49,750 nucleotides of DNA, taken from the IMG/VR virus record IMGVR_UViG_3300030616_000003, positions 1 through 49,750 of that record. One strand, 5' to 3'. The notes under the pieces were generated by a model. That model ran no database searches. It had not been told where the DNA came from and worked only from the letters and a program-made list of their open reading frames with translations. The stretch's first letter is position 1, and every line of letters begins with the position of its first letter. This document shows positions 1-49,750 of the stretch, piece by piece. The translations under genes and the position numbers were made by a program. Origin of the DNA: a virus.

Positions 1-100
1 TAGAGTCTATTATTTGCCTTCTTAATACATCTGCATTACCAGTATTTTTTATAGCTTCAATTACCATATTGATATTAGTTACTAAATCTTTTTTTAACAT
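1..100 (-). CDS. Partial duplicate of the first early gene (N-terminal 33 codons)
   Basis: This is the same sequence as the start of the gene at 49157-49723, repeated because the circle was opened inside it. The ATG (98-100) has a GGAGG ribosome binding site 7 bases upstream, and the reading frame runs off the left edge. It should not be counted as a second gene. Confidence 0.9.
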   Translation of the reverse strand, partial: MLKKDLVTNINMVIEAIKNTGNADVLRRQIIDS

Positions 101-127
101 TATGCTACCTCCAAAAATTTTATTTAA
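1..127. repeat. Left copy of 127-bp terminal direct repeat
   Basis: Bases 1-127 are identical to bases 49624-49750. The length equals a common maximum assembly k-mer, so I read it as the overlap left when a circular (or circularly permuted) molecule is opened, not as a biological terminal repeat. The repeat cuts through the first early gene, whose full copy is at the right end. Confidence 0.95.
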
Positions 128-153
128 TTATCAAAGCACCTCACTACATATAT

Positions 154-182
154 AGTATAACATAACTTATAATGTATTGCAA
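154..182 (-). promoter_or_regulatory. Class I early promoter for the 49.7-48.4 kb genes
   Basis: Read on the minus strand: -35 TTGCAA (182-177), a 17-bp spacer, and -10 TATACT (159-154), preceded by TG one base upstream (extended -10). The spacer holds a degenerate form of the CATAACAT/ATGTTATG inverted repeat seen at 46454-46472. The transcribed start continues as TATACTATATATGTAG, nearly the same as at four other promoters in this genome. It would drive the operon that begins at base 100 (=49723). Confidence 0.8.
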
Positions 183-290
183 TACTTTTTTTGTATTATT
201 TTATAAAATAAGTAAAATACTATTAACCCCAGTTATATTATTAGATTCATAGATTTTAATTTTAAATTTAGTATTGCTGACAAAATATTA

Positions 291-310
291 TGTAACTAAC
301 ATGTAACTAA
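291..310 (+). repeat. Two 9-bp TGTAACTAA elements, region A left flank
   Basis: TGTAACTAA occurs at 291-299 and 302-310, spaced by two bases. A further exact copy is at 514-522 and three reversed copies are at 632-658. The same element appears in region B and I did not notice it elsewhere. Confidence 0.8.
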
Positions 311-392
311 GGGTATTATACAACTATAATCCAGTAACATACATACATTTGAGATTGTCATTTTTAAAATACGTAAAAAATGTAACTTTTAA

Positions 393-418
393 TTAGTGCA
401 AGGTAAAACGCAGTGATA
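393..418 (+). repeat. 26-bp repeat copy A1 (iteron-like)
   Basis: Starts with the 12-mer TTAGTGCAAGGT, which is invariant in all five copies, followed by a looser half ending AGTGATA. It is a direct repeat of copy A2, 67 bp downstream. Confidence 0.8.
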
Positions 419-459
419 CCAGTTAAAAATGGTATTGGAAAAATATGTTTTACTTTTAG

Positions 460-485
460 TTAGTGCAAGGTATGACATAGTGATA
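460..485 (+). repeat. 26-bp repeat copy A2 (iteron-like)
   Basis: The invariant 12-mer TTAGTGCAAGGT at 460-471 is followed by a second half ending AGTGATA, as in copy A1. It faces inward towards the AT-rich core of region A. Confidence 0.8.
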
Positions 486-631
486 TAGCAGACTTTAGAA
501 GATTTTTAAATTTTGTAACTAATAAACTTCGCGCGCATATATATATATAATATTTGTATTTTTTTTTACCTATTTTATATAATACATATACGTGTATAAA
601 AAAATATAAACTGTATATATAATAGTAATGT

Positions 632-658
632 TTAGTTACATTAGTTACATTAGTTACA
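632..658 (-). repeat. Triple tandem 9-bp element TTAGTTACA, region A
   Basis: Three contiguous copies of TTAGTTACA (632-640, 641-649, 650-658). It is separated by 21 bp from repeat A3. The same arrangement, inverted and with the same 21-bp gap, is found at 20691-20750 in region B. Confidence 0.85.
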
Positions 659-665
659 TTAAGTA

Positions 666-691
666 TATTACTACGTTTGACCTTGCACTAA
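666..691 (-). repeat. 26-bp repeat copy A3 (iteron-like, inverted)
   Basis: On the minus strand it begins with TTAGTGCAAGGT (691-680) and ends AGTAATA. It faces the AT-rich core from the right, so A1/A2 and A3 point at each other. The next bases (695-710) form the palindrome AAGGTAAC/ATTACCTT. Confidence 0.8.
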
Positions 692-758
692 GTCAAGGTA
701 ACATTACCTTACTTTAATATTTTTTGATATCTTATGATATGTTACGACAAAAAATAAG

Positions 759-798
759 AATATAGGCGAAAAACTTTTTAAAGTCTACACCTATATCC
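759..798 (-). terminator. Terminator at the end of the replication-side transcript
   Basis: Minus-strand hairpin with stem ATATAGG/CCTATAT and a long loop, followed by a T-rich run (757-751). It lies just beyond the stop of the last replication-side gene (811) and before repeat region A. The loop is long, so strength is uncertain. Confidence 0.5.
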
Positions 799-810
799 TT
801 TTTAATTGGA

Positions 811-999
811 TTATTCAATACCAAACTCTGTTGCTTTTATGTCGAAAAACTCGACTCCCCAGTCTTTAGCAAGTTTTTTTATGATATCTTCAATTTTTGG
901 TTCAAACAATAGAGTTAATCTAGTAATATGCTCCCTACCATTTTTTATTTGATATTTTAAATAATATGTTTTTTGTTCATTTTTTAGTATCTTTGACAT
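811..999 (-). CDS. Small hypothetical protein (62 aa)
   Basis: No family recognised. A short, lysine- and glutamate-rich protein with mixed helix and strand character. I start it at the second ATG (999) because GGGGG lies 7 bases upstream of it, while an ATG two codons earlier sits only one base from that ribosome binding site. It is the last gene of the replication half before region A, followed by a terminator hairpin. It is separated from the gene upstream by about 130 bp, so it may have its own promoter, but I see no clear one. Function unknown. Confidence 0.6.
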   Translation of the reverse strand: MSKILKNEQKTYYLKYQIKNGREHITRLTLLFEPKIEDIIKKLAKDWGVEFFDIKATEFGIE

Positions 1000-1129
1000 T
1001 TTCATACCCCCATGTATTTTAATAGCGTATATAGTTATTTGACAAAAAATTGCTGGTATACTCGATTTAAAATTACATGGTATAAATATTAATTTTTTAT
1101 GTTGACTTCTTTTTATGCTTTAATTTTAT

Positions 1130-1516
1130 TTATTTTTTAAACCTTTTAAGCAGTTCATAATCGAAAGCTATATCGGTCATTGTACTGTTGATTATGCTAA
1201 TTAGTTGGTTTGGTGTATATTGTTTTTTATAGCTGTATTCAATACTAGTTACAAGCTTTTTTAGTCTTGTGAATGGTATTCTAATATACGATAATTCTTT
1301 TAAATGTGCCTTATTATCGTATGATAGCTTATTCCAGTAAATAACCCTTTTTATCTTGTCATTATTAATATTTACATTTTTTTTCTTTGGTATATTGTAT
1401 TTATACAGGCAATTACAACAGCAAATAGGCAAACCAAATAGCACAGTATCGTATATACTCATATTTGGTTTATATTCTTCCTCCTTTACTTCTTTACCAC
1501 AGCCATTACAATACAT
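1130..1516 (-). CDS. Small zinc-ribbon-like hypothetical protein (128 aa)
   Basis: The N-terminus has a CxxC pair at residues 3-6 and a CCxC cluster near residues 33-36, so the first 40 residues probably bind one zinc ion. The rest is basic and helical, without a recognised family. Its ATG overlaps the stop of the gene upstream by one base (TAATG), which implies translational coupling. It follows the FtsK-like translocase and one more small gene in the same transcript. A nucleic-acid or protein contact role is possible but is inference. Confidence 0.7.
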   Translation of the reverse strand: MYCNGCGKEVKEEEYKPNMSIYDTVLFGLPICCCNCLYKYNIPKKKNVNINNDKIKRVIYWNKLSYDNKAHLKELSYIRIPFTRLKKLVTSIEYSYKKQYTPNQLISIINSTMTDIAFDYELLKRFKK

Positions 1517-1887
1517 TAGTTACCCCCTTTTGCTACAAGTATTAAATTATTATACTGTGCGCCCATTTGTAAATAAGACTCGTATCCAATATGTTTAACC
1601 CCAGATACAAATTTTTTTATTGAATCTTCCTTATGCAACATAGCGGTTATTATTTTTGTATTTTCTGTAGATATCCCAGTTAAGCAAATAATATATTTAT
1701 TGATATTATGGAAAAATACATGATTGTTATATGTTGCCTGTACGTATTCTTTACTTGACATATTGCCATAAGCATTAATTATAAAATTTGTCAATATTGA
1801 AAGACTACCGGGGGAGTCAATACCCCGGGTCTTTATAATAAGAATATGATTTTTTAATTCTTTATTACTATATGTTTTTTTAAGCAC
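1516..1887 (-). CDS. Hypothetical protein downstream of the FtsK-like translocase (123 aa)
   Basis: No family recognised. The start codon is GTG (1885-1887) with GGAGG 8 to 12 bases upstream, and it lies inside the last codons of the translocase gene (8-base overlap). The protein has alternating strand and helix segments and no transmembrane segment or clear motif. Tight coupling on both sides (overlap upstream, TAATG downstream) suggests a shared function with the translocase, but nothing in the sequence says which. Confidence 0.7.
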   Translation of the reverse strand: MLKKTYSNKELKNHILIIKTRGIDSPGSLSILTNFIINAYGNMSSKEYVQATYNNHVFFHNINKYIICLTGISTENTKIITAMLHKEDSIKKFVSGVKHIGYESYLQMGAQYNNLILVAKGGN

Positions 1888-3814
1888 TATCTTTATCCTC
1901 CTTAAATTTATTTATATTTATGTATTTATGGTTATTTTCTTTTTTGTATAAATACCCGTCTGCTGTTGCCTTATCTTTAACAGTTCTATACTGCTTTTCG
2001 GTTATCTCCCCGAGATTCTCTACTGCCTCGTTGTACGTTGGTACTCGCCCGCCGTCTGTTCCGTCTGCTTCTATCCACAGTAAAAACCGCATATATAAAT
2101 CGTTGCTTTTTTTACTGCCCTTTTTAGTTAAAGTTATCGACTTTTCGATAACTTTTTGATTTTTTATTGCCTTTTCGATATCGGTTATTAGCTCTATTAC
2201 TTGCTTTGTTGGCTCTTTTATCATTTCTAGTACTTCTATCGAATTATCGATAGTTTCAGGTGAATATTTGTTTTTGTCTGCTTCTAATATATTACTATTA
2301 AGCTTATTATTTAAGCAGTTATATACTTCATTTTTTGAATTATTTGTACTATCAATGTATAATGATTGAATTTTTTTATTAAACCCCTCATTACTATACA
2401 CAAATTCACCCGGTTTAAATTTTGGTGTTTCTATATCTGCTTCTATCCCTACTATATTATTATCCGATTTACGAGCCATACGCCCGCAAAATATTGAATC
2501 GAATTGGTTTCTAAATTCTGTAGGTACTAGCTTGTGCGAGGGTCTTTGTGTTGCTACTATAAAGTATACCCCGCACGCACGCCCCATATTAATTATATTT
2601 GCCATATCTATAAACAAATTTTGATTACCTGACAGCGTTATAAAGCTTAATTCATCTACAGCGAAAACAATAAAAGGCATTTTAATATTTCTTTTTTTAT
2701 TGTACTCTATTATGTCTTTTGTATTCTCAAATAATTTATATCTTCTGTCTATTTCTTTTTGTATGAATTCTAATACATTTTTTAATTCTTCTATCTGGGT
2801 AACATAAGCGAAGTTATTCCAATTTTTATATTGGAAAAATTCATTTCTTTTAAAATCAACCCCTATTACAGCTACTGTATTAGTGTAAACTAATATAGAT
2901 TGTAGAATAGTGTTAAATAAACAGCTTTTACCGCTCCCGGTCTTACCATTTATGAATGTGTGGAGTACTCCACACAAATCTAGAAAGTCAGTGTTACCCG
3001 TGTCGTGGTTCTTCCCTGCTACAAATGGCAAATTATATCTACCCTTATTTTTTAAATCTGTTATGTGGTCTTTAAAATAAAATAAATTTACAGCTTCTTT
3101 TTTTATTTCAAATATAAATTTATTATTTTTTGTTTCTAAACTAACCGGGCTACCTATTTTAAAAGAAATTTGTTCTATATTCTTTTTAACAGTGGTTAAA
3201 TCTGCTGTTAAAGAAGTTTCTACATTATATTTAAATTCATTTTCTACAAAACTTAATACATCTGGCATATATCCTAAATTTTTAAGCGTGTCTGTTAGTT
3301 TTTTGACTGCCCCGCTATATTGAGATATAGGAAGCTTAGAGGTAATTATTTTTATAATTCTTTTATTTGTTGTATATAAATGTGTAATACTTATTATATT
3401 AGTATTTAAGTATTGTTCTATATCATTCTCTTTGTTTAGTATATCGGATAAAGGCATATAAGAATTTAATATATATATCTCTTTGCCTTCTTTTTTATAT
3501 TTGTTGATTACAGTCGCTTGACTGCTAAATACCTGATTTGAAAGCCTGCTGTATCTTGTATTATAATATTTAATTCTAATTGTATGGAATATCCCATTAA
3601 ACAAAAAAACAGATATAATACTTGAAATTAAATAGTATTTAATTCCCGGATTATATATATTAATCAAAAACGTGAATTTATATGCTATAATAAGAACTAT
3701 ATTTATTAACATGTAAAAAACTATCTTGACCTTTATACCCTTTAAATTTATTGAATTTTTTATTATAGAGCAAATTATATTAAATATAATTTGCTCTGTA
3801 CTATTATTTCTCAA
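1880..3814 (-). CDS. FtsK/SpoIIIE/TcpA-like DNA translocase
   Basis: A 644-residue membrane-anchored ATPase. Residues 30-80 hold two hydrophobic segments; the motor domain has Walker A GKTGSGKS (290-297), Walker B IVFAVDELS (382-390) and the FtsK-type ATQRPS motif (421-426). Residues 570-640 look like a winged helix, similar in place to the FtsK gamma domain. Architecture and size resemble coupling-type translocases of Gram-positive conjugative elements (TcpA, ConQ) more than phage packaging ATPases. The start is TTG with GGGGG 9 bases upstream. It overlaps a two-TM protein gene upstream. Possible roles are plasmid-stage DNA segregation or DNA transfer between cells; no relaxase was seen in this window. 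Confidence 0.85.
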   Translation of the reverse strand: MRNNSTEQIIFNIICSIIKNSINLKGIKVKIVFYMLINIVLIIAYKFTFLINIYNPGIKYYLISSIISVFLFNGIFHTIRIKYYNTRYSRLSNQVFSSQATVINKYKKEGKEIYILNSYMPLSDILNKENDIEQYLNTNIISITHLYTTNKRIIKIITSKLPISQYSGAVKKLTDTLKNLGYMPDVLSFVENEFKYNVETSLTADLTTVKKNIEQISFKIGSPVSLETKNNKFIFEIKKEAVNLFYFKDHITDLKNKGRYNLPFVAGKNHDTGNTDFLDLCGVLHTFINGKTGSGKSCLFNTILQSILVYTNTVAVIGVDFKRNEFFQYKNWNNFAYVTQIEELKNVLEFIQKEIDRRYKLFENTKDIIEYNKKRNIKMPFIVFAVDELSFITLSGNQNLFIDMANIINMGRACGVYFIVATQRPSHKLVPTEFRNQFDSIFCGRMARKSDNNIVGIEADIETPKFKPGEFVYSNEGFNKKIQSLYIDSTNNSKNEVYNCLNNKLNSNILEADKNKYSPETIDNSIEVLEMIKEPTKQVIELITDIEKAIKNQKVIEKSITLTKKGSKKSNDLYMRFLLWIEADGTDGGRVPTYNEAVENLGEITEKQYRTVKDKATADGYLYKKENNHKYININKFKEDKDSA

Positions 3815-4052
3815 TTAATTCTACCCCCGTTTTTATTATAAAGTTGCCTACTAGGTAAAACATTTCAGTATTACGCATAAATACCAGTATTACCGCAGAA
3901 CATAATATTGTTTTTATTACATCTAACCACTTAAAGTGGTATAAGCTTATAATAGTAGTTAGTATTGTTACTATTATTACTATTGTTGTTAATATTGGTA
4001 GGGAATTATTTAATATATTTTGCCCTACTTCTGGGTTTAATTTCATTAACAT
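3804..4052 (-). CDS. Small two-TM membrane protein, TcpD-like
   Basis: An 82-residue protein with two hydrophobic segments (about residues 17-40 and 45-72) separated by a short basic turn. Its size, topology and position directly before an FtsK/TcpA-like gene resemble the TcpD family of clostridial conjugation loci; I infer this from context and shape, not from a motif. The ATG has AGAAAGAAGG 7 bases upstream. The stop lies 11 bases inside the translocase gene, so the two are translated together and may form one membrane complex. Confidence 0.7.
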   Translation of the reverse strand: MLMKLNPEVGQNILNNSLPILTTIVIIVTILTTIISLYHFKWLDVIKTILCSAVILVFMRNTEMFYLVGNFIIKTGVELIEK

Positions 4053-4079
4053 TTTTGTACCTTCTTTCTATTTTTATTT

Positions 4080-4349
4080 TTATCTAGTTAAATAATAGGC
4101 GGATTCATCAGTAAGTAGAACTAACATTGTGGTATCCTCAAAAAACAGATATATACAATTTATAGTGATAAGATAGGATATCACTATTTTGTTTTCAAAT
4201 TGTTTGTAGTAGCCTATTGTGTTACTTTCGTCTGTATTCTCTACTACTAATTTAAAATCTTTAGAGAAACTTACTATAATATTTTCTTTAATTTTCTCTA
4301 TTCTTATTACTTTTTCATTCCTAATATTTGTAAGAGACAAATTTAACAT
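4080..4349 (-). CDS. Hypothetical protein (89 aa)
   Basis: No family recognised. Mostly beta-strand-like alternating hydrophobic sequence with a short apolar stretch near residues 55-75 that is too polar for a confident TM helix. I chose the ATG at 4349, which has AAAGGCGG 6 bases upstream, over an in-frame TTG two codons earlier. It is preceded by the unusual (AAGC)n hairpin region at 4376-4600, which probably forms the 5' leader of its message. Confidence 0.6.
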   Translation of the reverse strand: MLNLSLTNIRNEKVIRIEKIKENIIVSFSKDFKLVVENTDESNTIGYYKQFENKIVISYLITINCIYLFFEDTTMLVLLTDESAYYLTR

Positions 4350-4375
4350 AATCAACCGCCTTTATCTAATTTTTT

Positions 4376-4610
4376 TTTTGTATACTTGTTTGCTTGCTTG
4401 CTTGTTTGTAAAATATTTACTTGCTTGCTTGCTTGTTTGCTTGTATAATTTGCTTGCATAGCAAGCAAGCAAATACTTTACAAAAACCTTGTACCTCTTG
4501 TTATATCTAGCTTGCAAGCACGCAAGTAAATTAACTAGCGTGCTTGTTTTTACATATTTTTACTTGCCTACACTTGCTTGCTTGCTTGTTTGCTTGCTTG
4601 CTTTTCTTCT
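4376..4610. repeat. (AAGC)n / (CTTG)n repeat region with large inverted repeats
   Basis: On the minus strand this region is rich in AAGC tetranucleotides, in blocks that also run in the opposite sense (GCTTGCTTGC). Arms near 4405-4430 and 4450-4480 are complementary (GCAAGCAAGCAAGTAAATAT with its partner ending in TTTGTAAAG), giving a long stem; a second stem lies near 4508-4550. Its 5' part encodes the ASKQ repeats at the C-terminus of the 4568-4978 gene. It lies in the leader of the 4080-4349 gene. Confidence 0.75.
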
Positions 4611-4978
4611 TGCTCGTCTTTTCTTTTGTATTCTTCTGTCACAAGATTGTTTACATATTCTGTAAACATTCTATAGAAAATTTCCATAGCTAAACTTAAA
4701 TCATCAATTTTATTATTCAATTGTTTTTTTCTTTCAACTCCATAATTTAATACTTTATCCATGAAGTCATTTATAAGATTGTGAGCGTTTAAATCTATAA
4801 AGTATATTTCATATGTATTATTTATGTCTAGCACTTTGTTAATATTTTTTTCTAGTTTGCTTTCTTTAGTTGTGTTGTTTATTATTAATCCTGATTGAAT
4901 AGTTATGTTTTCCCATACACTTGTGTGATATTTATTAGTACATCTATCAAAGCATACTATTGTTAGTTTTTGTTTCAT
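4568..4978 (-). CDS. Hypothetical protein with repetitive C-terminus, paralogue of the 5244-5567 gene
   Basis: A 136-residue protein of unknown function. The N-terminal 35 residues (strand-rich, with VWE at about residue 21) resemble those of the gene at 5244-5567, and both end in a charged helix, so I infer tandem paralogues. The C-terminus ends in EEKQASKQASKQV, which is encoded by the (AAGC)n repeat tract and may vary in length. The ATG overlaps the upstream stop as ATGA, so translation is coupled. Confidence 0.65.
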   Translation of the reverse strand: MKQKLTIVCFDRCTNKYHTSVWENITIQSGLIINNTTKESKLEKNINKVLDINNTYEIYFIDLNAHNLINDFMDKVLNYGVERKKQLNNKIDDLSLAMEIFYRMFTEYVNNLVTEEYKRKDEQEEKQASKQASKQV

Positions 4979-5220
4979 TCCATTTCACTCCAGACATTTT
5001 TTATTAGCCTTCCTGTTTTTGTATTTATAAGCTTAAACCCGCCCCCGCCTTCGCCGTTTGCTGTTAGTTTAATTTTTAGATAATCATATTTTTCCGCTTC
5101 TTTGGTGTAATGCTCTAACCTCCTGTCAAACTGCCTAAATACTTCTTGATTATCTGTACTTGATAATATTTTTTTGCCGTCCTCATAAAGTAAATATACA
5201 TCTGGTTCTACTATCCTCAT
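4975..5220 (-). CDS. Hypothetical protein (81 aa)
   Basis: No family recognised. A central charged helix (about residues 25-50) is followed by a GEGGGG turn and a short strand pair. The ATG has a GGAGG ribosome binding site (TTAGGAGGTAATTACA before the start). Its TGA stop overlaps the next ATG by ATGA. It sits in a run of small genes between 6.9 and 4.0 kb that share tight spacing and one direction. Confidence 0.65.
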   Translation of the reverse strand: MRIVEPDVYLLYEDGKKILSSTDNQEVFRQFDRRLEHYTKEAEKYDYLKIKLTANGEGGGGFKLINTKTGRLIKNVWSEME

Positions 5221-5243
5221 TGTAATTACCTCCTAATTTTTTT

Positions 5244-5567
5244 TTATAATTTTATTTCTATATTTTCAATTTTATTTATTTCTTTTTTTAACTCTGCTAT
5301 TCTCTTAGTCTTATATTCAGCTATGGCATTTATATATTTTCCTATTTCTAGCTTAGTATTTAAAGCACAATATTCTATTCTTGTAGGACATATAAACGGT
5401 TTGTTTAAATCTTTTTTAGTTTTATATCTACCGTATTTAATATTGTAGTTATAGCTTTTCTTTTCTGCTATCCCATTCTTTCCTACTCTTACATCCTCCC
5501 ATACTATATGTTTTGTCTTTAGTGTTTCTAAATCTAAAATAAATATATGCAAATCTTTTTTACCCAT
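5244..5567 (-). CDS. Hypothetical protein (107 aa), paralogue of the 4568-4978 gene
   Basis: No family recognised. The N-terminus (LHIFILDLETLKTKHIVWED) is similar in pattern to residues 5-24 of the 4568-4978 protein, and the C-terminus is a lysine/glutamate-rich helix. It overlaps the 3' end of the gene upstream by 8 bases, and its ATG has AAAGGAGG 6 bases upstream, inside the preceding gene. Confidence 0.65.
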   Translation of the reverse strand: MGKKDLHIFILDLETLKTKHIVWEDVRVGKNGIAEKKSYNYNIKYGRYKTKKDLNKPFICPTRIEYCALNTKLEIGKYINAIAEYKTKRIAELKKEINKIENIEIKL

Positions 5568-5928
5568 TTTCAGCCTCCTTTGTTAACTCGTGGTATAAGT
5601 TATACTTATACGTAAAATCTTTTTTAGCTATTTCTTTATGGATTCTTTCTACTATTTTTTCTTCTAATTCTTCGTAGCATTGCTCTATATGTTTTTGTAT
5701 TATTCTTTTATTGTCTATTGTGTAAATATAGTTACTAGCGCAATATTTACCGCAGTTTTCTACTCCTATACTGCTGTCATTGTCATACTTACAACCCCAT
5801 TTTTTAAACCTGCCCCCATGTTTTGTTATAATTAATGTTTTTGTAAGTCTTTTTACTGTAGTTACATAAAAATGACTATGCCCATAATTAATAATTTCTA
5901 CGAATACTTTATCGCCTACTTTAACCAT
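5560..5928 (-). CDS. Hypothetical protein with SH3/KOW-like N-terminus (122 aa)
   Basis: It begins VKVGDKVFVEI, the usual opening strand of small SH3- or KOW-like barrels, followed by strand-rich sequence with three cysteines (about residues 46, 58 and 62) and a helical, charged C-terminal third. No catalytic motif. It overlaps both neighbours by 8 bases, so it is translationally coupled in the 6.9-4.0 kb run. A nucleic-acid or protein binding role is a guess. Confidence 0.65.
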   Translation of the reverse strand: MVKVGDKVFVEIINYGHSHFYVTTVKRLTKTLIITKHGGRFKKWGCKYDNDSSIGVENCGKYCASNYIYTIDNKRIIQKHIEQCYEELEEKIVERIHKEIAKKDFTYKYNLYHELTKEAENG

Positions 5929-6874
5929 GATTACCTCCTTGATTTTTTACTAATTTTTTATCTATCTCTTTAGTTAATATCGCGTATTCTCTAGTGTAGA
6001 GCGGTTTTACTAAGCCTTTTATATCTTCTGCTATTTTTATGACTTCTTTTAATTCTATTTCTTTATAATTTTCATTAGATTTATGTTTAAGTAATATTTT
6101 GCTACCCTTAAACAATATGTAATACGACATATACCCGTCATTATGTTTGTAGTACTCCGAGTTATTTTTATGATATTCTCTTTCATTTGTAGTGTATACA
6201 TCTACATAAAAGTAAAGGGCTATATTTGCTTGTTTTTTATACTGTTTATCCTTATATGCTTTAATATACATATCGCAATTATCACAAAAATCATAACTTT
6301 CTACATCTAATATACTTTCGTAAATTTCCCACCCAGATAAACAGCCGTGGCATCGTAGGCATCTTACTCCGTATACTGGGTACACTATATTATCTTCTAC
6401 AAGTCTATTAAATATTAATTCCCGGTCTATTCTGCTTTCTACTTCTTGAGTTATCCAATTTGCATCGAACCAAATGTAATCGTCTGGCTCATATTTTTCA
6501 TTAATACGGTTTACAATTTTTTCGTAAGCTTCTTTTACTTTTATATTTCCTGCGCCTATAACATTTTTATTATTTTCTTTTACTATCTGGGCATCTAATA
6601 GTTTTATATACTTATGCCCCGACTCTAAATCTAATATACGGTTAACAGCATCTTTATTATTTTCTTTATCTAATTCTTTTATTTTTGCTGTCATTTTTCC
6701 AATTATATAGCCTGCATATTTATCACTAATTTTGCTTAAATTAATATCTTTATCTTCTAACTTGAAATTAAATACGGTTTTACCAGTTAAGATAAACACC
6801 ATATCAATTATTTTTAAAATTTGTTTATGTGTTGCCCTTCTTTTTTCTTCCTTATTGATATTTATATCTAACAT
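5921..6874 (-). CDS. Hypothetical protein with two CxxC zinc motifs (317 aa)
   Basis: The centre holds CLRCHGC and, about 23 residues later, CDNC, which together look like a treble-clef or zinc-ribbon site. The N-terminal part (EEKRRATHKQILKIIDMVF) is a basic helix. No nuclease or helicase motif was found. The ATG follows AAGGGGG. It is the second gene after the class II promoter at 7157-7185 and heads a tightly packed run of unknown genes. It is probably an early regulatory or host-interaction protein, but this is inference. Confidence 0.7.
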   Translation of the reverse strand: MLDININKEEKRRATHKQILKIIDMVFILTGKTVFNFKLEDKDINLSKISDKYAGYIIGKMTAKIKELDKENNKDAVNRILDLESGHKYIKLLDAQIVKENNKNVIGAGNIKVKEAYEKIVNRINEKYEPDDYIWFDANWITQEVESRIDRELIFNRLVEDNIVYPVYGVRCLRCHGCLSGWEIYESILDVESYDFCDNCDMYIKAYKDKQYKKQANIALYFYVDVYTTNEREYHKNNSEYYKHNDGYMSYYILFKGSKILLKHKSNENYKEIELKEVIKIAEDIKGLVKPLYTREYAILTKEIDKKLVKNQGGNHG

Positions 6875-6897
6875 AAAAGATACCCCCTTAGTTATTT

Positions 6898-6930
6898 TTA
6901 TGCCTGTGCCGTAGTTAACACAGGCATAAA
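6898..6930. terminator. Hairpin between the 58-aa membrane gene and the 317-aa gene
   Basis: Perfect 12-bp stem (TTTATGCCTGTG with CACAGGCATAAA) and a 10-base loop. On the minus strand it is followed by A-rich, not T-rich, sequence, so termination there would be weak. It may protect the small upstream message or modulate read-through. Confidence 0.5.
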
Positions 6931-6941
6931 TTTTTGTTTTA

Positions 6942-7118
6942 TTAACTAAATCTTAATATTATTTCAATCGTTAAGTAGTAAACACTTAAAATTAATGTAA
7001 AAACTGACGCAATGTATAATATAATGCCTAACATTTTAATGTGTGTTTCTTCATTTTTTACAGCTTTTTGAGCCGTAAAAATCAATAATAGTGATAACAT
7101 TGACCATAATACAAACAT
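6942..7118 (-). CDS. Small two-TM membrane protein (58 aa)
   Basis: Too short for usual gene calls, but well supported: ATG at 7116-7118 with AAAGGAGG 7 bases upstream, directly behind the class II promoter (7157-7185). Two hydrophobic segments (residues 2-18 and 30-54) flank a charged turn (KNEETHIK). No family recognised. Size and early position suggest an inner-membrane effector, for example exclusion or host takeover, but this is inference. Confidence 0.75.
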   Translation of the reverse strand: MFVLWSMLSLLLIFTAQKAVKNEETHIKMLGIILYIASVFTLILSVYYLTIEIILRFS

Positions 7119-7156
7119 TTGTAACCTCCTTTAAAATTGAATTAACTTACTATAAT

Positions 7157-7190
7157 ATTATATAAAAAAAGTGGTGCAAAGTCAACCATT
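7157..7190 (-). promoter_or_regulatory. Class II promoter/operator 1
   Basis: Minus strand: -35 TTGACT (7185-7180), 17-bp spacer, -10 TATAAT (7162-7157). An inverted repeat AGTGGT-9-ACCATT (plus strand 7170-7190) covers the -35 box. The same 6-9-6 layout recurs at 11261, 12131 and 15087. It drives the 58-aa membrane gene and probably the genes down to 0.8 kb. Confidence 0.85.
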
Positions 7191-7226
7191 TTTCACCAAT
7201 TTTATAAAAAAAAATATAGCTTATAG

Positions 7227-7529
7227 CTATATTTCTTTAAATGAATAATTATCTTTAAATTCTATATCAAAAAATTGTTGTAAAAACTCTATTGACATAC
7301 CTTTTTTAGTTGGTAGAGCAAACTCTACTAAATATATATCCTCGGATTTATGTGCCATTTTGTCATTGAAGTTTTTATTTAAATATTTTAGATACACACT
7401 AACCGCCTTTTTACCTTTCACGGCTGTTATTGCTTCAACACCGTTTATTTTAAATTTAAAAAGCGCATAGTCGCAGGCTTTGCCGTATATATCTACTATG
7501 TTATTAAATCTTTCTTTAGTCATATACAT
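7227..7529 (-). CDS. Hypothetical protein (100 aa)
   Basis: No family recognised. Compact alpha/beta-looking protein without cysteines or TM segments. The ATG has GAGGAGG 9 bases upstream. Four bases separate it from the upstream zinc-binding gene, so it is part of the polymerase operon. The next gene downstream starts from its own class II promoter, which lies just after this stop. Confidence 0.65.
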   Translation of the reverse strand: MYMTKERFNNIVDIYGKACDYALFKFKINGVEAITAVKGKKAVSVYLKYLNKNFNDKMAHKSEDIYLVEFALPTKKGMSIEFLQQFFDIEFKDNYSFKEI

Positions 7530-7533
7530 TTGT

Positions 7534-7701
7534 CTATACCTCCTCGTCCCTTAAATCTATACCAGCAAAAATATATTTCCTTACGTCTGTCTTACCTACC
7601 CATTTTTGAAAATGACCCTCTAAACAATAAAGCCCTGTTTGTGTTCCTTTTTTAACCATTACAAACTTTTCACAACTACACCCTTTTTTAATACATTTCA
7701 T
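7534..7701 (-). CDS. Small zinc-binding-like protein (55 aa)
   Basis: I start it at ATG 7699-7701, which has GGAGG 9 bases upstream; a longer frame to 7761 would run far into the polymerase gene. Cysteines at residues 3, 8, 10 and 26 and a histidine at 29 suggest one metal site. It overlaps the end of the DNA polymerase gene by 14 bases. No family recognised. Its position suggests an accessory role in replication, which is inference. Confidence 0.7.
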   Translation of the reverse strand: MKCIKKGCSCEKFVMVKKGTQTGLYCLEGHFQKWVGKTDVRKYIFAGIDLRDEEV

Positions 7702-10348
7702 TAAAACCAACCTCCAAATATTTATTAATTTCTGAATTATCACAGTTAAACCCATTTTCAAATTCTTGCAAGCTTATTTTTTCCCCGTAGTTATAGCCTA
7801 TTTCCCCTTCAATACCGAAGGATAGTTCTGGCATTATTGGGTTTTTAGTCATTTCTGTTTTTATGACTCTTAGTGCATCAATTAGTTCTGACTTATGTAT
7901 ACTTGATACAATAGAGTCATGGACGGTAAACATTATTCTTGATTTACAAAACCTTTTTTCAAAAATATCATGTATCCGCATTAACGAAGTTGCGGTTATC
8001 TGGCTTGCAGTACCTTGAATAACTGTATTTGGTGCTTGTCTCCTTATTTGTGCTTCACTCCCAGACCATACAAACGGGAATCTTCTTTTATGCCCAAACC
8101 ATGTTTGAACATACCCGTTTTTAAGCGCAAATTCTTGCGTAGCATCTGACCATTTTTTAAATGTGCTAAACTTGTCATAGAAATTATCAATCCACTGCTT
8201 AGCCTGCCATACTTCACAATTTAACTCTTTTTTTGCAAGACTTCGCGCCCCACGACTGTATATAACTCCAAATGTAACCGCTTTTGATTTTTGGCGTAAA
8301 CTTTTAAAAATAGCTTTTAATATTTCTTCTCTAGTTGTACATGCTAGTATTTTTTTTCTAAATTGAGCCAATATACTATTATTTTCTACATGCTCTTTTA
8401 TATCTTCTAAGCCATTCATAGTATTATAAAATTCTAATTCTTGTTTAAAAATATTTTTTGCGTTCATAGAATGGAAATCAATACCTTTTCTAAATACGTC
8501 TAATATTGCGTTATCTTGTGCTATTATACCCGCCACTATAACTTCCAGCGTACAATAATCGAAGTCAACTAAAAAACAATCGTCGTCGGGTTCTATAAGA
8601 TTTTTTACTACAGACCCGTTTTTAAAATTTTGAAAATTAACCCCGGTGCTGGACATTCTTCCAGTGCTTACAGCGACATTAAAATTAGTTCTTAATCTTC
8701 TATCATAGTCTAGGTTCTTATCTATTGCCTTTAAAAATGCTACATCTGTAAACATTTTATAACTGTATAATTGTTCCCATAACGGATGCTTAACTCTGTA
8801 GGCTTCTACTGCATCCTTGCACCCTGATTTTTTAAATTTATTTTTTTCGTTTTTCTCTTTTTCATCTTCCCACAAAGGTATTAACTCATATCCTTCATTT
8901 TTGTTAAGTAAATCATAAAAAACATATTGAAGCTGGTTACTGCTTCGTGGATTAAAGTCGCCATACTCGGGGGCTGTTTTTGCTCCTGTAGCTTCTATAT
9001 ATTTTTCTGGGGTAAAACCTTCCTCATAAACCATTTTTATTAATTTATCTAGTTCTCTTTTTTGTTTTTCTTCCATTTTTCTTTTAACTTCTAACAGGTT
9101 ATTACCTATTTTTATACCCTTATGCTCTATTAATGTAAGTCGATTTGTTAATTCCATTAAGGTAGTAAAATATTCTCTAGTTTCTTCCTTATCCAGCAAA
9201 TTTGAGAATAAAATAAAACCACACCCAGTATAATATAAATCAAATGTTAAATATATGTTTAGCTTTTCACGCGGTATTAAACTATAAGAACTATCTTTAT
9301 TGGGTAAATACTTTTTTATATCTCCTTCCCAGTCGTGGGCATTAAAATAGTTTTTTGCCCATATTTTTAAGCTGTGTGTTCCCATTCTTTCGTCAAGGCA
9401 CATATGAGCCACCATAGTGTCAAAAAAGTTTTTAAGCCTTTTTAATTCTAGTGAAATATTCCCGGCTTCACATACAAAACGTAAATCAAATTTACCATTT
9501 TGAGTTATTAAGTAGTTATTTTCCAAAAATTCCATAATTACATTATGGCTTCTACTATCTACTATAACGTTCTCTTGAATTATATACATTTTTGCTTTAT
9601 CTATGTCTATTTTAGAACCATAAGCCCCTAGAACAAAAAGACCAATTAATAACGTGTCGTCGCCTTTTCTTAGCCCTGATGTTTCTATATCCAAAACTAC
9701 ATAATTATTTTTATGAGTTAACAAATTTAGTTTATCTATAGAATCTATAGAAGTATATTCTATATTCTCGATTGGTCTTATTATTTTATTTACATCTATG
9801 TTTTTATCGAATCTAATAGTATTATACAAATTAGCCAACTTGATAAAATCTAAGTTTAAGTCAACATAATTTGTATAATTAGCTATTACATTTTTTGGTG
9901 TAAGGGTATTTATGTTAAAGAATTTTTTACCCTCATGATAATAAATATAGCCTCTTAAATGCGAAAAGGCTTTATTTTTACCAGATAATAATTTGGTCGG
10001 TTCTTCACCCATACCTACAACGATTTTAGGTTTTAAAATATCTATCTCTTTCCTCAAAATATCTACACAAGCTTTAACAGCTTTTGTTTTAAGTTTTTTA
10101 TCTTCACTACTGCATTTACACAGATTTGTAATATAACATCTATCTTCTGGGATATTGTGCCGTTTAAGCATAGCATACAAAAGACGTTTATCAATATTAC
10201 TACTTTTTACTAGATTTTTTTCATATATATTCGGTTTATCTAACACAAATATAATATCTATATCCCTAGTTATTTTTTTTGGATTCTCGTAAAATACCGA
10301 CTTAAAATTATTTTTATAAGGACATTCTATACAATTGTCATAAGCCAT
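7688..10348 (-). CDS. Family A DNA polymerase fused to an N-terminal UDG-like domain
   Basis: An 886-residue replicative polymerase. Residues 1-180 resemble family 4-type uracil-DNA glycosylases: cysteines 6, 9, 79 and 94 match the Fe-S pattern, and PKIVVGMG is the usual core strand. The glycosylase motifs look degenerate (VLDKP where GExPG is expected; TLTP instead of HPS), so it is probably structural. Then come a 3'-5' exonuclease (DIETSG at 220-225, later NGKFDL) and palm motifs: A DFDYCTLEV, B with K...FGVIYSRG, C VHDS in place of the common VHDE. The start is the ATG at 10348 with AGAGGTG upstream, not the GTG three codons earlier. Confidence 0.93.
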   Translation of the reverse strand: MAYDNCIECPYKNNFKSVFYENPKKITRDIDIIFVLDKPNIYEKNLVKSSNIDKRLLYAMLKRHNIPEDRCYITNLCKCSSEDKKLKTKAVKACVDILRKEIDILKPKIVVGMGEEPTKLLSGKNKAFSHLRGYIYYHEGKKFFNINTLTPKNVIANYTNYVDLNLDFIKLANLYNTIRFDKNIDVNKIIRPIENIEYTSIDSIDKLNLLTHKNNYVVLDIETSGLRKGDDTLLIGLFVLGAYGSKIDIDKAKMYIIQENVIVDSRSHNVIMEFLENNYLITQNGKFDLRFVCEAGNISLELKRLKNFFDTMVAHMCLDERMGTHSLKIWAKNYFNAHDWEGDIKKYLPNKDSSYSLIPREKLNIYLTFDLYYTGCGFILFSNLLDKEETREYFTTLMELTNRLTLIEHKGIKIGNNLLEVKRKMEEKQKRELDKLIKMVYEEGFTPEKYIEATGAKTAPEYGDFNPRSSNQLQYVFYDLLNKNEGYELIPLWEDEKEKNEKNKFKKSGCKDAVEAYRVKHPLWEQLYSYKMFTDVAFLKAIDKNLDYDRRLRTNFNVAVSTGRMSSTGVNFQNFKNGSVVKNLIEPDDDCFLVDFDYCTLEVIVAGIIAQDNAILDVFRKGIDFHSMNAKNIFKQELEFYNTMNGLEDIKEHVENNSILAQFRKKILACTTREEILKAIFKSLRQKSKAVTFGVIYSRGARSLAKKELNCEVWQAKQWIDNFYDKFSTFKKWSDATQEFALKNGYVQTWFGHKRRFPFVWSGSEAQIRRQAPNTVIQGTASQITATSLMRIHDIFEKRFCKSRIMFTVHDSIVSSIHKSELIDALRVIKTEMTKNPIMPELSFGIEGEIGYNYGEKISLQEFENGFNCDNSEINKYLEVGFNEMY

Positions 10349-10365
10349 AATAAACACCTCTATTT

Positions 10366-10518
10366 CTATACTTGTTTTTGTTTTTCTAATTCCTTATCTA
10401 TTAAATACCTAATTTTATAAGCTAATGATAGATTTTTGTTAATAAAAGTTAATAAAAAATTATACTGTTCCTCTGTTAAAGCTATATTAAGCCTTTTATT
10501 TTTCTTTTTTTTACTCAT
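10366..10518 (-). CDS. Small ribbon-helix-helix-like protein (50 aa)
   Basis: Too short for usual gene calls. ATG at 10516-10518 with GGAGGAAGG upstream. After a KKKK start, RLNIALTEEQYNFLLTFI is a strand followed by a helix and then a second helix (SLAYKIRYLIDKELEKQ), the pattern of RHH (Arc/CopG-like) DNA-binding proteins. It lies between the SSB terminator and the polymerase gene. It could be the regulator of the class II operators nearby, because their two-half-site layout suits a small dimeric repressor; this is inference. Confidence 0.75.
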   Translation of the reverse strand: MSKKKKNKRLNIALTEEQYNFLLTFINKNLSLAYKIRYLIDKELEKQKQV

Positions 10519-10540
10519 TTTATTTTCCTTCCTCCATTTA

Positions 10541-10565
10541 AAAAAGGCGGGGCAATAACCCCGCC
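10541..10565 (-). terminator. Strong terminator after the SSB gene
   Basis: GC-rich stem GGCGGGG/CCCCGCC (10546-10552 with 10559-10565) followed on the minus strand by TTTTT. It should end most SSB and tRNA-like RNA transcripts, so that the RHH and polymerase genes rely on read-through or a weak internal start. Confidence 0.85.
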
Positions 10566-10578
10566 CTTCTTATTTATT

Positions 10579-11034
10579 TTATATTACTACTGCTTCTTCC
10601 TTCTTTGCTTCTTCGTCTGGTTCAATAAATTTGCCTATTACCATGAAATCACTTGCATTGTCTTTACGTAGCTTTGCGTCTACGTAAGTACCTACTAATT
10701 CCGCCACCATGTTTTTAATACCGTCTAGTGTTACATTTCCAGATTCATCGGCAGGCGATACGCCAGCATATTGAGATAATATTTTACATTTACTAGCTAC
10801 TATTGATTTACCTCTTGGGTTGGTATGTTCTAAAACAATATTCTCATATACTGTAAGCCCTTTGTTGTCTGTGCTGTTAGTTTCTTTCTCTTCTTCAATT
10901 TTTAGTTTTAAAGCAATCATTTGCTTCCCTGTGGTTGTTTTTTTTACTTTTGCGTCCTCTACAACTAATGTATGTACTGTTGCTGGGATACCGTCCTTTA
11001 CATCTGTTTCAAAATTGAATAAAAAATTTGACAT
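10579..11034 (-). CDS. Single-stranded DNA-binding protein (DUF669-like)
   Basis: A 151-residue protein with an OB-fold-like start (VHTLVVEDAKVKKTTTGKQM, IALKLKI) and an acidic C-terminal tail (EPDEEAKKEEAVVI), as in phage SSBs of the DUF669 type. It would coat single-stranded DNA during phage replication and recombination, together with the Sak4-like ATPase encoded upstream. The leader contains the tRNA-like RNA, so SSB expression comes from class II promoter 2. The ribosome binding site is AAAGAGGAAATT before the ATG. A strong terminator follows. Confidence 0.85.
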   Translation of the reverse strand: MSNFLFNFETDVKDGIPATVHTLVVEDAKVKKTTTGKQMIALKLKIEEEKETNSTDNKGLTVYENIVLEHTNPRGKSIVASKCKILSQYAGVSPADESGNVTLDGIKNMVAELVGTYVDAKLRKDNASDFMVIGKFIEPDEEAKKEEAVVI

Positions 11035-11097
11035 TTTAATTTCCTCTTTTCATTTTAATTTTTTTTTTTAATTTTTTTTTGTTTTGTTTTTGTTTAT

Positions 11098-11239
11098 GTA
11101 AGTTAGCTCCCGGAGTCGAACCGGGCAATTACCACTACCGCAACCATACGACCAATATAATAATTAACTAGTATTTATTATAAAGTACTTCGGGTCTTGA
11201 ACCCTAATAGTAGCTTGGCAAACCGTACAACTAACTTAC
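11098..11239 (-). ncRNA. 142-nt tRNA-like structured RNA in the SSB leader
   Basis: On the minus strand an 11-bp helix (GTAAGTTAGTT at 11239-11229 with AGCTAACTTAC at 11108-11098, one G-U) closes the element. The 3' strand abuts a canonical T-arm: CCCGG, loop TTCGACT, CCGGG (11125-11109). A second hairpin, GGG-TTCAAGA-CCC (11204-11192), lies inside a GTAC/GTAC helix; its loop could be read as a CAA anticodon loop. An 8-bp AT hairpin lies at 11182-11156. There is no encoded CCA, the D-arm is not recognisable, and the gap before the T-arm is 64 nt. Class II promoter 2 would start transcription at about 11240, at the foot of the closing helix. It may be a degenerate tRNA-Leu or a new leader RNA. 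Confidence 0.6.
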
Positions 11240-11246
11240 ATTTATT

Positions 11247-11280
11247 ATAATACACTAAATGTGGTGTAATGTCAACCACT
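11247..11280 (-). promoter_or_regulatory. Class II promoter/operator 2 (tRNA-like RNA and SSB)
   Basis: Minus strand: -35 TTGACA (11275-11270), 17-bp spacer, -10 TATTAT (11252-11247). The operator GTGGT-9-ACCAC covers the -35 box. Predicted initiation is within a base or two of the start of the 11-bp helix of the tRNA-like RNA. Confidence 0.85.
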
Positions 11281-11307
11281 TTCCACTATTTTTTTTTTAT
11301 TTTTTTT

Positions 11308-12084
11308 CTATAGTGAATAGTATAATTTGTACATGTTAAATAGGGCGTCCTCTGATACTGTAGCCTTATTAATTTTAGATTCTATACCCCTCGCCTTTAC
11401 AAATGGGTATTTATCTGTTTGTTTAACAATAAAAGTCCTATCACCTTTATAATTTAATTCAATTAACCCCACTATATCAGGGTACGACGGTAATATTTTT
11501 CTTTGTCCTTCAGGAAGTGCCAGCCTATATTGTGGAGTACCTACTATACTACCGTCTAAGTCTCTTTTCTCGTGCCAGTCGGCTATTACTGTTGTTACTA
11601 AATTAACATCTAAGCTATAAAATAATTCGTATACAGCTTTCATTTGATTTAAGTTTTTACCATAATCCATAGGGTGGTAATACTGTGTAGCCTGTAGCAT
11701 CTCGGGGCTGATTTCTTTTGCATATTTACTAAATTTATTTAACCCGTGAGATTGCAACCTGTGTATAGAGTCTATTATTATTGTTTTATACACTTTGTTT
11801 TTTGCTATGTAATCATATATCGCGCTTAGTTGCGATATTGTAGATACATGTCTAAGCGTCAACACCGTAGGGTCTAAGTCGCGCACCTGTGCTTTTAATA
11901 TACTTGATGCCCCTTTTTCTGTATCTATATATAGAATAGGACAAATTTCCTTATATATATCGTTCTTTTTAAATTCCCCTTTTCGTGGCACTATCCCACA
12001 ACAAAAAGTAGATTTACCGCATCCTGATGTTCCTGCCACCATGATATTTAATTTTTTATTTGTGTTAATTTGACTTTCTAACAT
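11308..12084 (-). CDS. RecA-like ATPase (AAA_24 / Sak4 type)
   Basis: A 258-residue P-loop protein: Walker A GTSGCGKST near residues 18-26, a second conserved segment LYIDTEKGAS, and Walker B KTIIIDSIH near residue 100. Length and motif order match phage Sak4-like recombinases (AAA_24), which pair with SSB to anneal or exchange strands in phage recombination. The SSB gene lies directly downstream, though from its own promoter. The ATG has AAGGAGGATTTTTAA upstream. Transcription comes from class II promoter 3, 34 bp before the start. Confidence 0.85.
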   Translation of the reverse strand: MLESQINTNKKLNIMVAGTSGCGKSTFCCGIVPRKGEFKKNDIYKEICPILYIDTEKGASSILKAQVRDLDPTVLTLRHVSTISQLSAIYDYIAKNKVYKTIIIDSIHRLQSHGLNKFSKYAKEISPEMLQATQYYHPMDYGKNLNQMKAVYELFYSLDVNLVTTVIADWHEKRDLDGSIVGTPQYRLALPEGQRKILPSYPDIVGLIELNYKGDRTFIVKQTDKYPFVKARGIESKINKATVSEDALFNMYKLYYSL

Positions 12085-12117
12085 TTAAAAATCCTCCTTA
12101 AATTAAGTAATAACAGT

Positions 12118-12151
12118 ATTATATAAAAAAAGTGGTGTAAAGTCAACCACT
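12118..12151 (-). promoter_or_regulatory. Class II promoter/operator 3 (Sak4-like ATPase)
   Basis: Minus strand: -35 TTGACT (12146-12141), 17-bp spacer, -10 TATAAT (12123-12118). The operator is the most symmetric of the four: AGTGGT (12131-12136), 9 bases, ACCACT (12146-12151). Confidence 0.88.
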
Positions 12152-12160
12152 TATTTTATA

Positions 12161-12188
12161 AAAAAAAAAGAGCCGGATAAGTACCAGC
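12161..12188 (-). terminator. Terminator of the RuvC/helicase operon
   Basis: Minus-strand stem GCTGG/CCGGC (12188-12184 with 12176-12172) followed by TC and a run of nine T. It lies between the 12217 stop and class II promoter 3, separating two operons. Confidence 0.8.
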
Positions 12189-12216
12189 AAAGAATAAATT
12201 TATTATACTCTAAGAA

Positions 12217-12903
12217 TTATTTAATTATAACATACTCCCCACTCTTAGTTATATTGTTGCTGTAATATATTTTCTCTACTTTCTCTATATCAAGATTAGT
12301 GAATATAAATAACTTTGCTTTTCTTGCTTTTATAATACTCATATAATTAGCAAAATTCTTGTGTTTTTCTTCTGGCTCATTATGGAGTATTGCAAAATTA
12401 AAAAATCCGGGTAAAATTGAAAATAATAAACCTTCTGGGGTGTTGTTTTGTGTGTGGGTATTTAAATCAAATATAGCGCCTAAATGAAGCAGTTTATTAT
12501 AATTAGTAATTATTTTTTGCATATCTGCCCATTCTATATTATTATCATACATATATTTATACACTAAAAAATGACCCTTTTTAATCACATTAAGCCTACT
12601 ACTATTTAATAGTTTGCATCTTAATTCATAAGTCTTTTTTACTAATTTTTCTTCTATAATAGAGTCAGATATAATTTTATCGAATCTACAAATAATATTT
12701 GCTATATAATACATATCACTATTAACAAAAAACATATTAACTTTAAATGCAGACATATAAAATTTAGATGCTGGGATTATATTTTCGATGCTTCTAAAAT
12801 CGTAACAATTCATATCTATTATATCTCTGTAACTTCCATTATCGCTATACTGTTCAAAATTCAAATTATTTTTAATTATGTTTTCATATTTTTTATATAT
12901 CAC
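12217..12903 (-). CDS. Hypothetical protein in the helicase operon (228 aa)
   Basis: No family recognised. Rich in aromatic and isoleucine residues, mostly helical, soluble, without a metal or nucleotide motif. It starts within the last codons of the helicase gene (4-base overlap, ATGA-type coupling) and ends before a terminator, so it is the third gene of the RuvC-helicase operon. It may be a helicase partner; that is inference from position only. Confidence 0.7.
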   Translation of the reverse strand: MIYKKYENIIKNNLNFEQYSDNGSYRDIIDMNCYDFRSIENIIPASKFYMSAFKVNMFFVNSDMYYIANIICRFDKIISDSIIEEKLVKKTYELRCKLLNSSRLNVIKKGHFLVYKYMYDNNIEWADMQKIITNYNKLLHLGAIFDLNTHTQNNTPEGLLFSILPGFFNFAILHNEPEEKHKNFANYMSIIKARKAKLFIFTNLDIEKVEKIYYSNNITKSGEYVIIK

Positions 12904-14594
12904 TTTTTTAGTTCCCCCTGTAATCTTAATTTTAATAAATATTCATCGCTTATTTTTAAAATAGTATTCCCCGGTGTATCCTTCAATAGTTCTTTGTTGC
13001 TTTCTCTTTCCTCTTTCATTTTATAATATTTAAATGCCTGACAAGTATTATCAACTATTATATAGTAATAATTTTTAACTTCTTTTGAAGTCATACGTCT
13101 GATTCTATCCTTAAATTGCTCATTTGTAACATTACTATAACTTACATCTGCGAAGATAGTATTATTACATTCGTCTATACTCACCCCCTCGGATATAGCT
13201 TTTTGAGTAGTTATAAGTGTTGTTATATTGCCCGCTTTAAAATCATTTAAAATATCTTCCCTTTCCTCCATTTTTACCGCTCCGGTTATAAGCTTACTAT
13301 TTTTAATAAACCCCTCGTTATAAAACAATTCAGCGCTTATCTTAGAGTCAAACGCTACGATAACAAGCTTATTTTTATTTTCGTTTGTTATGTCTTTATG
13401 CAACTCTACAATTGTATAATACACAGATGATTCGACATTAAAGTTAACCAGCTTTGGAGATTGTACGCATTGACCCAGCCTAATAAACAATTCTAAATCA
13501 GATTCTATTATATTACCGCACCCGTCCATATATGAAAAAAGCTTTTCATAACAATTTCGATGTTTTTTATCCAGTTGTATTTTTATTTCAGTTATTATTT
13601 TTTCCGGTAGTTCTGGTAGTACGTCCTCTTTCATTCTTCTAAACATATACCTATTAATTACGGCATTATAATACTTTTCCCGTCTAATACTTATTACATC
13701 AAAACCCCCGTAAAAATTTTTCTGTACATTACAGTAAAAATATGCAAAATTCCAATAGCTAGTAAATATACTACTATCTATTAAATTTAAAATCTGCCAT
13801 ATTTCGGCAGGGTCTTTATTTAATGGTGTACCTGTTGCACACCATAAATATTTTGATTGTATATTTTTAATAGCTGGTACTGCTAGATTCTTTCTATTTT
13901 TAACCCTGTGGCACTCGTCTAAAATTAATACATCACAAGGCTGTTGTATATCTTCATATTTATACTCTGTAACTTTTCTTTTTATACCCTTTACTATTTT
14001 TGTAGTTTTTTTATACTGCAACATTTCATAGTTAACTATTAGTATAGCTGGGCTATTACAACTATTAAAATCTTTTATTATTTCTTCTCTTACTTTTTTA
14101 GTGCCATCTGCTAAAAATGTTTTATAACCTGTAAGCCATTTATTTATTTCAGTTTGCCATGTATATTTTACATACGCAGGGGCTACTATTATAGTTTTTT
14201 TAGAATGTACATAATGTAAACCAGCTAATAATTGGAGGCTTTTCCCCAAACCCATATCGTCAGCTAAAATACATTTTTTAGCGGTTAACATAAAATTAAC
14301 CCCTTTTTTTTGGTAGGCTGTAAGAATTGTATCCATATAGTTATTTAATTCTTTTTGTATCCCTTTGGATATTTTTACTTTATTATAATGATATTCTAGG
14401 GCATTATACCAGTCTAAAACCTCTCTATTTAGTTGGATATCTTTTGACACTAAAGATTTTAAGTAGTTTATTACTACTGGGTCTTTGGGGAATGATATTC
14501 CATTTTCATTTTTAGATGCCCCTATTATATTCATAGCATCAATTGATGTCATATTTAATTGTAATCTATTATTTTTAAATGATAGTTTGTACAT
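12900..14594 (-). CDS. SNF2-family (DEAD-like) DNA helicase
   Basis: A 564-residue superfamily 2 ATPase. Motif I DDMGLGKS (about residues 112-119), Ia IIVAPAYVKYTW, motif II LILDECHR (about 224-231), motif III TGTPLNKD, motif V TTQKAISEGVS, and motif VI DRIRRM (in place of the usual QxxxRxxR). The DDMGLGKS start is typical of SNF2 proteins, often found in phage replication modules. It overlaps the RuvC-like gene upstream by 20 bases and the next gene by 4, so three proteins are co-translated. A role in fork remodelling or recombination is likely. Confidence 0.9.
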   Translation of the reverse strand: MYKLSFKNNRLQLNMTSIDAMNIIGASKNENGISFPKDPVVINYLKSLVSKDIQLNREVLDWYNALEYHYNKVKISKGIQKELNNYMDTILTAYQKKGVNFMLTAKKCILADDMGLGKSLQLLAGLHYVHSKKTIIVAPAYVKYTWQTEINKWLTGYKTFLADGTKKVREEIIKDFNSCNSPAILIVNYEMLQYKKTTKIVKGIKRKVTEYKYEDIQQPCDVLILDECHRVKNRKNLAVPAIKNIQSKYLWCATGTPLNKDPAEIWQILNLIDSSIFTSYWNFAYFYCNVQKNFYGGFDVISIRREKYYNAVINRYMFRRMKEDVLPELPEKIITEIKIQLDKKHRNCYEKLFSYMDGCGNIIESDLELFIRLGQCVQSPKLVNFNVESSVYYTIVELHKDITNENKNKLVIVAFDSKISAELFYNEGFIKNSKLITGAVKMEEREDILNDFKAGNITTLITTQKAISEGVSIDECNNTIFADVSYSNVTNEQFKDRIRRMTSKEVKNYYYIIVDNTCQAFKYYKMKEERESNKELLKDTPGNTILKISDEYLLKLRLQGELKK

Positions 14595-15042
14595 TTATAC
14601 CGTCCTCCTTGTTTATGTATCGTAAAATATGCGCCGTGGCATCTTTTATATGATGCTTATTTTTTACTTTGTGAAGTTTTAAAAAATCATTAGATAGTTT
14701 TAAATACCCAGTTCTAACAGATGGCATTTGTTCAACTACAATTATTTCTTTATCTAATGTGTATGTCATGTATTTTACTATTCCGATAATTTCTAGTGTA
14801 ATTTTAGCGTATTTTGTTATAGAGCTGTTATGAAAGCCCTCATAAATTAACATATCACAAGATTTTATGTATGGTAGTAATCTATATAACCCAATATATA
14901 ATTGTTCCCCTTGTTCTCCTTCTTCAATTTTCCTCAAAGTAAAAGCATTTTCCAAACAGATAAAATCTTTACTATACTCAATAATTGCTACCCCACTTGT
15001 AACCCCGGGGTCTATTCCTATAATTCTTTTACTATCTTTCAC
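14575..15042 (-). CDS. RuvC-like Holliday junction nuclease
   Basis: A 155-residue RNase H-fold protein with the RuvC signature IGIDPGVTSGVAII at residues 8-21 (Asp at about 11), an acidic residue in LIYEGFH at about 82, and a C-terminal HHIKDATAHILRY (Asp and His) matching the last catalytic block. It would resolve branched replication and recombination intermediates before packaging. It is the first gene of the operon driven by class II promoter 4; the ATG follows AAGGAGGGTGCATCG. Confidence 0.85.
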   Translation of the reverse strand: MKDSKRIIGIDPGVTSGVAIIEYSKDFICLENAFTLRKIEEGEQGEQLYIGLYRLLPYIKSCDMLIYEGFHNSSITKYAKITLEIIGIVKYMTYTLDKEIIVVEQMPSVRTGYLKLSNDFLKLHKVKNKHHIKDATAHILRYINKEDGINVQTII

Positions 15043-15073
15043 GATGCACCCTCCTTATTTATTTACTTATTAT

Positions 15074-15107
15074 AGTATATAAAAATATTGGTGAAATATC
15101 AACCACT
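15074..15107 (-). promoter_or_regulatory. Class II promoter/operator 4 (RuvC/helicase operon)
   Basis: Minus strand: -35 TTGATA (15102-15097), 17-bp spacer, -10 TATACT (15079-15074). The operator ATTGGT-9-ACCACT (15087-15107) is less symmetric than the other three, so binding may be weaker. An extra TTGGTG half-site lies further upstream. Confidence 0.8.
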
Positions 15108-15131
15108 ATACACCAAATAAAAAAGTGTAAT

Positions 15132-15151
15132 AAAAAAGCCCGTAAGGGCTT
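15132..15151 (-). terminator. Terminator of the 17.4-15.2 kb operon
   Basis: Minus-strand stem AAGCCC-TTAC-GGGCTT followed by TTTTATTA. It lies between the 15209 stop and class II promoter 4. Confidence 0.8.
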
Positions 15152-15208
15152 AATTATGTCTGAAAGCTTTATATTATTTATTTAACATAGGCTTACATTA
15201 TAACATAT

Positions 15209-16519
15209 TTACACAACTTTGTTAACTTTATATTTGTTACCTGTAGAAGTAATAATGTTATTTTCTTTAAGTTTTTCCATAATTCTTCTATATTGTGTAT
15301 TAGTTAAGTTGAATTCTTCTATTAAATCACTCTTTTTAAAGTCTTTACCTATATAATTTTTTAGATAATCTAAAACTTTTGACATAAAGTCATAATCATC
15401 TAAAAGTGTAGTAGTTGACATAGTGTTTTTAATTGTGCTTTCTTGTGTGTTTGAGGTGCTTTCTCGCATGTTATTAAAATTTACAAGCTTTAACTTTTCT
15501 GGTTCTTGCTCTTGCTCTTGCTCTTGCTCTTGCTCTTGCTCTTGCTCTTGCTCTTGCTCTTGCTCTTGCTCTTGCTCTTGCTCTTGCTCTTGTGCTTGTT
15601 CTGGTGCTTGTACTTGCTTGTATATGCTTGCTTCTTGCTTGTATGTACTTGTATCTTGCTTGATTGTGCTTGTATCTTGTATGTTTCTGCTTGTATATTG
15701 TATGTTTCTGCTTGTATTATTATTTTCTACTTGTACTTTTAAATCTTTAATCAAATCTTTTATATCTTCTTCCTCTGCTTCTTTAGCTGTCTTACTACCT
15801 TCCAAAAATGTACAAGATACGCCAATTATTTCTATAAGAAGCCCTATTATAATACAAATAGCTTGTACAAGTGTTAAGTCTGGAATATCTTCTATTAATA
15901 CATTTAATAATGGTGCTTGTTTTATAGAAGTAGGATTAAATCCTTTTACTGTGGTATACTTGTATTGGGTTAATTTTGTTAATTCTATTTTGCTATCTTC
16001 TATTTTATTATTAGCTTCTAATATATCTTTAGAAGCTTTTTCTATTCTTTTATCATATTCTTTTCTAATCTTTGACCTATCAGTTACCCACGATTTAGGT
16101 ACACCGTTTAAATCTTCTTCTTTTTGTTTCTCTAAAGTATCCAATATTTTAACAAGCCTATTTTTTTCGTTTATATTATCTTCTATAGTTTTTTGTTGTA
16201 ATTTATACTCTTGTGTTACTTCTTTCCCTGCTTCCCTGTTGTTTACTGCTGTATTAGCGGTAAATACATAACTAAAAAATATTGAAGCAAATATTAGTAT
16301 CAATGATAAAGTTCCAATTGCCCTGTTAGTAGGTTTTAACGCCCATTGGTAGGTAAAATGTATTTTACCCATTTCTAAAATAAAACCCATCAATACATAT
16401 ATAGCTATTTCAAATTTGCTCTGGTTCTGGGATACTTGAACCATGAACAAAATAGTAAAACATAGAGAAACAAAATAAGATACTACTATAAGACTTTTTA
16501 AAACCATATTTTTAAACAT
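15209..16519 (-). CDS. Polytopic membrane protein with coiled coil, EQ repeat and C-terminal winged helix
   Basis: A 436-residue protein unlike any family I recognise. Residues 1-85 hold three hydrophobic segments, 95-200 a long charged coiled coil, 215-245 another TM segment; then come short SRNIQ/KQDTST repeats and a run of 14 EQ dipeptides, and finally 65 residues that look like a winged helix (KSDLIEEFNLTNTQYRRIMEKL). I start it at ATG 16519, with GGAGG 8 bases upstream, not at the TTG five codons earlier. It could tether DNA or a replication complex to the membrane; this is inference from topology. Confidence 0.75.
   Translation of the reverse strand: MFKNMVLKSLIVVSYFVSLCFTILFMVQVSQNQSKFEIAIYVLMGFILEMGKIHFTYQWALKPTNRAIGTLSLILIFASIFFSYVFTANTAVNNREAGKEVTQEYKLQQKTIEDNINEKNRLVKILDTLEKQKEEDLNGVPKSWVTDRSKIRKEYDKRIEKASKDILEANNKIEDSKIELTKLTQYKYTTVKGFNPTSIKQAPLLNVLIEDIPDLTLVQAICIIIGLLIEIIGVSCTFLEGSKTAKEAEEEDIKDLIKDLKVQVENNNTSRNIQYTSRNIQDTSTIKQDTSTYKQEASIYKQVQAPEQAQEQEQEQEQEQEQEQEQEQEQEQEQEQEQEPEKLKLVNFNNMRESTSNTQESTIKNTMSTTTLLDDYDFMSKVLDYLKNYIGKDFKKSDLIEEFNLTNTQYRRIMEKLKENNIITSTGNKYKVNKVV
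15505..15588 (-). repeat. Hexanucleotide microsatellite (14 units) encoding (EQ)14
   Basis: Fourteen perfect CTTGCT units (plus strand), read in frame on the minus strand as alternating GAG and CAA codons. Imperfect CTTG-rich units extend it to about 15720. A change in unit number keeps the frame and alters only linker length. Confidence 0.95.
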
Positions 16520-16548
16520 TTGTAAAACCTCCAAATTTTATTATTTAA

Positions 16549-17178
16549 CTACTTGTTTAAACTTGTTACATGTAATTTATAATCTTTTATATAGCTGGTA
16601 TATTTTTTTGGTACTTTAAAACTTAAACATGTAAAATCTAAGTCTATTTTATTTTCAAAAGCTATTTTAAAAAGATATTCTAAATCTAACTTAAATATAT
16701 AATGTTTATATCTATTCTTTAGATTATAAGAATTAAATACAAATTTATTTATGTACCTGTCTACATCTTCTTTAGATATTTTAAATATTTTAGCTAAATG
16801 ATTTATACAATCCTGCAAACTGCCATCATTTTTTACATAAGCCCTTTTAATATGGACGCTTTGATGGCATAGTTTACACAATGTTACTATTTGAGTTAGC
16901 CTGAAATATGTATATATGTCTTTTTGTATGTATTTAATTGCATATTTTAATATATTATATTTTTCTGGATATACCTTAAAAATTTCATGTACTTCTAAAT
17001 TAATCTTACTCCCACAACATTGACAGGTATAATTATCCCTTTTTAACACTATCTTTCTAATCTTATTCCAAGAGTCTACGGTCAACATACTTCTACAATT
17101 TTTAAAATACATTTGTTCCGGAATATACATAAAATAAAATTTAAAGTTTAAATCATAATTTAAATTAACAAATTTCAC
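16549..17178 (-). CDS. HNH-family endonuclease-like protein
   Basis: A 209-residue protein with the HNH zinc scaffold: CQCCG (about residues 54-58), LEVHE (61-66, general base His) and LCKLCHQSVHI (about 99-110, second CxxC and the metal His). The N-terminal 30 residues are aromatic-rich and the C-terminal 80 are basic and helical. It could be a free-standing homing endonuclease or an early nuclease of the phage. It lies between a small Cys protein and the EQ-repeat membrane gene, within the operon from the 17.5-kb promoter. Confidence 0.8.
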   Translation of the reverse strand: MKFVNLNYDLNFKFYFMYIPEQMYFKNCRSMLTVDSWNKIRKIVLKRDNYTCQCCGSKINLEVHEIFKVYPEKYNILKYAIKYIQKDIYTYFRLTQIVTLCKLCHQSVHIKRAYVKNDGSLQDCINHLAKIFKISKEDVDRYINKFVFNSYNLKNRYKHYIFKLDLEYLFKIAFENKIDLDFTCLSFKVPKKYTSYIKDYKLHVTSLNK

Positions 17179-17180
17179 TT

Positions 17181-17438
17181 TTAAGCCCCCTTAATTTCCC
17201 TTAATTTTTCCTTTATATTTTCAATATCATTTTTACGTGGATAACCGCCTTGTATCATATTGTTTAAAATATTGTCACATTCTATAAAGCAGTCATTACC
17301 CATATCGTCTTTTAATTGATTAAAATTATCGTCTACTAAGTCGCAATTATCATCAGTCCTAAAATTTAAGTATCCATGTAGTACGCACTCATTTTCTAAA
17401 GGACTGGCTTTATAATAGATACAATCTATACACTTCAT
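17181..17438 (-). CDS. Small cysteine-containing hypothetical protein (85 aa)
   Basis: First gene after the 17.5-kb class I promoter. CxxC at residues 3-6, then single cysteines near residues 17, 32, 50 and 54, in an acidic protein with a helical C-terminus; a metal site is likely. The ATG has AGGGGTGTTAAT upstream. Two bases separate it from the HNH gene. No family recognised. Confidence 0.7.
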   Translation of the reverse strand: MKCIDCIYYKASPLENECVLHGYLNFRTDDNCDLVDDNFNQLKDDMGNDCFIECDNILNNMIQGGYPRKNDIENIKEKLREIKGA

Positions 17439-17472
17439 ATTAACACCCCTAAAATTTATTTAATACATATAT

Positions 17473-17501
17473 AGTATATCATGACATAAAAAATAAAGCA
17501 A
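17473..17501 (-). promoter_or_regulatory. Class I-like promoter inside a terminator
   Basis: Minus strand: -35 TTGCTT (17501-17496), 17-bp spacer, extended -10 TGATATACT with TATACT at 17478-17473, then the shared TATACTATATATGTA start region. The -35 box lies in the 3' arm of the terminator stem that follows the primase gene, so the two signals are interlocked. Confidence 0.75.
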
Positions 17502-17527
17502 GACATTTTTTGTATCTTGCTTTATTT
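17484..17527 (-). terminator. Terminator of the primase-helicase gene
   Basis: 13-bp stem AAATAAAGCAAGA/TCTTGCTTTATTT (17491-17503 with 17515-17527), followed on the minus strand by TTTTTTATG. It directly follows the 17539 stop codon. Confidence 0.85.
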
Positions 17528-17538
17528 ATATTAAATAT

Positions 17539-20139
17539 TTACAATCCTAATGCTTCTATTATATTCTCGCAAATTCCATCATTTTTTAACATCTGTGCAT
17601 CAACTACAAAAGCCTTAGCCGACTTTGTTTTTTTAGAATCCCATTGACTTTCAAATCTAGCATTATTATACTCCACATAATACGGGCTATTTCTTAATTG
17701 AATTAAGAATTGTTCATATCCTATTATTTCAGTCTCTACATTATAGTCTTTTACAAACTTTGTAAATAAGGGAAATAGAATTTTTAAATTAAAGGCTATA
17801 TTACCACTTTTTTTAGCTATATGAGTTTTATTTATTAATTCCATATCATACATTAAATCTAATTTTTCTAGTATTTTAGGAACAATAGATAGTGTAAAAT
17901 TCTTACCCCCTTGATTAACGTCAAATTGTAATTTCTCTATCCCTTTTATTACTTCTGCTTCCTCCCCTAATATTTGAAAAATATCAAAATCATAGTCATT
18001 AAAAAACTCTACTAGTAATTTAAGACCTGTTAATACCACGGCAGTATTTTCCCTATTACGGGGCTGTAATGAATTTATCTTATTTTTGTATATTAGGAAT
18101 GACTCTTTAACTTCATTACTTTTAATTTTCAAAGATTTTTCCAGCAACAACCTTCCAAATGACTCTAAATCGTCTATATTGGCTATTAAATAATCTATTG
18201 ATTTATTTAATTTTTTTAAATCCATAGGGTCGATATACCTCATGGTATAGGAGTCTATACATCTATTCCTATCAGCCAAATCTGTAAATGAAGATTCACC
18301 TAAAAACATTAATGGTGCTACATATTTAAAATTATCACTTGATAAATTTATTTTACCCCTGCTGTATGTCAGCCCCTCAAATGCTAGTCTATTTATTTCA
18401 CTCCACATTGTTTTACGCCTGTTGTCAAACTTACTATATTTAAATTCGTCTAATAATAAAGGAATTGTATTGTTAGAACTCAATGCGCAATTAATAGGAA
18501 ATCTAGTACTAGATACACTCTCGTCACTTAAAAGCGAAAAAAACGGGCTTATTATAAAGTCTTTAATTGTGCTTTTACCCGTGCTACTCTCGGCGGATAA
18601 ATTAAAATGAGGAAATTTTATTTTATGCTCAAATAGCCTAGTTTTAAAGAAACATGCACACATATAACATAATAAAGTCGTCATTGTCTCCCTTTTGTTT
18701 ATATTCAAAATGTTTTCAATGAGTGAAGTATATTTACTGAGGCTACCTACTGCTTTATCCTCTAAAATATTATATTCTATTTTGTTTCTATTGTTATGTA
18801 GTATATACTCATTATCAACCCCGTTAGTGGACAATATCCGGCTGTTATTATCAATAAAAAAATACTCGTCGCCATCTTTGTGTATACCTGATATATCAAG
18901 ACCTTTTACAACTTTTAAATCTAATGTTACTAAGTCTTTTATATATTCTACATGTGTTTCACTCCCATAAAATGAGCCTCGACCCATTGTATATTTGTGT
19001 ATTGCTTTCTTAAAGTTTTGTTTGTTTTCAAAGTCAGTAATAGGAATAATAGTATTGTATACCGTATTACCTAATCTTATATTACACTCTATACTAAAGT
19101 CTGCTAATTCTATATATTTGATTGGTTCTATTGTAAAATTAGTAATTTTTTCTAAGGACTCCCCAGTATTATAAAAATAGCACCCTTCATCAGCTACTAC
19201 CTTGGAATCAGATAATACAATATTTTTTAACGATATATCAAACTTTTGTGCTATAAATTTTAAAGCCTCTAAACTATCTAAATTTTCTTTTAATTGTACA
19301 AATGTAAATATATCCCCGCCTTTATTGCATCCAAAGCAATAAAAACTATCTGTTAACGAATAAATATACAAACTAGGTATGTTTTCCCCATGAAAAGGGC
19401 ATATAGTTTGATTTCCCGATACTTTTATTTTATACATGTCTAAAATATCCGCTATACCAACTTTTAACTTAACTGCTTGGTAATCTTCATGTCCTTTTTT
19501 TTTCTTTTTTGTTACATCGTTAGCCGTGTCTATATCCACTAATTGTTTAAATAATTGCTCTATATATTCTTGATTTGGTTTAATTTCTTTTGCATTATTA
19601 GACCCTTTGCCAGTAATAGTCAAAAATCTATTTTTATAATATATTTCTATTGCATCCTTTGGTATATTATTTTTATTTTCTTTTATTTTTTCAACTATTT
19701 CATTAGAAAAATATTTAAACATTTGCGGATATTTACCCAGTTTAAAATTTACTTGTGTTTTATCTTTATGCTTTAATACTCTTTGTTTCTTTAAGAAGAT
19801 ATGTACGCCCGTGCCACTTAAAGACCTTTCTATATAGGCTTCTTTATCTAACTTCTCTATTATATCTTTAGCCCAGTCTTTTACTTTACCTCTCTCTAAG
19901 TCTAAGCAATTATCTAAATCAATACCTATATAATCGCTATTTAACGCAAAGGATAGACCGTACCCATCCAACATTCTAACAGCTTCTACAGCTTCATCAA
20001 AACTAACCCATGTATTGGGGTCGTTAGATTTAGCCATTTTACCCCCGTCTATTTGGTATGGAATTTTATTTTTATGTAATACCCACTGATTCTTTTCTTT
20101 TAATTCTTCTGGTATATTACAAATGTTAATTTGACCCAT
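17539..20139 (-). CDS. Primase-polymerase / CHC2 zinc finger / helicase fusion
   Basis: An 866-residue replication initiator-like protein. Residues 1-220 look like an archaeo-eukaryotic primase-polymerase (GIDLDNC at 72-78, acidic metal site; SGTGVHIF at 108-115). Residues 247-280 form a DnaG-type CHC2 zinc finger (CPFHGEN...CFGC), which normally accompanies TOPRIM primases. The C-terminal half is a P-loop ATPase, Walker A SAESSTGKST (515-524) and Walker B LLLDE (561-565), as in phage/plasmid replication helicases. It could prime, load and unwind at regions A and B. The ATG has AAGGAGGAAATTTA upstream, and the promoter lies 50-80 bp before the start. Confidence 0.85.
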   Translation of the reverse strand: MGQINICNIPEELKEKNQWVLHKNKIPYQIDGGKMAKSNDPNTWVSFDEAVEAVRMLDGYGLSFALNSDYIGIDLDNCLDLERGKVKDWAKDIIEKLDKEAYIERSLSGTGVHIFLKKQRVLKHKDKTQVNFKLGKYPQMFKYFSNEIVEKIKENKNNIPKDAIEIYYKNRFLTITGKGSNNAKEIKPNQEYIEQLFKQLVDIDTANDVTKKKKKGHEDYQAVKLKVGIADILDMYKIKVSGNQTICPFHGENIPSLYIYSLTDSFYCFGCNKGGDIFTFVQLKENLDSLEALKFIAQKFDISLKNIVLSDSKVVADEGCYFYNTGESLEKITNFTIEPIKYIELADFSIECNIRLGNTVYNTIIPITDFENKQNFKKAIHKYTMGRGSFYGSETHVEYIKDLVTLDLKVVKGLDISGIHKDGDEYFFIDNNSRILSTNGVDNEYILHNNRNKIEYNILEDKAVGSLSKYTSLIENILNINKRETMTTLLCYMCACFFKTRLFEHKIKFPHFNLSAESSTGKSTIKDFIISPFFSLLSDESVSSTRFPINCALSSNNTIPLLLDEFKYSKFDNRRKTMWSEINRLAFEGLTYSRGKINLSSDNFKYVAPLMFLGESSFTDLADRNRCIDSYTMRYIDPMDLKKLNKSIDYLIANIDDLESFGRLLLEKSLKIKSNEVKESFLIYKNKINSLQPRNRENTAVVLTGLKLLVEFFNDYDFDIFQILGEEAEVIKGIEKLQFDVNQGGKNFTLSIVPKILEKLDLMYDMELINKTHIAKKSGNIAFNLKILFPLFTKFVKDYNVETEIIGYEQFLIQLRNSPYYVEYNNARFESQWDSKKTKSAKAFVVDAQMLKNDGICENIIEALGL

Positions 20140-20191
20140 TAAATTTCCTCCTTAAAAGTATTGTACATATATTATTCCATCTACATTAAAA

Positions 20192-20220
20192 ATTATACTA
20201 TACATTTTATATTATTGCAA
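20192..20220 (-). promoter_or_regulatory. Promoter of the primase-helicase gene
   Basis: Minus strand: -35 TTGCAA (20220-20215), 17-bp spacer, consensus -10 TATAAT (20197-20192). It lies about 55 bp before the start codon at 20139. No class II operator is present, so this promoter may be under different control from the other replication operons. Confidence 0.85.
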
Positions 20221-20362
20221 ACTAATTTTGACGTAAATAAAAATAAAGTACTGTCTTATAATTATATACCAAAATTCTATAAAATATTATTAACAAAAAT
20301 TTAAATAATAATCCTGTAATGTACTAATAATACTGTATACAATAGTATCAATTAAATATGTT

Positions 20363-20473
20363 ATGCGGGGAAAAACTCCACTTAATAAAGATGTTTATAT
20401 GACTATGCCAACAGTTAAGCCATCGGGGAATGTAGACATACACGCCTTTGAAGGTACGAAAAATAAAATATAA
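20363..20473 (+). other. Possible small plus-strand ORF or RNA (36 codons)
   Basis: An ATG-to-TAA frame of 36 codons in a stretch that is clearly less AT-rich than its surroundings and ends 8 bases before a bidirectional terminator. There is no ribosome binding site before the ATG and no convincing promoter. The frame is open upstream to 20312. Short stems (GGGG-AAAAA-CTCC; CCTTTGAAGG) are possible. It may be a small RNA, a degraded gene, or a peptide gene; I cannot decide. Confidence 0.25.
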
Positions 20474-20480
20474 AACAAAA

Positions 20481-20508
20481 AGAAAAGCCCTAAAAATAGG
20501 GCTTTTCT
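20481..20508. terminator. Bidirectional terminator in region B
   Basis: 12-bp stem AGAAAAGCCCTA/TAGGGCTTTTCT (20481-20492 with 20497-20508). On the minus strand it runs into TTTTTGTTTTA; on the plus strand the inner GCCCTA/TAGGGC stem is followed by TTTTCT. It shields the replication promoter from transcripts crossing region B. Confidence 0.8.
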
Positions 20509-20659
20509 ACAGGAAATACTTTGAACTTCTACAGCTTACTTACTAGTTATAAGTAATTGATTTTATAGTATCACAATCTTTACTAATCCTTATGTATATT
20601 ATATAACAACCTTTGCAAATAATCAATCCAATTAATGTATTACAATATATTTTTAAGCA

Positions 20660-20668
20660 TTAGTTACA
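20660..20668 (-). repeat. 9-bp TTAGTTACA element, region B left flank
   Basis: Single exact copy of the 9-bp element, upstream of repeat B1. Further copies in region B are at 20724-20741 (two, reversed), 20889-20897 and 20964-20972. Confidence 0.75.
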
Positions 20669-20690
20669 AGTTACCTTATGTTACCTTTAA

Positions 20691-20716
20691 TTAGTGCAAG
20701 GTTAAAGCCAGTAATA
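20691..20716 (+). repeat. 26-bp repeat copy B1 (iteron-like)
   Basis: Begins with the invariant 12-mer TTAGTGCAAGGT (20691-20702), second half ending AGTAATA. It points inward to the AT-rich core. With the following 9-bp triplet it forms a 60-bp module that matches region A (691-632, inverted) at 53 of 60 positions. Confidence 0.85.
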
Positions 20717-20723
20717 TGCTCAA

Positions 20724-20750
20724 TGTAACTAATGTAACTAATATAACTAA
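20724..20750 (+). repeat. Triple tandem 9-bp element, region B
   Basis: TGTAACTAA, TGTAACTAA and the variant TATAACTAA, contiguous, 21 bp after the 12-mer of repeat B1. The inverted counterpart in region A is at 632-658 with the same 21-bp gap. Confidence 0.85.
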
Positions 20751-20882
20751 TATATACTATTACGTATATATATATATTATTATTATTATATTGTTATGTA
20801 TCACATATATATATATATATATATTATATAACAATAAAAAAGTTTACATAGTATTATATATATATGGTGTGTAAAAATATTA

Positions 20883-20972
20883 GGTAACTTAGTTACAAAA
20901 CCCCGTAAGTACTTATACTAGTAAGTTATACCTTGCACTAACTTGGGTATTTTTCAAGGTAACTTAGTTACA
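20883..20972. repeat. 15-bp direct repeats with palindromic core, region B right flank
   Basis: GGTAACTTAGTTACA occurs at 20883-20897 and 20958-20972. Each copy contains the palindrome GTAACTTAGTTAC. The two copies bracket repeat B2, so the right side of region B is itself symmetric. Confidence 0.8.
20916..20941 (-). repeat. 26-bp repeat copy B2 (iteron-like, inverted)
   Basis: On the minus strand it begins with TTAGTGCAAGGT (20941-20930); its second half is the most diverged of the five copies. It faces the AT-rich core (about 20750-20880) from the right, opposite B1. Confidence 0.8.
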
Positions 20973-21044
20973 CAATTAGTTAAAAGCAGTATTTAACTGG
21001 GTTTTAGTTAGGTACACTTAAAAATATTAAAAAATGGCAAAATA

Positions 21045-21069
21045 AAAATATACTTAAAAAGTATATTTT
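21045..21069. terminator. Terminator after the HTH regulator gene
   Basis: 11-bp stem AAAATATACTT/AAGTATATTTT with a 3-base loop; T-rich on both outer sides, so probably bidirectional. It keeps regulator transcripts out of region B. Confidence 0.65.
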
Positions 21070-21102
21070 ATTTTAATTTATATTTAATTTTTTTTTTAAT
21101 TA

Positions 21103-21375
21103 TTATATATCTTTTAAAGCGTTATTAGTTATAGTATTTTTAACCGTGTCCATGCTTGGACAAAAAACATCTTTAACGGGCATTTTAAGAATATTAGATA
21201 AAATAATTGCTTGCTCTGGTGTCATAGCAATATAACCAGTTATACGTCTATTAGTATTAACTGTATTTAACCCCCATGCTTTTGCTATTTCCTTTCTCTC
21301 TATATTTCTTTCTTTTAGTAAAATAGATATATATTTGGCATTAAAGTTATAATTACCGTTTATATTATTTGACAT
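21103..21375 (-). CDS. Small HTH transcriptional regulator (candidate repressor)
   Basis: A 90-residue protein: residues 12-65 form a Cro/C1-type or XRE-like helix-turn-helix (ILLKERNIERKEIAKAWGL, then RRITGYIAMTPEQAIILS and the SNILKMPVKDVF closing helix). It lacks a separate oligomerisation or protease-cleavage domain, so it is a small repressor or Cro-like protein. A palindrome (21407-21427) lies between its promoter and start, which suggests autoregulation. It is divergent from the only plus-strand gene. The ATG has AGGGGAGT upstream. It is the best lysogeny regulator candidate in the genome. Confidence 0.8.
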   Translation of the reverse strand: MSNNINGNYNFNAKYISILLKERNIERKEIAKAWGLNTVNTNRRITGYIAMTPEQAIILSNILKMPVKDVFCPSMDTVKNTITNNALKDI

Positions 21376-21406
21376 TTTTTTTTACTCCCCTCTTTCGCAT
21401 CATTTT

Positions 21407-21427
21407 TTATTATGTGTTACATAATAA
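21407..21427. promoter_or_regulatory. Operator palindrome between divergent genes
   Basis: Perfect inverted repeat TTATTATGT-GTT-ACATAATAA (9+3+9). It lies just downstream of the regulator -10 box and about 40 bp upstream of the -35 of the plus-strand gene, so a bound repressor could control both. Confidence 0.75.
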
Positions 21428-21429
21428 GT

Positions 21430-21456
21430 ATAGCATACATTAAATATATATGCAAA
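21430..21456 (-). promoter_or_regulatory. Promoter of the HTH regulator
   Basis: Minus strand: -35 TTGCAT, 17-bp spacer, extended -10 TGCTATACT. Transcription would start inside or next to the 21407-21427 palindrome. Confidence 0.7.
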
Positions 21457-21462
21457 CTTTTT

Positions 21463-21498
21463 TTGACTTCTTAAAACAGTATACCAATATGATATACT
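21463..21498 (+). promoter_or_regulatory. Promoter of the plus-strand gene
   Basis: -35-like TTGACT (21463-21468) and either TATGAT (21488-21493, 19-bp spacer) or the extended -10 TGATATACT (21490-21498). GGAGG and the ATG follow at 21519-21533. Confidence 0.6.
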
Positions 21499-21530
21499 TT
21501 AATAAAGTATGTAATTATGGAGGTTTTAGC

Positions 21531-21794
21531 ATGGAAAATATTCAAATAACTGATTGTATAGAACAATCGGATGCAACTGCTGTAACTGGGTTAACACAAA
21601 CAAATTACCTTAAAGTAACAAACTTTGACGATACCAACAGTATAACAATTAACCCTGATGATAATCTTAGTTCTCCTATAACAGTACCCCCCGAAGTTAC
21701 TATAGAATATGTATTTGATACGCCTTTCGCTGGTATTACTATTGTAAATGGTAGTAGTGTAGATATACAAATATTGGTTGGAAGAAAAGTATAA
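21531..21794 (+). CDS. Plus-strand small protein, paralogue of the convergent 21853-22101 gene
   Basis: The only well-supported gene on the plus strand. ATG at 21531 with GGAGG 7 bases upstream (an in-frame ATG 27 codons earlier has no such site). The 87-residue product is strand-rich and aligns with the minus-strand 82-residue protein: shared features are a TNF/TND segment, LSSPITV against LSDPITV, an aromatic strand and an ITIVNGSS/ITITNSGS segment near the C-terminus. Function is unknown; a small beta-sandwich surface or virion protein is likely. Placed under the regulator operator, it may be expressed in lysogens. Confidence 0.8.
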   Translation: MENIQITDCIEQSDATAVTGLTQTNYLKVTNFDDTNSITINPDDNLSSPITVPPEVTIEYVFDTPFAGITIVNGSSVDIQILVGRKV

Positions 21795-21820
21795 AAAAAA
21801 AGCCTTAAAAGGCTTTTTTT
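21793..21820. terminator. Bidirectional terminator between convergent paralogues
   Basis: Stem AAAAGCC/GGCTTTT with loop TTAAAA flanked by A and T runs on both sides. It serves the plus-strand gene ending at 21794 and the minus-strand gene ending at 21853. Confidence 0.9.
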
Positions 21821-21852
21821 ACTTTGAGTATATTATTATTGTCTTAATTTAT

Positions 21853-22101
21853 TTATTTTCCTATTTTAACCCTGATTGGAGACGAACCCGAATTAGTAAT
21901 TGTAATATTTTGAAATGCATAAAAATACCCGCTAAAAGTTTCATTCTGTTTAACTGTTATAGGGTCGCTTAATTCACTTTCCCCATCTACATTAAATGTA
22001 ACTGGATTTACCCCGTCATTAGTGAAATTAATATACGTGGCTATGTTAGCCAGTGCTATATTATCCCCTGTGCTTTGTTCTATGTTTTCGATATATCTCA
22101 T
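21853..22101 (-). CDS. Small beta-rich protein, paralogue of the plus-strand 21531-21794 gene
   Basis: An 82-residue strand-rich protein without cysteines, similar in length and in several segments (ELSDPITV, FQNITITNSGSSPIRV) to the convergent plus-strand protein. It is the last gene of the late block, after the DUF285-repeat protein. The ATG has AAGGGG upstream. A capsid- or tail-associated accessory (host-binding) protein is plausible because of its place, while its paralogue may be expressed under the repressor operator. Confidence 0.75.
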   Translation of the reverse strand: MRYIENIEQSTGDNIALANIATYINFTNDGVNPVTFNVDGESELSDPITVKQNETFSGYFYAFQNITITNSGSSPIRVKIGK

Positions 22102-22174
22102 TATATCAAACCCCTTTTCTAAATTATTGTGAAGTTAATATTATTATACTATATTAAAAGATATTTTGTATTTA

Positions 22175-22200
22175 TTAAACAAAATTATATTTTTGTTTAA
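22175..22200 (-). terminator. Hairpin after the DUF285-repeat gene
   Basis: 10-bp stem TTAAACAAAA/TTTTGTTTAA directly behind the 22201 stop. AT-only stem and weak T run, so moderate support as a terminator. Confidence 0.5.
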
Positions 22201-23337
22201 TTATACTCCGCTATTATCAAAAATTGTCCAGCTTTTTGTTGTCACAAGATAGCTTCTTGCTGTTTCGGCAATTCCTCCACTTGTGTAATTTGCAGTACAC
22301 CTAAAAGTTAATCCAGTTTTTACATTTTGCTCATTTGCCCATTCCAACAACAAATTATCGTAATTCGCTATTGACAAATTTGTGCTTTCTAATATGTAAT
22401 CAATATTTGTTGTAGCTTCTATGTTGAAGCTAATAGCTTGGTTAAAATCAAATGCATCTTGAAACATAGCATACATATTTGTTACTTTAGAAGTATTAAA
22501 ACAACTAACAGACTGATTAAAATTCGTGCATTCTCTGAACATAAAAGCTGTAGTTGTTACTTTAGAAGTATCTAAGCAAATAGGTTGATTGAAATTAGTA
22601 CACTTATAAAACATAGCATACATAATTGTAACTTTATGAGTGTTAAAATTAATAGGTTTGTTGAAATTTGAACATGCATAAAACATACTATTCATGTTCA
22701 CTACATTAGATGTGTTAAAATTAACATTTTGGTTGAAATTTGAACATAAATAAAACATATAAGACATATTTTCTACATTTGATGTATCAAAATTAATTGC
22801 TTGATTAAAATTCGTACATCCGTAAAACATGTAATCCATATTTTCTATATTTAATGTATTTAAATTCCCAATTAATGTTAAATTTGAACAACCTCTAAAC
22901 ATCTCAGACATATTTACTACATTTGATGTATCTAAATTGTTTATGCTAGTTAGATTCGTACACCCATAAAATTTTCCTGCTGAATTACCAACATTGAGTA
23001 TTCCTCCGTTATCTATGCTTAATAATTTAAGTTTATCACCAGAATTATTAAAAACAAATCCTTCAATTGTGCCTTTTATTTTTATTTCATAAGTTCCAAT
23101 ACTACTATATGTATGTGTAACTTCTGCTTGATTGTATGCTGTTATAGTATCTTTTTGTCCATCTCCCCAGTCAACAACAAAGTTATATGTACCTCCTGAT
23201 TCAAGAGGTAATTTAACTTGATGGTCTGTGCTACTTCCTGTGCTTGTGTTGTCTGTTTTCCATGTACTTATAAATACATTTGAGTTAATTATATTTACTC
23301 TTTTTACAATACTATTACCTACCCCTAATTGTGGCAT
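22201..23337 (-). CDS. DUF285/BspA-like repeat surface protein
   Basis: A 378-residue protein. Residues 1-110 hold a beta-sandwich, PKD-like start (FVVDWGDGQKDTITAY...HTYSSIGTYEIKIKG), then residues 125-310 carry at least seven DUF285 units of 23-24 residues with the core MxxMFYxCxNFNQxINFNTSxV. Such repeats are common in surface proteins of Mollicutes and gut Firmicutes. In the late block between lysis and tail genes it is a candidate virion adhesin or decoration. No signal peptide. The ATG has AGGGGTGATATA upstream. Repeat number may vary by recombination. Confidence 0.85.
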   Translation of the reverse strand: MPQLGVGNSIVKRVNIINSNVFISTWKTDNTSTGSSTDHQVKLPLESGGTYNFVVDWGDGQKDTITAYNQAEVTHTYSSIGTYEIKIKGTIEGFVFNNSGDKLKLLSIDNGGILNVGNSAGKFYGCTNLTSINNLDTSNVVNMSEMFRGCSNLTLIGNLNTLNIENMDYMFYGCTNFNQAINFDTSNVENMSYMFYLCSNFNQNVNFNTSNVVNMNSMFYACSNFNKPINFNTHKVTIMYAMFYKCTNFNQPICLDTSKVTTTAFMFRECTNFNQSVSCFNTSKVTNMYAMFQDAFDFNQAISFNIEATTNIDYILESTNLSIANYDNLLLEWANEQNVKTGLTFRCTANYTSGGIAETARSYLVTTKSWTIFDNSGV

Positions 23338-23350
23338 TATATCACCCCTA

Positions 23351-23626
23351 TTAAACTTCCTCCCAATCTCCTATATAAGCTATTACACTCCCACTAGCTA
23401 GTTTAAAACTTTCAATATATCCAACTACAAAACACCCAGTAACCAAAGATATATTAGAGCTTTCCTCGTCTATATTATCACCTGTAATATCTTCTATTAC
23501 TGAATCTTCAACAGCGTATACACAACAATACTCACCTGAATGTGTATCTGTATCGGATATATAAGTAAAACCATTTTGCCCCATGCTTTGTTCATTTGCT
23601 TTTCTTGCATTATTTTTCCCAGCCAT
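23351..23626 (-). CDS. Small late hypothetical protein (91 aa)
   Basis: No family recognised. A basic, asparagine-rich start (AGKNNARKANEQSMGQNG) is followed by a strand-rich acidic domain with two adjacent cysteines. The ATG has GGGGGTTAGATA upstream. It precedes the DUF285-repeat gene by 13 bases, so the two are co-expressed; it may help assemble or attach that protein to the particle (inference). Confidence 0.7.
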   Translation of the reverse strand: MAGKNNARKANEQSMGQNGFTYISDTDTHSGEYCCVYAVEDSVIEDITGDNIDEESSNISLVTGCFVVGYIESFKLASGSVIAYIGDWEEV

Positions 23627-23703
23627 TATCTAACCCCCTATTACTTAATATATTAATTTTATCACATTACATACTACAATTAAAAATAGGGGTATAAAAA
23701 CCC

Positions 23704-23976
23704 CTATTCTATTTTTTCTATTAATTTATCTATATTGGCTTCTACTGTAAAGTATGATAAATCTGTTTGAAGTACAGATAATAAAAACTGTTTTTCTAAT
23801 GTTTCTAAATCATAATATCCCGTTAATACCTCGGGTATTATTCCGTCTTTATTCTCTGTACTAAAAGAAGCTATCATTATTTTTTCTATTTTTCCGTCTT
23901 TAGCCATCTGTAGAATGTTCTCGATAAATTTAACTAATGATTCTTTATGGTCTTTTAAATGTATTATTTTACCCAT
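23704..23976 (-). CDS. Hypothetical protein after the holin (90 aa)
   Basis: No family recognised. I start it at ATG 23974-23976, one base after the holin stop, with AAGG 9 bases upstream; a longer frame to 24018 has no such support. The sequence (IIHLKDHKESLVKFIENIL, KIEKIMIASFS) has alternating helix and strand. It is coupled to the holin gene and may modulate lysis timing, but nothing else supports this. Confidence 0.65.
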   Translation of the reverse strand: MGKIIHLKDHKESLVKFIENILQMAKDGKIEKIMIASFSTENKDGIIPEVLTGYYDLETLEKQFLLSVLQTDLSYFTVEANIDKLIEKIE

Positions 23977-23977
23977 A

Positions 23978-24178
23978 TTAAAAGCCTTTTTTATTTGTTG
24001 GGTCGTTGAGTATACCAAAAGATACTAAAATAAAAAATAAAGCATCAATTAATAATTTAATATTTTCCTGTGTTATACCCGCCCTATTGTATAAATCAAA
24101 ATGCCCTAGTATTGGTAAAATGAAAGCTACAATAGACCCCCAAACTACTACGCTCCTAAATCTACTCTGTTTTTCCAT
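23978..24178 (-). CDS. Holin (phiLC3 / Phage_holin_1 type)
   Basis: A 66-residue protein with two hydrophobic segments (about 8-26 and 42-58) and the C-terminal GILNDPTNKKGF motif typical of the phiLC3 holin family. It would form membrane lesions that release the amidase. The ATG has GGAGG 8 bases upstream and it follows the coiled-coil membrane protein gene by 4 bases. Confidence 0.88.
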   Translation of the reverse strand: MEKQSRFRSVVVWGSIVAFILPILGHFDLYNRAGITQENIKLLIDALFFILVSFGILNDPTNKKGF

Positions 24179-24182
24179 GTAA

Positions 24183-24437
24183 TCAGCCTCCTGATAATAT
24201 TTTAAAAATCATGATTAAGTTTGTAGCTACTACCCCAATAATACCGGAGATAACTCCAATTTTTTTAATTGATAATTTCTGCTGTGTTATATTACTACAA
24301 ACATTTCTATTATTCTTACAATCTTCTTTATTTACCATTTTTTCTATTTTATCTTCTAATTTGTCAAATCTGGTATTTATATCGTGCTTTAACTCTGAAA
24401 AATTAGATTGTATCATAGCTATTATATCATTATTCAT
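24183..24437 (-). CDS. XhlA-like coiled-coil membrane protein of the lysis cassette
   Basis: An 84-residue protein: residues 8-35 form a charged coiled coil (SELKHDINTRFDKLEDKIEK), and residues 58-80 form one TM segment. The layout matches XhlA/hemolysin-like lysis accessory proteins of Firmicute phages, although sequence identity cannot be judged here. It lies between the amidase and the holin. Two cysteines in the linker (CKNNRNVC) are unusual. Confidence 0.65.
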   Translation of the reverse strand: MNNDIIAMIQSNFSELKHDINTRFDKLEDKIEKMVNKEDCKNNRNVCSNITQQKLSIKKIGVISGIIGVVATNLIMIFKILSGG

Positions 24438-24448
24438 TTATATACCCC

Positions 24449-25234
24449 TTACTTTAGCTTTAGTAGTTCTATTTCATCTTCTAACTCTTTTATTTTAGTG
24501 TTTAACTGTTTTAACATATCTGCTAACATACTAAAAGCATTAGCCCGATATAATGGTGTATTATATAATTTGTCTGAAATGCCTATACCATTATTTTTTA
24601 AATATAAATATGATTCATCTGCCCAATGTTCTGGCTTTTGTTCTGGTTTTTTAATAGGTTTGTATTTTATGCCATAATACCAACATACACATTTTACAAG
24701 TGCTTCTACTATTTCATTTTCTTTCTTTTTACCCAGTTCTACATCGGATTTACTAGATAAAAAATAAGCCTCAAAAATAACAGCTTTCATTTTTGTTTTT
24801 TTAATAACTGTATAGTAATCTTGACCCGGGTATTTTTTACTCTCGCGTGTCTTATTACCTCTGTTTTTAAAACCTAGCTTATTCATTTCGTTTAAAACTT
24901 TATCGCAAAATTGACCAACTTTAGAGTTTTTACTGTTGTGTATACTCCTAAAAGTTTCGCAACCTTGCGCATCTTCAAAAGAATTATGGTGAAAAGAAAT
25001 CATTAAAAGACTGCTATCACTGCATTTACTATTAAGATAATTCGCCCTATCTGTAAGGCTTATATATTTATCTGTAGTTCTTGTTACATACACTTTTATT
25101 TCGTGTTCCTCTAACCTTTTTTTAAACTTTAAGCCTTTTCTTAAATTTTCGGTCTTTTCAACTAGATTGTTGCCTATTGCTCCGGGGTCTTTGCCCCCGT
25201 GTCCTAAATCTAGGTAAAAAATATTTTTATCCAA
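24449..25234 (-). CDS. Endolysin: N-acetylmuramoyl-L-alanine amidase (Amidase_3)
   Basis: A 261-residue zinc amidase that cleaves the bond between muramic acid and the stem peptide. Residues 1-185 carry the catalytic domain: LDLGHGGKDPGAIG (zinc His), a Glu near 27, SFHHNS (zinc His) and IFEAYFLS (catalytic Glu). Residues 200-250 form a helical tail ending in a coiled coil, with a possible SLH/cell wall-like segment (WADESYLYLKNNGI). No signal peptide, so release depends on the holin. The start is TTG with GGGGGTGG upstream. Confidence 0.92.
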   Translation of the reverse strand: MDKNIFYLDLGHGGKDPGAIGNNLVEKTENLRKGLKFKKRLEEHEIKVYVTRTTDKYISLTDRANYLNSKCSDSSLLMISFHHNSFEDAQGCETFRSIHNSKNSKVGQFCDKVLNEMNKLGFKNRGNKTRESKKYPGQDYYTVIKKTKMKAVIFEAYFLSSKSDVELGKKKENEIVEALVKCVCWYYGIKYKPIKKPEQKPEHWADESYLYLKNNGIGISDKLYNTPLYRANAFSMLADMLKQLNTKIKELEDEIELLKLK

Positions 25235-25341
25235 TTATCCCACCCCCGTACAAATATTATAGTATTATTATAACATTTTATAGCAGGTATAACATATTTG
25301 TTGGTATTTACAAAAAAAGGCATGTAATAGATTAAGATAAT

Positions 25342-25384
25342 TTTTTTTTTTAAAAAAAAAATATCTTATGAGCCATAAGATATT
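25342..25384 (-). terminator. Terminator after the tail hub gene
   Basis: Perfect 11-bp stem AATATCTTATG/CATAAGATATT with a 3-base loop (25360-25384), followed on the minus strand by ten T. It ends the main tail transcript; the lysis genes then need read-through or a weak start in 25240-25310. Confidence 0.9.
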
Positions 25385-25512
25385 GAGTTTATAATTTTAT
25401 ATTCAAGTATAAGTTTTGTCAAATTAACTATTTTTATTATAGTATACATAAATAGTTTTTGCAAGTTAAAAAGTACAAGTATAATAGAATTTTAACAAAT
25501 CATGTAATATAA

Positions 25513-28500
25513 TTACACATTTACGCCATAAAACTGTATTTTATAGTACTTTCCATACTCCCCTATTATTTTTATTTCGTCGCCAGACTTCAAAGTACCA
25601 ACTATAATATTTAATTCTAAGTTTTCGAATACATCTACATAAGTTTTTCCCGGGTCGTTCATTATGACAAGCCCTGCGCTTGTGTTTATTGCAGACGTTT
25701 TATATATTGCAATATATTTTTTTTCTATCCAGCCGTAATAACGTGTATTTGCGAATACATAATTGCGCATCATATTGATTAAAACCCTGAAATTTATTTT
25801 TTTAAATTTTTCAGTATATCGCATAAATTCGCTTAAATCATCACCTAAATTCCTTGTAGTGCTAGATAGTTCTAACTCTGAATTAATAGGATTTAAGACA
25901 TCGTACTTCATGCTTGTTATTCTTGTTTGTAGCGTAATATCTAAATCTTTATCGTAAACCGTAATAATATCACCTACATTATACTCCGGTAAATTGTTAT
26001 TATTTGTTTCTAGATATTTAGCTTTTAAATTATATACTATATTTTCAGTTTTATATTTCTCTGCTAAATATAACCCATATTTATATAATATTTCTGTATC
26101 TGTTATATCTTCATTTGATACGGTTTTATTTTTGATAAATGGTATATTTGTTACTGGGGCTAAATCTATATACTCTAAGCCGTTGTTATGTTCTGCTATA
26201 CTAATACCCCCATTACCATAAATATATAATCTGTTTACATAATCATAGCTATCTATTTCCCTTGATATTTCGATATTTCGTTTGTATGAGAATATAACCC
26301 CATTATCTATCCCGCTATCTTCATACAAATATACTTTTTTTATTTTGGAGTCAAATTTTAAATCTCCACCATAAAGCTTTTGGATACTTCTTAATAGCTG
26401 TAGGCAATTAGAATTATTTTCTATGGAAAAATCTCTTGTCAAAAATATATCTGTTTCCCCGAGCTCCCAGCCTGTATCAGATAATACATATTTTATTATT
26501 TTATCTGGGGTAGTTTCTGCAAATTCTTTTTCTTTTATTGGCGCGCTGTATTGCAAATTATAAAAACCAGCCTCGGCATAAACTTTAGTTAATAATATAT
26601 TTCCTTGTCTTATATCCTCTATTTTTCTAATTGTGTACATTTCATTATACATCTGTATTAAACCCTCGATATTTATACTATCTCTCTTGTTAGTATAAGG
26701 AAATGTAAATTCTATATATTTAGCCCCGTTTAATTCTTCTACTATATAGCTCTCTGTATTTTTATTTATAACAGCCTCTTTTAAATTTGTATCTACGTCG
26801 TATATGATAGGTAAACTAAAAGCTTTACGCTGGAACGGGTCGGCGTCTATATCAAGTATTTCTATTTTGCTTACTGTTGGGCTGTCCGTAAAATCCCATT
26901 TACCTTCAAACTTAAATCTAAATTGAAGATATTCCAAATTTGGGCTGTCTATTGCTGAATCTTCTCCCAAATCTACCCAACTATTCCATGTAGGGGTGTT
27001 TGTTTCTGCGTTCGCGCTTGTACGTGTTTGTATGTCGTATATACTTGTAAAATCGTTGACTTCACTTGTAAATAGTAATTTACCATATCCGGAGAATTTA
27101 CCATTTTGTAATTTATATATTTTACTTATATACTGCCCCTGTTTTGGAAATGAGTTTACCCCTTGTTTATATAATCGCAAATTATTATACTCATCTACAT
27201 TAATATTTCCATCTAATAGCGTACCTCCATTAGTTGGTGCGTTAAGATAGAAATATTCTTTCATGTCCTCAATAGTTCGTTCTGTACTTCCTTCAAATAA
27301 TACACTATCTATTGACCCTTCAAATGCATCATATCCTCCGCTATCCCAACCTATCCAAATTGGTCTGATATCTTCTTTTAAATATGTATATGGTGAAATA
27401 TTAAAAGCTAGTGTAGTATCTAGTAATACCGTGTTATCTGATTGCTGGCATAAAAGTACTTTTATTTCTTGTGCTACATTATCCCCAGTAAAAGCTAAAA
27501 AGTACCAGTCGTCAATTTGCAACTCGGGAATATCTACAGTTTGACTGATGCAATTTTCATCGTAAAACTCTAAAATATCTTTAGAATTTGTAAAGTCTTG
27601 AAAATATCCCACGCTTATAAATTCGTCAGTTTCTGGCTCGGTATTATAATCAGTATCCAATAATGTCATATAAGTTATACCGCTTGTAGCCCTAGAATCT
27701 GGCTTAAACCACATAGCAAACAAATACTTGTCTCCTAAAGTCTGATATATGTTTTTATTTAGTCTTATATACCCTGTGTCGCCTCCTGCACCTTGTAAAG
27801 CATAAGCGTACCTATTTAACCCTAAAACGTCAAAAATGTATCCATCTGTATAATTTATTATTTCACAGTGGTTATTAAACCCCGAATAGTCTTTTATTTG
27901 ATTATTTCCATACTCAAAAACACATTCGGAAATAAATATAAAATTATCTTCTACCTCCGAAGTATTATATATCTCTAATGTATAAGTACCAAATGTATCT
28001 GCCTCAAATTCGCAAATAACATCATAGGCATATGAAGCCGAATAACAATCTATTCCGGTATAAAACAAATATTCTTCTTGTGCTGGGGTTATTTTAACGT
28101 AAGCATGTCCTACCGCCCCGTCATTTGCATAGCTACCATAAACAGTTAATTTTTTACCTGTAAAAGTTATTTTATAGCTTTCACCTTTATTTAAAAATAT
28201 ATCTTTATGAGACGCGGAATCTCTCATTTTAAAGTCTGTATCTTCATTTGATAATGCTACCGTGCAATGCTGGGGTAGTACTCTGCGATATTGTTTAGCA
28301 TTATCTATATAGTCATTTATCTGTGTACTATTTAAATATCCTGAATAAATAAAGAAGCCTGATAATTGCCCGTAATATTGCCATGTAGCTTCTTTCCTTC
28401 CAAACCAAAAAGGGTAACCAACATAGTCAACAGTTCCAGTAATAGACCCTGATACATCAAGAACGCTATTTAAATATAGGTAGCAATTAGTAGAATTATG

Positions 28501-30240
28501 CGTAAGCATTACATTATACCATCTTCCAGCCTCTAGGACGGTAGTACCTACTAGGTTTACTATTAATGTATTAGATGAATTATACGCCGTGGCATATACC
28601 GCCCCGGTATTACGAATCCCTAAATGGTATCCATTATTCGTAGCGGTTCTTTGAGTGACTAAACAATGAGTATTGCCGTCTAAATCCCCTGACTCTGGCT
28701 TAAACCATATTGATATAGTTCTATCTGTGCCTCCATCACTAACAGGTGCGTTATTTGTTTTACAATACCCCGCGTTATACCAATAGGTAGCTACTAAATG
28801 GTCGAAGCTTTTCACTGTTTTATCAAAATTGGTGTTTCTCTCGGTTAACCCATAAGTATAATGGAATCTTAGCCCGTCATATGTAATTAAATCTTCGTCG
28901 GTACTATCTAAATATCTGTAAAATAATAATTTAGTTTCGTCTACCCCATCATATTCAAATCTAGGCATTAACCGCGGTAAAGACTTTTCAATAGCGTAAT
29001 ATGTTTGCGGGGTGTCAGCTTCTAAATATCTAACATTTTCTATCATTTTTCTGGTAGTATCAATAAAAGCCTCTGCGCCATAAAATACAAATGTGCCACT
29101 AACTATTTCTATTTTTAAAGTATGTTCCCCAGCGCCTAGCCCTTCGACTTCGTAAATTGTTTGTAGCCCTGTAGGTAAAGTAGATGTATCTATTGTAGCC
29201 TCAAATACCCCATCTAAATAAATATCAACTACCCCAGATATACCTGACTCTTTTGGTATCCATACATGAAATACCGCGCCTGTAAAAGTGAAATTTACAT
29301 AATTGCCCGCTGTGTTACTCCAAGAAGCATAACCCGGCTTCGGTAGATTATCGTCATAATATACTACCCATGTACCACTCCGGGTAACTAAAAAGTCGTA
29401 CCCAGTGTCTTTATAAAAGGGTATCATTTCAAAAGTTTCTTTAAAATACTTGTGAAAAAGGTAAACTTTTTCATCTGTAAGGTATTCACTACCTATAGTT
29501 AAAGACCTAAAAAGCCCCCTAAAATGATAACCGCCAGCTAACATATTACCTATCATAAATGGATTAACATAATCTATTGTACCGGAATATGCTAATTGTT
29601 TAATTAAAATACCATCAATAAATACTTTAACTGTATTATTGCTATGTGTAAGTACTAAATGATACCATTTCTTAGACTCTAATAAAGTGGCTGTAACAAA
29701 TTCATCTAATAACAAATTATTTGCACTATCATAAAATCTAATATATAAACGCCTATTTGTAAAAGCTATATGGTAACCAACATTTGACGATATTCTTTGA
29801 GTAAATAATACTTTTGTTCCTGCCAATAAGTCAGCATCGCTTAATGCAAAAACAAAACTTATATATCTATCTGCACCCCCGTCAGATGTTAGCCCCGTTG
29901 TTTCTTCTAACCAACCGTCGTATAAGTCTGCCACTTCGGTAGAGGGGTATGACCTATCAATATATTTATACGGGTCGTCAATTATGGATACGGTATTATA
30001 TACCGTAAAGCCTGCTACGGTGTTTAAAGTATCGTAAAACAAAAATTCTTCGCTTATATTATCCGCTAATTTTCGAGGGTGTAACCACCCATAAGACCAA
30101 TAGTAATAATACATAAAGTACCTTAAATAATCGTAATACTCTCTATTTATTTGATTATTTCTTAAAAGTAAATTAGTATTTTCTGTTGGGATTAACTCCG
30201 ACGTAAAATCTAATTTACTTATAACCCTTTCTACTTGCAT
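25513..30240 (-). CDS. Tail hub/adhesin with LamG repeats and C-terminal SH3b-like domain
   Basis: A 1575-residue protein. Approximate layout: a LamG-like jelly roll (residues 125-270), a smaller beta-sandwich with carbohydrate-binding look (290-400), a second LamG unit (505-660), a second small sandwich (670-780), a third LamG unit (800-1000), a phage tail-associated hub domain of the siphovirus Tal/gp37 type (about 1110-1490), and an SH3b-like end (1515-1575). The two LamG-sandwich pairs look like an internal duplication. It follows Dit, as the tail hub does in siphoviruses, and should form the baseplate tip that binds surface glycans. The ATG has AAGGGGG upstream. Confidence 0.88.
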   Translation of the reverse strand: MQVERVISKLDFTSELIPTENTNLLLRNNQINREYYDYLRYFMYYYYWSYGWLHPRKLADNISEEFLFYDTLNTVAGFTVYNTVSIIDDPYKYIDRSYPSTEVADLYDGWLEETTGLTSDGGADRYISFVFALSDADLLAGTKVLFTQRISSNVGYHIAFTNRRLYIRFYDSANNLLLDEFVTATLLESKKWYHLVLTHSNNTVKVFIDGILIKQLAYSGTIDYVNPFMIGNMLAGGYHFRGLFRSLTIGSEYLTDEKVYLFHKYFKETFEMIPFYKDTGYDFLVTRSGTWVVYYDDNLPKPGYASWSNTAGNYVNFTFTGAVFHVWIPKESGISGVVDIYLDGVFEATIDTSTLPTGLQTIYEVEGLGAGEHTLKIEIVSGTFVFYGAEAFIDTTRKMIENVRYLEADTPQTYYAIEKSLPRLMPRFEYDGVDETKLLFYRYLDSTDEDLITYDGLRFHYTYGLTERNTNFDKTVKSFDHLVATYWYNAGYCKTNNAPVSDGGTDRTISIWFKPESGDLDGNTHCLVTQRTATNNGYHLGIRNTGAVYATAYNSSNTLIVNLVGTTVLEAGRWYNVMLTHNSTNCYLYLNSVLDVSGSITGTVDYVGYPFWFGRKEATWQYYGQLSGFFIYSGYLNSTQINDYIDNAKQYRRVLPQHCTVALSNEDTDFKMRDSASHKDIFLNKGESYKITFTGKKLTVYGSYANDGAVGHAYVKITPAQEEYLFYTGIDCYSASYAYDVICEFEADTFGTYTLEIYNTSEVEDNFIFISECVFEYGNNQIKDYSGFNNHCEIINYTDGYIFDVLGLNRYAYALQGAGGDTGYIRLNKNIYQTLGDKYLFAMWFKPDSRATSGITYMTLLDTDYNTEPETDEFISVGYFQDFTNSKDILEFYDENCISQTVDIPELQIDDWYFLAFTGDNVAQEIKVLLCQQSDNTVLLDTTLAFNISPYTYLKEDIRPIWIGWDSGGYDAFEGSIDSVLFEGSTERTIEDMKEYFYLNAPTNGGTLLDGNINVDEYNNLRLYKQGVNSFPKQGQYISKIYKLQNGKFSGYGKLLFTSEVNDFTSIYDIQTRTSANAETNTPTWNSWVDLGEDSAIDSPNLEYLQFRFKFEGKWDFTDSPTVSKIEILDIDADPFQRKAFSLPIIYDVDTNLKEAVINKNTESYIVEELNGAKYIEFTFPYTNKRDSINIEGLIQMYNEMYTIRKIEDIRQGNILLTKVYAEAGFYNLQYSAPIKEKEFAETTPDKIIKYVLSDTGWELGETDIFLTRDFSIENNSNCLQLLRSIQKLYGGDLKFDSKIKKVYLYEDSGIDNGVIFSYKRNIEISREIDSYDYVNRLYIYGNGGISIAEHNNGLEYIDLAPVTNIPFIKNKTVSNEDITDTEILYKYGLYLAEKYKTENIVYNLKAKYLETNNNNLPEYNVGDIITVYDKDLDITLQTRITSMKYDVLNPINSELELSSTTRNLGDDLSEFMRYTEKFKKINFRVLINMMRNYVFANTRYYGWIEKKYIAIYKTSAINTSAGLVIMNDPGKTYVDVFENLELNIIVGTLKSGDEIKIIGEYGKYYKIQFYGVNV

Positions 30241-30252
30241 TTTTAAGCCCCC

Positions 30253-31026
30253 TTATATGTATCTTGCATTATAGTCTATATCTATACTTGTTAAACTCAT
30301 TCCGCTACCTACTGTAATTTCCAAAGTATTAGCCCCGTTTAATAACTCTGGAAATGCTACGCGCTCTAAATAAGGCAGACCGTTAGACTCTGCCAAGGTA
30401 GATATATTTCTATAAATTACAATACAATTATTACAATCTATTTCTAATTCGTAACTACTTGTTATAGTATCTTTTATCTCTATAATATCTTCATCATTAT
30501 TGAAATTTAATACTAAATGGTCGTCTGCAGGGTCTATATCTGCCACTATAGTAATAATTGGTTTTACGGTAGCATTACCCCCAATACTGGGGTTTTTAGT
30601 ACCGCCCGTTGTATATTGTATATTAGTACTTGCAATAGTATACGCGTAAGGGTCTGGACAAACAAAAACTAAATTAAATACTGCCCCGGTTCTTACTACT
30701 TTTGTAATGTCTAATCCGTTTGCCAGCTTTGCAAAATATTGCCTAGCTGGGGTAGAGTCTAGTATTAAGCTTTTTAACCCTAGTTTTGGATTTAAATATC
30801 CATTTAAAGTATCAATAGTAGCCATCATTACAGATAGAGAAGTTTTAGGTTTAAAATTACATTCAAAAGTTATGTATTTTTCTTTTAAAAATGTTCCAAA
30901 GTCTAATAACCCGTCGTCAGCTGTTAATTCTTTAAATTGATTGTCTTGATTAGTTATAGCCTGTATGGTAGCCCTATTTACATTTATACCCATAGTACTT
31001 GCAGTAACTCCATTAAAAGTAAACAT
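30253..31026 (-). CDS. Distal tail protein (Dit)
   Basis: A 257-residue protein with the Dit start MFTFNGVTASTMGINV and strand-rich galectin-like second half. It forms the ring that joins the tail tube to the hub. I start it at ATG 31026, one base after the tape measure stop, with GAGGGGG 6 bases upstream, and not at the GTG five codons earlier. It lies between tape measure and hub, the canonical order. Confidence 0.85.
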   Translation of the reverse strand: MFTFNGVTASTMGINVNRATIQAITNQDNQFKELTADDGLLDFGTFLKEKYITFECNFKPKTSLSVMMATIDTLNGYLNPKLGLKSLILDSTPARQYFAKLANGLDITKVVRTGAVFNLVFVCPDPYAYTIASTNIQYTTGGTKNPSIGGNATVKPIITIVADIDPADDHLVLNFNNDEDIIEIKDTITSSYELEIDCNNCIVIYRNISTLAESNGLPYLERVAFPELLNGANTLEITVGSGMSLTSIDIDYNARYI

Positions 31027-31027
31027 A

Positions 31028-33493
31028 TTAGACCCCCTCACCCCTCATTTTTTTTAATATTTCATTATATACATTTGTTCCTAAATTATACCCTGCTGGT
31101 ATTTTCTCCCCGTTGCCAACACTAACAAGCGGGGAATTAAAATTATTTATAATACGCCTATTACTGCTATTATTATTAGTTATATTATTCCCTGCTAAAT
31201 TACGCAAAGTATTATTATTTGGTAGTTTTTTTAAGCTTTTAATATCATTGTAAAGGGTTTCTCTCATTGCCTTACTCGCGTCGTTTATCTTAAACATTGC
31301 TTTTTCGATATAACTTGGGGAATGTATCCCCATGCCTTGTTTAAAACCATTCCACATATTACGCCCAATATTTTTCAAGGCTGAATATGCTTTACTGCCT
31401 AAACTTCCTACCCCTTTTATAGCATCTTTTATTATCTGACTTACTTTACCCGGCAAAGTTTTTATAGTATTTATTAATCCATTTTTTATCATGTTACCGA
31501 CACTTTTAGCTTTATTATATGCAGATATACCAATAGAAATTACTTTACCCGGTAATTGTTTTATCCAATTATATGCGCCTGTTATAGCTTCTTTTGCTTT
31601 TTGGATAAGCATATTTCTAAATTGTAAAAATTTAATAGTGCCTTTTACTGCTAATTCGCCTATTTTTGAAAGTATCTTAGGCACTGTAGAAGTAAAAAAG
31701 TTATACATTTTAGTTAACCCAGTTAAAATCAGATTAGGTAAATAAACCGTATAGGTTTTATATATCTCTTTACCTAATTTAATATGAAGCTTTAAAAATG
31801 TTCCAATTACAAAACCAACAAACTTAGGTAAAGTCTGGGTAAAGAAAGTATATATTTTATCTGGTATAGAAGTAATAAAGCTTAATATATCTTCCCATAT
31901 ACTATTAACATTTTCCCCGGTACTTTGTGTAAAGCTTATAAGCCAATCAAAAAAATCATTCCACAAATTTTTTAAAGTTTCTGGCAACCCCTTAAAAAAT
32001 TCGATTATACTATTCCATATAGATATAGTAAATTCTTTTATTTCCTCCCATTTCCATATTATAAGCGCTACAAGTGCCACAATAGCCACACCAATTATAA
32101 TAGGCAAAGCCCCTATAGTGCCGATAAAGGCTAATACTGCCCCGACTACTGTACCTAATACCCCAGATAGTGCAGTAAATACAGTTATAGCCGTTTGTAT
32201 ATATGGGTAAATTAAAATTACCACCCCTAATAATGTAGAGATTACCGATGCTACAATACCAAAAGCTACGCCGATTTTAGTTATAACTGGGTTTGCTTCT
32301 ACAAAGTCTAAAATCTTAGTTAAAAACTCACTTAACTTTATTATTGCTTTCGATATATACGGTGCTAATCTTGTGCCAAATTCGTCTGATATACTTTTTA
32401 ACTGCCTGCTAACCTCTTTCATTGTTACCTTATTACCCTTTAATGTTTCATTAGCTTTTTTATTAGAACCTTCAAAGTCTTTCAAGCCTCCATCAATCTC
32501 GGTCAAAGCAAGGACGGCATCCCCGCCTAATTCTTCCCATAATGTACCGTATAATGCAGTACCCAAAGCGTTACGCTTTACTAAGTCTTTTTCTGCCTTT
32601 AGTTTTGCATTGACTAACTCCATAGTACCCGCGGTATTTTTAGTATCTTTTGACAAACCTTTTACTATCTTGCTATAAACTTTTTTATTACCTATTATAT
32701 CCTTTAAGTTTTTATCGTCCTCTTTTGCTAATTCAAGAAGATTTACGCCAAATTCTTTTACACTGTCGCCCAATTGGTCTGTATTAAATTGTCCATCTTG
32801 TAAACCGCGTACAAGTATACCCGCGAATTCTTCGGCATTAAACCCCAATTTACTAAATTGTTGTGAATACTCTCCAAAAGTATCTAGTAAATCGCCCGCT
32901 CTATCTCCGGATTGTTGAGCCGATTTAGTAACAATATCTAGCGCCTTGCCTCCTTCTACACCAAAATTTTTAACTATGGAGGTTACCGCATTTAAAGAGT
33001 CCTGAATATCATAATCATACAAATCCCTTAATACAAAACTACCTTCTGTTAGTTTTTGCGTTTCTTTTGCTGATAATTTTAAAGACCTCTGGTATTTTTG
33101 GTATGTATCTGATACCTCGGCTAAATCTTCGCCGTAACCTTTTAAATAACTGTCCTTAATTTTTTTATTGAAGTTTTCTAACTCTTTACCAGTTAACCCG
33201 GTTTGTGCTTCAAATTTTCTAAATGTTTTTTCTGTCTCTTGCGCCCCCGCGCTCATAGCTAAAAGACCGCCAGCTATGCCAACACCTGCGCCAATTAACG
33301 CGGTTTTAGCGCTATCCGCATTTACGCCAATAGTCTCAAAGGCATCTTTTATATCTTTTTTCGCGTTACTCATTTCTTTTGATATATTATTGCCTAATTC
33401 TCTTATAGAGTTTGACGCTTTTTTTGCACTTTGTTGTAACCTATCTATTTTTAATATAATTTCCGCTCTAATACTTCCTAAGTTTTCAGCCAA
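31028..33493 (-). CDS. Tape measure protein
   Basis: An 821-residue protein that sets tail length and helps DNA ejection. Residues 1-55 are a helical start, 60-90 hydrophobic (AGVGIAGGLLAMSAGA), 95-360 the helical TMP core, 400-480 several strong hydrophobic segments, then amphipathic KLPxKVxxI repeats (650-760) and IHSPS(YI). By length the tail should be of short to medium size. The start is TTG with GGAGGTGG 8 bases upstream; no in-frame ATG lies nearby. Confidence 0.92.
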   Translation of the reverse strand: MAENLGSIRAEIILKIDRLQQSAKKASNSIRELGNNISKEMSNAKKDIKDAFETIGVNADSAKTALIGAGVGIAGGLLAMSAGAQETEKTFRKFEAQTGLTGKELENFNKKIKDSYLKGYGEDLAEVSDTYQKYQRSLKLSAKETQKLTEGSFVLRDLYDYDIQDSLNAVTSIVKNFGVEGGKALDIVTKSAQQSGDRAGDLLDTFGEYSQQFSKLGFNAEEFAGILVRGLQDGQFNTDQLGDSVKEFGVNLLELAKEDDKNLKDIIGNKKVYSKIVKGLSKDTKNTAGTMELVNAKLKAEKDLVKRNALGTALYGTLWEELGGDAVLALTEIDGGLKDFEGSNKKANETLKGNKVTMKEVSRQLKSISDEFGTRLAPYISKAIIKLSEFLTKILDFVEANPVITKIGVAFGIVASVISTLLGVVILIYPYIQTAITVFTALSGVLGTVVGAVLAFIGTIGALPIIIGVAIVALVALIIWKWEEIKEFTISIWNSIIEFFKGLPETLKNLWNDFFDWLISFTQSTGENVNSIWEDILSFITSIPDKIYTFFTQTLPKFVGFVIGTFLKLHIKLGKEIYKTYTVYLPNLILTGLTKMYNFFTSTVPKILSKIGELAVKGTIKFLQFRNMLIQKAKEAITGAYNWIKQLPGKVISIGISAYNKAKSVGNMIKNGLINTIKTLPGKVSQIIKDAIKGVGSLGSKAYSALKNIGRNMWNGFKQGMGIHSPSYIEKAMFKINDASKAMRETLYNDIKSLKKLPNNNTLRNLAGNNITNNNSSNRRIINNFNSPLVSVGNGEKIPAGYNLGTNVYNEILKKMRGEGV

Positions 33494-33519
33494 CTAAACC
33501 ACCTCCAAAACTATTATAT

Positions 33520-33560
33520 AATAATAACACCCAAAATATTTTATAACCAATTTTGGGCGT
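33520..33560 (-). other. Stem-loop at the gpGT stop / tape measure leader
   Basis: Inverted repeat AACGCCCAAAAT / ATTTTGGGTGTT surrounds the TAA of the frameshifted gpGT frame. It has no T run and sits 30 bases before the tape measure start, so it may tune tape measure translation. Confidence 0.5.
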
Positions 33561-34201
33561 TACCTTTATACTTTGTGTTATTGTAACCTTTGTTACAATT
33601 ATTATCTTGTTTTTCTAATTTTTTATTGGCTTTTACTTCTTCTAGCTTAATAGCATACATACAAGCAGTATCAAGACTGTAAGCTTCATAACTTCCCAGA
33701 TTAGTTATATAACTGCTGGGCTTCTGCCCGAACTCTTTCGCAGTATACGCCAGTTCTAAAATAAAATCACTTGCTACGAAAGGGCTTTAAATCCCGGATA
33801 CCCCCTAACACCCAATCAAAAATCGCATATTTTTGATTTAAAGTTAGGGGGTAAACTTCTTCAAATTCTTCAAATGTAGGCTCTATTAAACACTCTTTAC
33901 ATATATTATCTAACATAGGGAACATATCTTCTATAACTTCGCCCCCTTCTTTTACGGCTTCTTTTTTTATAATTTCTTCCCGTTCTTCGTCGGTACTTGT
34001 ATTATTTAACTCCTCTATAATTGACCCCGTTAAAAAACTAGATAAATTATATTTTCCGTTTAACATTTCTTTAGAAAAATCAATTTTTTTAACCCTTACA
34101 TTTATGCTATCTTCTTCATTGTATCCGGGTATTGCTATAATAGTACCTTTAGCTAAATTTTTTAATTCTTCTATATTTATCGGTCTTTTTTCGCTATCCA
34201 T
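33541..34201 (-). CDS. gpGT tail assembly chaperone made by +1 frameshift
   Basis: The frame after the gpG stop codes for 79 more residues (FVASDFILELAYTAKEFGQK...) and ends at TAA 33541-33543. In that frame a TAA lies just 5' of the CCC codon, so the switch must occur in the 15 bases between it and the gpG TGA. Only CCC TTT C (33784-33778) is slippery: tRNA-Pro can move from CCC to CCT, or tRNA-Phe from TTT to TTC. Both give the same 219-residue fusion (140 of G plus 79 of T). It would bind the tape measure protein during tail assembly. Confidence 0.85.
33767..34201 (-). CDS. gpG tail assembly chaperone
   Basis: A 144-residue acidic, helical protein between the major tail protein and tape measure genes, the standard place for lambda gpG-like chaperones. 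ATG with AGGAGG 10 bases upstream. It ends LKPFRSK-TGA just after the slippery CCC TTT C. Most ribosomes should stop here, and a minor fraction should make gpGT. Confidence 0.85.
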   Translation of the reverse strand: MDSEKRPINIEELKNLAKGTIIAIPGYNEEDSINVRVKKIDFSKEMLNGKYNLSSFLTGSIIEELNNTSTDEEREEIIKKEAVKEGGEVIEDMFPMLDNICKECLIEPTFEEFEEVYPLTLNQKYAIFDWVLGGIRDLKPFRSK

Positions 34202-34218
34202 CTATAAACTACCTCCTA

Positions 34219-34257
34219 TAAAAAAAAATTAATGCTATAGATATTATAGCATTAATT
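34219..34257 (-). terminator. Strong terminator after the major tail protein gene
   Basis: Perfect 13-bp stem AATTAATGCTATA/TATAGCATTAATT (34227-34257), followed on the minus strand by eight T. It should raise major tail protein message over the chaperone and tape measure messages. Confidence 0.9.
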
Positions 34258-34279
34258 GTATTCTAATACATAAATTATA

Positions 34280-34876
34280 TTATACAGGTAAAGCATCTAC
34301 ATATTCTTTCGTATAAATAGGTAAACTCTGGGCTTCGTTTTCACTACATTTAATAGTTAATTCCGGGGTAGCCCATTCTTGGTCATTATGTTCTATATTA
34401 GGGGCGTATCCAATACACCAACCAAAAATATACTTAACCCAATTAGTTTGTACTCCCCCGGCTGAAAAGTTTTGAATGTATATTTCTAAAAGTGTAGGGG
34501 TTCTTGTTTGTTGCTCTGCTATAGTTGGCATTTCCCAACCTGTATTATAATCGGTCAAGTCTATTGTTTCTTCTATTAATGTACCACCGCATAAGTGATA
34601 TAGCGCTTCTATATCAAACTTGGCATTAGTAAATGTTAGCGTACCACCTACAATAGTGTCAATATCTTGTATTCTAGCTAATACAATATCACCCCCGCGT
34701 AATACTGAACTTTCCCCTTCTTCAATTTCCATAGATATTCCCACACTTTGAGGCGTAGTTATTTTATAATATACTGGCGTTCCGGGGTTACTGCCGTCTG
34801 CCTCTAAAGTTTGGATTCTTATAAGTTTTATACCTCGTAAATACCCGGTTATATATTGGGCGTCTGCAACTGCCAT
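34280..34876 (-). CDS. Major tail tube protein
   Basis: A 198-residue strand-rich protein. It lies between the tail terminator and the gpG chaperone and is followed by a strong terminator, as expected for the most abundant tail message. Features such as GGTLTFTNAKFDIEALYHLCGG and the aromatic WVKYIFGWCIGY segment fit tube proteins of siphoviruses. It would polymerise into stacked rings around the tape measure. ATG start. Confidence 0.85.
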   Translation of the reverse strand: MAVADAQYITGYLRGIKLIRIQTLEADGSNPGTPVYYKITTPQSVGISMEIEEGESSVLRGGDIVLARIQDIDTIVGGTLTFTNAKFDIEALYHLCGGTLIEETIDLTDYNTGWEMPTIAEQQTRTPTLLEIYIQNFSAGGVQTNWVKYIFGWCIGYAPNIEHNDQEWATPELTIKCSENEAQSLPIYTKEYVDALPV

Positions 34877-34891
34877 AATCTCACAACCTTT

Positions 34892-35269
34892 CTATATAAT
34901 TAATTCATTTATCCTAAATTGAAGCCCTTGACCTACCGCGCCCCAATCTTCTTCTATTATAGAATTCCCGTAAAACCCTACATAATCTATTTGGTACTTT
35001 TCAGTTAAATAGGGTATTATTTTATCGTGTAGGTTATTTTTTATATTTTCTATCAATGTATCCAATAAAGATATATCTTTATACATATCTATATAAGCGA
35101 AAATTAAATAAAAATCATCAAAACCGTTTTTAATATTGCTTGATACTTCATCAAATCTATTTACAACTATAAAAGGTTTAGGCGTAGTTAGGGTAACTAT
35201 ATGCGGTTGATAAATCTGTATTCCTAAAACAGACGTTAATTTATCGTGTATCGCCTGCCTTTTACTCAC
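34892..35269 (-). CDS. Tail terminator / tail completion protein
   Basis: A 125-residue alpha/beta protein: an N-terminal helix (KRQAIHDKLTSVLG), strand TPKPFIVVNRF, then a helix (LLDTLIENIKNNLHDKI) and strands, the layout of lambda gpU-type tail terminators. It precedes the major tail protein gene. The start is GTG with GAGGTAGCAG upstream, inside the last codons of the gene before it (8-base overlap). Confidence 0.75.
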   Translation of the reverse strand: MSKRQAIHDKLTSVLGIQIYQPHIVTLTTPKPFIVVNRFDEVSSNIKNGFDDFYLIFAYIDMYKDISLLDTLIENIKNNLHDKIIPYLTEKYQIDYVGFYGNSIIEEDWGAVGQGLQFRINELII

Positions 35270-35705
35270 CTGCTACCTCTTTTTTTTCTTCTTTTACTTC
35301 TTTTACTTTTACTTCTTTATTATCTTTATTATCTTTTTTAGTTTTTCCGGATTTATCTTTACTTTTTTTTGTAGCTGTTTTAGTAGAAGTTTCTACCGTG
35401 TTATTACCTTTTTCTGTTTTTGTATCCTCATTACTTACCTTTTTATTTTCACTCTCTATAGTACCTATTTCTACAAGGTATTTAGATAATCTTTCGACCG
35501 TAAATTTTTGTTCCTCTTTACTCAAATCAAAAGAATATATTTTACCATGCTCTAATTTTATTGCATATGGATACCCTACGCCGTCATTGGATACTATAAC
35601 CCCGTTTCTTAATACCTTTTTTGACTGGGGGTCGTACTTACACTTTAATCTTTCCATACCTGTACTTGATAAATCACATTTATATTGTGTCAAATTTGTA
35701 GACAT
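35262..35705 (-). CDS. Neck-region protein with lysine-rich tail (147 aa)
   Basis: Residues 1-85 form a small strand-rich domain (ERLKCKYDPQSKKVLRNGVI, YPYAIKLEHGKIYSFDLS); residues 90-147 are a low-complexity lysine/glutamate/threonine tail that could be disordered. Placed between the HK97 gp10-like gene and the tail terminator, so probably structural in the neck, but I do not recognise the family. ATG with TAGGAGTG upstream. Confidence 0.65.
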   Translation of the reverse strand: MSTNLTQYKCDLSSTGMERLKCKYDPQSKKVLRNGVIVSNDGVGYPYAIKLEHGKIYSFDLSKEEQKFTVERLSKYLVEIGTIESENKKVSNEDTKTEKGNNTVETSTKTATKKSKDKSGKTKKDNKDNKEVKVKEVKEEKKEVAGE

Positions 35706-35718
35706 TATTTTTACACTC

Positions 35719-36066
35719 CTAACTATTAATAAAATTATTTATAGCCCTGCTTAATTTACTTTTATTAGCCCGTATAGTTGGTAATAATATAGCATATCTG
35801 CCCGACATACCTTTTTCCAAATATACGCCATAATGCACCCGATGCGCGATATATATATGTATATTACCGCTTTTTTTATAAGCACCGCCATGCAACCCAT
35901 TACGCGCCGAACTGGTGCGGTCTTTCCATTTCCTATTTAATTTTGCATATCTTTCTAATGTACCTTTACCAAATATGTCTGCTAACGCAAATATACCGCT
36001 CTCGGTTCTTTCGCTCCATCTGTTTATATTTCTTACTATTTCTTCTACTCCTACAACACTAGACAA
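35719..36066 (-). CDS. HK97 gp10-like neck protein
   Basis: A 115-residue protein with the family pattern: an N-terminal helix, GTLERYAKLNRKWKDRTSSARNGL..., HIYIAHRVHYGVYLEKG and a C-terminal helix. It connects head and tail in HK97-like phages. The start is TTG with GAGGTGG 5 bases upstream. It follows the stopper-like gene without a gap. Confidence 0.85.
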   Translation of the reverse strand: MSSVVGVEEIVRNINRWSERTESGIFALADIFGKGTLERYAKLNRKWKDRTSSARNGLHGGAYKKSGNIHIYIAHRVHYGVYLEKGMSGRYAILLPTIRANKSKLSRAINNFINS

Positions 36067-36462
36067 TTAAACCACCTCACATATTAATTGAATAGATGTT
36101 ATATTATCTTTTTCTAAATTAATCATAACAGATTTAACATTATAATTCTGATTATCGTATTCAAAACTATAATTATATTTATTCATATCTTGTAAAAATG
36201 GTGCTGTATAATCTGCTAAAACAACAGCACCATTATAAATACTTTGTAGTCCTATATTTTCATTACCTGTAAAATCACTATTATTAATTTTGGTTATTCT
36301 ACATGTAATATTAAAATTATCTTGAACTATATTTTTACCACCTGTAGCAGTATTAAGCGTTATAATTTTTCTATTAATTGTTATAGTTTCGGGGTTATTT
36401 AAAATTGACATATTTGCCATATTTCTTTTTGTTGCTACTAGGTTATTCAGCACTATAAGCAT
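36067..36462 (-). CDS. Head-tail stopper-like protein (131 aa)
   Basis: Position between the adaptor and gp10-like genes, size and strand-rich sequence with PETITI, ITCRITKIN and VKSVMINLEKDNITSIQLICEV fit head closure (stopper) proteins. It overlaps the adaptor gene by 20 bases. The start may be the ATG at 36462 or, better spaced from GGGGG, a GTG three codons later. Confidence 0.65.
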   Translation of the reverse strand: MLIVLNNLVATKRNMANMSILNNPETITINRKIITLNTATGGKNIVQDNFNITCRITKINNSDFTGNENIGLQSIYNGAVVLADYTAPFLQDMNKYNYSFEYDNQNYNVKSVMINLEKDNITSIQLICEVV

Positions 36463-36820
36463 CCCCCATCAGATTTCTATAACTAGATTGTTGTTCTGCT
36501 TCTTCGTTAGTATCTTTATTTATATTATTTTCAAATAAAGCCCCGGCGTTCATACTACTAGATTTTTTATTCCATATCTCGGCTAATTCTAAATATCTTT
36601 TATACGCATCATACAGGCTATAACTTTCATTGCCTATAGAATAGCTTGATACACTACTACTTATTACTTTACTAGCTAGTATTAAAAATAACTCGGATAT
36701 TGTTTTCTCTGTATTATTATCTTTACTAGTGGATATACTTTCAATAAAGCTATCTGAAAATATAGCCCCCGAGGTATCATCTATTACCTCCCTAATATAT
36801 GCTAATACGCTAGATTCCAC
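36443..36820 (-). CDS. Head-tail adaptor-like protein (125 aa)
   Basis: A helical protein (VLAYIREVIDDTSG, TISELFLILASKVI, LYDAYKRYLELAEIWNKK) located directly after the capsid gene, as are gp6/gp15-type adaptors that dock on the portal. I start it at GTG 36820, with AGAAGG 8 bases upstream, not at the GTG three codons earlier. The C-terminus is disordered. Confidence 0.7.
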   Translation of the reverse strand: MESSVLAYIREVIDDTSGAIFSDSFIESISTSKDNNTEKTISELFLILASKVISSSVSSYSIGNESYSLYDAYKRYLELAEIWNKKSSSMNAGALFENNINKDTNEEAEQQSSYRNLMGDAYSAE

Positions 36821-36840
36821 ATATACCACCTTCTAACTAA

Positions 36841-36867
36841 TAGATAAAAAGCACGCTTTAAGCGTGC
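36841..36867 (-). terminator. Terminator after the major capsid protein gene
   Basis: Stem GCACGCTTAAAGCGTGC (36867-36851) followed on the minus strand by TTTTTATC. It would raise capsid message over the neck genes. Confidence 0.88.
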
Positions 36868-36892
36868 CTAATATCCTTTTATTTTAACTGCT

Positions 36893-37960
36893 TTATGCAG
36901 GAAGTGTAATTTCTTGCACGCTACGCGCTATTCCAGCGTAAACCCCGCGCCTACTCCTACCAACTAATTGCTGTTCTATCAACCTAGATAAATCCGCATT
37001 ATCAGCATCTACCCTTAAATCATGCTTTATTAATTCTTTCATGTATTTTCTAGGCATTACCAAATATGCTTTTGTAGTAGGGCATGGAGGATAAGTATAA
37101 GTTTGCGCGCCTACGGTAATACTGCCCCCGTCGTAAGCAATTACTTCATCTATCCCCAAAACATTTGTTGGAAATTCCCCGGATACTTGTAAATTACCTA
37201 AAGCATCAGCGATTAATTGTTCATTTCCCGGGTGAATAAGTAATTTACTTCCTTTTCTGCTTGGAGTAGCAAGCCTTGAAGCTTCTACGGCATCAATTAA
37301 AGTTTTCCTAGTATTCATAACCCTTCTTGTCCAGTCAGACCAATCCGGCTGGGCTGGGGTGTCATATACTGTACTAGCTGGTGTTTGATTAGCAGATGTA
37401 TAACCGTAACTTATAATAGGGTATAAATGTATATGATTTAATAACATGTTATGGCTTTCTCCCATGCTACGGTTTAACATTTGCATGTTAAAAGTTTCAT
37501 TATACACTATCATATCTTCTGTATACTCAAAACCTCCGGCATATGTTACGATATTTGCCGTGTCGCCTTCTTCGGCGTTTCTAGTACCAAATTTTACTTC
37601 GCTACCTTCTATGTGTTCTAAAAATACTACGCGCCCTTCTTGCATCCATACCGCCTTAAATACTTTTGGAAAATTGGGGTCTTCCAAAGTTTCGTATAAC
37701 GGCTTATATAATAGTGGTTCTTCGTCTCTTCCTAAATCAATTTCAAGATAAACTTCTTTTAAAAAATAGGCTTGGCTTTCGTCAGATGTAATCATTTCGC
37801 CTATAGGTTTATCAAATGCGAATGTCTCCACCTCGCCATTTACAACATTATATTTAAACTTCCTTATTGTATCCCCATGTTTAAATGTTCCAATTCTACT
37901 ACCTGTAAAACCCTTTAATTGAGATTTTAACTTTTCTTTACTTATTATATTAAATACCAA
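36893..37960 (-). CDS. Major capsid protein
   Basis: A 355-residue protein flanked by the decoration gene and the adaptor gene, and followed by its own terminator, as expected for the most abundant head protein. It has a long N-terminal arm and a strand-rich core with RMPRKYMKELIKHDLRVDADNADLSRLIEQ near the C-terminus. HK97-like fold is expected from the context, but no signature allows a subfamily call. The start is TTG with AAGGAGG 8 bases upstream. Confidence 0.85.
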   Translation of the reverse strand: MVFNIISKEKLKSQLKGFTGSRIGTFKHGDTIRKFKYNVVNGEVETFAFDKPIGEMITSDESQAYFLKEVYLEIDLGRDEEPLLYKPLYETLEDPNFPKVFKAVWMQEGRVVFLEHIEGSEVKFGTRNAEEGDTANIVTYAGGFEYTEDMIVYNETFNMQMLNRSMGESHNMLLNHIHLYPIISYGYTSANQTPASTVYDTPAQPDWSDWTRRVMNTRKTLIDAVEASRLATPSRKGSKLLIHPGNEQLIADALGNLQVSGEFPTNVLGIDEVIAYDGGSITVGAQTYTYPPCPTTKAYLVMPRKYMKELIKHDLRVDADNADLSRLIEQQLVGRSRRGVYAGIARSVQEITLPA

Positions 37961-37985
37961 TTAGTACACCTCCTTTTAATTTAAA

Positions 37986-38327
37986 TTAAGAATCCAAAGT
38001 AGTTCTTTTAAATGTAAGAACTGTATCACTTGCGCCTTTTACTGCGGTCGCTTTACCTATTAAATGGTTTGTTCCTACTGTAGACGTAAATTCGTCAGCG
38101 GTAGCATCCCAATAAACCGCATCGCCTACTGCAAAGGTATCCCCTGTATGTACTTGGGTAGTCTCATACTCATATAACGCGACCTCTAAACTGGTATCAT
38201 ATGTAGCGAGGGCATCCGCTGTACACAGCCCCATAAATCCGCTTATATCATACCATACGCCTTGCGTAACTCCTCCGGACGGCGCTACAACTACAACCGC
38301 TTTACCGTCTGATAATTTTCTAGTCAA
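37986..38327 (-). CDS. Capsid decoration protein (DUF2190-like)
   Basis: A 113-residue beta-barrel-like protein: VVVVAPSGGVTQGVWYDISGFMGLC, ALYEYETTQVHTGDTFAVGDAVYWDATADEFT, LIGKATAVKG. Alternating Gly and Val segments ending in VGDAVYWD are typical of the DUF2190 capsid cement family. It is immediately upstream of the capsid gene. The start is TTG with GAGGTG 7 bases upstream. Confidence 0.75.
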   Translation of the reverse strand: MTRKLSDGKAVVVVAPSGGVTQGVWYDISGFMGLCTADALATYDTSLEVALYEYETTQVHTGDTFAVGDAVYWDATADEFTSTVGTNHLIGKATAVKGASDTVLTFKRTTLDS

Positions 38328-38353
38328 TTTATTTCACCTCATTTATTTACTTT

Positions 38354-39595
38354 TTATTTTTTTATTAAAAACTTATTATCTTCTAAAAATCCTATGTCAC
38401 CGCCACCGTTAGAGCCTGCGCTAGAACCTTGATTATTAGGTTGTGATATATTAGATATGTTATTAATCATTTTTTTGACAGTTTCTTTCTTTAATAAGTC
38501 GTCAATTTCCCCGGCGATAATATCTTTATCTAAACTATCCGTAATAAAGATATCTTTAATTAATGACTGCGCCTGCTCTCCTGTTATTTTACTTTCTATT
38601 ACTTCTTTAATAATTTTTTCTTGCTTATCTTTCTTGTTATTAAAAATATTTTCTTGTCTGGCTGTCTTAGCTTCCTTTATATCTGATACGGACATTTCCC
38701 CAACTTCATTTGCTACATCTGCGTCTATTACCCTTTTTTTAGTAAGCCCTATAATAGAATTTATATCTTCGTCACTTATAGACCCTTCTACGTACTTCAT
38801 TTTCAAATGTTTTAAAATTTCGTTTTTATCCACTGCATCAACACCTCCGTTATTATTATTATTTATTGTATCATAATTAATTTTTTTAGTTTGAAATGCC
38901 CCGTCACTATCTTTATAAAGTATTTCTATACTATCTTCATTTTCAGATAATAATTTTATGCTAGAATATTTATCTTTAATTTTATCTAGTAGTTTTGCAG
39001 TTTTATCATTATTTTTTATTGGTTCGTCTAATTCTCCAAAATAGTCTAATGACATTTCCCCCGTAGTACTAATAATATTTGTAGGCATACCCGCGCGGTT
39101 TAATGGTGTCCAGTCAATAGATAAAGGTTTATAGCCTATAACATCTACATTACCAGAACTATCCTTATACAACTTAGGTATACCGAAAATAGATACTTGT
39201 TTTACTCTTTTACCTTTAATCCATCTTTTTAATTTTGTCGCGTCTTTATCTATTAAACCCCTAAAATATGCGCTATTTGTATTTTCATCCCATTTACCAC
39301 CTACCCAATGGGTTTGGATATCTGGAAATTGAGTATCAACATCTTCACTTCTTTGATGCCCTAAATACCCGTTAAGTGTTTCTGTATTTACATAATTAAC
39401 TATATCTTTCAAAGATTCAGGCTTATAATTCCAACCTCTTTTACTTTTTGTTGCTGGTATTTCTACGATAACTTCAAGGGGGTCATTGTCGCCGTTTTTT
39501 AAATCGTCTAAATTTACCCCCTGTGCCACTGGAACAAAATCGATAGGCTTATTAGATAAAGCGGTAATTACACTATGTTTTAATACATCGCCCAA
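38354..39595 (-). CDS. Prohead protease-scaffold fusion candidate
   Basis: A 413-residue protein. Residues 35-190 look like a maturation protease: GYLGHQR (His80) and VKQVSIFGIP (Ser135) match the His/Ser order of U35/S78-type proteases. Residues 210-395 are charged and helical, like a scaffold (delta) domain, with a Gly/Asn-rich linker and a basic end (FLEDNKFLIKK). Both functions are known to be fused in phages of this type. The start is TTG with AAGGAGG 8 bases upstream. Confidence 0.75.
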   Translation of the reverse strand: MGDVLKHSVITALSNKPIDFVPVAQGVNLDDLKNGDNDPLEVIVEIPATKSKRGWNYKPESLKDIVNYVNTETLNGYLGHQRSEDVDTQFPDIQTHWVGGKWDENTNSAYFRGLIDKDATKLKRWIKGKRVKQVSIFGIPKLYKDSSGNVDVIGYKPLSIDWTPLNRAGMPTNIISTTGEMSLDYFGELDEPIKNNDKTAKLLDKIKDKYSSIKLLSENEDSIEILYKDSDGAFQTKKINYDTINNNNNGGVDAVDKNEILKHLKMKYVEGSISDEDINSIIGLTKKRVIDADVANEVGEMSVSDIKEAKTARQENIFNNKKDKQEKIIKEVIESKITGEQAQSLIKDIFITDSLDKDIIAGEIDDLLKKETVKKMINNISNISQPNNQGSSAGSNGGGDIGFLEDNKFLIKK

Positions 39596-39598
39596 CTC

Positions 39599-39805
39599 TT
39601 ACACCTCCTTTAATTCTATATGTAAAAATATTTCAGTCTTGTTATTTTCTCTAGTTAAATTATAACCTATTAAATTATAGTTTTCAGATTTTAATAAATT
39701 TTTTACTTCATTAGTTATTATTATATTTAAATCCTTAGCTTTTACGACTTTTTCTGGAATCTTCATACCTTTAGGTAAATTGTGTATATCTATAGTATCA
39801 CTCAT
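39599..39805 (-). CDS. Small head-region protein (68 aa)
   Basis: No family recognised. Strand-rich, charged, no cysteines. ATG with AAAGGTGGG upstream; it overlaps the MuF stop as ATGA and precedes the protease gene by three bases, so it belongs to the head operon. Possibly a small scaffold or head completion factor (inference). Confidence 0.65.
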   Translation of the reverse strand: MSDTIDIHNLPKGMKIPEKVVKAKDLNIIITNEVKNLLKSENYNLIGYNLTRENNKTEIFLHIELKEV

Positions 39806-40827
39806 ATTTGACCCACCTTTCTATTTAGAGTTTTTATATAGCTGTCTAACTTAGTGTATTTTTTAGGGTATTTCTCCCAACCTTTTAAATCTTCTACAAG
39901 TTTATCTATATTATAATCTGCTATTTGCACACACAAACAATTTGGATGCGGTACACGTGGCTCTTTACCTGCTGGGAAAAACCCCTTTTGACCGTACTTT
40001 TTTGTATTGGCGTATATAGTGCAAATATCAAACTCCGGATGCCTACTTGACAATACCCAAAATATGCCGTTATATCCGTAAGTCTCCCGGCTTGAATTAT
40101 ATAAAGATTGTGTAAAGCCTTGATTAATTTCAGACCTTGCCACTCTTAACGCCTCATAACTAACATTTTTAGGTATTCCGGGTATTAATTTTCTAAGCTT
40201 CCTAGATACCGGTGTATTTTGTTTTAAGTATCCTTCTAAATCCTTTGCTAATAATCTGGGGTCATTTATATTATTAGCTTCATAATATTCAATAATTTTT
40301 TTAATACCTTTTTTAGCCCTTTGGTTACCTCCCCAAATTCTTTTTGATAGTGTTGTTTTTTTCTTTCCCCAGCTATATTCAAAAACTAAGTCAAATGTTT
40401 TATCTGTGTCATATAATATTAAAGTATCTAACTTATCAATTATATTTCTTGCCTCTGCTATACCTGATTTTTTAACGGCTGTTTTAAAGTAATTTCTTGC
40501 TATATCTGCCCCAATTTTTACGCTTATTAGGACATTGTTTTTTATACTTAAAACTTGATTAGCAATTAAATGCGTAAATAAGCTATCTATCAGTACATTA
40601 ATTTCCTTAAAAGATTTTTTTGTTAAAGTATTTCTAGAATTAAGAAAAACTAAGATACTATAATATAAATCTACATAAAATTTAGCAAATTCTTTTTCCT
40701 GTTTAGCCCTTATATTTACAAACTTTTTTCTATAACCTGTAAGAATTTTTCTTAATTCTGGCTCTTTTACTTTATTATATATTTCATTTAATACTAATAC
40801 TGTAGCGTTATCCTTCCATGTAGCCAT
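39802..40827 (-). CDS. MuF-like minor head protein
   Basis: A 341-residue protein with the MuF C-terminal signature: SRHPEFDICTIYANTKKYGQ and EPRVPHPNCLCVQIADY (His-Pro-Asn-Cys), preceded by ALRVARSEINQGF. It is attached to the portal in the head and is ejected or helps portal assembly in SPP1 gp7-like systems. No toxin domain after the MuF motif. It lies one base after the portal stop. Confidence 0.88.
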   Translation of the reverse strand: MATWKDNATVLVLNEIYNKVKEPELRKILTGYRKKFVNIRAKQEKEFAKFYVDLYYSILVFLNSRNTLTKKSFKEINVLIDSLFTHLIANQVLSIKNNVLISVKIGADIARNYFKTAVKKSGIAEARNIIDKLDTLILYDTDKTFDLVFEYSWGKKKTTLSKRIWGGNQRAKKGIKKIIEYYEANNINDPRLLAKDLEGYLKQNTPVSRKLRKLIPGIPKNVSYEALRVARSEINQGFTQSLYNSSRETYGYNGIFWVLSSRHPEFDICTIYANTKKYGQKGFFPAGKEPRVPHPNCLCVQIADYNIDKLVEDLKGWEKYPKKYTKLDSYIKTLNRKVGQI

Positions 40828-40828
40828 A

Positions 40829-42445
40829 TTACACTCCTACTTCTGTATTTCCTATATTATTATTACCTGTATTACCTATATTATTACCTGTATTATTTAA
40901 ATTTTCGCCCTCTTTATTGTCAAGCAATTTAACAACATTATTTATTATATCATCGTCATTATTATTATTGTCGCTGTTATTTTGTTCAAGTTTTATTTTT
41001 ATTTTTTCTTTATCTGCTTTATCCATAGTATCAATAAATCCAGCTAAATAATTCATAGCTGATTCGCTAGATATTAAGCTACTATCAACGGCATTTATAA
41101 AACCGTCTATTAGAGTCTTAATAGTATTTGACCTTGTTTGGTCGTCCTCTCTGTCTACTTCTTTCCATACAATATTACATTTGTAACTACCTATTTTACC
41201 ATAATTAGTTATATTCATATTGTTAATGGCTATTGCCATACGACAAAGTAAATCGTATCCATTTTTAAGCGCATCCCTTTTTCTTTCTACTTTTTTTAGG
41301 AATGGGGTCATTTGCTCCGATGCTGATGCCTTGCTTGAAGCTATGGCAGTACCGAATATAAATTCTGGTGTCTCCGATACGTCAACGATACACATAAACA
41401 AAAATTCTAATAAAGTAAAATGATTAGTTGCGGATACTTCAAGATACCCGGCATCGTCGCCTTCCTCGCCTAAAAATACTACATTTTTAGAAGCAAGGGA
41501 AAGCCTTTTACTACTTATTTCAGCAGGCGTAAAATTATTACTTAAAAAAGCCTCTATATTAGAAGTTTTTATTTTTAGTTTAGGCTGTGCCGTTAGTTTA
41601 TTTGTTTTCAAATAATCTAACATTACGTCGTTATAAGCCCGTAAATATGGTTCGACTGGCTCTATTTCACTGTACCCATTAAGACTGTAATCTGCTTCAT
41701 TGCAAATTTTAACTAGGGGTATAAATCCATAAGGGTTTTTCTCGCTTATACTTGTTAAATTACTTATATTTTGTATTTCCTCATATTTAATTGTATGTAA
41801 ATCTATTGTCCACGTCTCTATAATAATGTAGGACACTAGTACATTTTGGTAATTATAATATTGTATTTTTGTTTTTATTACTGCTTCTTCTATTTCCCCG
41901 GTTAAATTATCGTACCTACAGTAAATATTATTCGGGTCTATGAATTTAAAATCAATATAAAATTCGTCTGGGTCATATAACATAGTATCAGTTAATTTTT
42001 TTGACACTTGAATATATATATCGCCATCTCTTAAAACATTTCTATTTATTTTTGTAAATATGTCCGACCTGCTATTTAATTGTTCATCAAGAAATATTTG
42101 TTTTGTATCATCTACATTAAAGTCTAAATTTTCCGCCTCTGGATTGTCTATACTTTCTTCAACTTTTTTTAATTCCTCGTCGTCTTGTATAATATTACTT
42201 TTAAACTCTGGGCTACCTATAAACCCAGCTAACGAGTTTATTATAGGTTTTGCGAACCCAGCGCCTAACTTATATAAATCGTGAGTGTTTTGGTATATTT
42301 GTCTTGCTAAAATATAATTAACCTTAGAACTATTTAAGGTATATGTATAAGAAAAATTATTAATTGTTACATCTCTGTTGGTTCTTAATGCAGATATTTC
42401 CCCCTGCGTATTTTTAGGTTTTTTATTCCTTAATCTTCTACTCAT
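40829..42445 (-). CDS. Portal protein (SPP1 gp6-like)
   Basis: A 538-residue protein that forms the dodecameric DNA entrance. It starts basic (SRRLRNKKPKNT), contains YKLGAGFAKPIINSLAGFIGSP, the crown and clip segment YGFIPLVKICNEADYSLNGYSEIEPVEPYLRAYNDVM, and the ATNHFTLLEFLFMCIVDVSETPEFIFG segment typical for SPP1-type portals. The C-terminus is an asparagine/glycine repeat (NNTGNNIGNTGNN). ATG with AGGAGG 6 bases upstream; it is followed by MuF. Confidence 0.88.
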   Translation of the reverse strand: MSRRLRNKKPKNTQGEISALRTNRDVTINNFSYTYTLNSSKVNYILARQIYQNTHDLYKLGAGFAKPIINSLAGFIGSPEFKSNIIQDDEELKKVEESIDNPEAENLDFNVDDTKQIFLDEQLNSRSDIFTKINRNVLRDGDIYIQVSKKLTDTMLYDPDEFYIDFKFIDPNNIYCRYDNLTGEIEEAVIKTKIQYYNYQNVLVSYIIIETWTIDLHTIKYEEIQNISNLTSISEKNPYGFIPLVKICNEADYSLNGYSEIEPVEPYLRAYNDVMLDYLKTNKLTAQPKLKIKTSNIEAFLSNNFTPAEISSKRLSLASKNVVFLGEEGDDAGYLEVSATNHFTLLEFLFMCIVDVSETPEFIFGTAIASSKASASEQMTPFLKKVERKRDALKNGYDLLCRMAIAINNMNITNYGKIGSYKCNIVWKEVDREDDQTRSNTIKTLIDGFINAVDSSLISSESAMNYLAGFIDTMDKADKEKIKIKLEQNNSDNNNNDDDIINNVVKLLDNKEGENLNNTGNNIGNTGNNNIGNTEVGV

Positions 42446-42463
42446 TTCAAGCCTCCTATCCTT

Positions 42464-44005
42464 CTATATTGATATACTTTGTACTTTCTCTTTTTGTTCC
42501 TTAGTTAATTTCCCGCCCTGTGTCATCATTATTACCCCGACACTACAAGCATCAAGAACGTTAGGGCTTGCACCGCCCGGCTCAAAATTTTTCCATTCCT
42601 CTATAAAATCATTATGAGTATCTAAAATAAAATATCGTCCTGATTCTGCGTAAACACTAAACGAAACAAGTCTAGTAGCTTTCGATTGTGTACCGACCTT
42701 TACCGCGATAACTGGGGGTAAAGACTTTAATAAATAGGCTTGTTGGGCTAATGCTTTTTGATAAGCTACTGACTCGATGCCTATGCCCCTACAAACTTTA
42801 TTATATTTATCCCAGTATTGGTCAATTAGTTTAACCTGCTCCGGAAATGTTAGCCAGTCTTGATAATATTCTATCAAAAAAATATCTTTTGTTTTTTTAG
42901 ATAATGCAGTAACTGCTATACATGCCCTATCTAATTTATTTTTTATTCCTGTGTCTCTATCATCAGCTATGGCAGGGTCAAAGGATATATAGTAATCTAA
43001 TTCATAAATTGGGGGTAATTGTTTTGTTCTATGTCCTCCATAATAATTAAGCCAGTTTATATCTAATAATTTATTAAATTTTTGCTCTCTGTCGTTTTGA
43101 ATAACCCTAGCGAAGGAAATAGAACCTATATCTTCTTTCTTTTGTAATAATCTTTCTAAACTCCACTTATCACCCCATAGTGGTGTTGGTGGGTTTGTAG
43201 TTTCGTCAAGACCTGCGTAATGTACATAATGATAACTTTTTTTATCGGATAGAGTACATAGTAAATCTTGATTATGCTGTAGTGTGCCTAAAAGTATTTT
43301 TTTACCTGTTTTTGATACCCTACTATCTATTATTTCGTTCCACCATGTTAGTACTTTTTGTCTTGATAACTCTGTAGCGGTATTTTGCAAATCGCATATA
43401 TCGTCACCTATAACATAGTCAAGTCTAGCGCCCAAAATTGCGCCCTCTGTACCTAGCGCTAATATTGAAGGGTCTTTAGATTTTTTGGTTATATCCCTTT
43501 TTAAAAATATTTCCGTTTCTGTCCATTTATAATCATAGTCAGGTATAAGATACGGGAAATCTCTATGAATTAATTCATTTGTTTCTAAGTGTTGTTTTAT
43601 TACAGACATAAAACCCTTTGCCTGTCTAGCTGTATTCGATATGATAGCAATTGATATATTTTTATCCCTAGCTAAAAGCCATAACGGATATACTAATGAA
43701 ATCCACGTACTTTTAGCATGTTCAACGGGAATGTGTACAACAATGTTTTGATATGTTAATACATTTTCTATCATGTCAAATTGAAAGTTGGCTGTTTTGG
43801 TATCCCACCCTTTTGTAAATGGTTTTATATAATACTCACCAAATACAGCCGGATTACTTACAGCCATCAAAAACCTTTCTTCATTAGAAACATTATCTAT
43901 TATATCCATACATTTACGTGTATGCTCTTTTAGATTATATACTTTGTCCGGTAGCCCTAATAATTTCCATGATTTTTTCTGGGTCGTATCCTTTATACTT
44001 TGCAT
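42464..44005 (-). CDS. terL: Large terminase subunit
   Basis: A packaging motor and nuclease of about 513 residues. The ATPase has PVEHAKST in the Walker A position and DYVIGDDIC as Walker B with GTL coupling motif; the nuclease domain has YYISFDPAIADDRDTG with a second acidic cluster later. Both fit phage terminases of the Terminase_6 kind. I start it at ATG 44005 after GAGAGTGAAGA, because upstream codons lie in a low-complexity (ATA/ATG) stretch of the TerS end without a ribosome binding site. Overlap with terS is 71 bases. Confidence 0.9.
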   Translation of the reverse strand: MQSIKDTTQKKSWKLLGLPDKVYNLKEHTRKCMDIIDNVSNEERFLMAVSNPAVFGEYYIKPFTKGWDTKTANFQFDMIENVLTYQNIVVHIPVEHAKSTWISLVYPLWLLARDKNISIAIISNTARQAKGFMSVIKQHLETNELIHRDFPYLIPDYDYKWTETEIFLKRDITKKSKDPSILALGTEGAILGARLDYVIGDDICDLQNTATELSRQKVLTWWNEIIDSRVSKTGKKILLGTLQHNQDLLCTLSDKKSYHYVHYAGLDETTNPPTPLWGDKWSLERLLQKKEDIGSISFARVIQNDREQKFNKLLDINWLNYYGGHRTKQLPPIYELDYYISFDPAIADDRDTGIKNKLDRACIAVTALSKKTKDIFLIEYYQDWLTFPEQVKLIDQYWDKYNKVCRGIGIESVAYQKALAQQAYLLKSLPPVIAVKVGTQSKATRLVSFSVYAESGRYFILDTHNDFIEEWKNFEPGGASPNVLDACSVGVIMMTQGGKLTKEQKEKVQSISI

Positions 44006-44609
44006 CTTCTTCACTCTCATTATCATTATCATTATTATTATTCCTAAGAGTATGACCGACACTAGCTTCTAATAACATAGCTTTATTAAATACGGTATCT
44101 ATGACCCTACTTACTCCCGCCATACCTTCAAATTGCGTTTTTCCTTTTTCTAGCTGTACGGCTTCTCTAACAGCTATTAATAATTCTGGAAATAAAACAT
44201 TATAAATATATTTTAAACTTTCCTGCTTAGATATAACTATATTCAAATTATTATTTTTAACCCTTTTAATTTGCTCCATATAAGAACTAAAAAGCATATA
44301 TTCATTACCGGATTTATCTAAAGTATTTAAATACTCTGTATTATCTATTGTCCATTTATTATATAATTTTGGCGATAATAACAAAGGTAATAAATTTTTA
44401 TGTGTGGTAAATTGCCTTTTTGTTACTTCTATATCGTATTTTTCTGTAAGTATTTCATTAATTTTAGATAATTTTATATTCGGGCTTGATATAAGTATAC
44501 TATTTATCTCGTCCTTTGCTCTAAAATCTAAAGTACATATCTCACAAGTTTTTATATGCCTTGTTATATCTGCGCTTGTAATACTGTAGTGCTTTGCTTC
44601 TTCATTCAT
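43935..44609 (-). CDS. terS: Small terminase-like protein
   Basis: A 224-residue protein before the large subunit. The N-terminus holds CEICTLDF (CxxC-type motif) and a helix-turn-helix-like segment (KINEILTEKYDIEVTKRQFTTHKNL), followed by long helices (SYMEQIKRVKNNNLNIVISKQE) and an acidic low-complexity segment (NNNNDNDNESEED). Position and layout fit a DNA-recognising TerS; family identity is not certain. ATG with GGTGGTGATAG upstream. Confidence 0.7.
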   Translation of the reverse strand: MNEEAKHYSITSADITRHIKTCEICTLDFRAKDEINSILISSPNIKLSKINEILTEKYDIEVTKRQFTTHKNLLPLLLSPKLYNKWTIDNTEYLNTLDKSGNEYMLFSSYMEQIKRVKNNNLNIVISKQESLKYIYNVLFPELLIAVREAVQLEKGKTQFEGMAGVSRVIDTVFNKAMLLEASVGHTLRNNNNDNDNESEEDAKYKGYDPEKIMEIIRATGQSI

Positions 44610-44622
44610 ACTATCACCACCT

Positions 44623-44976
44623 TTATATAATAATATTATTATCTAATAGGTACGAATAAATAATAAATAAATCCTCGGGTATTTCAGTATCAATATAAAT
44701 ATTTCTTAATACTTTATCTATGCTTATTTTAACATACCTGTTTTTTGTATTTTTATATACTATATATACATCGTTTAACTTATCGTTATTTTCTTCTAAA
44801 TATTTACCAGTACCAAATTTAATCAGCTTAACAATTATGGCATACCTATTAGCCCAATTACTACTTTTATTTAACTCTATTCTATTACCGAAATCTATAT
44901 TTTTTACAAATTCTTTTCTAATATCAATAATAATAATTATCACCCCCATGTATGTTATATCCATTATATCAGACAT
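44623..44976 (-). CDS. Hypothetical first late gene (start uncertain)
   Basis: No family recognised; strand-rich with an acidic middle. The frame opens at 44976, but the late promoter -10 lies at 44968-44963, so the first codons cannot be on the message. The likely start is the ATG at 44949 or a near-cognate codon after GGGGGTG. It precedes terS by 13 bases and may regulate late expression or packaging. Confidence 0.6.
   Translation of the reverse strand: MSDIMDITYMGVIIIIIDIRKEFVKNIDFGNRIELNKSSNWANRYAIIVKLIKFGTGKYLEENNDKLNDVYIVYKNTKNRYVKISIDKVLRNIYIDTEIPEDLFIIYSYLLDNNIII
44963..44971 (-). promoter_or_regulatory. Late promoter (extended -10)
   Basis: Minus strand: TGATATAAT, an extended consensus -10, without a recognisable -35 at the right distance. 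It directly precedes the packaging and head operon and follows a strong terminator (45021-45062). Lack of a -35 may mean activator dependence. Confidence 0.65.
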
Positions 44977-45020
44977 ATTACAAAAAAAGTAGCGCAGTAT
45001 TGTAATATTGAGTTATATAT

Positions 45021-45062
45021 TAAAAAGTAAAAAGACCCTTTAATATTTCTATTAAAGAGTCT
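45021..45062 (-). terminator. Terminator between early and late blocks
   Basis: 13-bp stem AGACTCTTTAATA/TATTAAAGGGTCT (one T-G pair) with a 4-base loop, followed by TTTTTAC on the minus strand. It separates the early 45-46 kb genes from the packaging operon. Confidence 0.88.
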
Positions 45063-45067
45063 ATTTT

Positions 45068-45208
45068 TTATTCTACCCAACTATGGGTACAACTTGTACA
45101 TTTATATTTTGTTTTTCCAAAGATTGTTATAACTGTATAAGTGTTACTGCTTCCACAATTAGGGCAATTTGGCGCAGTGCTGAATAATTTTATTAATGCT
45201 GACAACAT
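45068..45208 (-). CDS. Small zinc-ribbon protein (46 aa)
   Basis: Too short for usual gene calls. ATG 45208 with GGGGGTG 5 bases upstream. CPNC (residues 15-18) and CTSC (37-40) form a complete zinc ribbon like those of small nucleic-acid-binding and transcription factors. It is the last gene before the terminator, directly before the late promoter, so a role in switching to late transcription is possible; this is inference. Confidence 0.8.
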   Translation of the reverse strand: MLSALIKLFSTAPNCPNCGSSNTYTVITIFGKTKYKCTSCTHSWVE

Positions 45209-45212
45209 ATAA

Positions 45213-45662
45213 TCACCCCCTAACCCCTAATAATAAACCTTTTAATTTATATTCGCCATCTTCCCACCTGTATAAAACAAGCGAAAAAGTTTTTACTATA
45301 AAATAAAATTCCTTATGACCTGCTATCTTACACATAAGCCCAAACATTTTATTATCAATATTTATCGAACCACCATTATAATTATGTTTTATTACTCTAT
45401 TGTTACTATCTGTATATTTTATTATATCTTCGTTCTCGTCTATTTCGTCAGTATCTAAGTTACTAGGTAATAACTTATCAAAGTCTATTTGATACTTATT
45501 TTCAATCTCTGGTATTTTAAGCTTATCATTTCCCACAGTTATAAACGAAAAGCCGTTACATACCACCTTAGCCCCTTTATAATTGTGATAGCCTTGATAG
45601 ATAGAATATATGTCATTATTGTTGTTTATACCTATATACTGCCTAAATATAGTTTTACTCAT
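45213..45662 (-). CDS. Early hypothetical protein (149 aa)
   Basis: No family recognised. Strand-rich, with an acidic middle (NLDTDEIDENEDI) and single cysteines. It has its own class I promoter (45720-45748) and a shared leader; ATG with GGAGG upstream. It precedes the 46-aa zinc-ribbon gene by 4 bases. An early host-takeover role is likely for this gene class but unproven. Confidence 0.7.
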   Translation of the reverse strand: MSKTIFRQYIGINNNNDIYSIYQGYHNYKGAKVVCNGFSFITVGNDKLKIPEIENKYQIDFDKLLPSNLDTDEIDENEDIIKYTDSNNRVIKHNYNGGSINIDNKMFGLMCKIAGHKEFYFIVKTFSLVLYRWEDGEYKLKGLLLGVRG

Positions 45663-45719
45663 AGTATAAAACCTCCAAAAGTTTATTATTTAATTATCAA
45701 TGTTCCTTACTACATATAT

Positions 45720-45748
45720 AGTATACCATAACACATTATGTTATGCAA
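45720..45748 (-). promoter_or_regulatory. Class I promoter for the 45.2-45.7 kb genes
   Basis: Minus strand: -35 TTGCAT (45748-45743), 17-bp spacer, -10 TATACT (45725-45720). The spacer contains CATAACA-TAATG-TGTTATG, an inverted repeat like the one at 46454-46472. About 60 bases of leader up to the GGAGG are nearly identical to the 46.4-kb copy. Confidence 0.88.
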
Positions 45749-45761
45749 TACTTTTTTATAA

Positions 45762-45783
45762 AAAAAAAATGGGCTTTTCAGCC
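45762..45783 (-). terminator. Terminator after the 93-aa early gene
   Basis: Short stem GGCT-GAAA-AGCC followed by a long T run on the minus strand. Weak stem but strong T run. Confidence 0.6.
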
Positions 45784-46065
45784 TCAATATACTATCTCCT
45801 CCCAGTCTTTTATTTTGTGGTTTATATATTTAAACGCTTTATCTACAAAATTTACTTTTCCATAAATTATATGAAACTCTAGTAAATCAGTCTTATTTCC
45901 TGAATAATTTTTTAAGAAATTTTGTAAATGCTTATTTATTTCGGTTAATCTTGCCCTCCATTCAACCATAGAAAGTGTATTAGCTTCTATGGAAGATTTA
46001 ACAAAAGAGTGCAATTTATCTATATTCTTTATACTGTCTGCCTTGCTTATACCTTCGTAGTACAT
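45784..46065 (-). CDS. Early hypothetical protein (93 aa)
   Basis: No family recognised. Predominantly helical, with a RARLTEINKHLQNFLKNY segment that could be an amphipathic helix bundle. ATG with AGGAGGGG 4 bases upstream. It is separated from the upstream gene by a palindromic hairpin (46086-46104). Confidence 0.65.
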   Translation of the reverse strand: MYYEGISKADSIKNIDKLHSFVKSSIEANTLSMVEWRARLTEINKHLQNFLKNYSGNKTDLLEFHIIYGKVNFVDKAFKYINHKIKDWEEIVY

Positions 46066-46085
46066 TTTACCCCTCCTAAAAATTT

Positions 46086-46104
46086 AAGGGGCTTTAAGCC
46101 CCTT
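46086..46104. other. Intergenic stem-loop
   Basis: Near-perfect palindrome AAGGGGCTTTAAGCCCCTT (9+1+9). On the plus strand it would be a terminator (T6 follows), but no plus-strand gene lies before it. On the minus strand it sits between two early genes, just before the next AGGAGGGG. Confidence 0.7.
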
Positions 46105-46109
46105 TTTTA

Positions 46110-46391
46110 TTAAAAATTTTCAATATCTGTTAAGTCTATATCGTCGCCTACTATATCATCAAAGTGTATATCTGTTGTATCTGTTGTATCTGTTGTATCT
46201 CCGTACCCTGCCCATATCTGGAATAATAACTCTTTTGTTGCTTCGCTATCTTCTACCCAAATACCGTTACCTTCTGGCGCTGGTTCTGGTTCTTCTATAG
46301 AGTCAGCGTAATTTTTTGCGGTCTCTATATCTTTATCGGTAATACTTTCAAGCATTTTTACCCCTACATTAGTTAATTTCATATCAAACAT
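46110..46391 (-). CDS. Early acidic hypothetical protein (93 aa)
   Basis: No family recognised. Very acidic with EPEPAPEG and TDTTDTTD repeats in the C-terminal half; probably partly disordered. An acidic, DNA-mimic-like composition is seen in some early phage inhibitors, but this is only a resemblance. I start it at ATG 46391 with GGAGG 8 bases upstream, not at the TTG five codons earlier. It has its own class I promoter. Confidence 0.7.
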   Translation of the reverse strand: MFDMKLTNVGVKMLESITDKDIETAKNYADSIEEPEPAPEGNGIWVEDSEATKELLFQIWAGYGDTTDTTDTTDIHFDDIVGDDIDLTDIENF

Positions 46392-46446
46392 AGTTAATAC
46401 CTCCAAAAGTTTTTATTTAATTATCAATGTTCCTTACTATATATAT

Positions 46447-46475
46447 AGTATAACATAACATAATATGTTATGCAA
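46447..46475 (-). promoter_or_regulatory. Class I promoter with perfect operator palindrome
   Basis: Minus strand: -35 TTGCAT (46475-46470), 17-bp spacer, extended -10 TGTTATACT with TATACT at 46452-46447. The spacer is occupied by CATAACAT-AAT-ATGTTATG (46454-46472), an 8+3+8 perfect inverted repeat, which should be a repressor site. Confidence 0.9.
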
Positions 46476-46499
46476 TACTTTTTTTGTATTTTTTTTTTA

Positions 46500-46709
46500 T
46501 TATTTTAAAAATTCTTTTAAATCATTCTCTAAGTTAGTATCAACATAATCAAATTTACTATCCTGTAAATCTTCTAAATCTACAATAACGATATGTAAAT
46601 TATCATTCCATAAATCATTAAAACAATCTGCGCCAGCTGTACAGAAATCAATAATTATATTTTTACCGTTATATTTTATATAAAGTATTTCAGCTTTTTT
46701 TCTATCCAT
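46500..46709 (-). CDS. Early small hypothetical protein (69 aa)
   Basis: No family recognised. Acidic, alpha/beta-looking (AEILYIKYNGKNIIIDFC, LHIVIVDLEDLQD). ATG with AAGGAGGGTTAC upstream. It ends just before the class I promoter at 46447-46475. Confidence 0.65.
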   Translation of the reverse strand: MDRKKAEILYIKYNGKNIIIDFCTAGADCFNDLWNDNLHIVIVDLEDLQDSKFDYVDTNLENDLKEFLK

Positions 46710-46726
46710 TGTAACCCTCCTTAAAA

Positions 46727-47128
46727 TTAAAAATATTTTGATACATCAAATAAAAATCTCATTTCGTCTCTATCTGCGTACATATATTCGTAAAAATACG
46801 CCTTTTCTGCTAAATATTCAGCCAATAACGCATCTTTATTGCTATATACTTCTTTATATATACTGTAAGTATCTTCATTTACCAGATAACACAGTAAATC
46901 AAGTATACTTTTATCTTCCTGTAGTTGTATCTGGGTTAACCCCAGCTTTAATATTATTTCATTTAATAAATATCCTTGTGTCTCAAATATACACATTGTT
47001 TCATTATCTGGGTGAGATATATTGATAAATCTAACCCCGTTTTTAGCTGTCCTTATTACCCCTTTTATTCTTAAATCCTCGTTAATGTTAAATAAAAAAC
47101 CTTTTGTATTAAACTCTATCCCCTTCAT
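46727..47128 (-). CDS. Early hypothetical protein (133 aa)
   Basis: No family recognised. Strand-rich N-terminal half and a helical acidic C-terminal half (LLAEYLAEKAYFYEYMYADRDEM). ATG with AAGGGGG 8 bases upstream, placed just after the stem-loop at 47147-47168. No promoter of its own is visible, so it is read from the promoter at 48137-48165. Confidence 0.65.
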   Translation of the reverse strand: MKGIEFNTKGFLFNINEDLRIKGVIRTAKNGVRFINISHPDNETMCIFETQGYLLNEIILKLGLTQIQLQEDKSILDLLCYLVNEDTYSIYKEVYSNKDALLAEYLAEKAYFYEYMYADRDEMRFLFDVSKYF

Positions 47129-47146
47129 AATATTAACCCCCTTAAG

Positions 47147-47168
47147 TCTTAGGGGTTACCCCCTAAGA
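47147..47168 (-). other. Intergenic stem-loop before a ribosome binding site
   Basis: 9-bp stem TCTTAGGGG/CCCCTAAGA with a short loop between the 47176 stop and the AAGGGGG of the next gene. It has no T run. It may control translation or RNA processing between the two genes. Confidence 0.65.
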
Positions 47169-47175
47169 TTATAAT

Positions 47176-48093
47176 TTAATTTAAATCTATTAATTGATAT
47201 TCTTGTATTTCTTTCTCGGTTAACTTTCTGCTATATTCTATTATTTCAAAACGATAGTTATCATCTTTATACACATTTTTTAAATCATTTAACGGCTGAC
47301 ACTCTGGGGAAAAACCTCTAAATTCTGAGGAAAAACCCCTAAATTTATAAGTATATTTATATGTCTTAGCTTCCAAACAATCCATAATTTCATTTCTATA
47401 TTTTTCTATTAAATCCAATCTGCTTTTGTATTTAGTATATTCCTCCGTAAAATCTTTATCTCCTAAGCTAAGTATGTCATTCACATAAACATACTCAAAC
47501 CACCTAAGACTTGTATTTTTGTATTTATCCATAACGGCGCTTAATTCAGGCGTTCTTATATTGCTATTACAGATATTACATATTTTATTATCTAAGTCTT
47601 TAGATAATTTATCGCCAGCTATTATAATATTAGGGAAATCTTTCTCTTTATCTAATCTATCTTTACTTTTTTCAGAAACGTAAAAAGGGTTATGTAACAA
47701 CCATAAACGTCTATACTCGGTATGGCAATCACATTCACACGCTAAACTACAATCTATACAACTGCAATTTTTAACTTTTCTAGTTATATTTCTTACAGTT
47801 TTCCAGTATGTTTTAAAAGTTTTCCAATAATTATTAAATCTTTTAGTATCGTCTGTAGATATGTTAAGCATAAAACTATAGACCCCAGACCTATAAGAGC
47901 AATTTCTAACATCTATATATAATATTTCCTCTTTATCTAACTCATTAATAAATATCTCCTTTAACTTATCAGCATCTTCCTGTTTATAATTTGTAAAAAT
48001 TATTTTTGTACTCTTATATTTATACCCTTTCTTATTTATAACTTTGCCTACTTCTTTCTTAAAAAAAACTGCTAACTTATTTATATTTGACAT
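47176..48093 (-). CDS. Early cysteine-rich hypothetical protein (305 aa)
   Basis: A basic N-terminal domain (residues 1-105) is followed by a dense cluster CSCIDCSLACECDCH (about 110-124) and by CNICNSN (about 172-178), so it should bind two or more metal ions. The C-terminus contains the repeated segment KFRGFSSEFRGFSPEC. No nuclease motif. ATG with GGAGGGG 6 bases upstream and its own consensus promoter. Function unknown. Confidence 0.7.
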   Translation of the reverse strand: MSNINKLAVFFKKEVGKVINKKGYKYKSTKIIFTNYKQEDADKLKEIFINELDKEEILYIDVRNCSYRSGVYSFMLNISTDDTKRFNNYWKTFKTYWKTVRNITRKVKNCSCIDCSLACECDCHTEYRRLWLLHNPFYVSEKSKDRLDKEKDFPNIIIAGDKLSKDLDNKICNICNSNIRTPELSAVMDKYKNTSLRWFEYVYVNDILSLGDKDFTEEYTKYKSRLDLIEKYRNEIMDCLEAKTYKYTYKFRGFSSEFRGFSPECQPLNDLKNVYKDDNYRFEIIEYSRKLTEKEIQEYQLIDLN

Positions 48094-48136
48094 TTTGACC
48101 CCTCCAAAAATTTTTATTAATAGTTACTACATATAT

Positions 48137-48165
48137 AGTATACTACTACTTTAAAAGTATGTCAA
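48137..48165 (-). promoter_or_regulatory. Class I promoter with consensus -35
   Basis: Minus strand: -35 TTGACA (48165-48160), 17-bp spacer, -10 TATACT (48142-48137), then the shared TATACTATATATGTAGTA start region. The spacer has a different quasi-palindrome (ACTTTTAAAGT), so it may escape the repressor that binds the other class I copies. Confidence 0.85.
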
Positions 48166-48200
48166 TACAAAATATATAATTATTTATATATATATATATA

Positions 48201-48230
48201 GCAAAAAGAGCCGTTTTACGGCTCTTTTGC
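48201..48230 (-). terminator. Terminator of the first early operon
   Basis: Stem GCAAAAGAGCCG/CGGCTCTTTTTGC with a short loop. It ends the transcript of the three genes at 49.7-48.4 kb and lies just before the 48.1-kb promoter. Confidence 0.85.
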
Positions 48231-48353
48231 TGTAGTTGGTTAATAAAATTTTCTAAGGTTTCATCAATACGACAACACTAATAATAATAAATTCGGCATC
48301 CCAATTGCTATTATGTTTATTATGGTCTTTTTTGTTACATATTTAGTATACCA

Positions 48354-48674
48354 TTACTTAGGTTGTTTGTAAATACTGTAAATACGTTTTATATTAAATA
48401 AATTTAGTTCTCTTTTTTCTATATCCTTGATATTGAAATATTCCACTTGTACATAATAGTATAATCTGCACAAATCAATTAAGTCTATCCGGTATACATA
48501 TAACCCGGTGTATAGTTCACATATATCTTTTTTAGAATATACGACTTTACAATCATGATTATCCATAAAATGATTATGGATATATTCTTTTATAAGTTTT
48601 TTATTTCCCTTTTTATTTATAGTGTATTTCATAATGTTTAAGTTAATTGTTGTTAAAGTATTCGCTACGCCCAT
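48354..48674 (-). CDS. Early hypothetical protein (106 aa)
   Basis: No family recognised. Basic, tyrosine-rich, with a possible winged-helix-like middle (KYTINKKGNKKLIKEYIHNHF). ATG with AGGGGG 6 bases upstream. Last gene of the first early operon; the 3' flank (48231-48353) holds no other supported gene. Confidence 0.6.
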   Translation of the reverse strand: MGVANTLTTINLNIMKYTINKKGNKKLIKEYIHNHFMDNHDCKVVYSKKDICELYTGLYVYRIDLIDLCRLYYYVQVEYFNIKDIEKRELNLFNIKRIYSIYKQPK

Positions 48675-48689
48675 AGTATACCCCCTAAA

Positions 48690-49109
48690 TTAATATTCCT
48701 TCGGGTCTGTGTATAACCAGCCGTCAGATTTTTTCCAAAACGCTAATTCTTTTTGATAAAATTTATCAATATCTACTTTATAATTATCTAATACTTCTTT
48801 ATTCTCCCATTTACATACAATATACCCCTTAAATTGTATATAATCCGTAAAACCATTTCTTTTACCTAGTTTTACTATATCATTACCAGTAAAATCAAAG
48901 TTACTATCAAACATCTGGTACTTAAGCATTTTTTTGCTGATTAAATACCAGCTATCCCAAAGATTTTTACCGCTGTTAGTTCTGCGTCTAGTTACTCCCA
49001 GCCATTTAATTAATACCCCCATAATTTTATTATTATTTTTTGCTTTTATTATATAAATATCTGGCGTTTCTATCTTACTATTTTTTATAGCTATTATCTT
49101 ATTAATCAT
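48690..49109 (-). CDS. Early hypothetical protein (139 aa)
   Basis: No family recognised. Basic and aromatic-rich (WLGVTRRRTNSGKNLWDSWYLISKK), possibly nucleic-acid binding, with a WKKSDGWLY end. ATG with AGGGGG upstream. It follows the GC-rich stem-loop at 49134-49151. Confidence 0.65.
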   Translation of the reverse strand: MINKIIAIKNSKIETPDIYIIKAKNNNKIMGVLIKWLGVTRRRTNSGKNLWDSWYLISKKMLKYQMFDSNFDFTGNDIVKLGKRNGFTDYIQFKGYIVCKWENKEVLDNYKVDIDKFYQKELAFWKKSDGWLYTDPKEY

Positions 49110-49133
49110 TTTTATTTACCCCCTAAATTTACA

Positions 49134-49151
49134 GCGGGGGCGCACCCCCGC
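49134..49151. other. GC-rich intergenic stem-loop
   Basis: Perfect 7-bp GC stem GCGGGGG/CCCCCGC with a 4-base loop, in otherwise AT-rich DNA, between the first two early genes. No T run follows on the minus strand; the next gene starts about 25 bases later. Confidence 0.75.
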
Positions 49152-49156
49152 AGGCT

Positions 49157-49723
49157 TTAATTATTGTTGTTTGCTATTTCTATTAGTTGGCGGGTATATT
49201 TTTTTATTATTCTACGACCAACTTTTAACTGTTTAGTCGTAAGTCTGCCGTATTTTAGTATACCTTCGGCAAAACTTGTCATAATTTCAACATCTGCACC
49301 ATTAAACCCTACGCCATTATTTGAGATTGTAACCCCGGCGCACTTTTCTTCTGCTGTCTGTAAGTTATATATAGCCAATATAGCCCTTAAAACCGCCTTA
49401 TCATTTGAATCTAATAACTCTACCATTGTTTCTTTGCACCATACTACTTTATGTTTAATTTTATAATATTTAGCAAACTTTTTTAATTCGGCATATACTG
49501 GAATTAATTCGCATTTCTTTGCTTTCTTGTCTAACTCGATATTATATAATTCATTGCCTTTGAATGAAAACCATACATGTTTTTCGGTATTTATAAAATC
49601 AATATTATGCTTAAACTCCCTATTAGAGTCTATTATTTGCCTTCTTAATACATCTGCATTACCAGTATTTTTTATAGCTTCAATTACCATATTGATATTA
49701 GTTACTAAATCTTTTTTTAACAT
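49157..49723 (-). CDS. First early gene, hypothetical protein (188 aa)
   Basis: No family recognised. Mostly helical with a central strand region (HVWFSFKGNELYNIELD); the C-terminal third (LTTKQLKVGRRIIKKYTRQLIEIA) is basic and helical. ATG with GGAGG 7 bases upstream, about 55 bases behind the class I promoter located (in circle terms) at 154-182. As the first gene behind a strong promoter next to region A, it is probably one of the first expressed. Its 5' part is duplicated at the window start. Confidence 0.75.
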   Translation of the reverse strand: MLKKDLVTNINMVIEAIKNTGNADVLRRQIIDSNREFKHNIDFINTEKHVWFSFKGNELYNIELDKKAKKCELIPVYAELKKFAKYYKIKHKVVWCKETMVELLDSNDKAVLRAILAIYNLQTAEEKCAGVTISNNGVGFNGADVEIMTSFAEGILKYGRLTTKQLKVGRRIIKKYTRQLIEIANNNN

Positions 49724-49750
49724 TATGCTACCTCCAAAAATTTTATTTAA
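49624..49750. repeat. Right copy of 127-bp terminal direct repeat
   Basis: Exact copy of bases 1-127. It holds the start codon, ribosome binding site and first 33 codons of the gene ending at 49157. Joining the two copies gives a 49,623-bp circle. Confidence 0.95.

Follow-up and report, generated by a model that had tools for sequence, protein, structure and literature searches.

Genomic setting of the RNA

We analysed a 49,750-nt stretch of DNA (positions 1 to 49,750 of the IMG/VR record IMGVR_UViG_3300030616_000003; hereafter the window), which derives from a siphovirus-like phage of bacteria and has a GC content of ~29%. Its terminase is 36-38% identical to the terminases of Weizmannia phage Youna2 and Bacillus phage BSP7, and the nearest terminases in IMG/VR are 50-61% identical to it. 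The locus described here lies on the minus strand, to which all of its feature coordinates refer, and comprises, in the direction of transcription, a gene for a Sak4-like ATPase (11308..12084; phrog_124, 1.2e-19; AAA_24) with its own promoter (12146-12118), a second promoter, a 146-nt tRNA-like RNA domain (11096..11241), an A-rich linker (11035..11095), and a gene for an SSB-like protein of 151 aa (10579..11034). Elsewhere, the window encodes a family A DNA polymerase with a uracil-DNA-glycosylase-like domain fused to its N terminus (7688-10357), a protein with a weak match to DarA_C (defence against restriction; 47176-48093; 1.3e-05, just under the Pfam cut-off), and a protein with a long EQ-repeat run, which the opposite strand mirrors as an SC-repeat ORF (15209-16534). 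A non-coding region in which GTAACTTAGTTACC-like inverted repeats recur, together with AT runs (20500-21030), is possibly a replication origin.

The promoter upstream of the RNA domain (TTGACA-17-TATTAT, 11247..11275) is of the phage type, and from its spacing transcription is expected to start at ~11241-11239, which would be the first base of the helix that closes the domain. Its -35 element is covered by an operator-like box (GTGGTTGACATTACACCAC, 11261..11279) that recurs at 12146, at 7185, and in degenerate form at 15102. The shared sequence, GTGGTTGACwTTrCACCAC, precedes other phage genes (promoters at 12118-12146, 7157-7185, and, degenerate, 15074-15102) and is probably a phage operator that serves as a repressor or activator site. 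A preliminary description of this DNA had placed a promoter with an operator at the base of the helix, and both the promoter elements and the recurrence of the box bear this out. At the other promoters of the family the Shine-Dalgarno sequence follows ~18-27 nt past the -10 box; an RNA domain and a 61-nt linker are found only at the SSB-like gene. We found no terminator between the RNA and this gene.

The linker contains three UUAAA motifs and the Shine-Dalgarno sequence AGAGGA (~11047-11042), and it has no predicted structure. No other stretch of equal length on the strand is richer in A: it has 47 A in 61 nt, a count that only 2 of 49,689 such stretches reach. The Shine-Dalgarno sequence lies 50 nt downstream of the RNA domain and is not paired with it in the predicted leader fold.

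The SSB-like protein has no Pfam match and no confident PHROG match, and a search at a loose limit returned two matches, phrog_2300 (0.027) and the SSB family phrog_378 (0.059). It is likely an SSB, because the protein at the same position after Sak4 in the relative G017 matches both PHROG families (1.7e-10 for the SSB family) as well as DUF669, and because the gene order is the same. The predicted structure of the window protein has a pLDDT of 51, with fold matches that are not significant.

Predicted fold of the 146-nt RNA

The domain is closed by an acceptor-like helix of 13 bp, whose 5' strand (AUGUAAGUUAGUU, 11229..11241) pairs with a 3' strand (AGCUAACUUACAU, 11096..11108) that stands immediately 3' of a T arm (CCCGG-UUCGACU-CCGGG, 11109..11125). 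The helix includes two perfect 11-nt arms (11231-11241 and 11096-11106), extended by one U-G and one U-A pair, and it has a mean pair probability of ~0.95; the T arm has one of 0.98. The abutting helix and T arm had been noted before as an 11-bp helix in an RNA of 142 nt, and the two additional pairs bring the length to 146 nt. A T arm with a TTCRANN loop and an adjacent acceptor helix are thus present as in a tRNA, and the RNA lacks CCA, as had also been observed.

Between the closing helix and the inner part of the RNA lies a D-like linker of 14 nt (GUACGGUUUGCCAA, 11215..11228) with a GG at 11224-11223 that may contact the T loop; in an alternative predicted fold this linker is partly paired. 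In place of an anticodon stem there is a predicted AU- and GU-rich inner helix (GCUACU, 11209..11214, with GGUAGU, 11134..11139) that encloses two hairpins. This helix is uncertain, with a pair probability of ~0.6 and a competing register within 0.1 kcal/mol. The first hairpin, GGG-UUCAAGA-CCC (11192..11204), has a second T-loop-like sequence, and the second is an AU hairpin (UAUAAUAA/UUAUUAUA, 11156..11182) with a pair probability of 0.90. Pair probabilities of the closing helix, the T arm, and both hairpins all lie in the range 0.90-0.98. The AU hairpin in the insertion was thereby recovered as described, and the second TTC-loop hairpin, said to lie inside a separate helix, was recovered in part: its sequence can pair as proposed, but the fold program favours 5 bp with a CAA loop, and the enclosing helix is the uncertain one.

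The predicted fold of the 146-nt RNA is more stable than that of 198 of 200 shuffled sequences (z = -2.76). A descriptor of a T arm abutting a helix scored 13.7 here, and none of 400 dinucleotide shuffles of the window reached this value (best, 9.2). In ~2.1 Mb of other phage DNA, the top non-tRNA scores for the same descriptor were 10.0 and 9.7, and the match scoring 10.0 belongs to another tRNA-like RNA, one that lies in a tRNA array. The domain has a GC content of 39%, compared with 21% and 11.5% in its flanks. On the strength of these models, we consider the tRNA-like, promoter-proximal RNA domain to be real.

The RNA differs from tRNAs and catalogued RNAs

ARAGORN found zero tRNAs or tmRNAs, and Rfam searches returned no match to tRNA (RF00005) or tRNA-Sec even at E<=10, and none to tmRNA or a riboswitch. 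A D arm and a 5-bp anticodon arm in a body of 70-95 nt are absent; the RNA is 146 nt long and has no D stem. These results support the earlier view that it is not a standard tRNA and does not correspond to any catalogued leader, and the confident tRNA call that was to speak against this view did not occur in ARAGORN or in Rfam at E<=10.

In tmRNA, the tRNA-like domain likewise consists of an acceptor and a T arm with a GG linker, and another domain replaces the anticodon arm. We rejected tmRNA for the window RNA, which matches no tmRNA model, lacks CCA, and has no plausible tag frame (the frame through the insert ends in IINTS). The bacterial Y RNA YrlA also resembles the window RNA in its terminal helix and T arm, GG linker, and other domain replacing the anticodon arm (PMC8394870); it was rejected because the gene for its TROVE partner, Rsr, is absent from the window, a check limited to phage-encoded genes. 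An attP copy of a host tRNA was rejected as well: the T-arm/acceptor 21-mer occurs in 0 of 84,980 species genomes, and the window has no tyrosine integrase, the one integrase type that this check covered.

Searches of viral contigs, of records of phages and plasmids, and of 42 whole phage records turned up no homologue of the 146-nt RNA. Queries with the SSB and polymerase in viral contigs and a search with a T-arm/acceptor pattern gave no homologue, and two-part and arm patterns in viral contigs returned chance matches or tRNAs only. Against phages and plasmids, blastn gave matches that were either short or rich in AT. Nor was a homologue found in 32 terminase relatives queried with the SSB and with DNA; the DNA matches checked there fall in coding DNA. 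Likewise, an RNA model (R1) run over ~1.95 Mb of phage loci and the 42 whole phage records found no homologue, nor did queries with the 21-mer and the terminase against species genomes, and a polymerase-based scan led to distant phages only.

Structured SSB leaders in relatives

Two relatives, G029 and G007, encode a different SSB of the gp2.5 type (phrog_112, 6e-20 for G029; the G007 protein is 77% identical to that of G029). In both, the SSB gene is preceded by a promoter of its own and by a perfect hairpin (AUGUACC-AACGA-GGUACA), which begins 5 nt past the -10 box, an offset that is shared with the window RNA, as is the AUGUA start. The hairpin is followed by an A-rich linker and then by the Shine-Dalgarno sequence, in parallel with the leader design of the window. 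Among the loci examined, the hairpin sequence was found only at the SSB leader, and among the promoters listed for the two genomes few others have a compact hairpin near the start, the clearest being at L070:2335 in G029. The SSB leaders of G017 and G025 have no comparable hairpin at the promoter start. The sequences suggest that sealing of the SSB message at its 5' end recurs, in one lineage with two members, although the SSBs are of different families, and that the tRNA-like domain of the window stands where these relatives have a plain hairpin.

T4 RNAC has the closest architecture

Judged by sequence and predicted pairing, the RNA closest in architecture is T4 RNAC (species 1 stable RNA; NC_000866 70908-71046, L173:909-1047), a late RNA of 139 nt whose function was unknown as of 2022 (PMC9697503). 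Both RNAs are phage-made and ~140 nt long, with an acceptor-like helix directly on the T arm and a GG shortly past the acceptor's 5' strand; both lack D and anticodon arms, contain more than 100 nt of inserted structure, and are absent from Rfam. The window RNA thus has the acceptor-T-arm-GG core, the insert of >80 nt, and the total length of ~140-150 nt that characterise an RNAC-like RNA. They differ in that RNAC lies in a tRNA cluster, is expressed late, and carries two U-U mismatches in an acceptor of 7 positions as well as a different insert sequence, whereas the window RNA has a 13-bp helix and a promoter of its own and is continuous with the SSB-like gene. Sequence homology between the two was not found; model R1 scores RNAC at 16.3 bits, like ordinary tRNAs.

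We compared RNAC from T4, EcS1, SonariX, and EnC15 (L173-L176). All counted acceptor and T-stem pairs form in these four sequences, the two U-U acceptor positions being left out of the count, and 30-53% of pairs form when the partners are slid as a control. Both helices show compensatory changes (A-U to G-C; G-C to U-A to A-U), and the GG past the acceptor is invariant across the four sequences. The comparison with the window RNA points to a testable acceptor and T-arm core for T4 RNAC. In SonariX, part of RNAC is annotated as tRNA-Met.

A further RNA of this shape, of 150 nt, lies in the tRNA array of a jumbo phage (L165:6574-6723, minus strand, IMGVR_UViG_3300033067_001661). It has an acceptor (GGGGACG/CGTCCCC), a T arm, and a large insert, and it is missed by both ARAGORN and Rfam.

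Possible roles of the RNA

In the reading that we favour, at about an even chance, the 146-nt RNA acts in cis as a 5' leader of the SSB-like gene, sealing the message at its 5' end and either supporting SSB translation or feeding back on it. In its favour, the promoter is so placed that transcription should start at the base of the helix, and no terminator stands between the RNA and the gene. With the first base of the closing helix as the first base transcribed, the 5' end of the SSB mRNA would be held in a 13-bp helix stacked on the T arm in a tRNA-like core. Such an end may slow decay that depends on the 5' end (RppH, RNase J type). Together with the 61 nt of A-rich, unstructured RNA behind it, on which ribosomes would load, the compact fold would give a stable and well-translated SSB message. 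Bacterial mRNA is stabilised by 5'-terminal stem-loops (Emory 1992, as cited in PMC2777011), and tRNA-like elements upstream of a Shine-Dalgarno sequence raised translation 2- to 6.3-fold in vitro; the effect of the yjdF aptamer fell to near background when its GG pair was mutated (PMC9142559).

The leader of T4 gene 32 offers a parallel. The gene 32 mRNA is the most stable T4 mRNA. A pseudoknot lies 67 nt ahead of its start, and the ribosome site is covered by an unstructured, A+U-rich stretch with UUAA(A) repeats, a stretch that gp32 binds to repress itself (PMC3014915). In both leaders the structure ends ~60-70 nt before the SSB start codon and gives way to an unstructured, A-rich UUAA(A) stretch over the ribosome site, although T4 uses a small pseudoknot and the window a tRNA-like fold, and the SSB identity of the window protein is weak. 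By analogy with gp32, SSB in excess may occupy the fold and extend from there over the A-rich UUAAA stretch, thereby shutting off its own translation.

Control of SSB expression, one of the roles first suggested for the RNA, is the reading with the most comparative support, namely the leaders of G029 and G007 and the A-rich linker. Against it stand the weak SSB identity and the searches that found no homologue of the RNA. In addition, the hairpins of the relatives are simple and come from a single lineage, G025 is without one, and A-rich leaders containing UUAAA are common in G029. Sealing alone does not explain the tRNA-like fold either, because a plain hairpin would seal the 5' end.

The main rival, which is not mutually exclusive with the leader reading and which we regard as possible though on balance unlikely, is a stable, trans-acting RNA like T4 RNAC. 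The promoter transcript would be cut in the A-rich linker and trimmed to the sealed helix, and the product would mimic a tRNA, for instance as a ligand of an enzyme that handles tRNAs or of a host defence that cuts them. The size class and the architecture of acceptor, T arm, GG, and large insert, which the window RNA has in common with the stable late RNAC and with the jumbo phage RNA, argue for such a role, as would the sealing of both RNA ends in one helix. The window RNA, by contrast with these two members of tRNA clusters, is continuous with an mRNA and lacks tRNA genes in its neighbourhood, a terminator, and a CCA, and RNAC has no sequence homology to it. An origin as a degenerate phage tRNA on its way out, such as a tRNA-Leu(CAA) with an insertion, would account for the perfect T arm, for the 7-bp acceptor-like stretch (GUUAGUU/AGCUAAC), for the UUCAAGA that can be read as a CAA anticodon loop, and for the fact that the best matches of model R1, itself aside, are real tRNAs. 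We consider it very unlikely, given that no tRNA or tRNA-Sec match appeared at E<=10 and no D arm is present, and that the insert is too short for a group I intron. The proposal of a decaying tRNA-Leu(CAA) in the preliminary description therefore went unsupported, because decay would erode the closing helix and not extend it to 13 bp from the likely promoter start.

We also considered two further alternatives. Stacked T-arm and acceptor helices are recognised by RNase P, and T4 gene 32 mRNA, phage M3 RNA, and C4 RNA are RNase P substrates (PMC11143913), so that the fold might be a processing signal for RNase P (and RNase Z) that parts the SSB message from upstream RNA. Yet a start at the helix base would leave little upstream RNA to remove from the transcript. 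The closing helix also runs 6 bp beyond the length of a tRNA acceptor, which ties what would be the 5' leader to the 3' trailer. This pairing and the missing CCA should both hinder cutting, and we hold this reading to be highly improbable. Least probable of all is a ligand-sensing riboswitch of the yjdF type, in which the tRNA-like fold would switch SSB translation. Placement of a tRNA-like fold in the 5' leader, ahead of the Shine-Dalgarno sequence, is common to the 146-nt RNA, yjdF, and engineered tRNA leaders, yjdF being a tRNA-like leader that controls translation (PMC9142559), and the 146-nt RNA has two predicted inner folds of equal energy. It differs from yjdF in size and insert, no Rfam riboswitch, yjdF included, matches it, and neither the T loop nor any other part of the element pairs in the predicted fold with the Shine-Dalgarno sequence, 50 nt downstream.

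If the leader reading is true, the SSB message would be a naturally occurring phage mRNA with a tRNA-like fold sealing its 5' end, and it would unite in one example two known ideas, structured SSB leaders and translation-boosting tRNA-like leaders. A broader proposal, which we find doubtful, is that unrelated phage lineages (those of the window, RNAC, and the jumbo phage) carry acceptor/T-arm/GG RNAs of 140-150 nt, lacking D and anticodon arms, that engage the host tRNA machinery in the course of infection, the one in the window doubling as the 5' end of the SSB mRNA. The window RNA points to a kind of RNA that is overlooked by tRNA finders and Rfam.

We also observed a miniature tRNA-like element in another viral contig (L166:8331-8371, plus strand, IMGVR_UViG_3300030433_001973), where an acceptor-like stem, a 9-nt linker (AAUGGUUUU), and a T arm of 7 bp lie in the leader of an ORF at 8419.

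Follow-up and report, generated by a model that had tools for sequence, protein, structure and literature searches.

The satellite phage P4 carries two separate iteron clusters in one genome, ori and crr, which are bound by a primase-helicase; both the sequence and the arrangement of the P4 boxes differ from those described below. Bacillus phage SPP1 possesses two origins, oriL and oriR, with repeats and an AT-rich element (PMC6316719). In the SaPI and SCC elements, initiator helicases bind repeats located beside their own genes, SaPI Rep and Cch2 contacting their origins through C-terminal domains (PMC7581432). The kind of origin discussed here is already known. In the literature searched, no description was found of the paired convergent layout, of the additional 27-bp element or of a broad association between TGTAACY arrays and phage primase-helicases, and a search for the box itself at phage origins returned nothing relevant.

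The window, that is the whole stretch of DNA analysed, is the low-GC virus record IMGVR_UViG_3300030616_000003 of 49,750 bases. A 127-bp direct terminal repeat at the contig ends (window 1-127 and 49624-49750) indicates that the genome is a circle of 49,623 bp; the gene at 49157-49723 runs across these ends, part of it being repeated at the contig start. Two regions, A (~290-710) and B (~20660-20972), divide the circle into two arcs, and nearly all large genes of both arcs are carried by the minus strand; the strand skew between the arcs is not decisive, with p = 0.009 for the AT contrast and p = 0.12 for the GC contrast. The replication genes (FtsK-like ATPase, family A DNA polymerase, Sak4-like ATPase, helicase-like protein and primase) lie within 0.8-20.1 kb, and the head genes are akin to those of Bacillus phage BSP7 and Weizmannia phage Youna2. 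Repeats of other kinds also occur: a perfect 6-bp tandem repeat of 14.8 copies (window 15504-15592, inside gene 15209-16534) encodes an EQ repeat, further CTTG-type repeats are found at 4383-4449 and 4573-4625, and a degenerate 72-bp repeat (window 22579-22938, gene 22201-23337) yields repeated 'MxxMFxxCxNFNQ' segments.

Both A and B are non-coding. A is flanked by the end of the replication gene block and the gene 49157-49723, and B sits between an HTH gene (21103-21375) and a primase-helicase gene. Each region is an imperfect dyad of TTAGTGCAAGGT 12-mers and TGTAACTAA 9-mers, with boxes that mainly point inward, on the plus strand to the left of an AT-rich core and on the minus strand to its right. 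The features are as follows.

Region A, 291-299 and 302-310, plus strand: two outer TGTAACTAA boxes (exact 9-mer sites)
Region A, 381-387, plus strand: TGTAACT box
Region A, 393-404 and 412-419, plus strand: 27-bp unit of 12-mer TTAGTGCAAGGT, N7 and AGTGATAC
Region A, 460-486, plus strand: second 27-bp unit, 12-mer (460-471), N7 and AGTGATAT
Region A, 514-522, plus strand: TGTAACTAA box at the left edge of the AT core (exact 9-mer site)
Region A, 536-619, no strand: AT-rich core, candidate unwinding element (stability minimum)
Region A, 632-691, minus strand: A copy of the 60-bp module, with three TTAGTTACA 9-mers (632-658), a 21-bp gap and the 12-mer (680-691)
Primase-helicase gene, 17539-20139, minus strand: NrS-1-like primase-polymerase N-terminus, CHC2 zinc domain and C-terminal ATPase
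Region B, 20660-20687, minus strand: outer boxes TTAGTTACA, AGTTACC and ATGTTACCTT
Region B, 20691-20750, plus strand: B copy of the 60-bp module, with the 12-mer (20691-20702), N7, AGTAATAT (20710-20717) and three 9-mers (20724-20750)
Region B, 20751-20830, no strand: AT-rich core, candidate unwinding element (stability minimum)
Region B, 20883-20889, plus strand, and 20889-20897, minus strand: overlapping boxes of the right half, GGTAACT and TTAGTTACA respectively
Region B, 20930-20941, minus strand: right-hand 12-mer facing the AT core
Region B, 20958-20972, minus strand: outer right boxes GGTAACT and TTAGTTACA

The 12-mer occurs five times in the window (393+, 460+, 680-, 20691+ and 20930-), always within A or B, against 0.2 occurrences expected by chance with one mismatch allowed. 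Four of the five form a 27-bp unit, TTAGTGCAAGGT-N7-AGTRATAY, in which the spacing is fixed and the N7 variable; at the fifth (20930), the 12-mer is kept and the second part of the unit has diverged. All 11 exact TTAGTTACA/TGTAACTAA sites of the window are likewise confined to A or B (1.4 expected). As for the cores, no 80-bp stretch of the whole genome is less stable than 20751-20830 in B, and 540-619 in A ranks as the fourth least stable.

The 60-bp module constitutes one half of this larger structure in each region. The 53 of 60 positions that the first-pass annotation had counted as identical between 20691-20750 and the reverse complement of 632-691 were confirmed exactly, while the next best place for the 60-mer within the window reaches 36/60, the best 60-mer match in 60 Markov surrogate genomes is 38/60, and swapping region A for Markov surrogates gives best 60-base matches to B of 42 or fewer. 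Beyond the 12-mer (12/12), the similarity takes in both the gap (15/21, binomial p about 1e-3) and the 27-bp triplet of 9-mers (26/27), whose third member reads TATAACTAA in B, and it extends upstream of the 60-mer through ATGTTACCTT (20678-20687). The same alignment bears out that the spacing is identical, the first 9-mer starting exactly 21 bp from the 12-mer in both copies, and that the triplet is kept more strictly than the bases of the gap. The description of the copies as inverted holds for the best-matching halves and is limited to them, each region being itself an imperfect dyad; because of this dyad nature, no inversion has to be invoked for the right half of A to match the left half of B. 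Taken by itself, the similarity between A and B, the shared spacing included, could reflect duplication.

Altogether, the anatomy of A and B points to two copies of an iteron-type DNA replication origin with inward boxes around a meltable AT core, a reading that can be given a probability of about 0.75. As in origins of this type, a cluster of short repeats lies beside an unstable AT-rich core in non-coding DNA, a primase-helicase gene is close by (B), and a like type of box is found at comparable places in other phages. The protein-bound architecture proposed in the first-pass annotation is supported by the fixed 21-bp and N7 spacings, by dyads built around highly unstable DNA, and by the presence of the 9-mer core beside the primase-helicase genes of other phages. 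From this layout, we infer protein binding, initiation and a division of labour between A and B: an initiator would bind the inward-pointing TGTAACTAA boxes on either side of the AT-rich core, melt this core and load the replicative helicase. The phage's own primase-helicase would be the leading candidate to act at the origins, and the 27-bp unit would be bound as a second site, probably by an accessory initiator or a regulator; the 12-mer may be bound by a protein other than the primase-helicase.

B is found upstream of the primase gene, at a distance of 0.5 kb. A, which does not adjoin this gene, lies at the opposite end of the block of replication genes. The primase chain combines two kinds of primase module, an NrS-1-like primase-polymerase, whose likeness rests on PDB matches, and a DnaG-type CHC2 zinc domain, together with the ATPase. 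No DNA-binding domain was identified in this protein, and a structure model of its C-terminus (mean pLDDT 32) was discarded. Among phages with similar arrays, the primases at loci L028 and L104 have the same N-terminal domain and their boxes also face mainly inward; the final part of the L028 primase matches winged-helix models. When the window primase was compared by profile with the helicases at L061/L129/L072 and L145/L070/L068, no significant match emerged beyond shared primase parts, and no relatives of the window primase or DNA polymerase were found in IMG/VR. The interval separating B from the primase gene also holds a 36-codon reading frame on the plus strand (MRGKTPLNKDVYMTMPTVKPSGNVDIHAFEGTKNKI) followed by a strong hairpin (window 20363-20508), the RNA of which folds better than shuffles (z -4.7).

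Other phages in IMG/VR were searched both with TGTAACTAATGTAACTAAT and with three TGTAACT separated by gaps of at most 15, the same motif read backwards serving as the control. Among the matches listed, both orientations are present in 37 of 53 non-coding TGTAACT arrays against 3 of 45 reversed-motif loci, and within these matches the contrast holds after collapsing a closely related marine group (p about 1e-6). The nearest large gene, again among the matches listed, is a primase or helicase at 11 of 15 independent loci (L028, L104, L061, L129, L072, L145, the L051/L065/L095 group, L068, L070, L091 and the L008 group, the remainder being L067, L097, L103 and L045) against 0 of 20 control loci (Fisher p 3e-6), in a count where loci were grouped by inspection and which omits some arrays that have no large gene closer than 1.5 kb. 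Among 20 records carrying TGTAACY arrays, the pairs are confined to one place, the exceptions being G019 (one stray pair) and G017 (several places within 3 kb); the present phage, by contrast, has two well-formed clusters 20 kb apart. A marine phage group (L008, L011-L013, L022, L027, L037 and similar loci) packs eight or nine TGTAACT boxes into about 166 bp immediately after a primase-helicase gene of the Toprim/AAA_25 type, which makes this array a compact candidate origin. L045, a record of 66,935 bases, has fourteen boxes within about 500 bp and more pairs over 3 kb, with no recognised primase neighbour.

The helicases that adjoin TGTAACY arrays are of unlike types: prim-pol/D5, CHC2 plus a separate ATPase, and Toprim plus AAA_25. 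It is conceivable, if doubtful, that TGTAACY is a shared origin box of phages with unlike replicative helicases, doubled here to bracket the replication gene block; if true, this would imply a common recognition factor or repeated convergence. A query with a single 7-mer picks whichever origins contain that 7-mer, and the recurrence of the box across several helicase families may be selection by query. The inference that TGTAACT arrays are origins is independent of this sharing. The association also raises the question as to why unlike primase-helicases adjoin the same box.

The 12-mer was not found at the TGTAACT array loci of other phages, and the composite of 12-mer plus 9-mer had no match in IMG/VR; one match in 85,000 genomes fell inside a glycosidase-like gene and was judged to be due to chance. 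Capsid relatives share the head genes and not the arrays, the TGTAACY pair being absent from 30 of 32 records and present once in each of the other two. Comparison of region B with plasmids gave no match, the module of region A found only weak matches among phages, and Rfam returned nothing at threshold.

Three other explanations were weighed. A and B would be operator/promoter regions if a phage repressor, such as the HTH protein encoded beside B, controlled two leftward operons, and their position upstream of minus-strand genes, within long intergenic stretches, would suit such a role; this is nevertheless unlikely, as promoter-like sites are no commoner than in shuffles, a terminator-like hairpin separates B from the primase gene, an operator can do without an extreme AT core, and the genes next to such arrays elsewhere in general encode primase-helicases and not repressors. 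The repeat arrays, together with the FtsK/SpoIIIE-like gene that adjoins A, could also recall centromere-like partition or segregation sites of a plasmid-like prophage, possibly tied to this FtsK-like ATPase. Such a function is very improbable: the proteins examined, which represent a part of all genes, brought neither ParA/ParB nor TubZ/TubR to notice, and neither AT cores nor neighbouring primase genes are expected of partition sites. Lastly, the suggestion that the inverted copies act as a recombination switch flipping one arc of the genome finds the best-matching halves indeed inverted within the circle but is scarcely credible, given that perfect identity spans only about 20 bp, that the inverted match is accounted for by each region being a dyad, and that the large genes of both arcs share the minus strand.

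Read as iteron-type origins, A and B offer a sequence signature by which to find replication origins in the genomes of uncultured phages, and they can be set against the systems introduced above. With SaPI Rep and SCCmec Cch2, they share short repeats beside the gene of a binding helicase and AT-rich DNA to melt (PMC7581432). The SaPI and SCCmec origins are downstream of the helicase gene and single in each element, whereas here B is upstream of the primase gene and two regions are present; the C-terminal ATPase of the window protein may belong to a family other than that of Rep and Cch2. With SPP1, the likeness lies in paired origins of similar layout whose direct repeats adjoin an AT-rich unwinding element; the SPP1 pair is separated by 12-13 kb in the circularised genome, and one of the two is tied to replication genes (PMC6316719, PMC3485210). 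A and B show the same doubling of one organisation within a single genome, a likeness drawn at the level of layout, to which the 12-mer element and the dyad arrangement at both sites are additions. While SPP1 uses the initiator gp38, the loader gp39 and the DnaB-type helicase gp40, a primase-helicase fusion adjoins B; among the window genes scanned with Pfam/PHROGs, this protein was found instead of a gp38-like one. Two origins 20 kb apart would resemble the SPP1 pair, one starting theta replication and the other possibly acting as a fork barrier that triggers concatemer synthesis, and the present phage would provide a second case of twin origins in which to test the idea, drawn from SPP1, that at a second origin the fork is stalled and the mode of replication switched.
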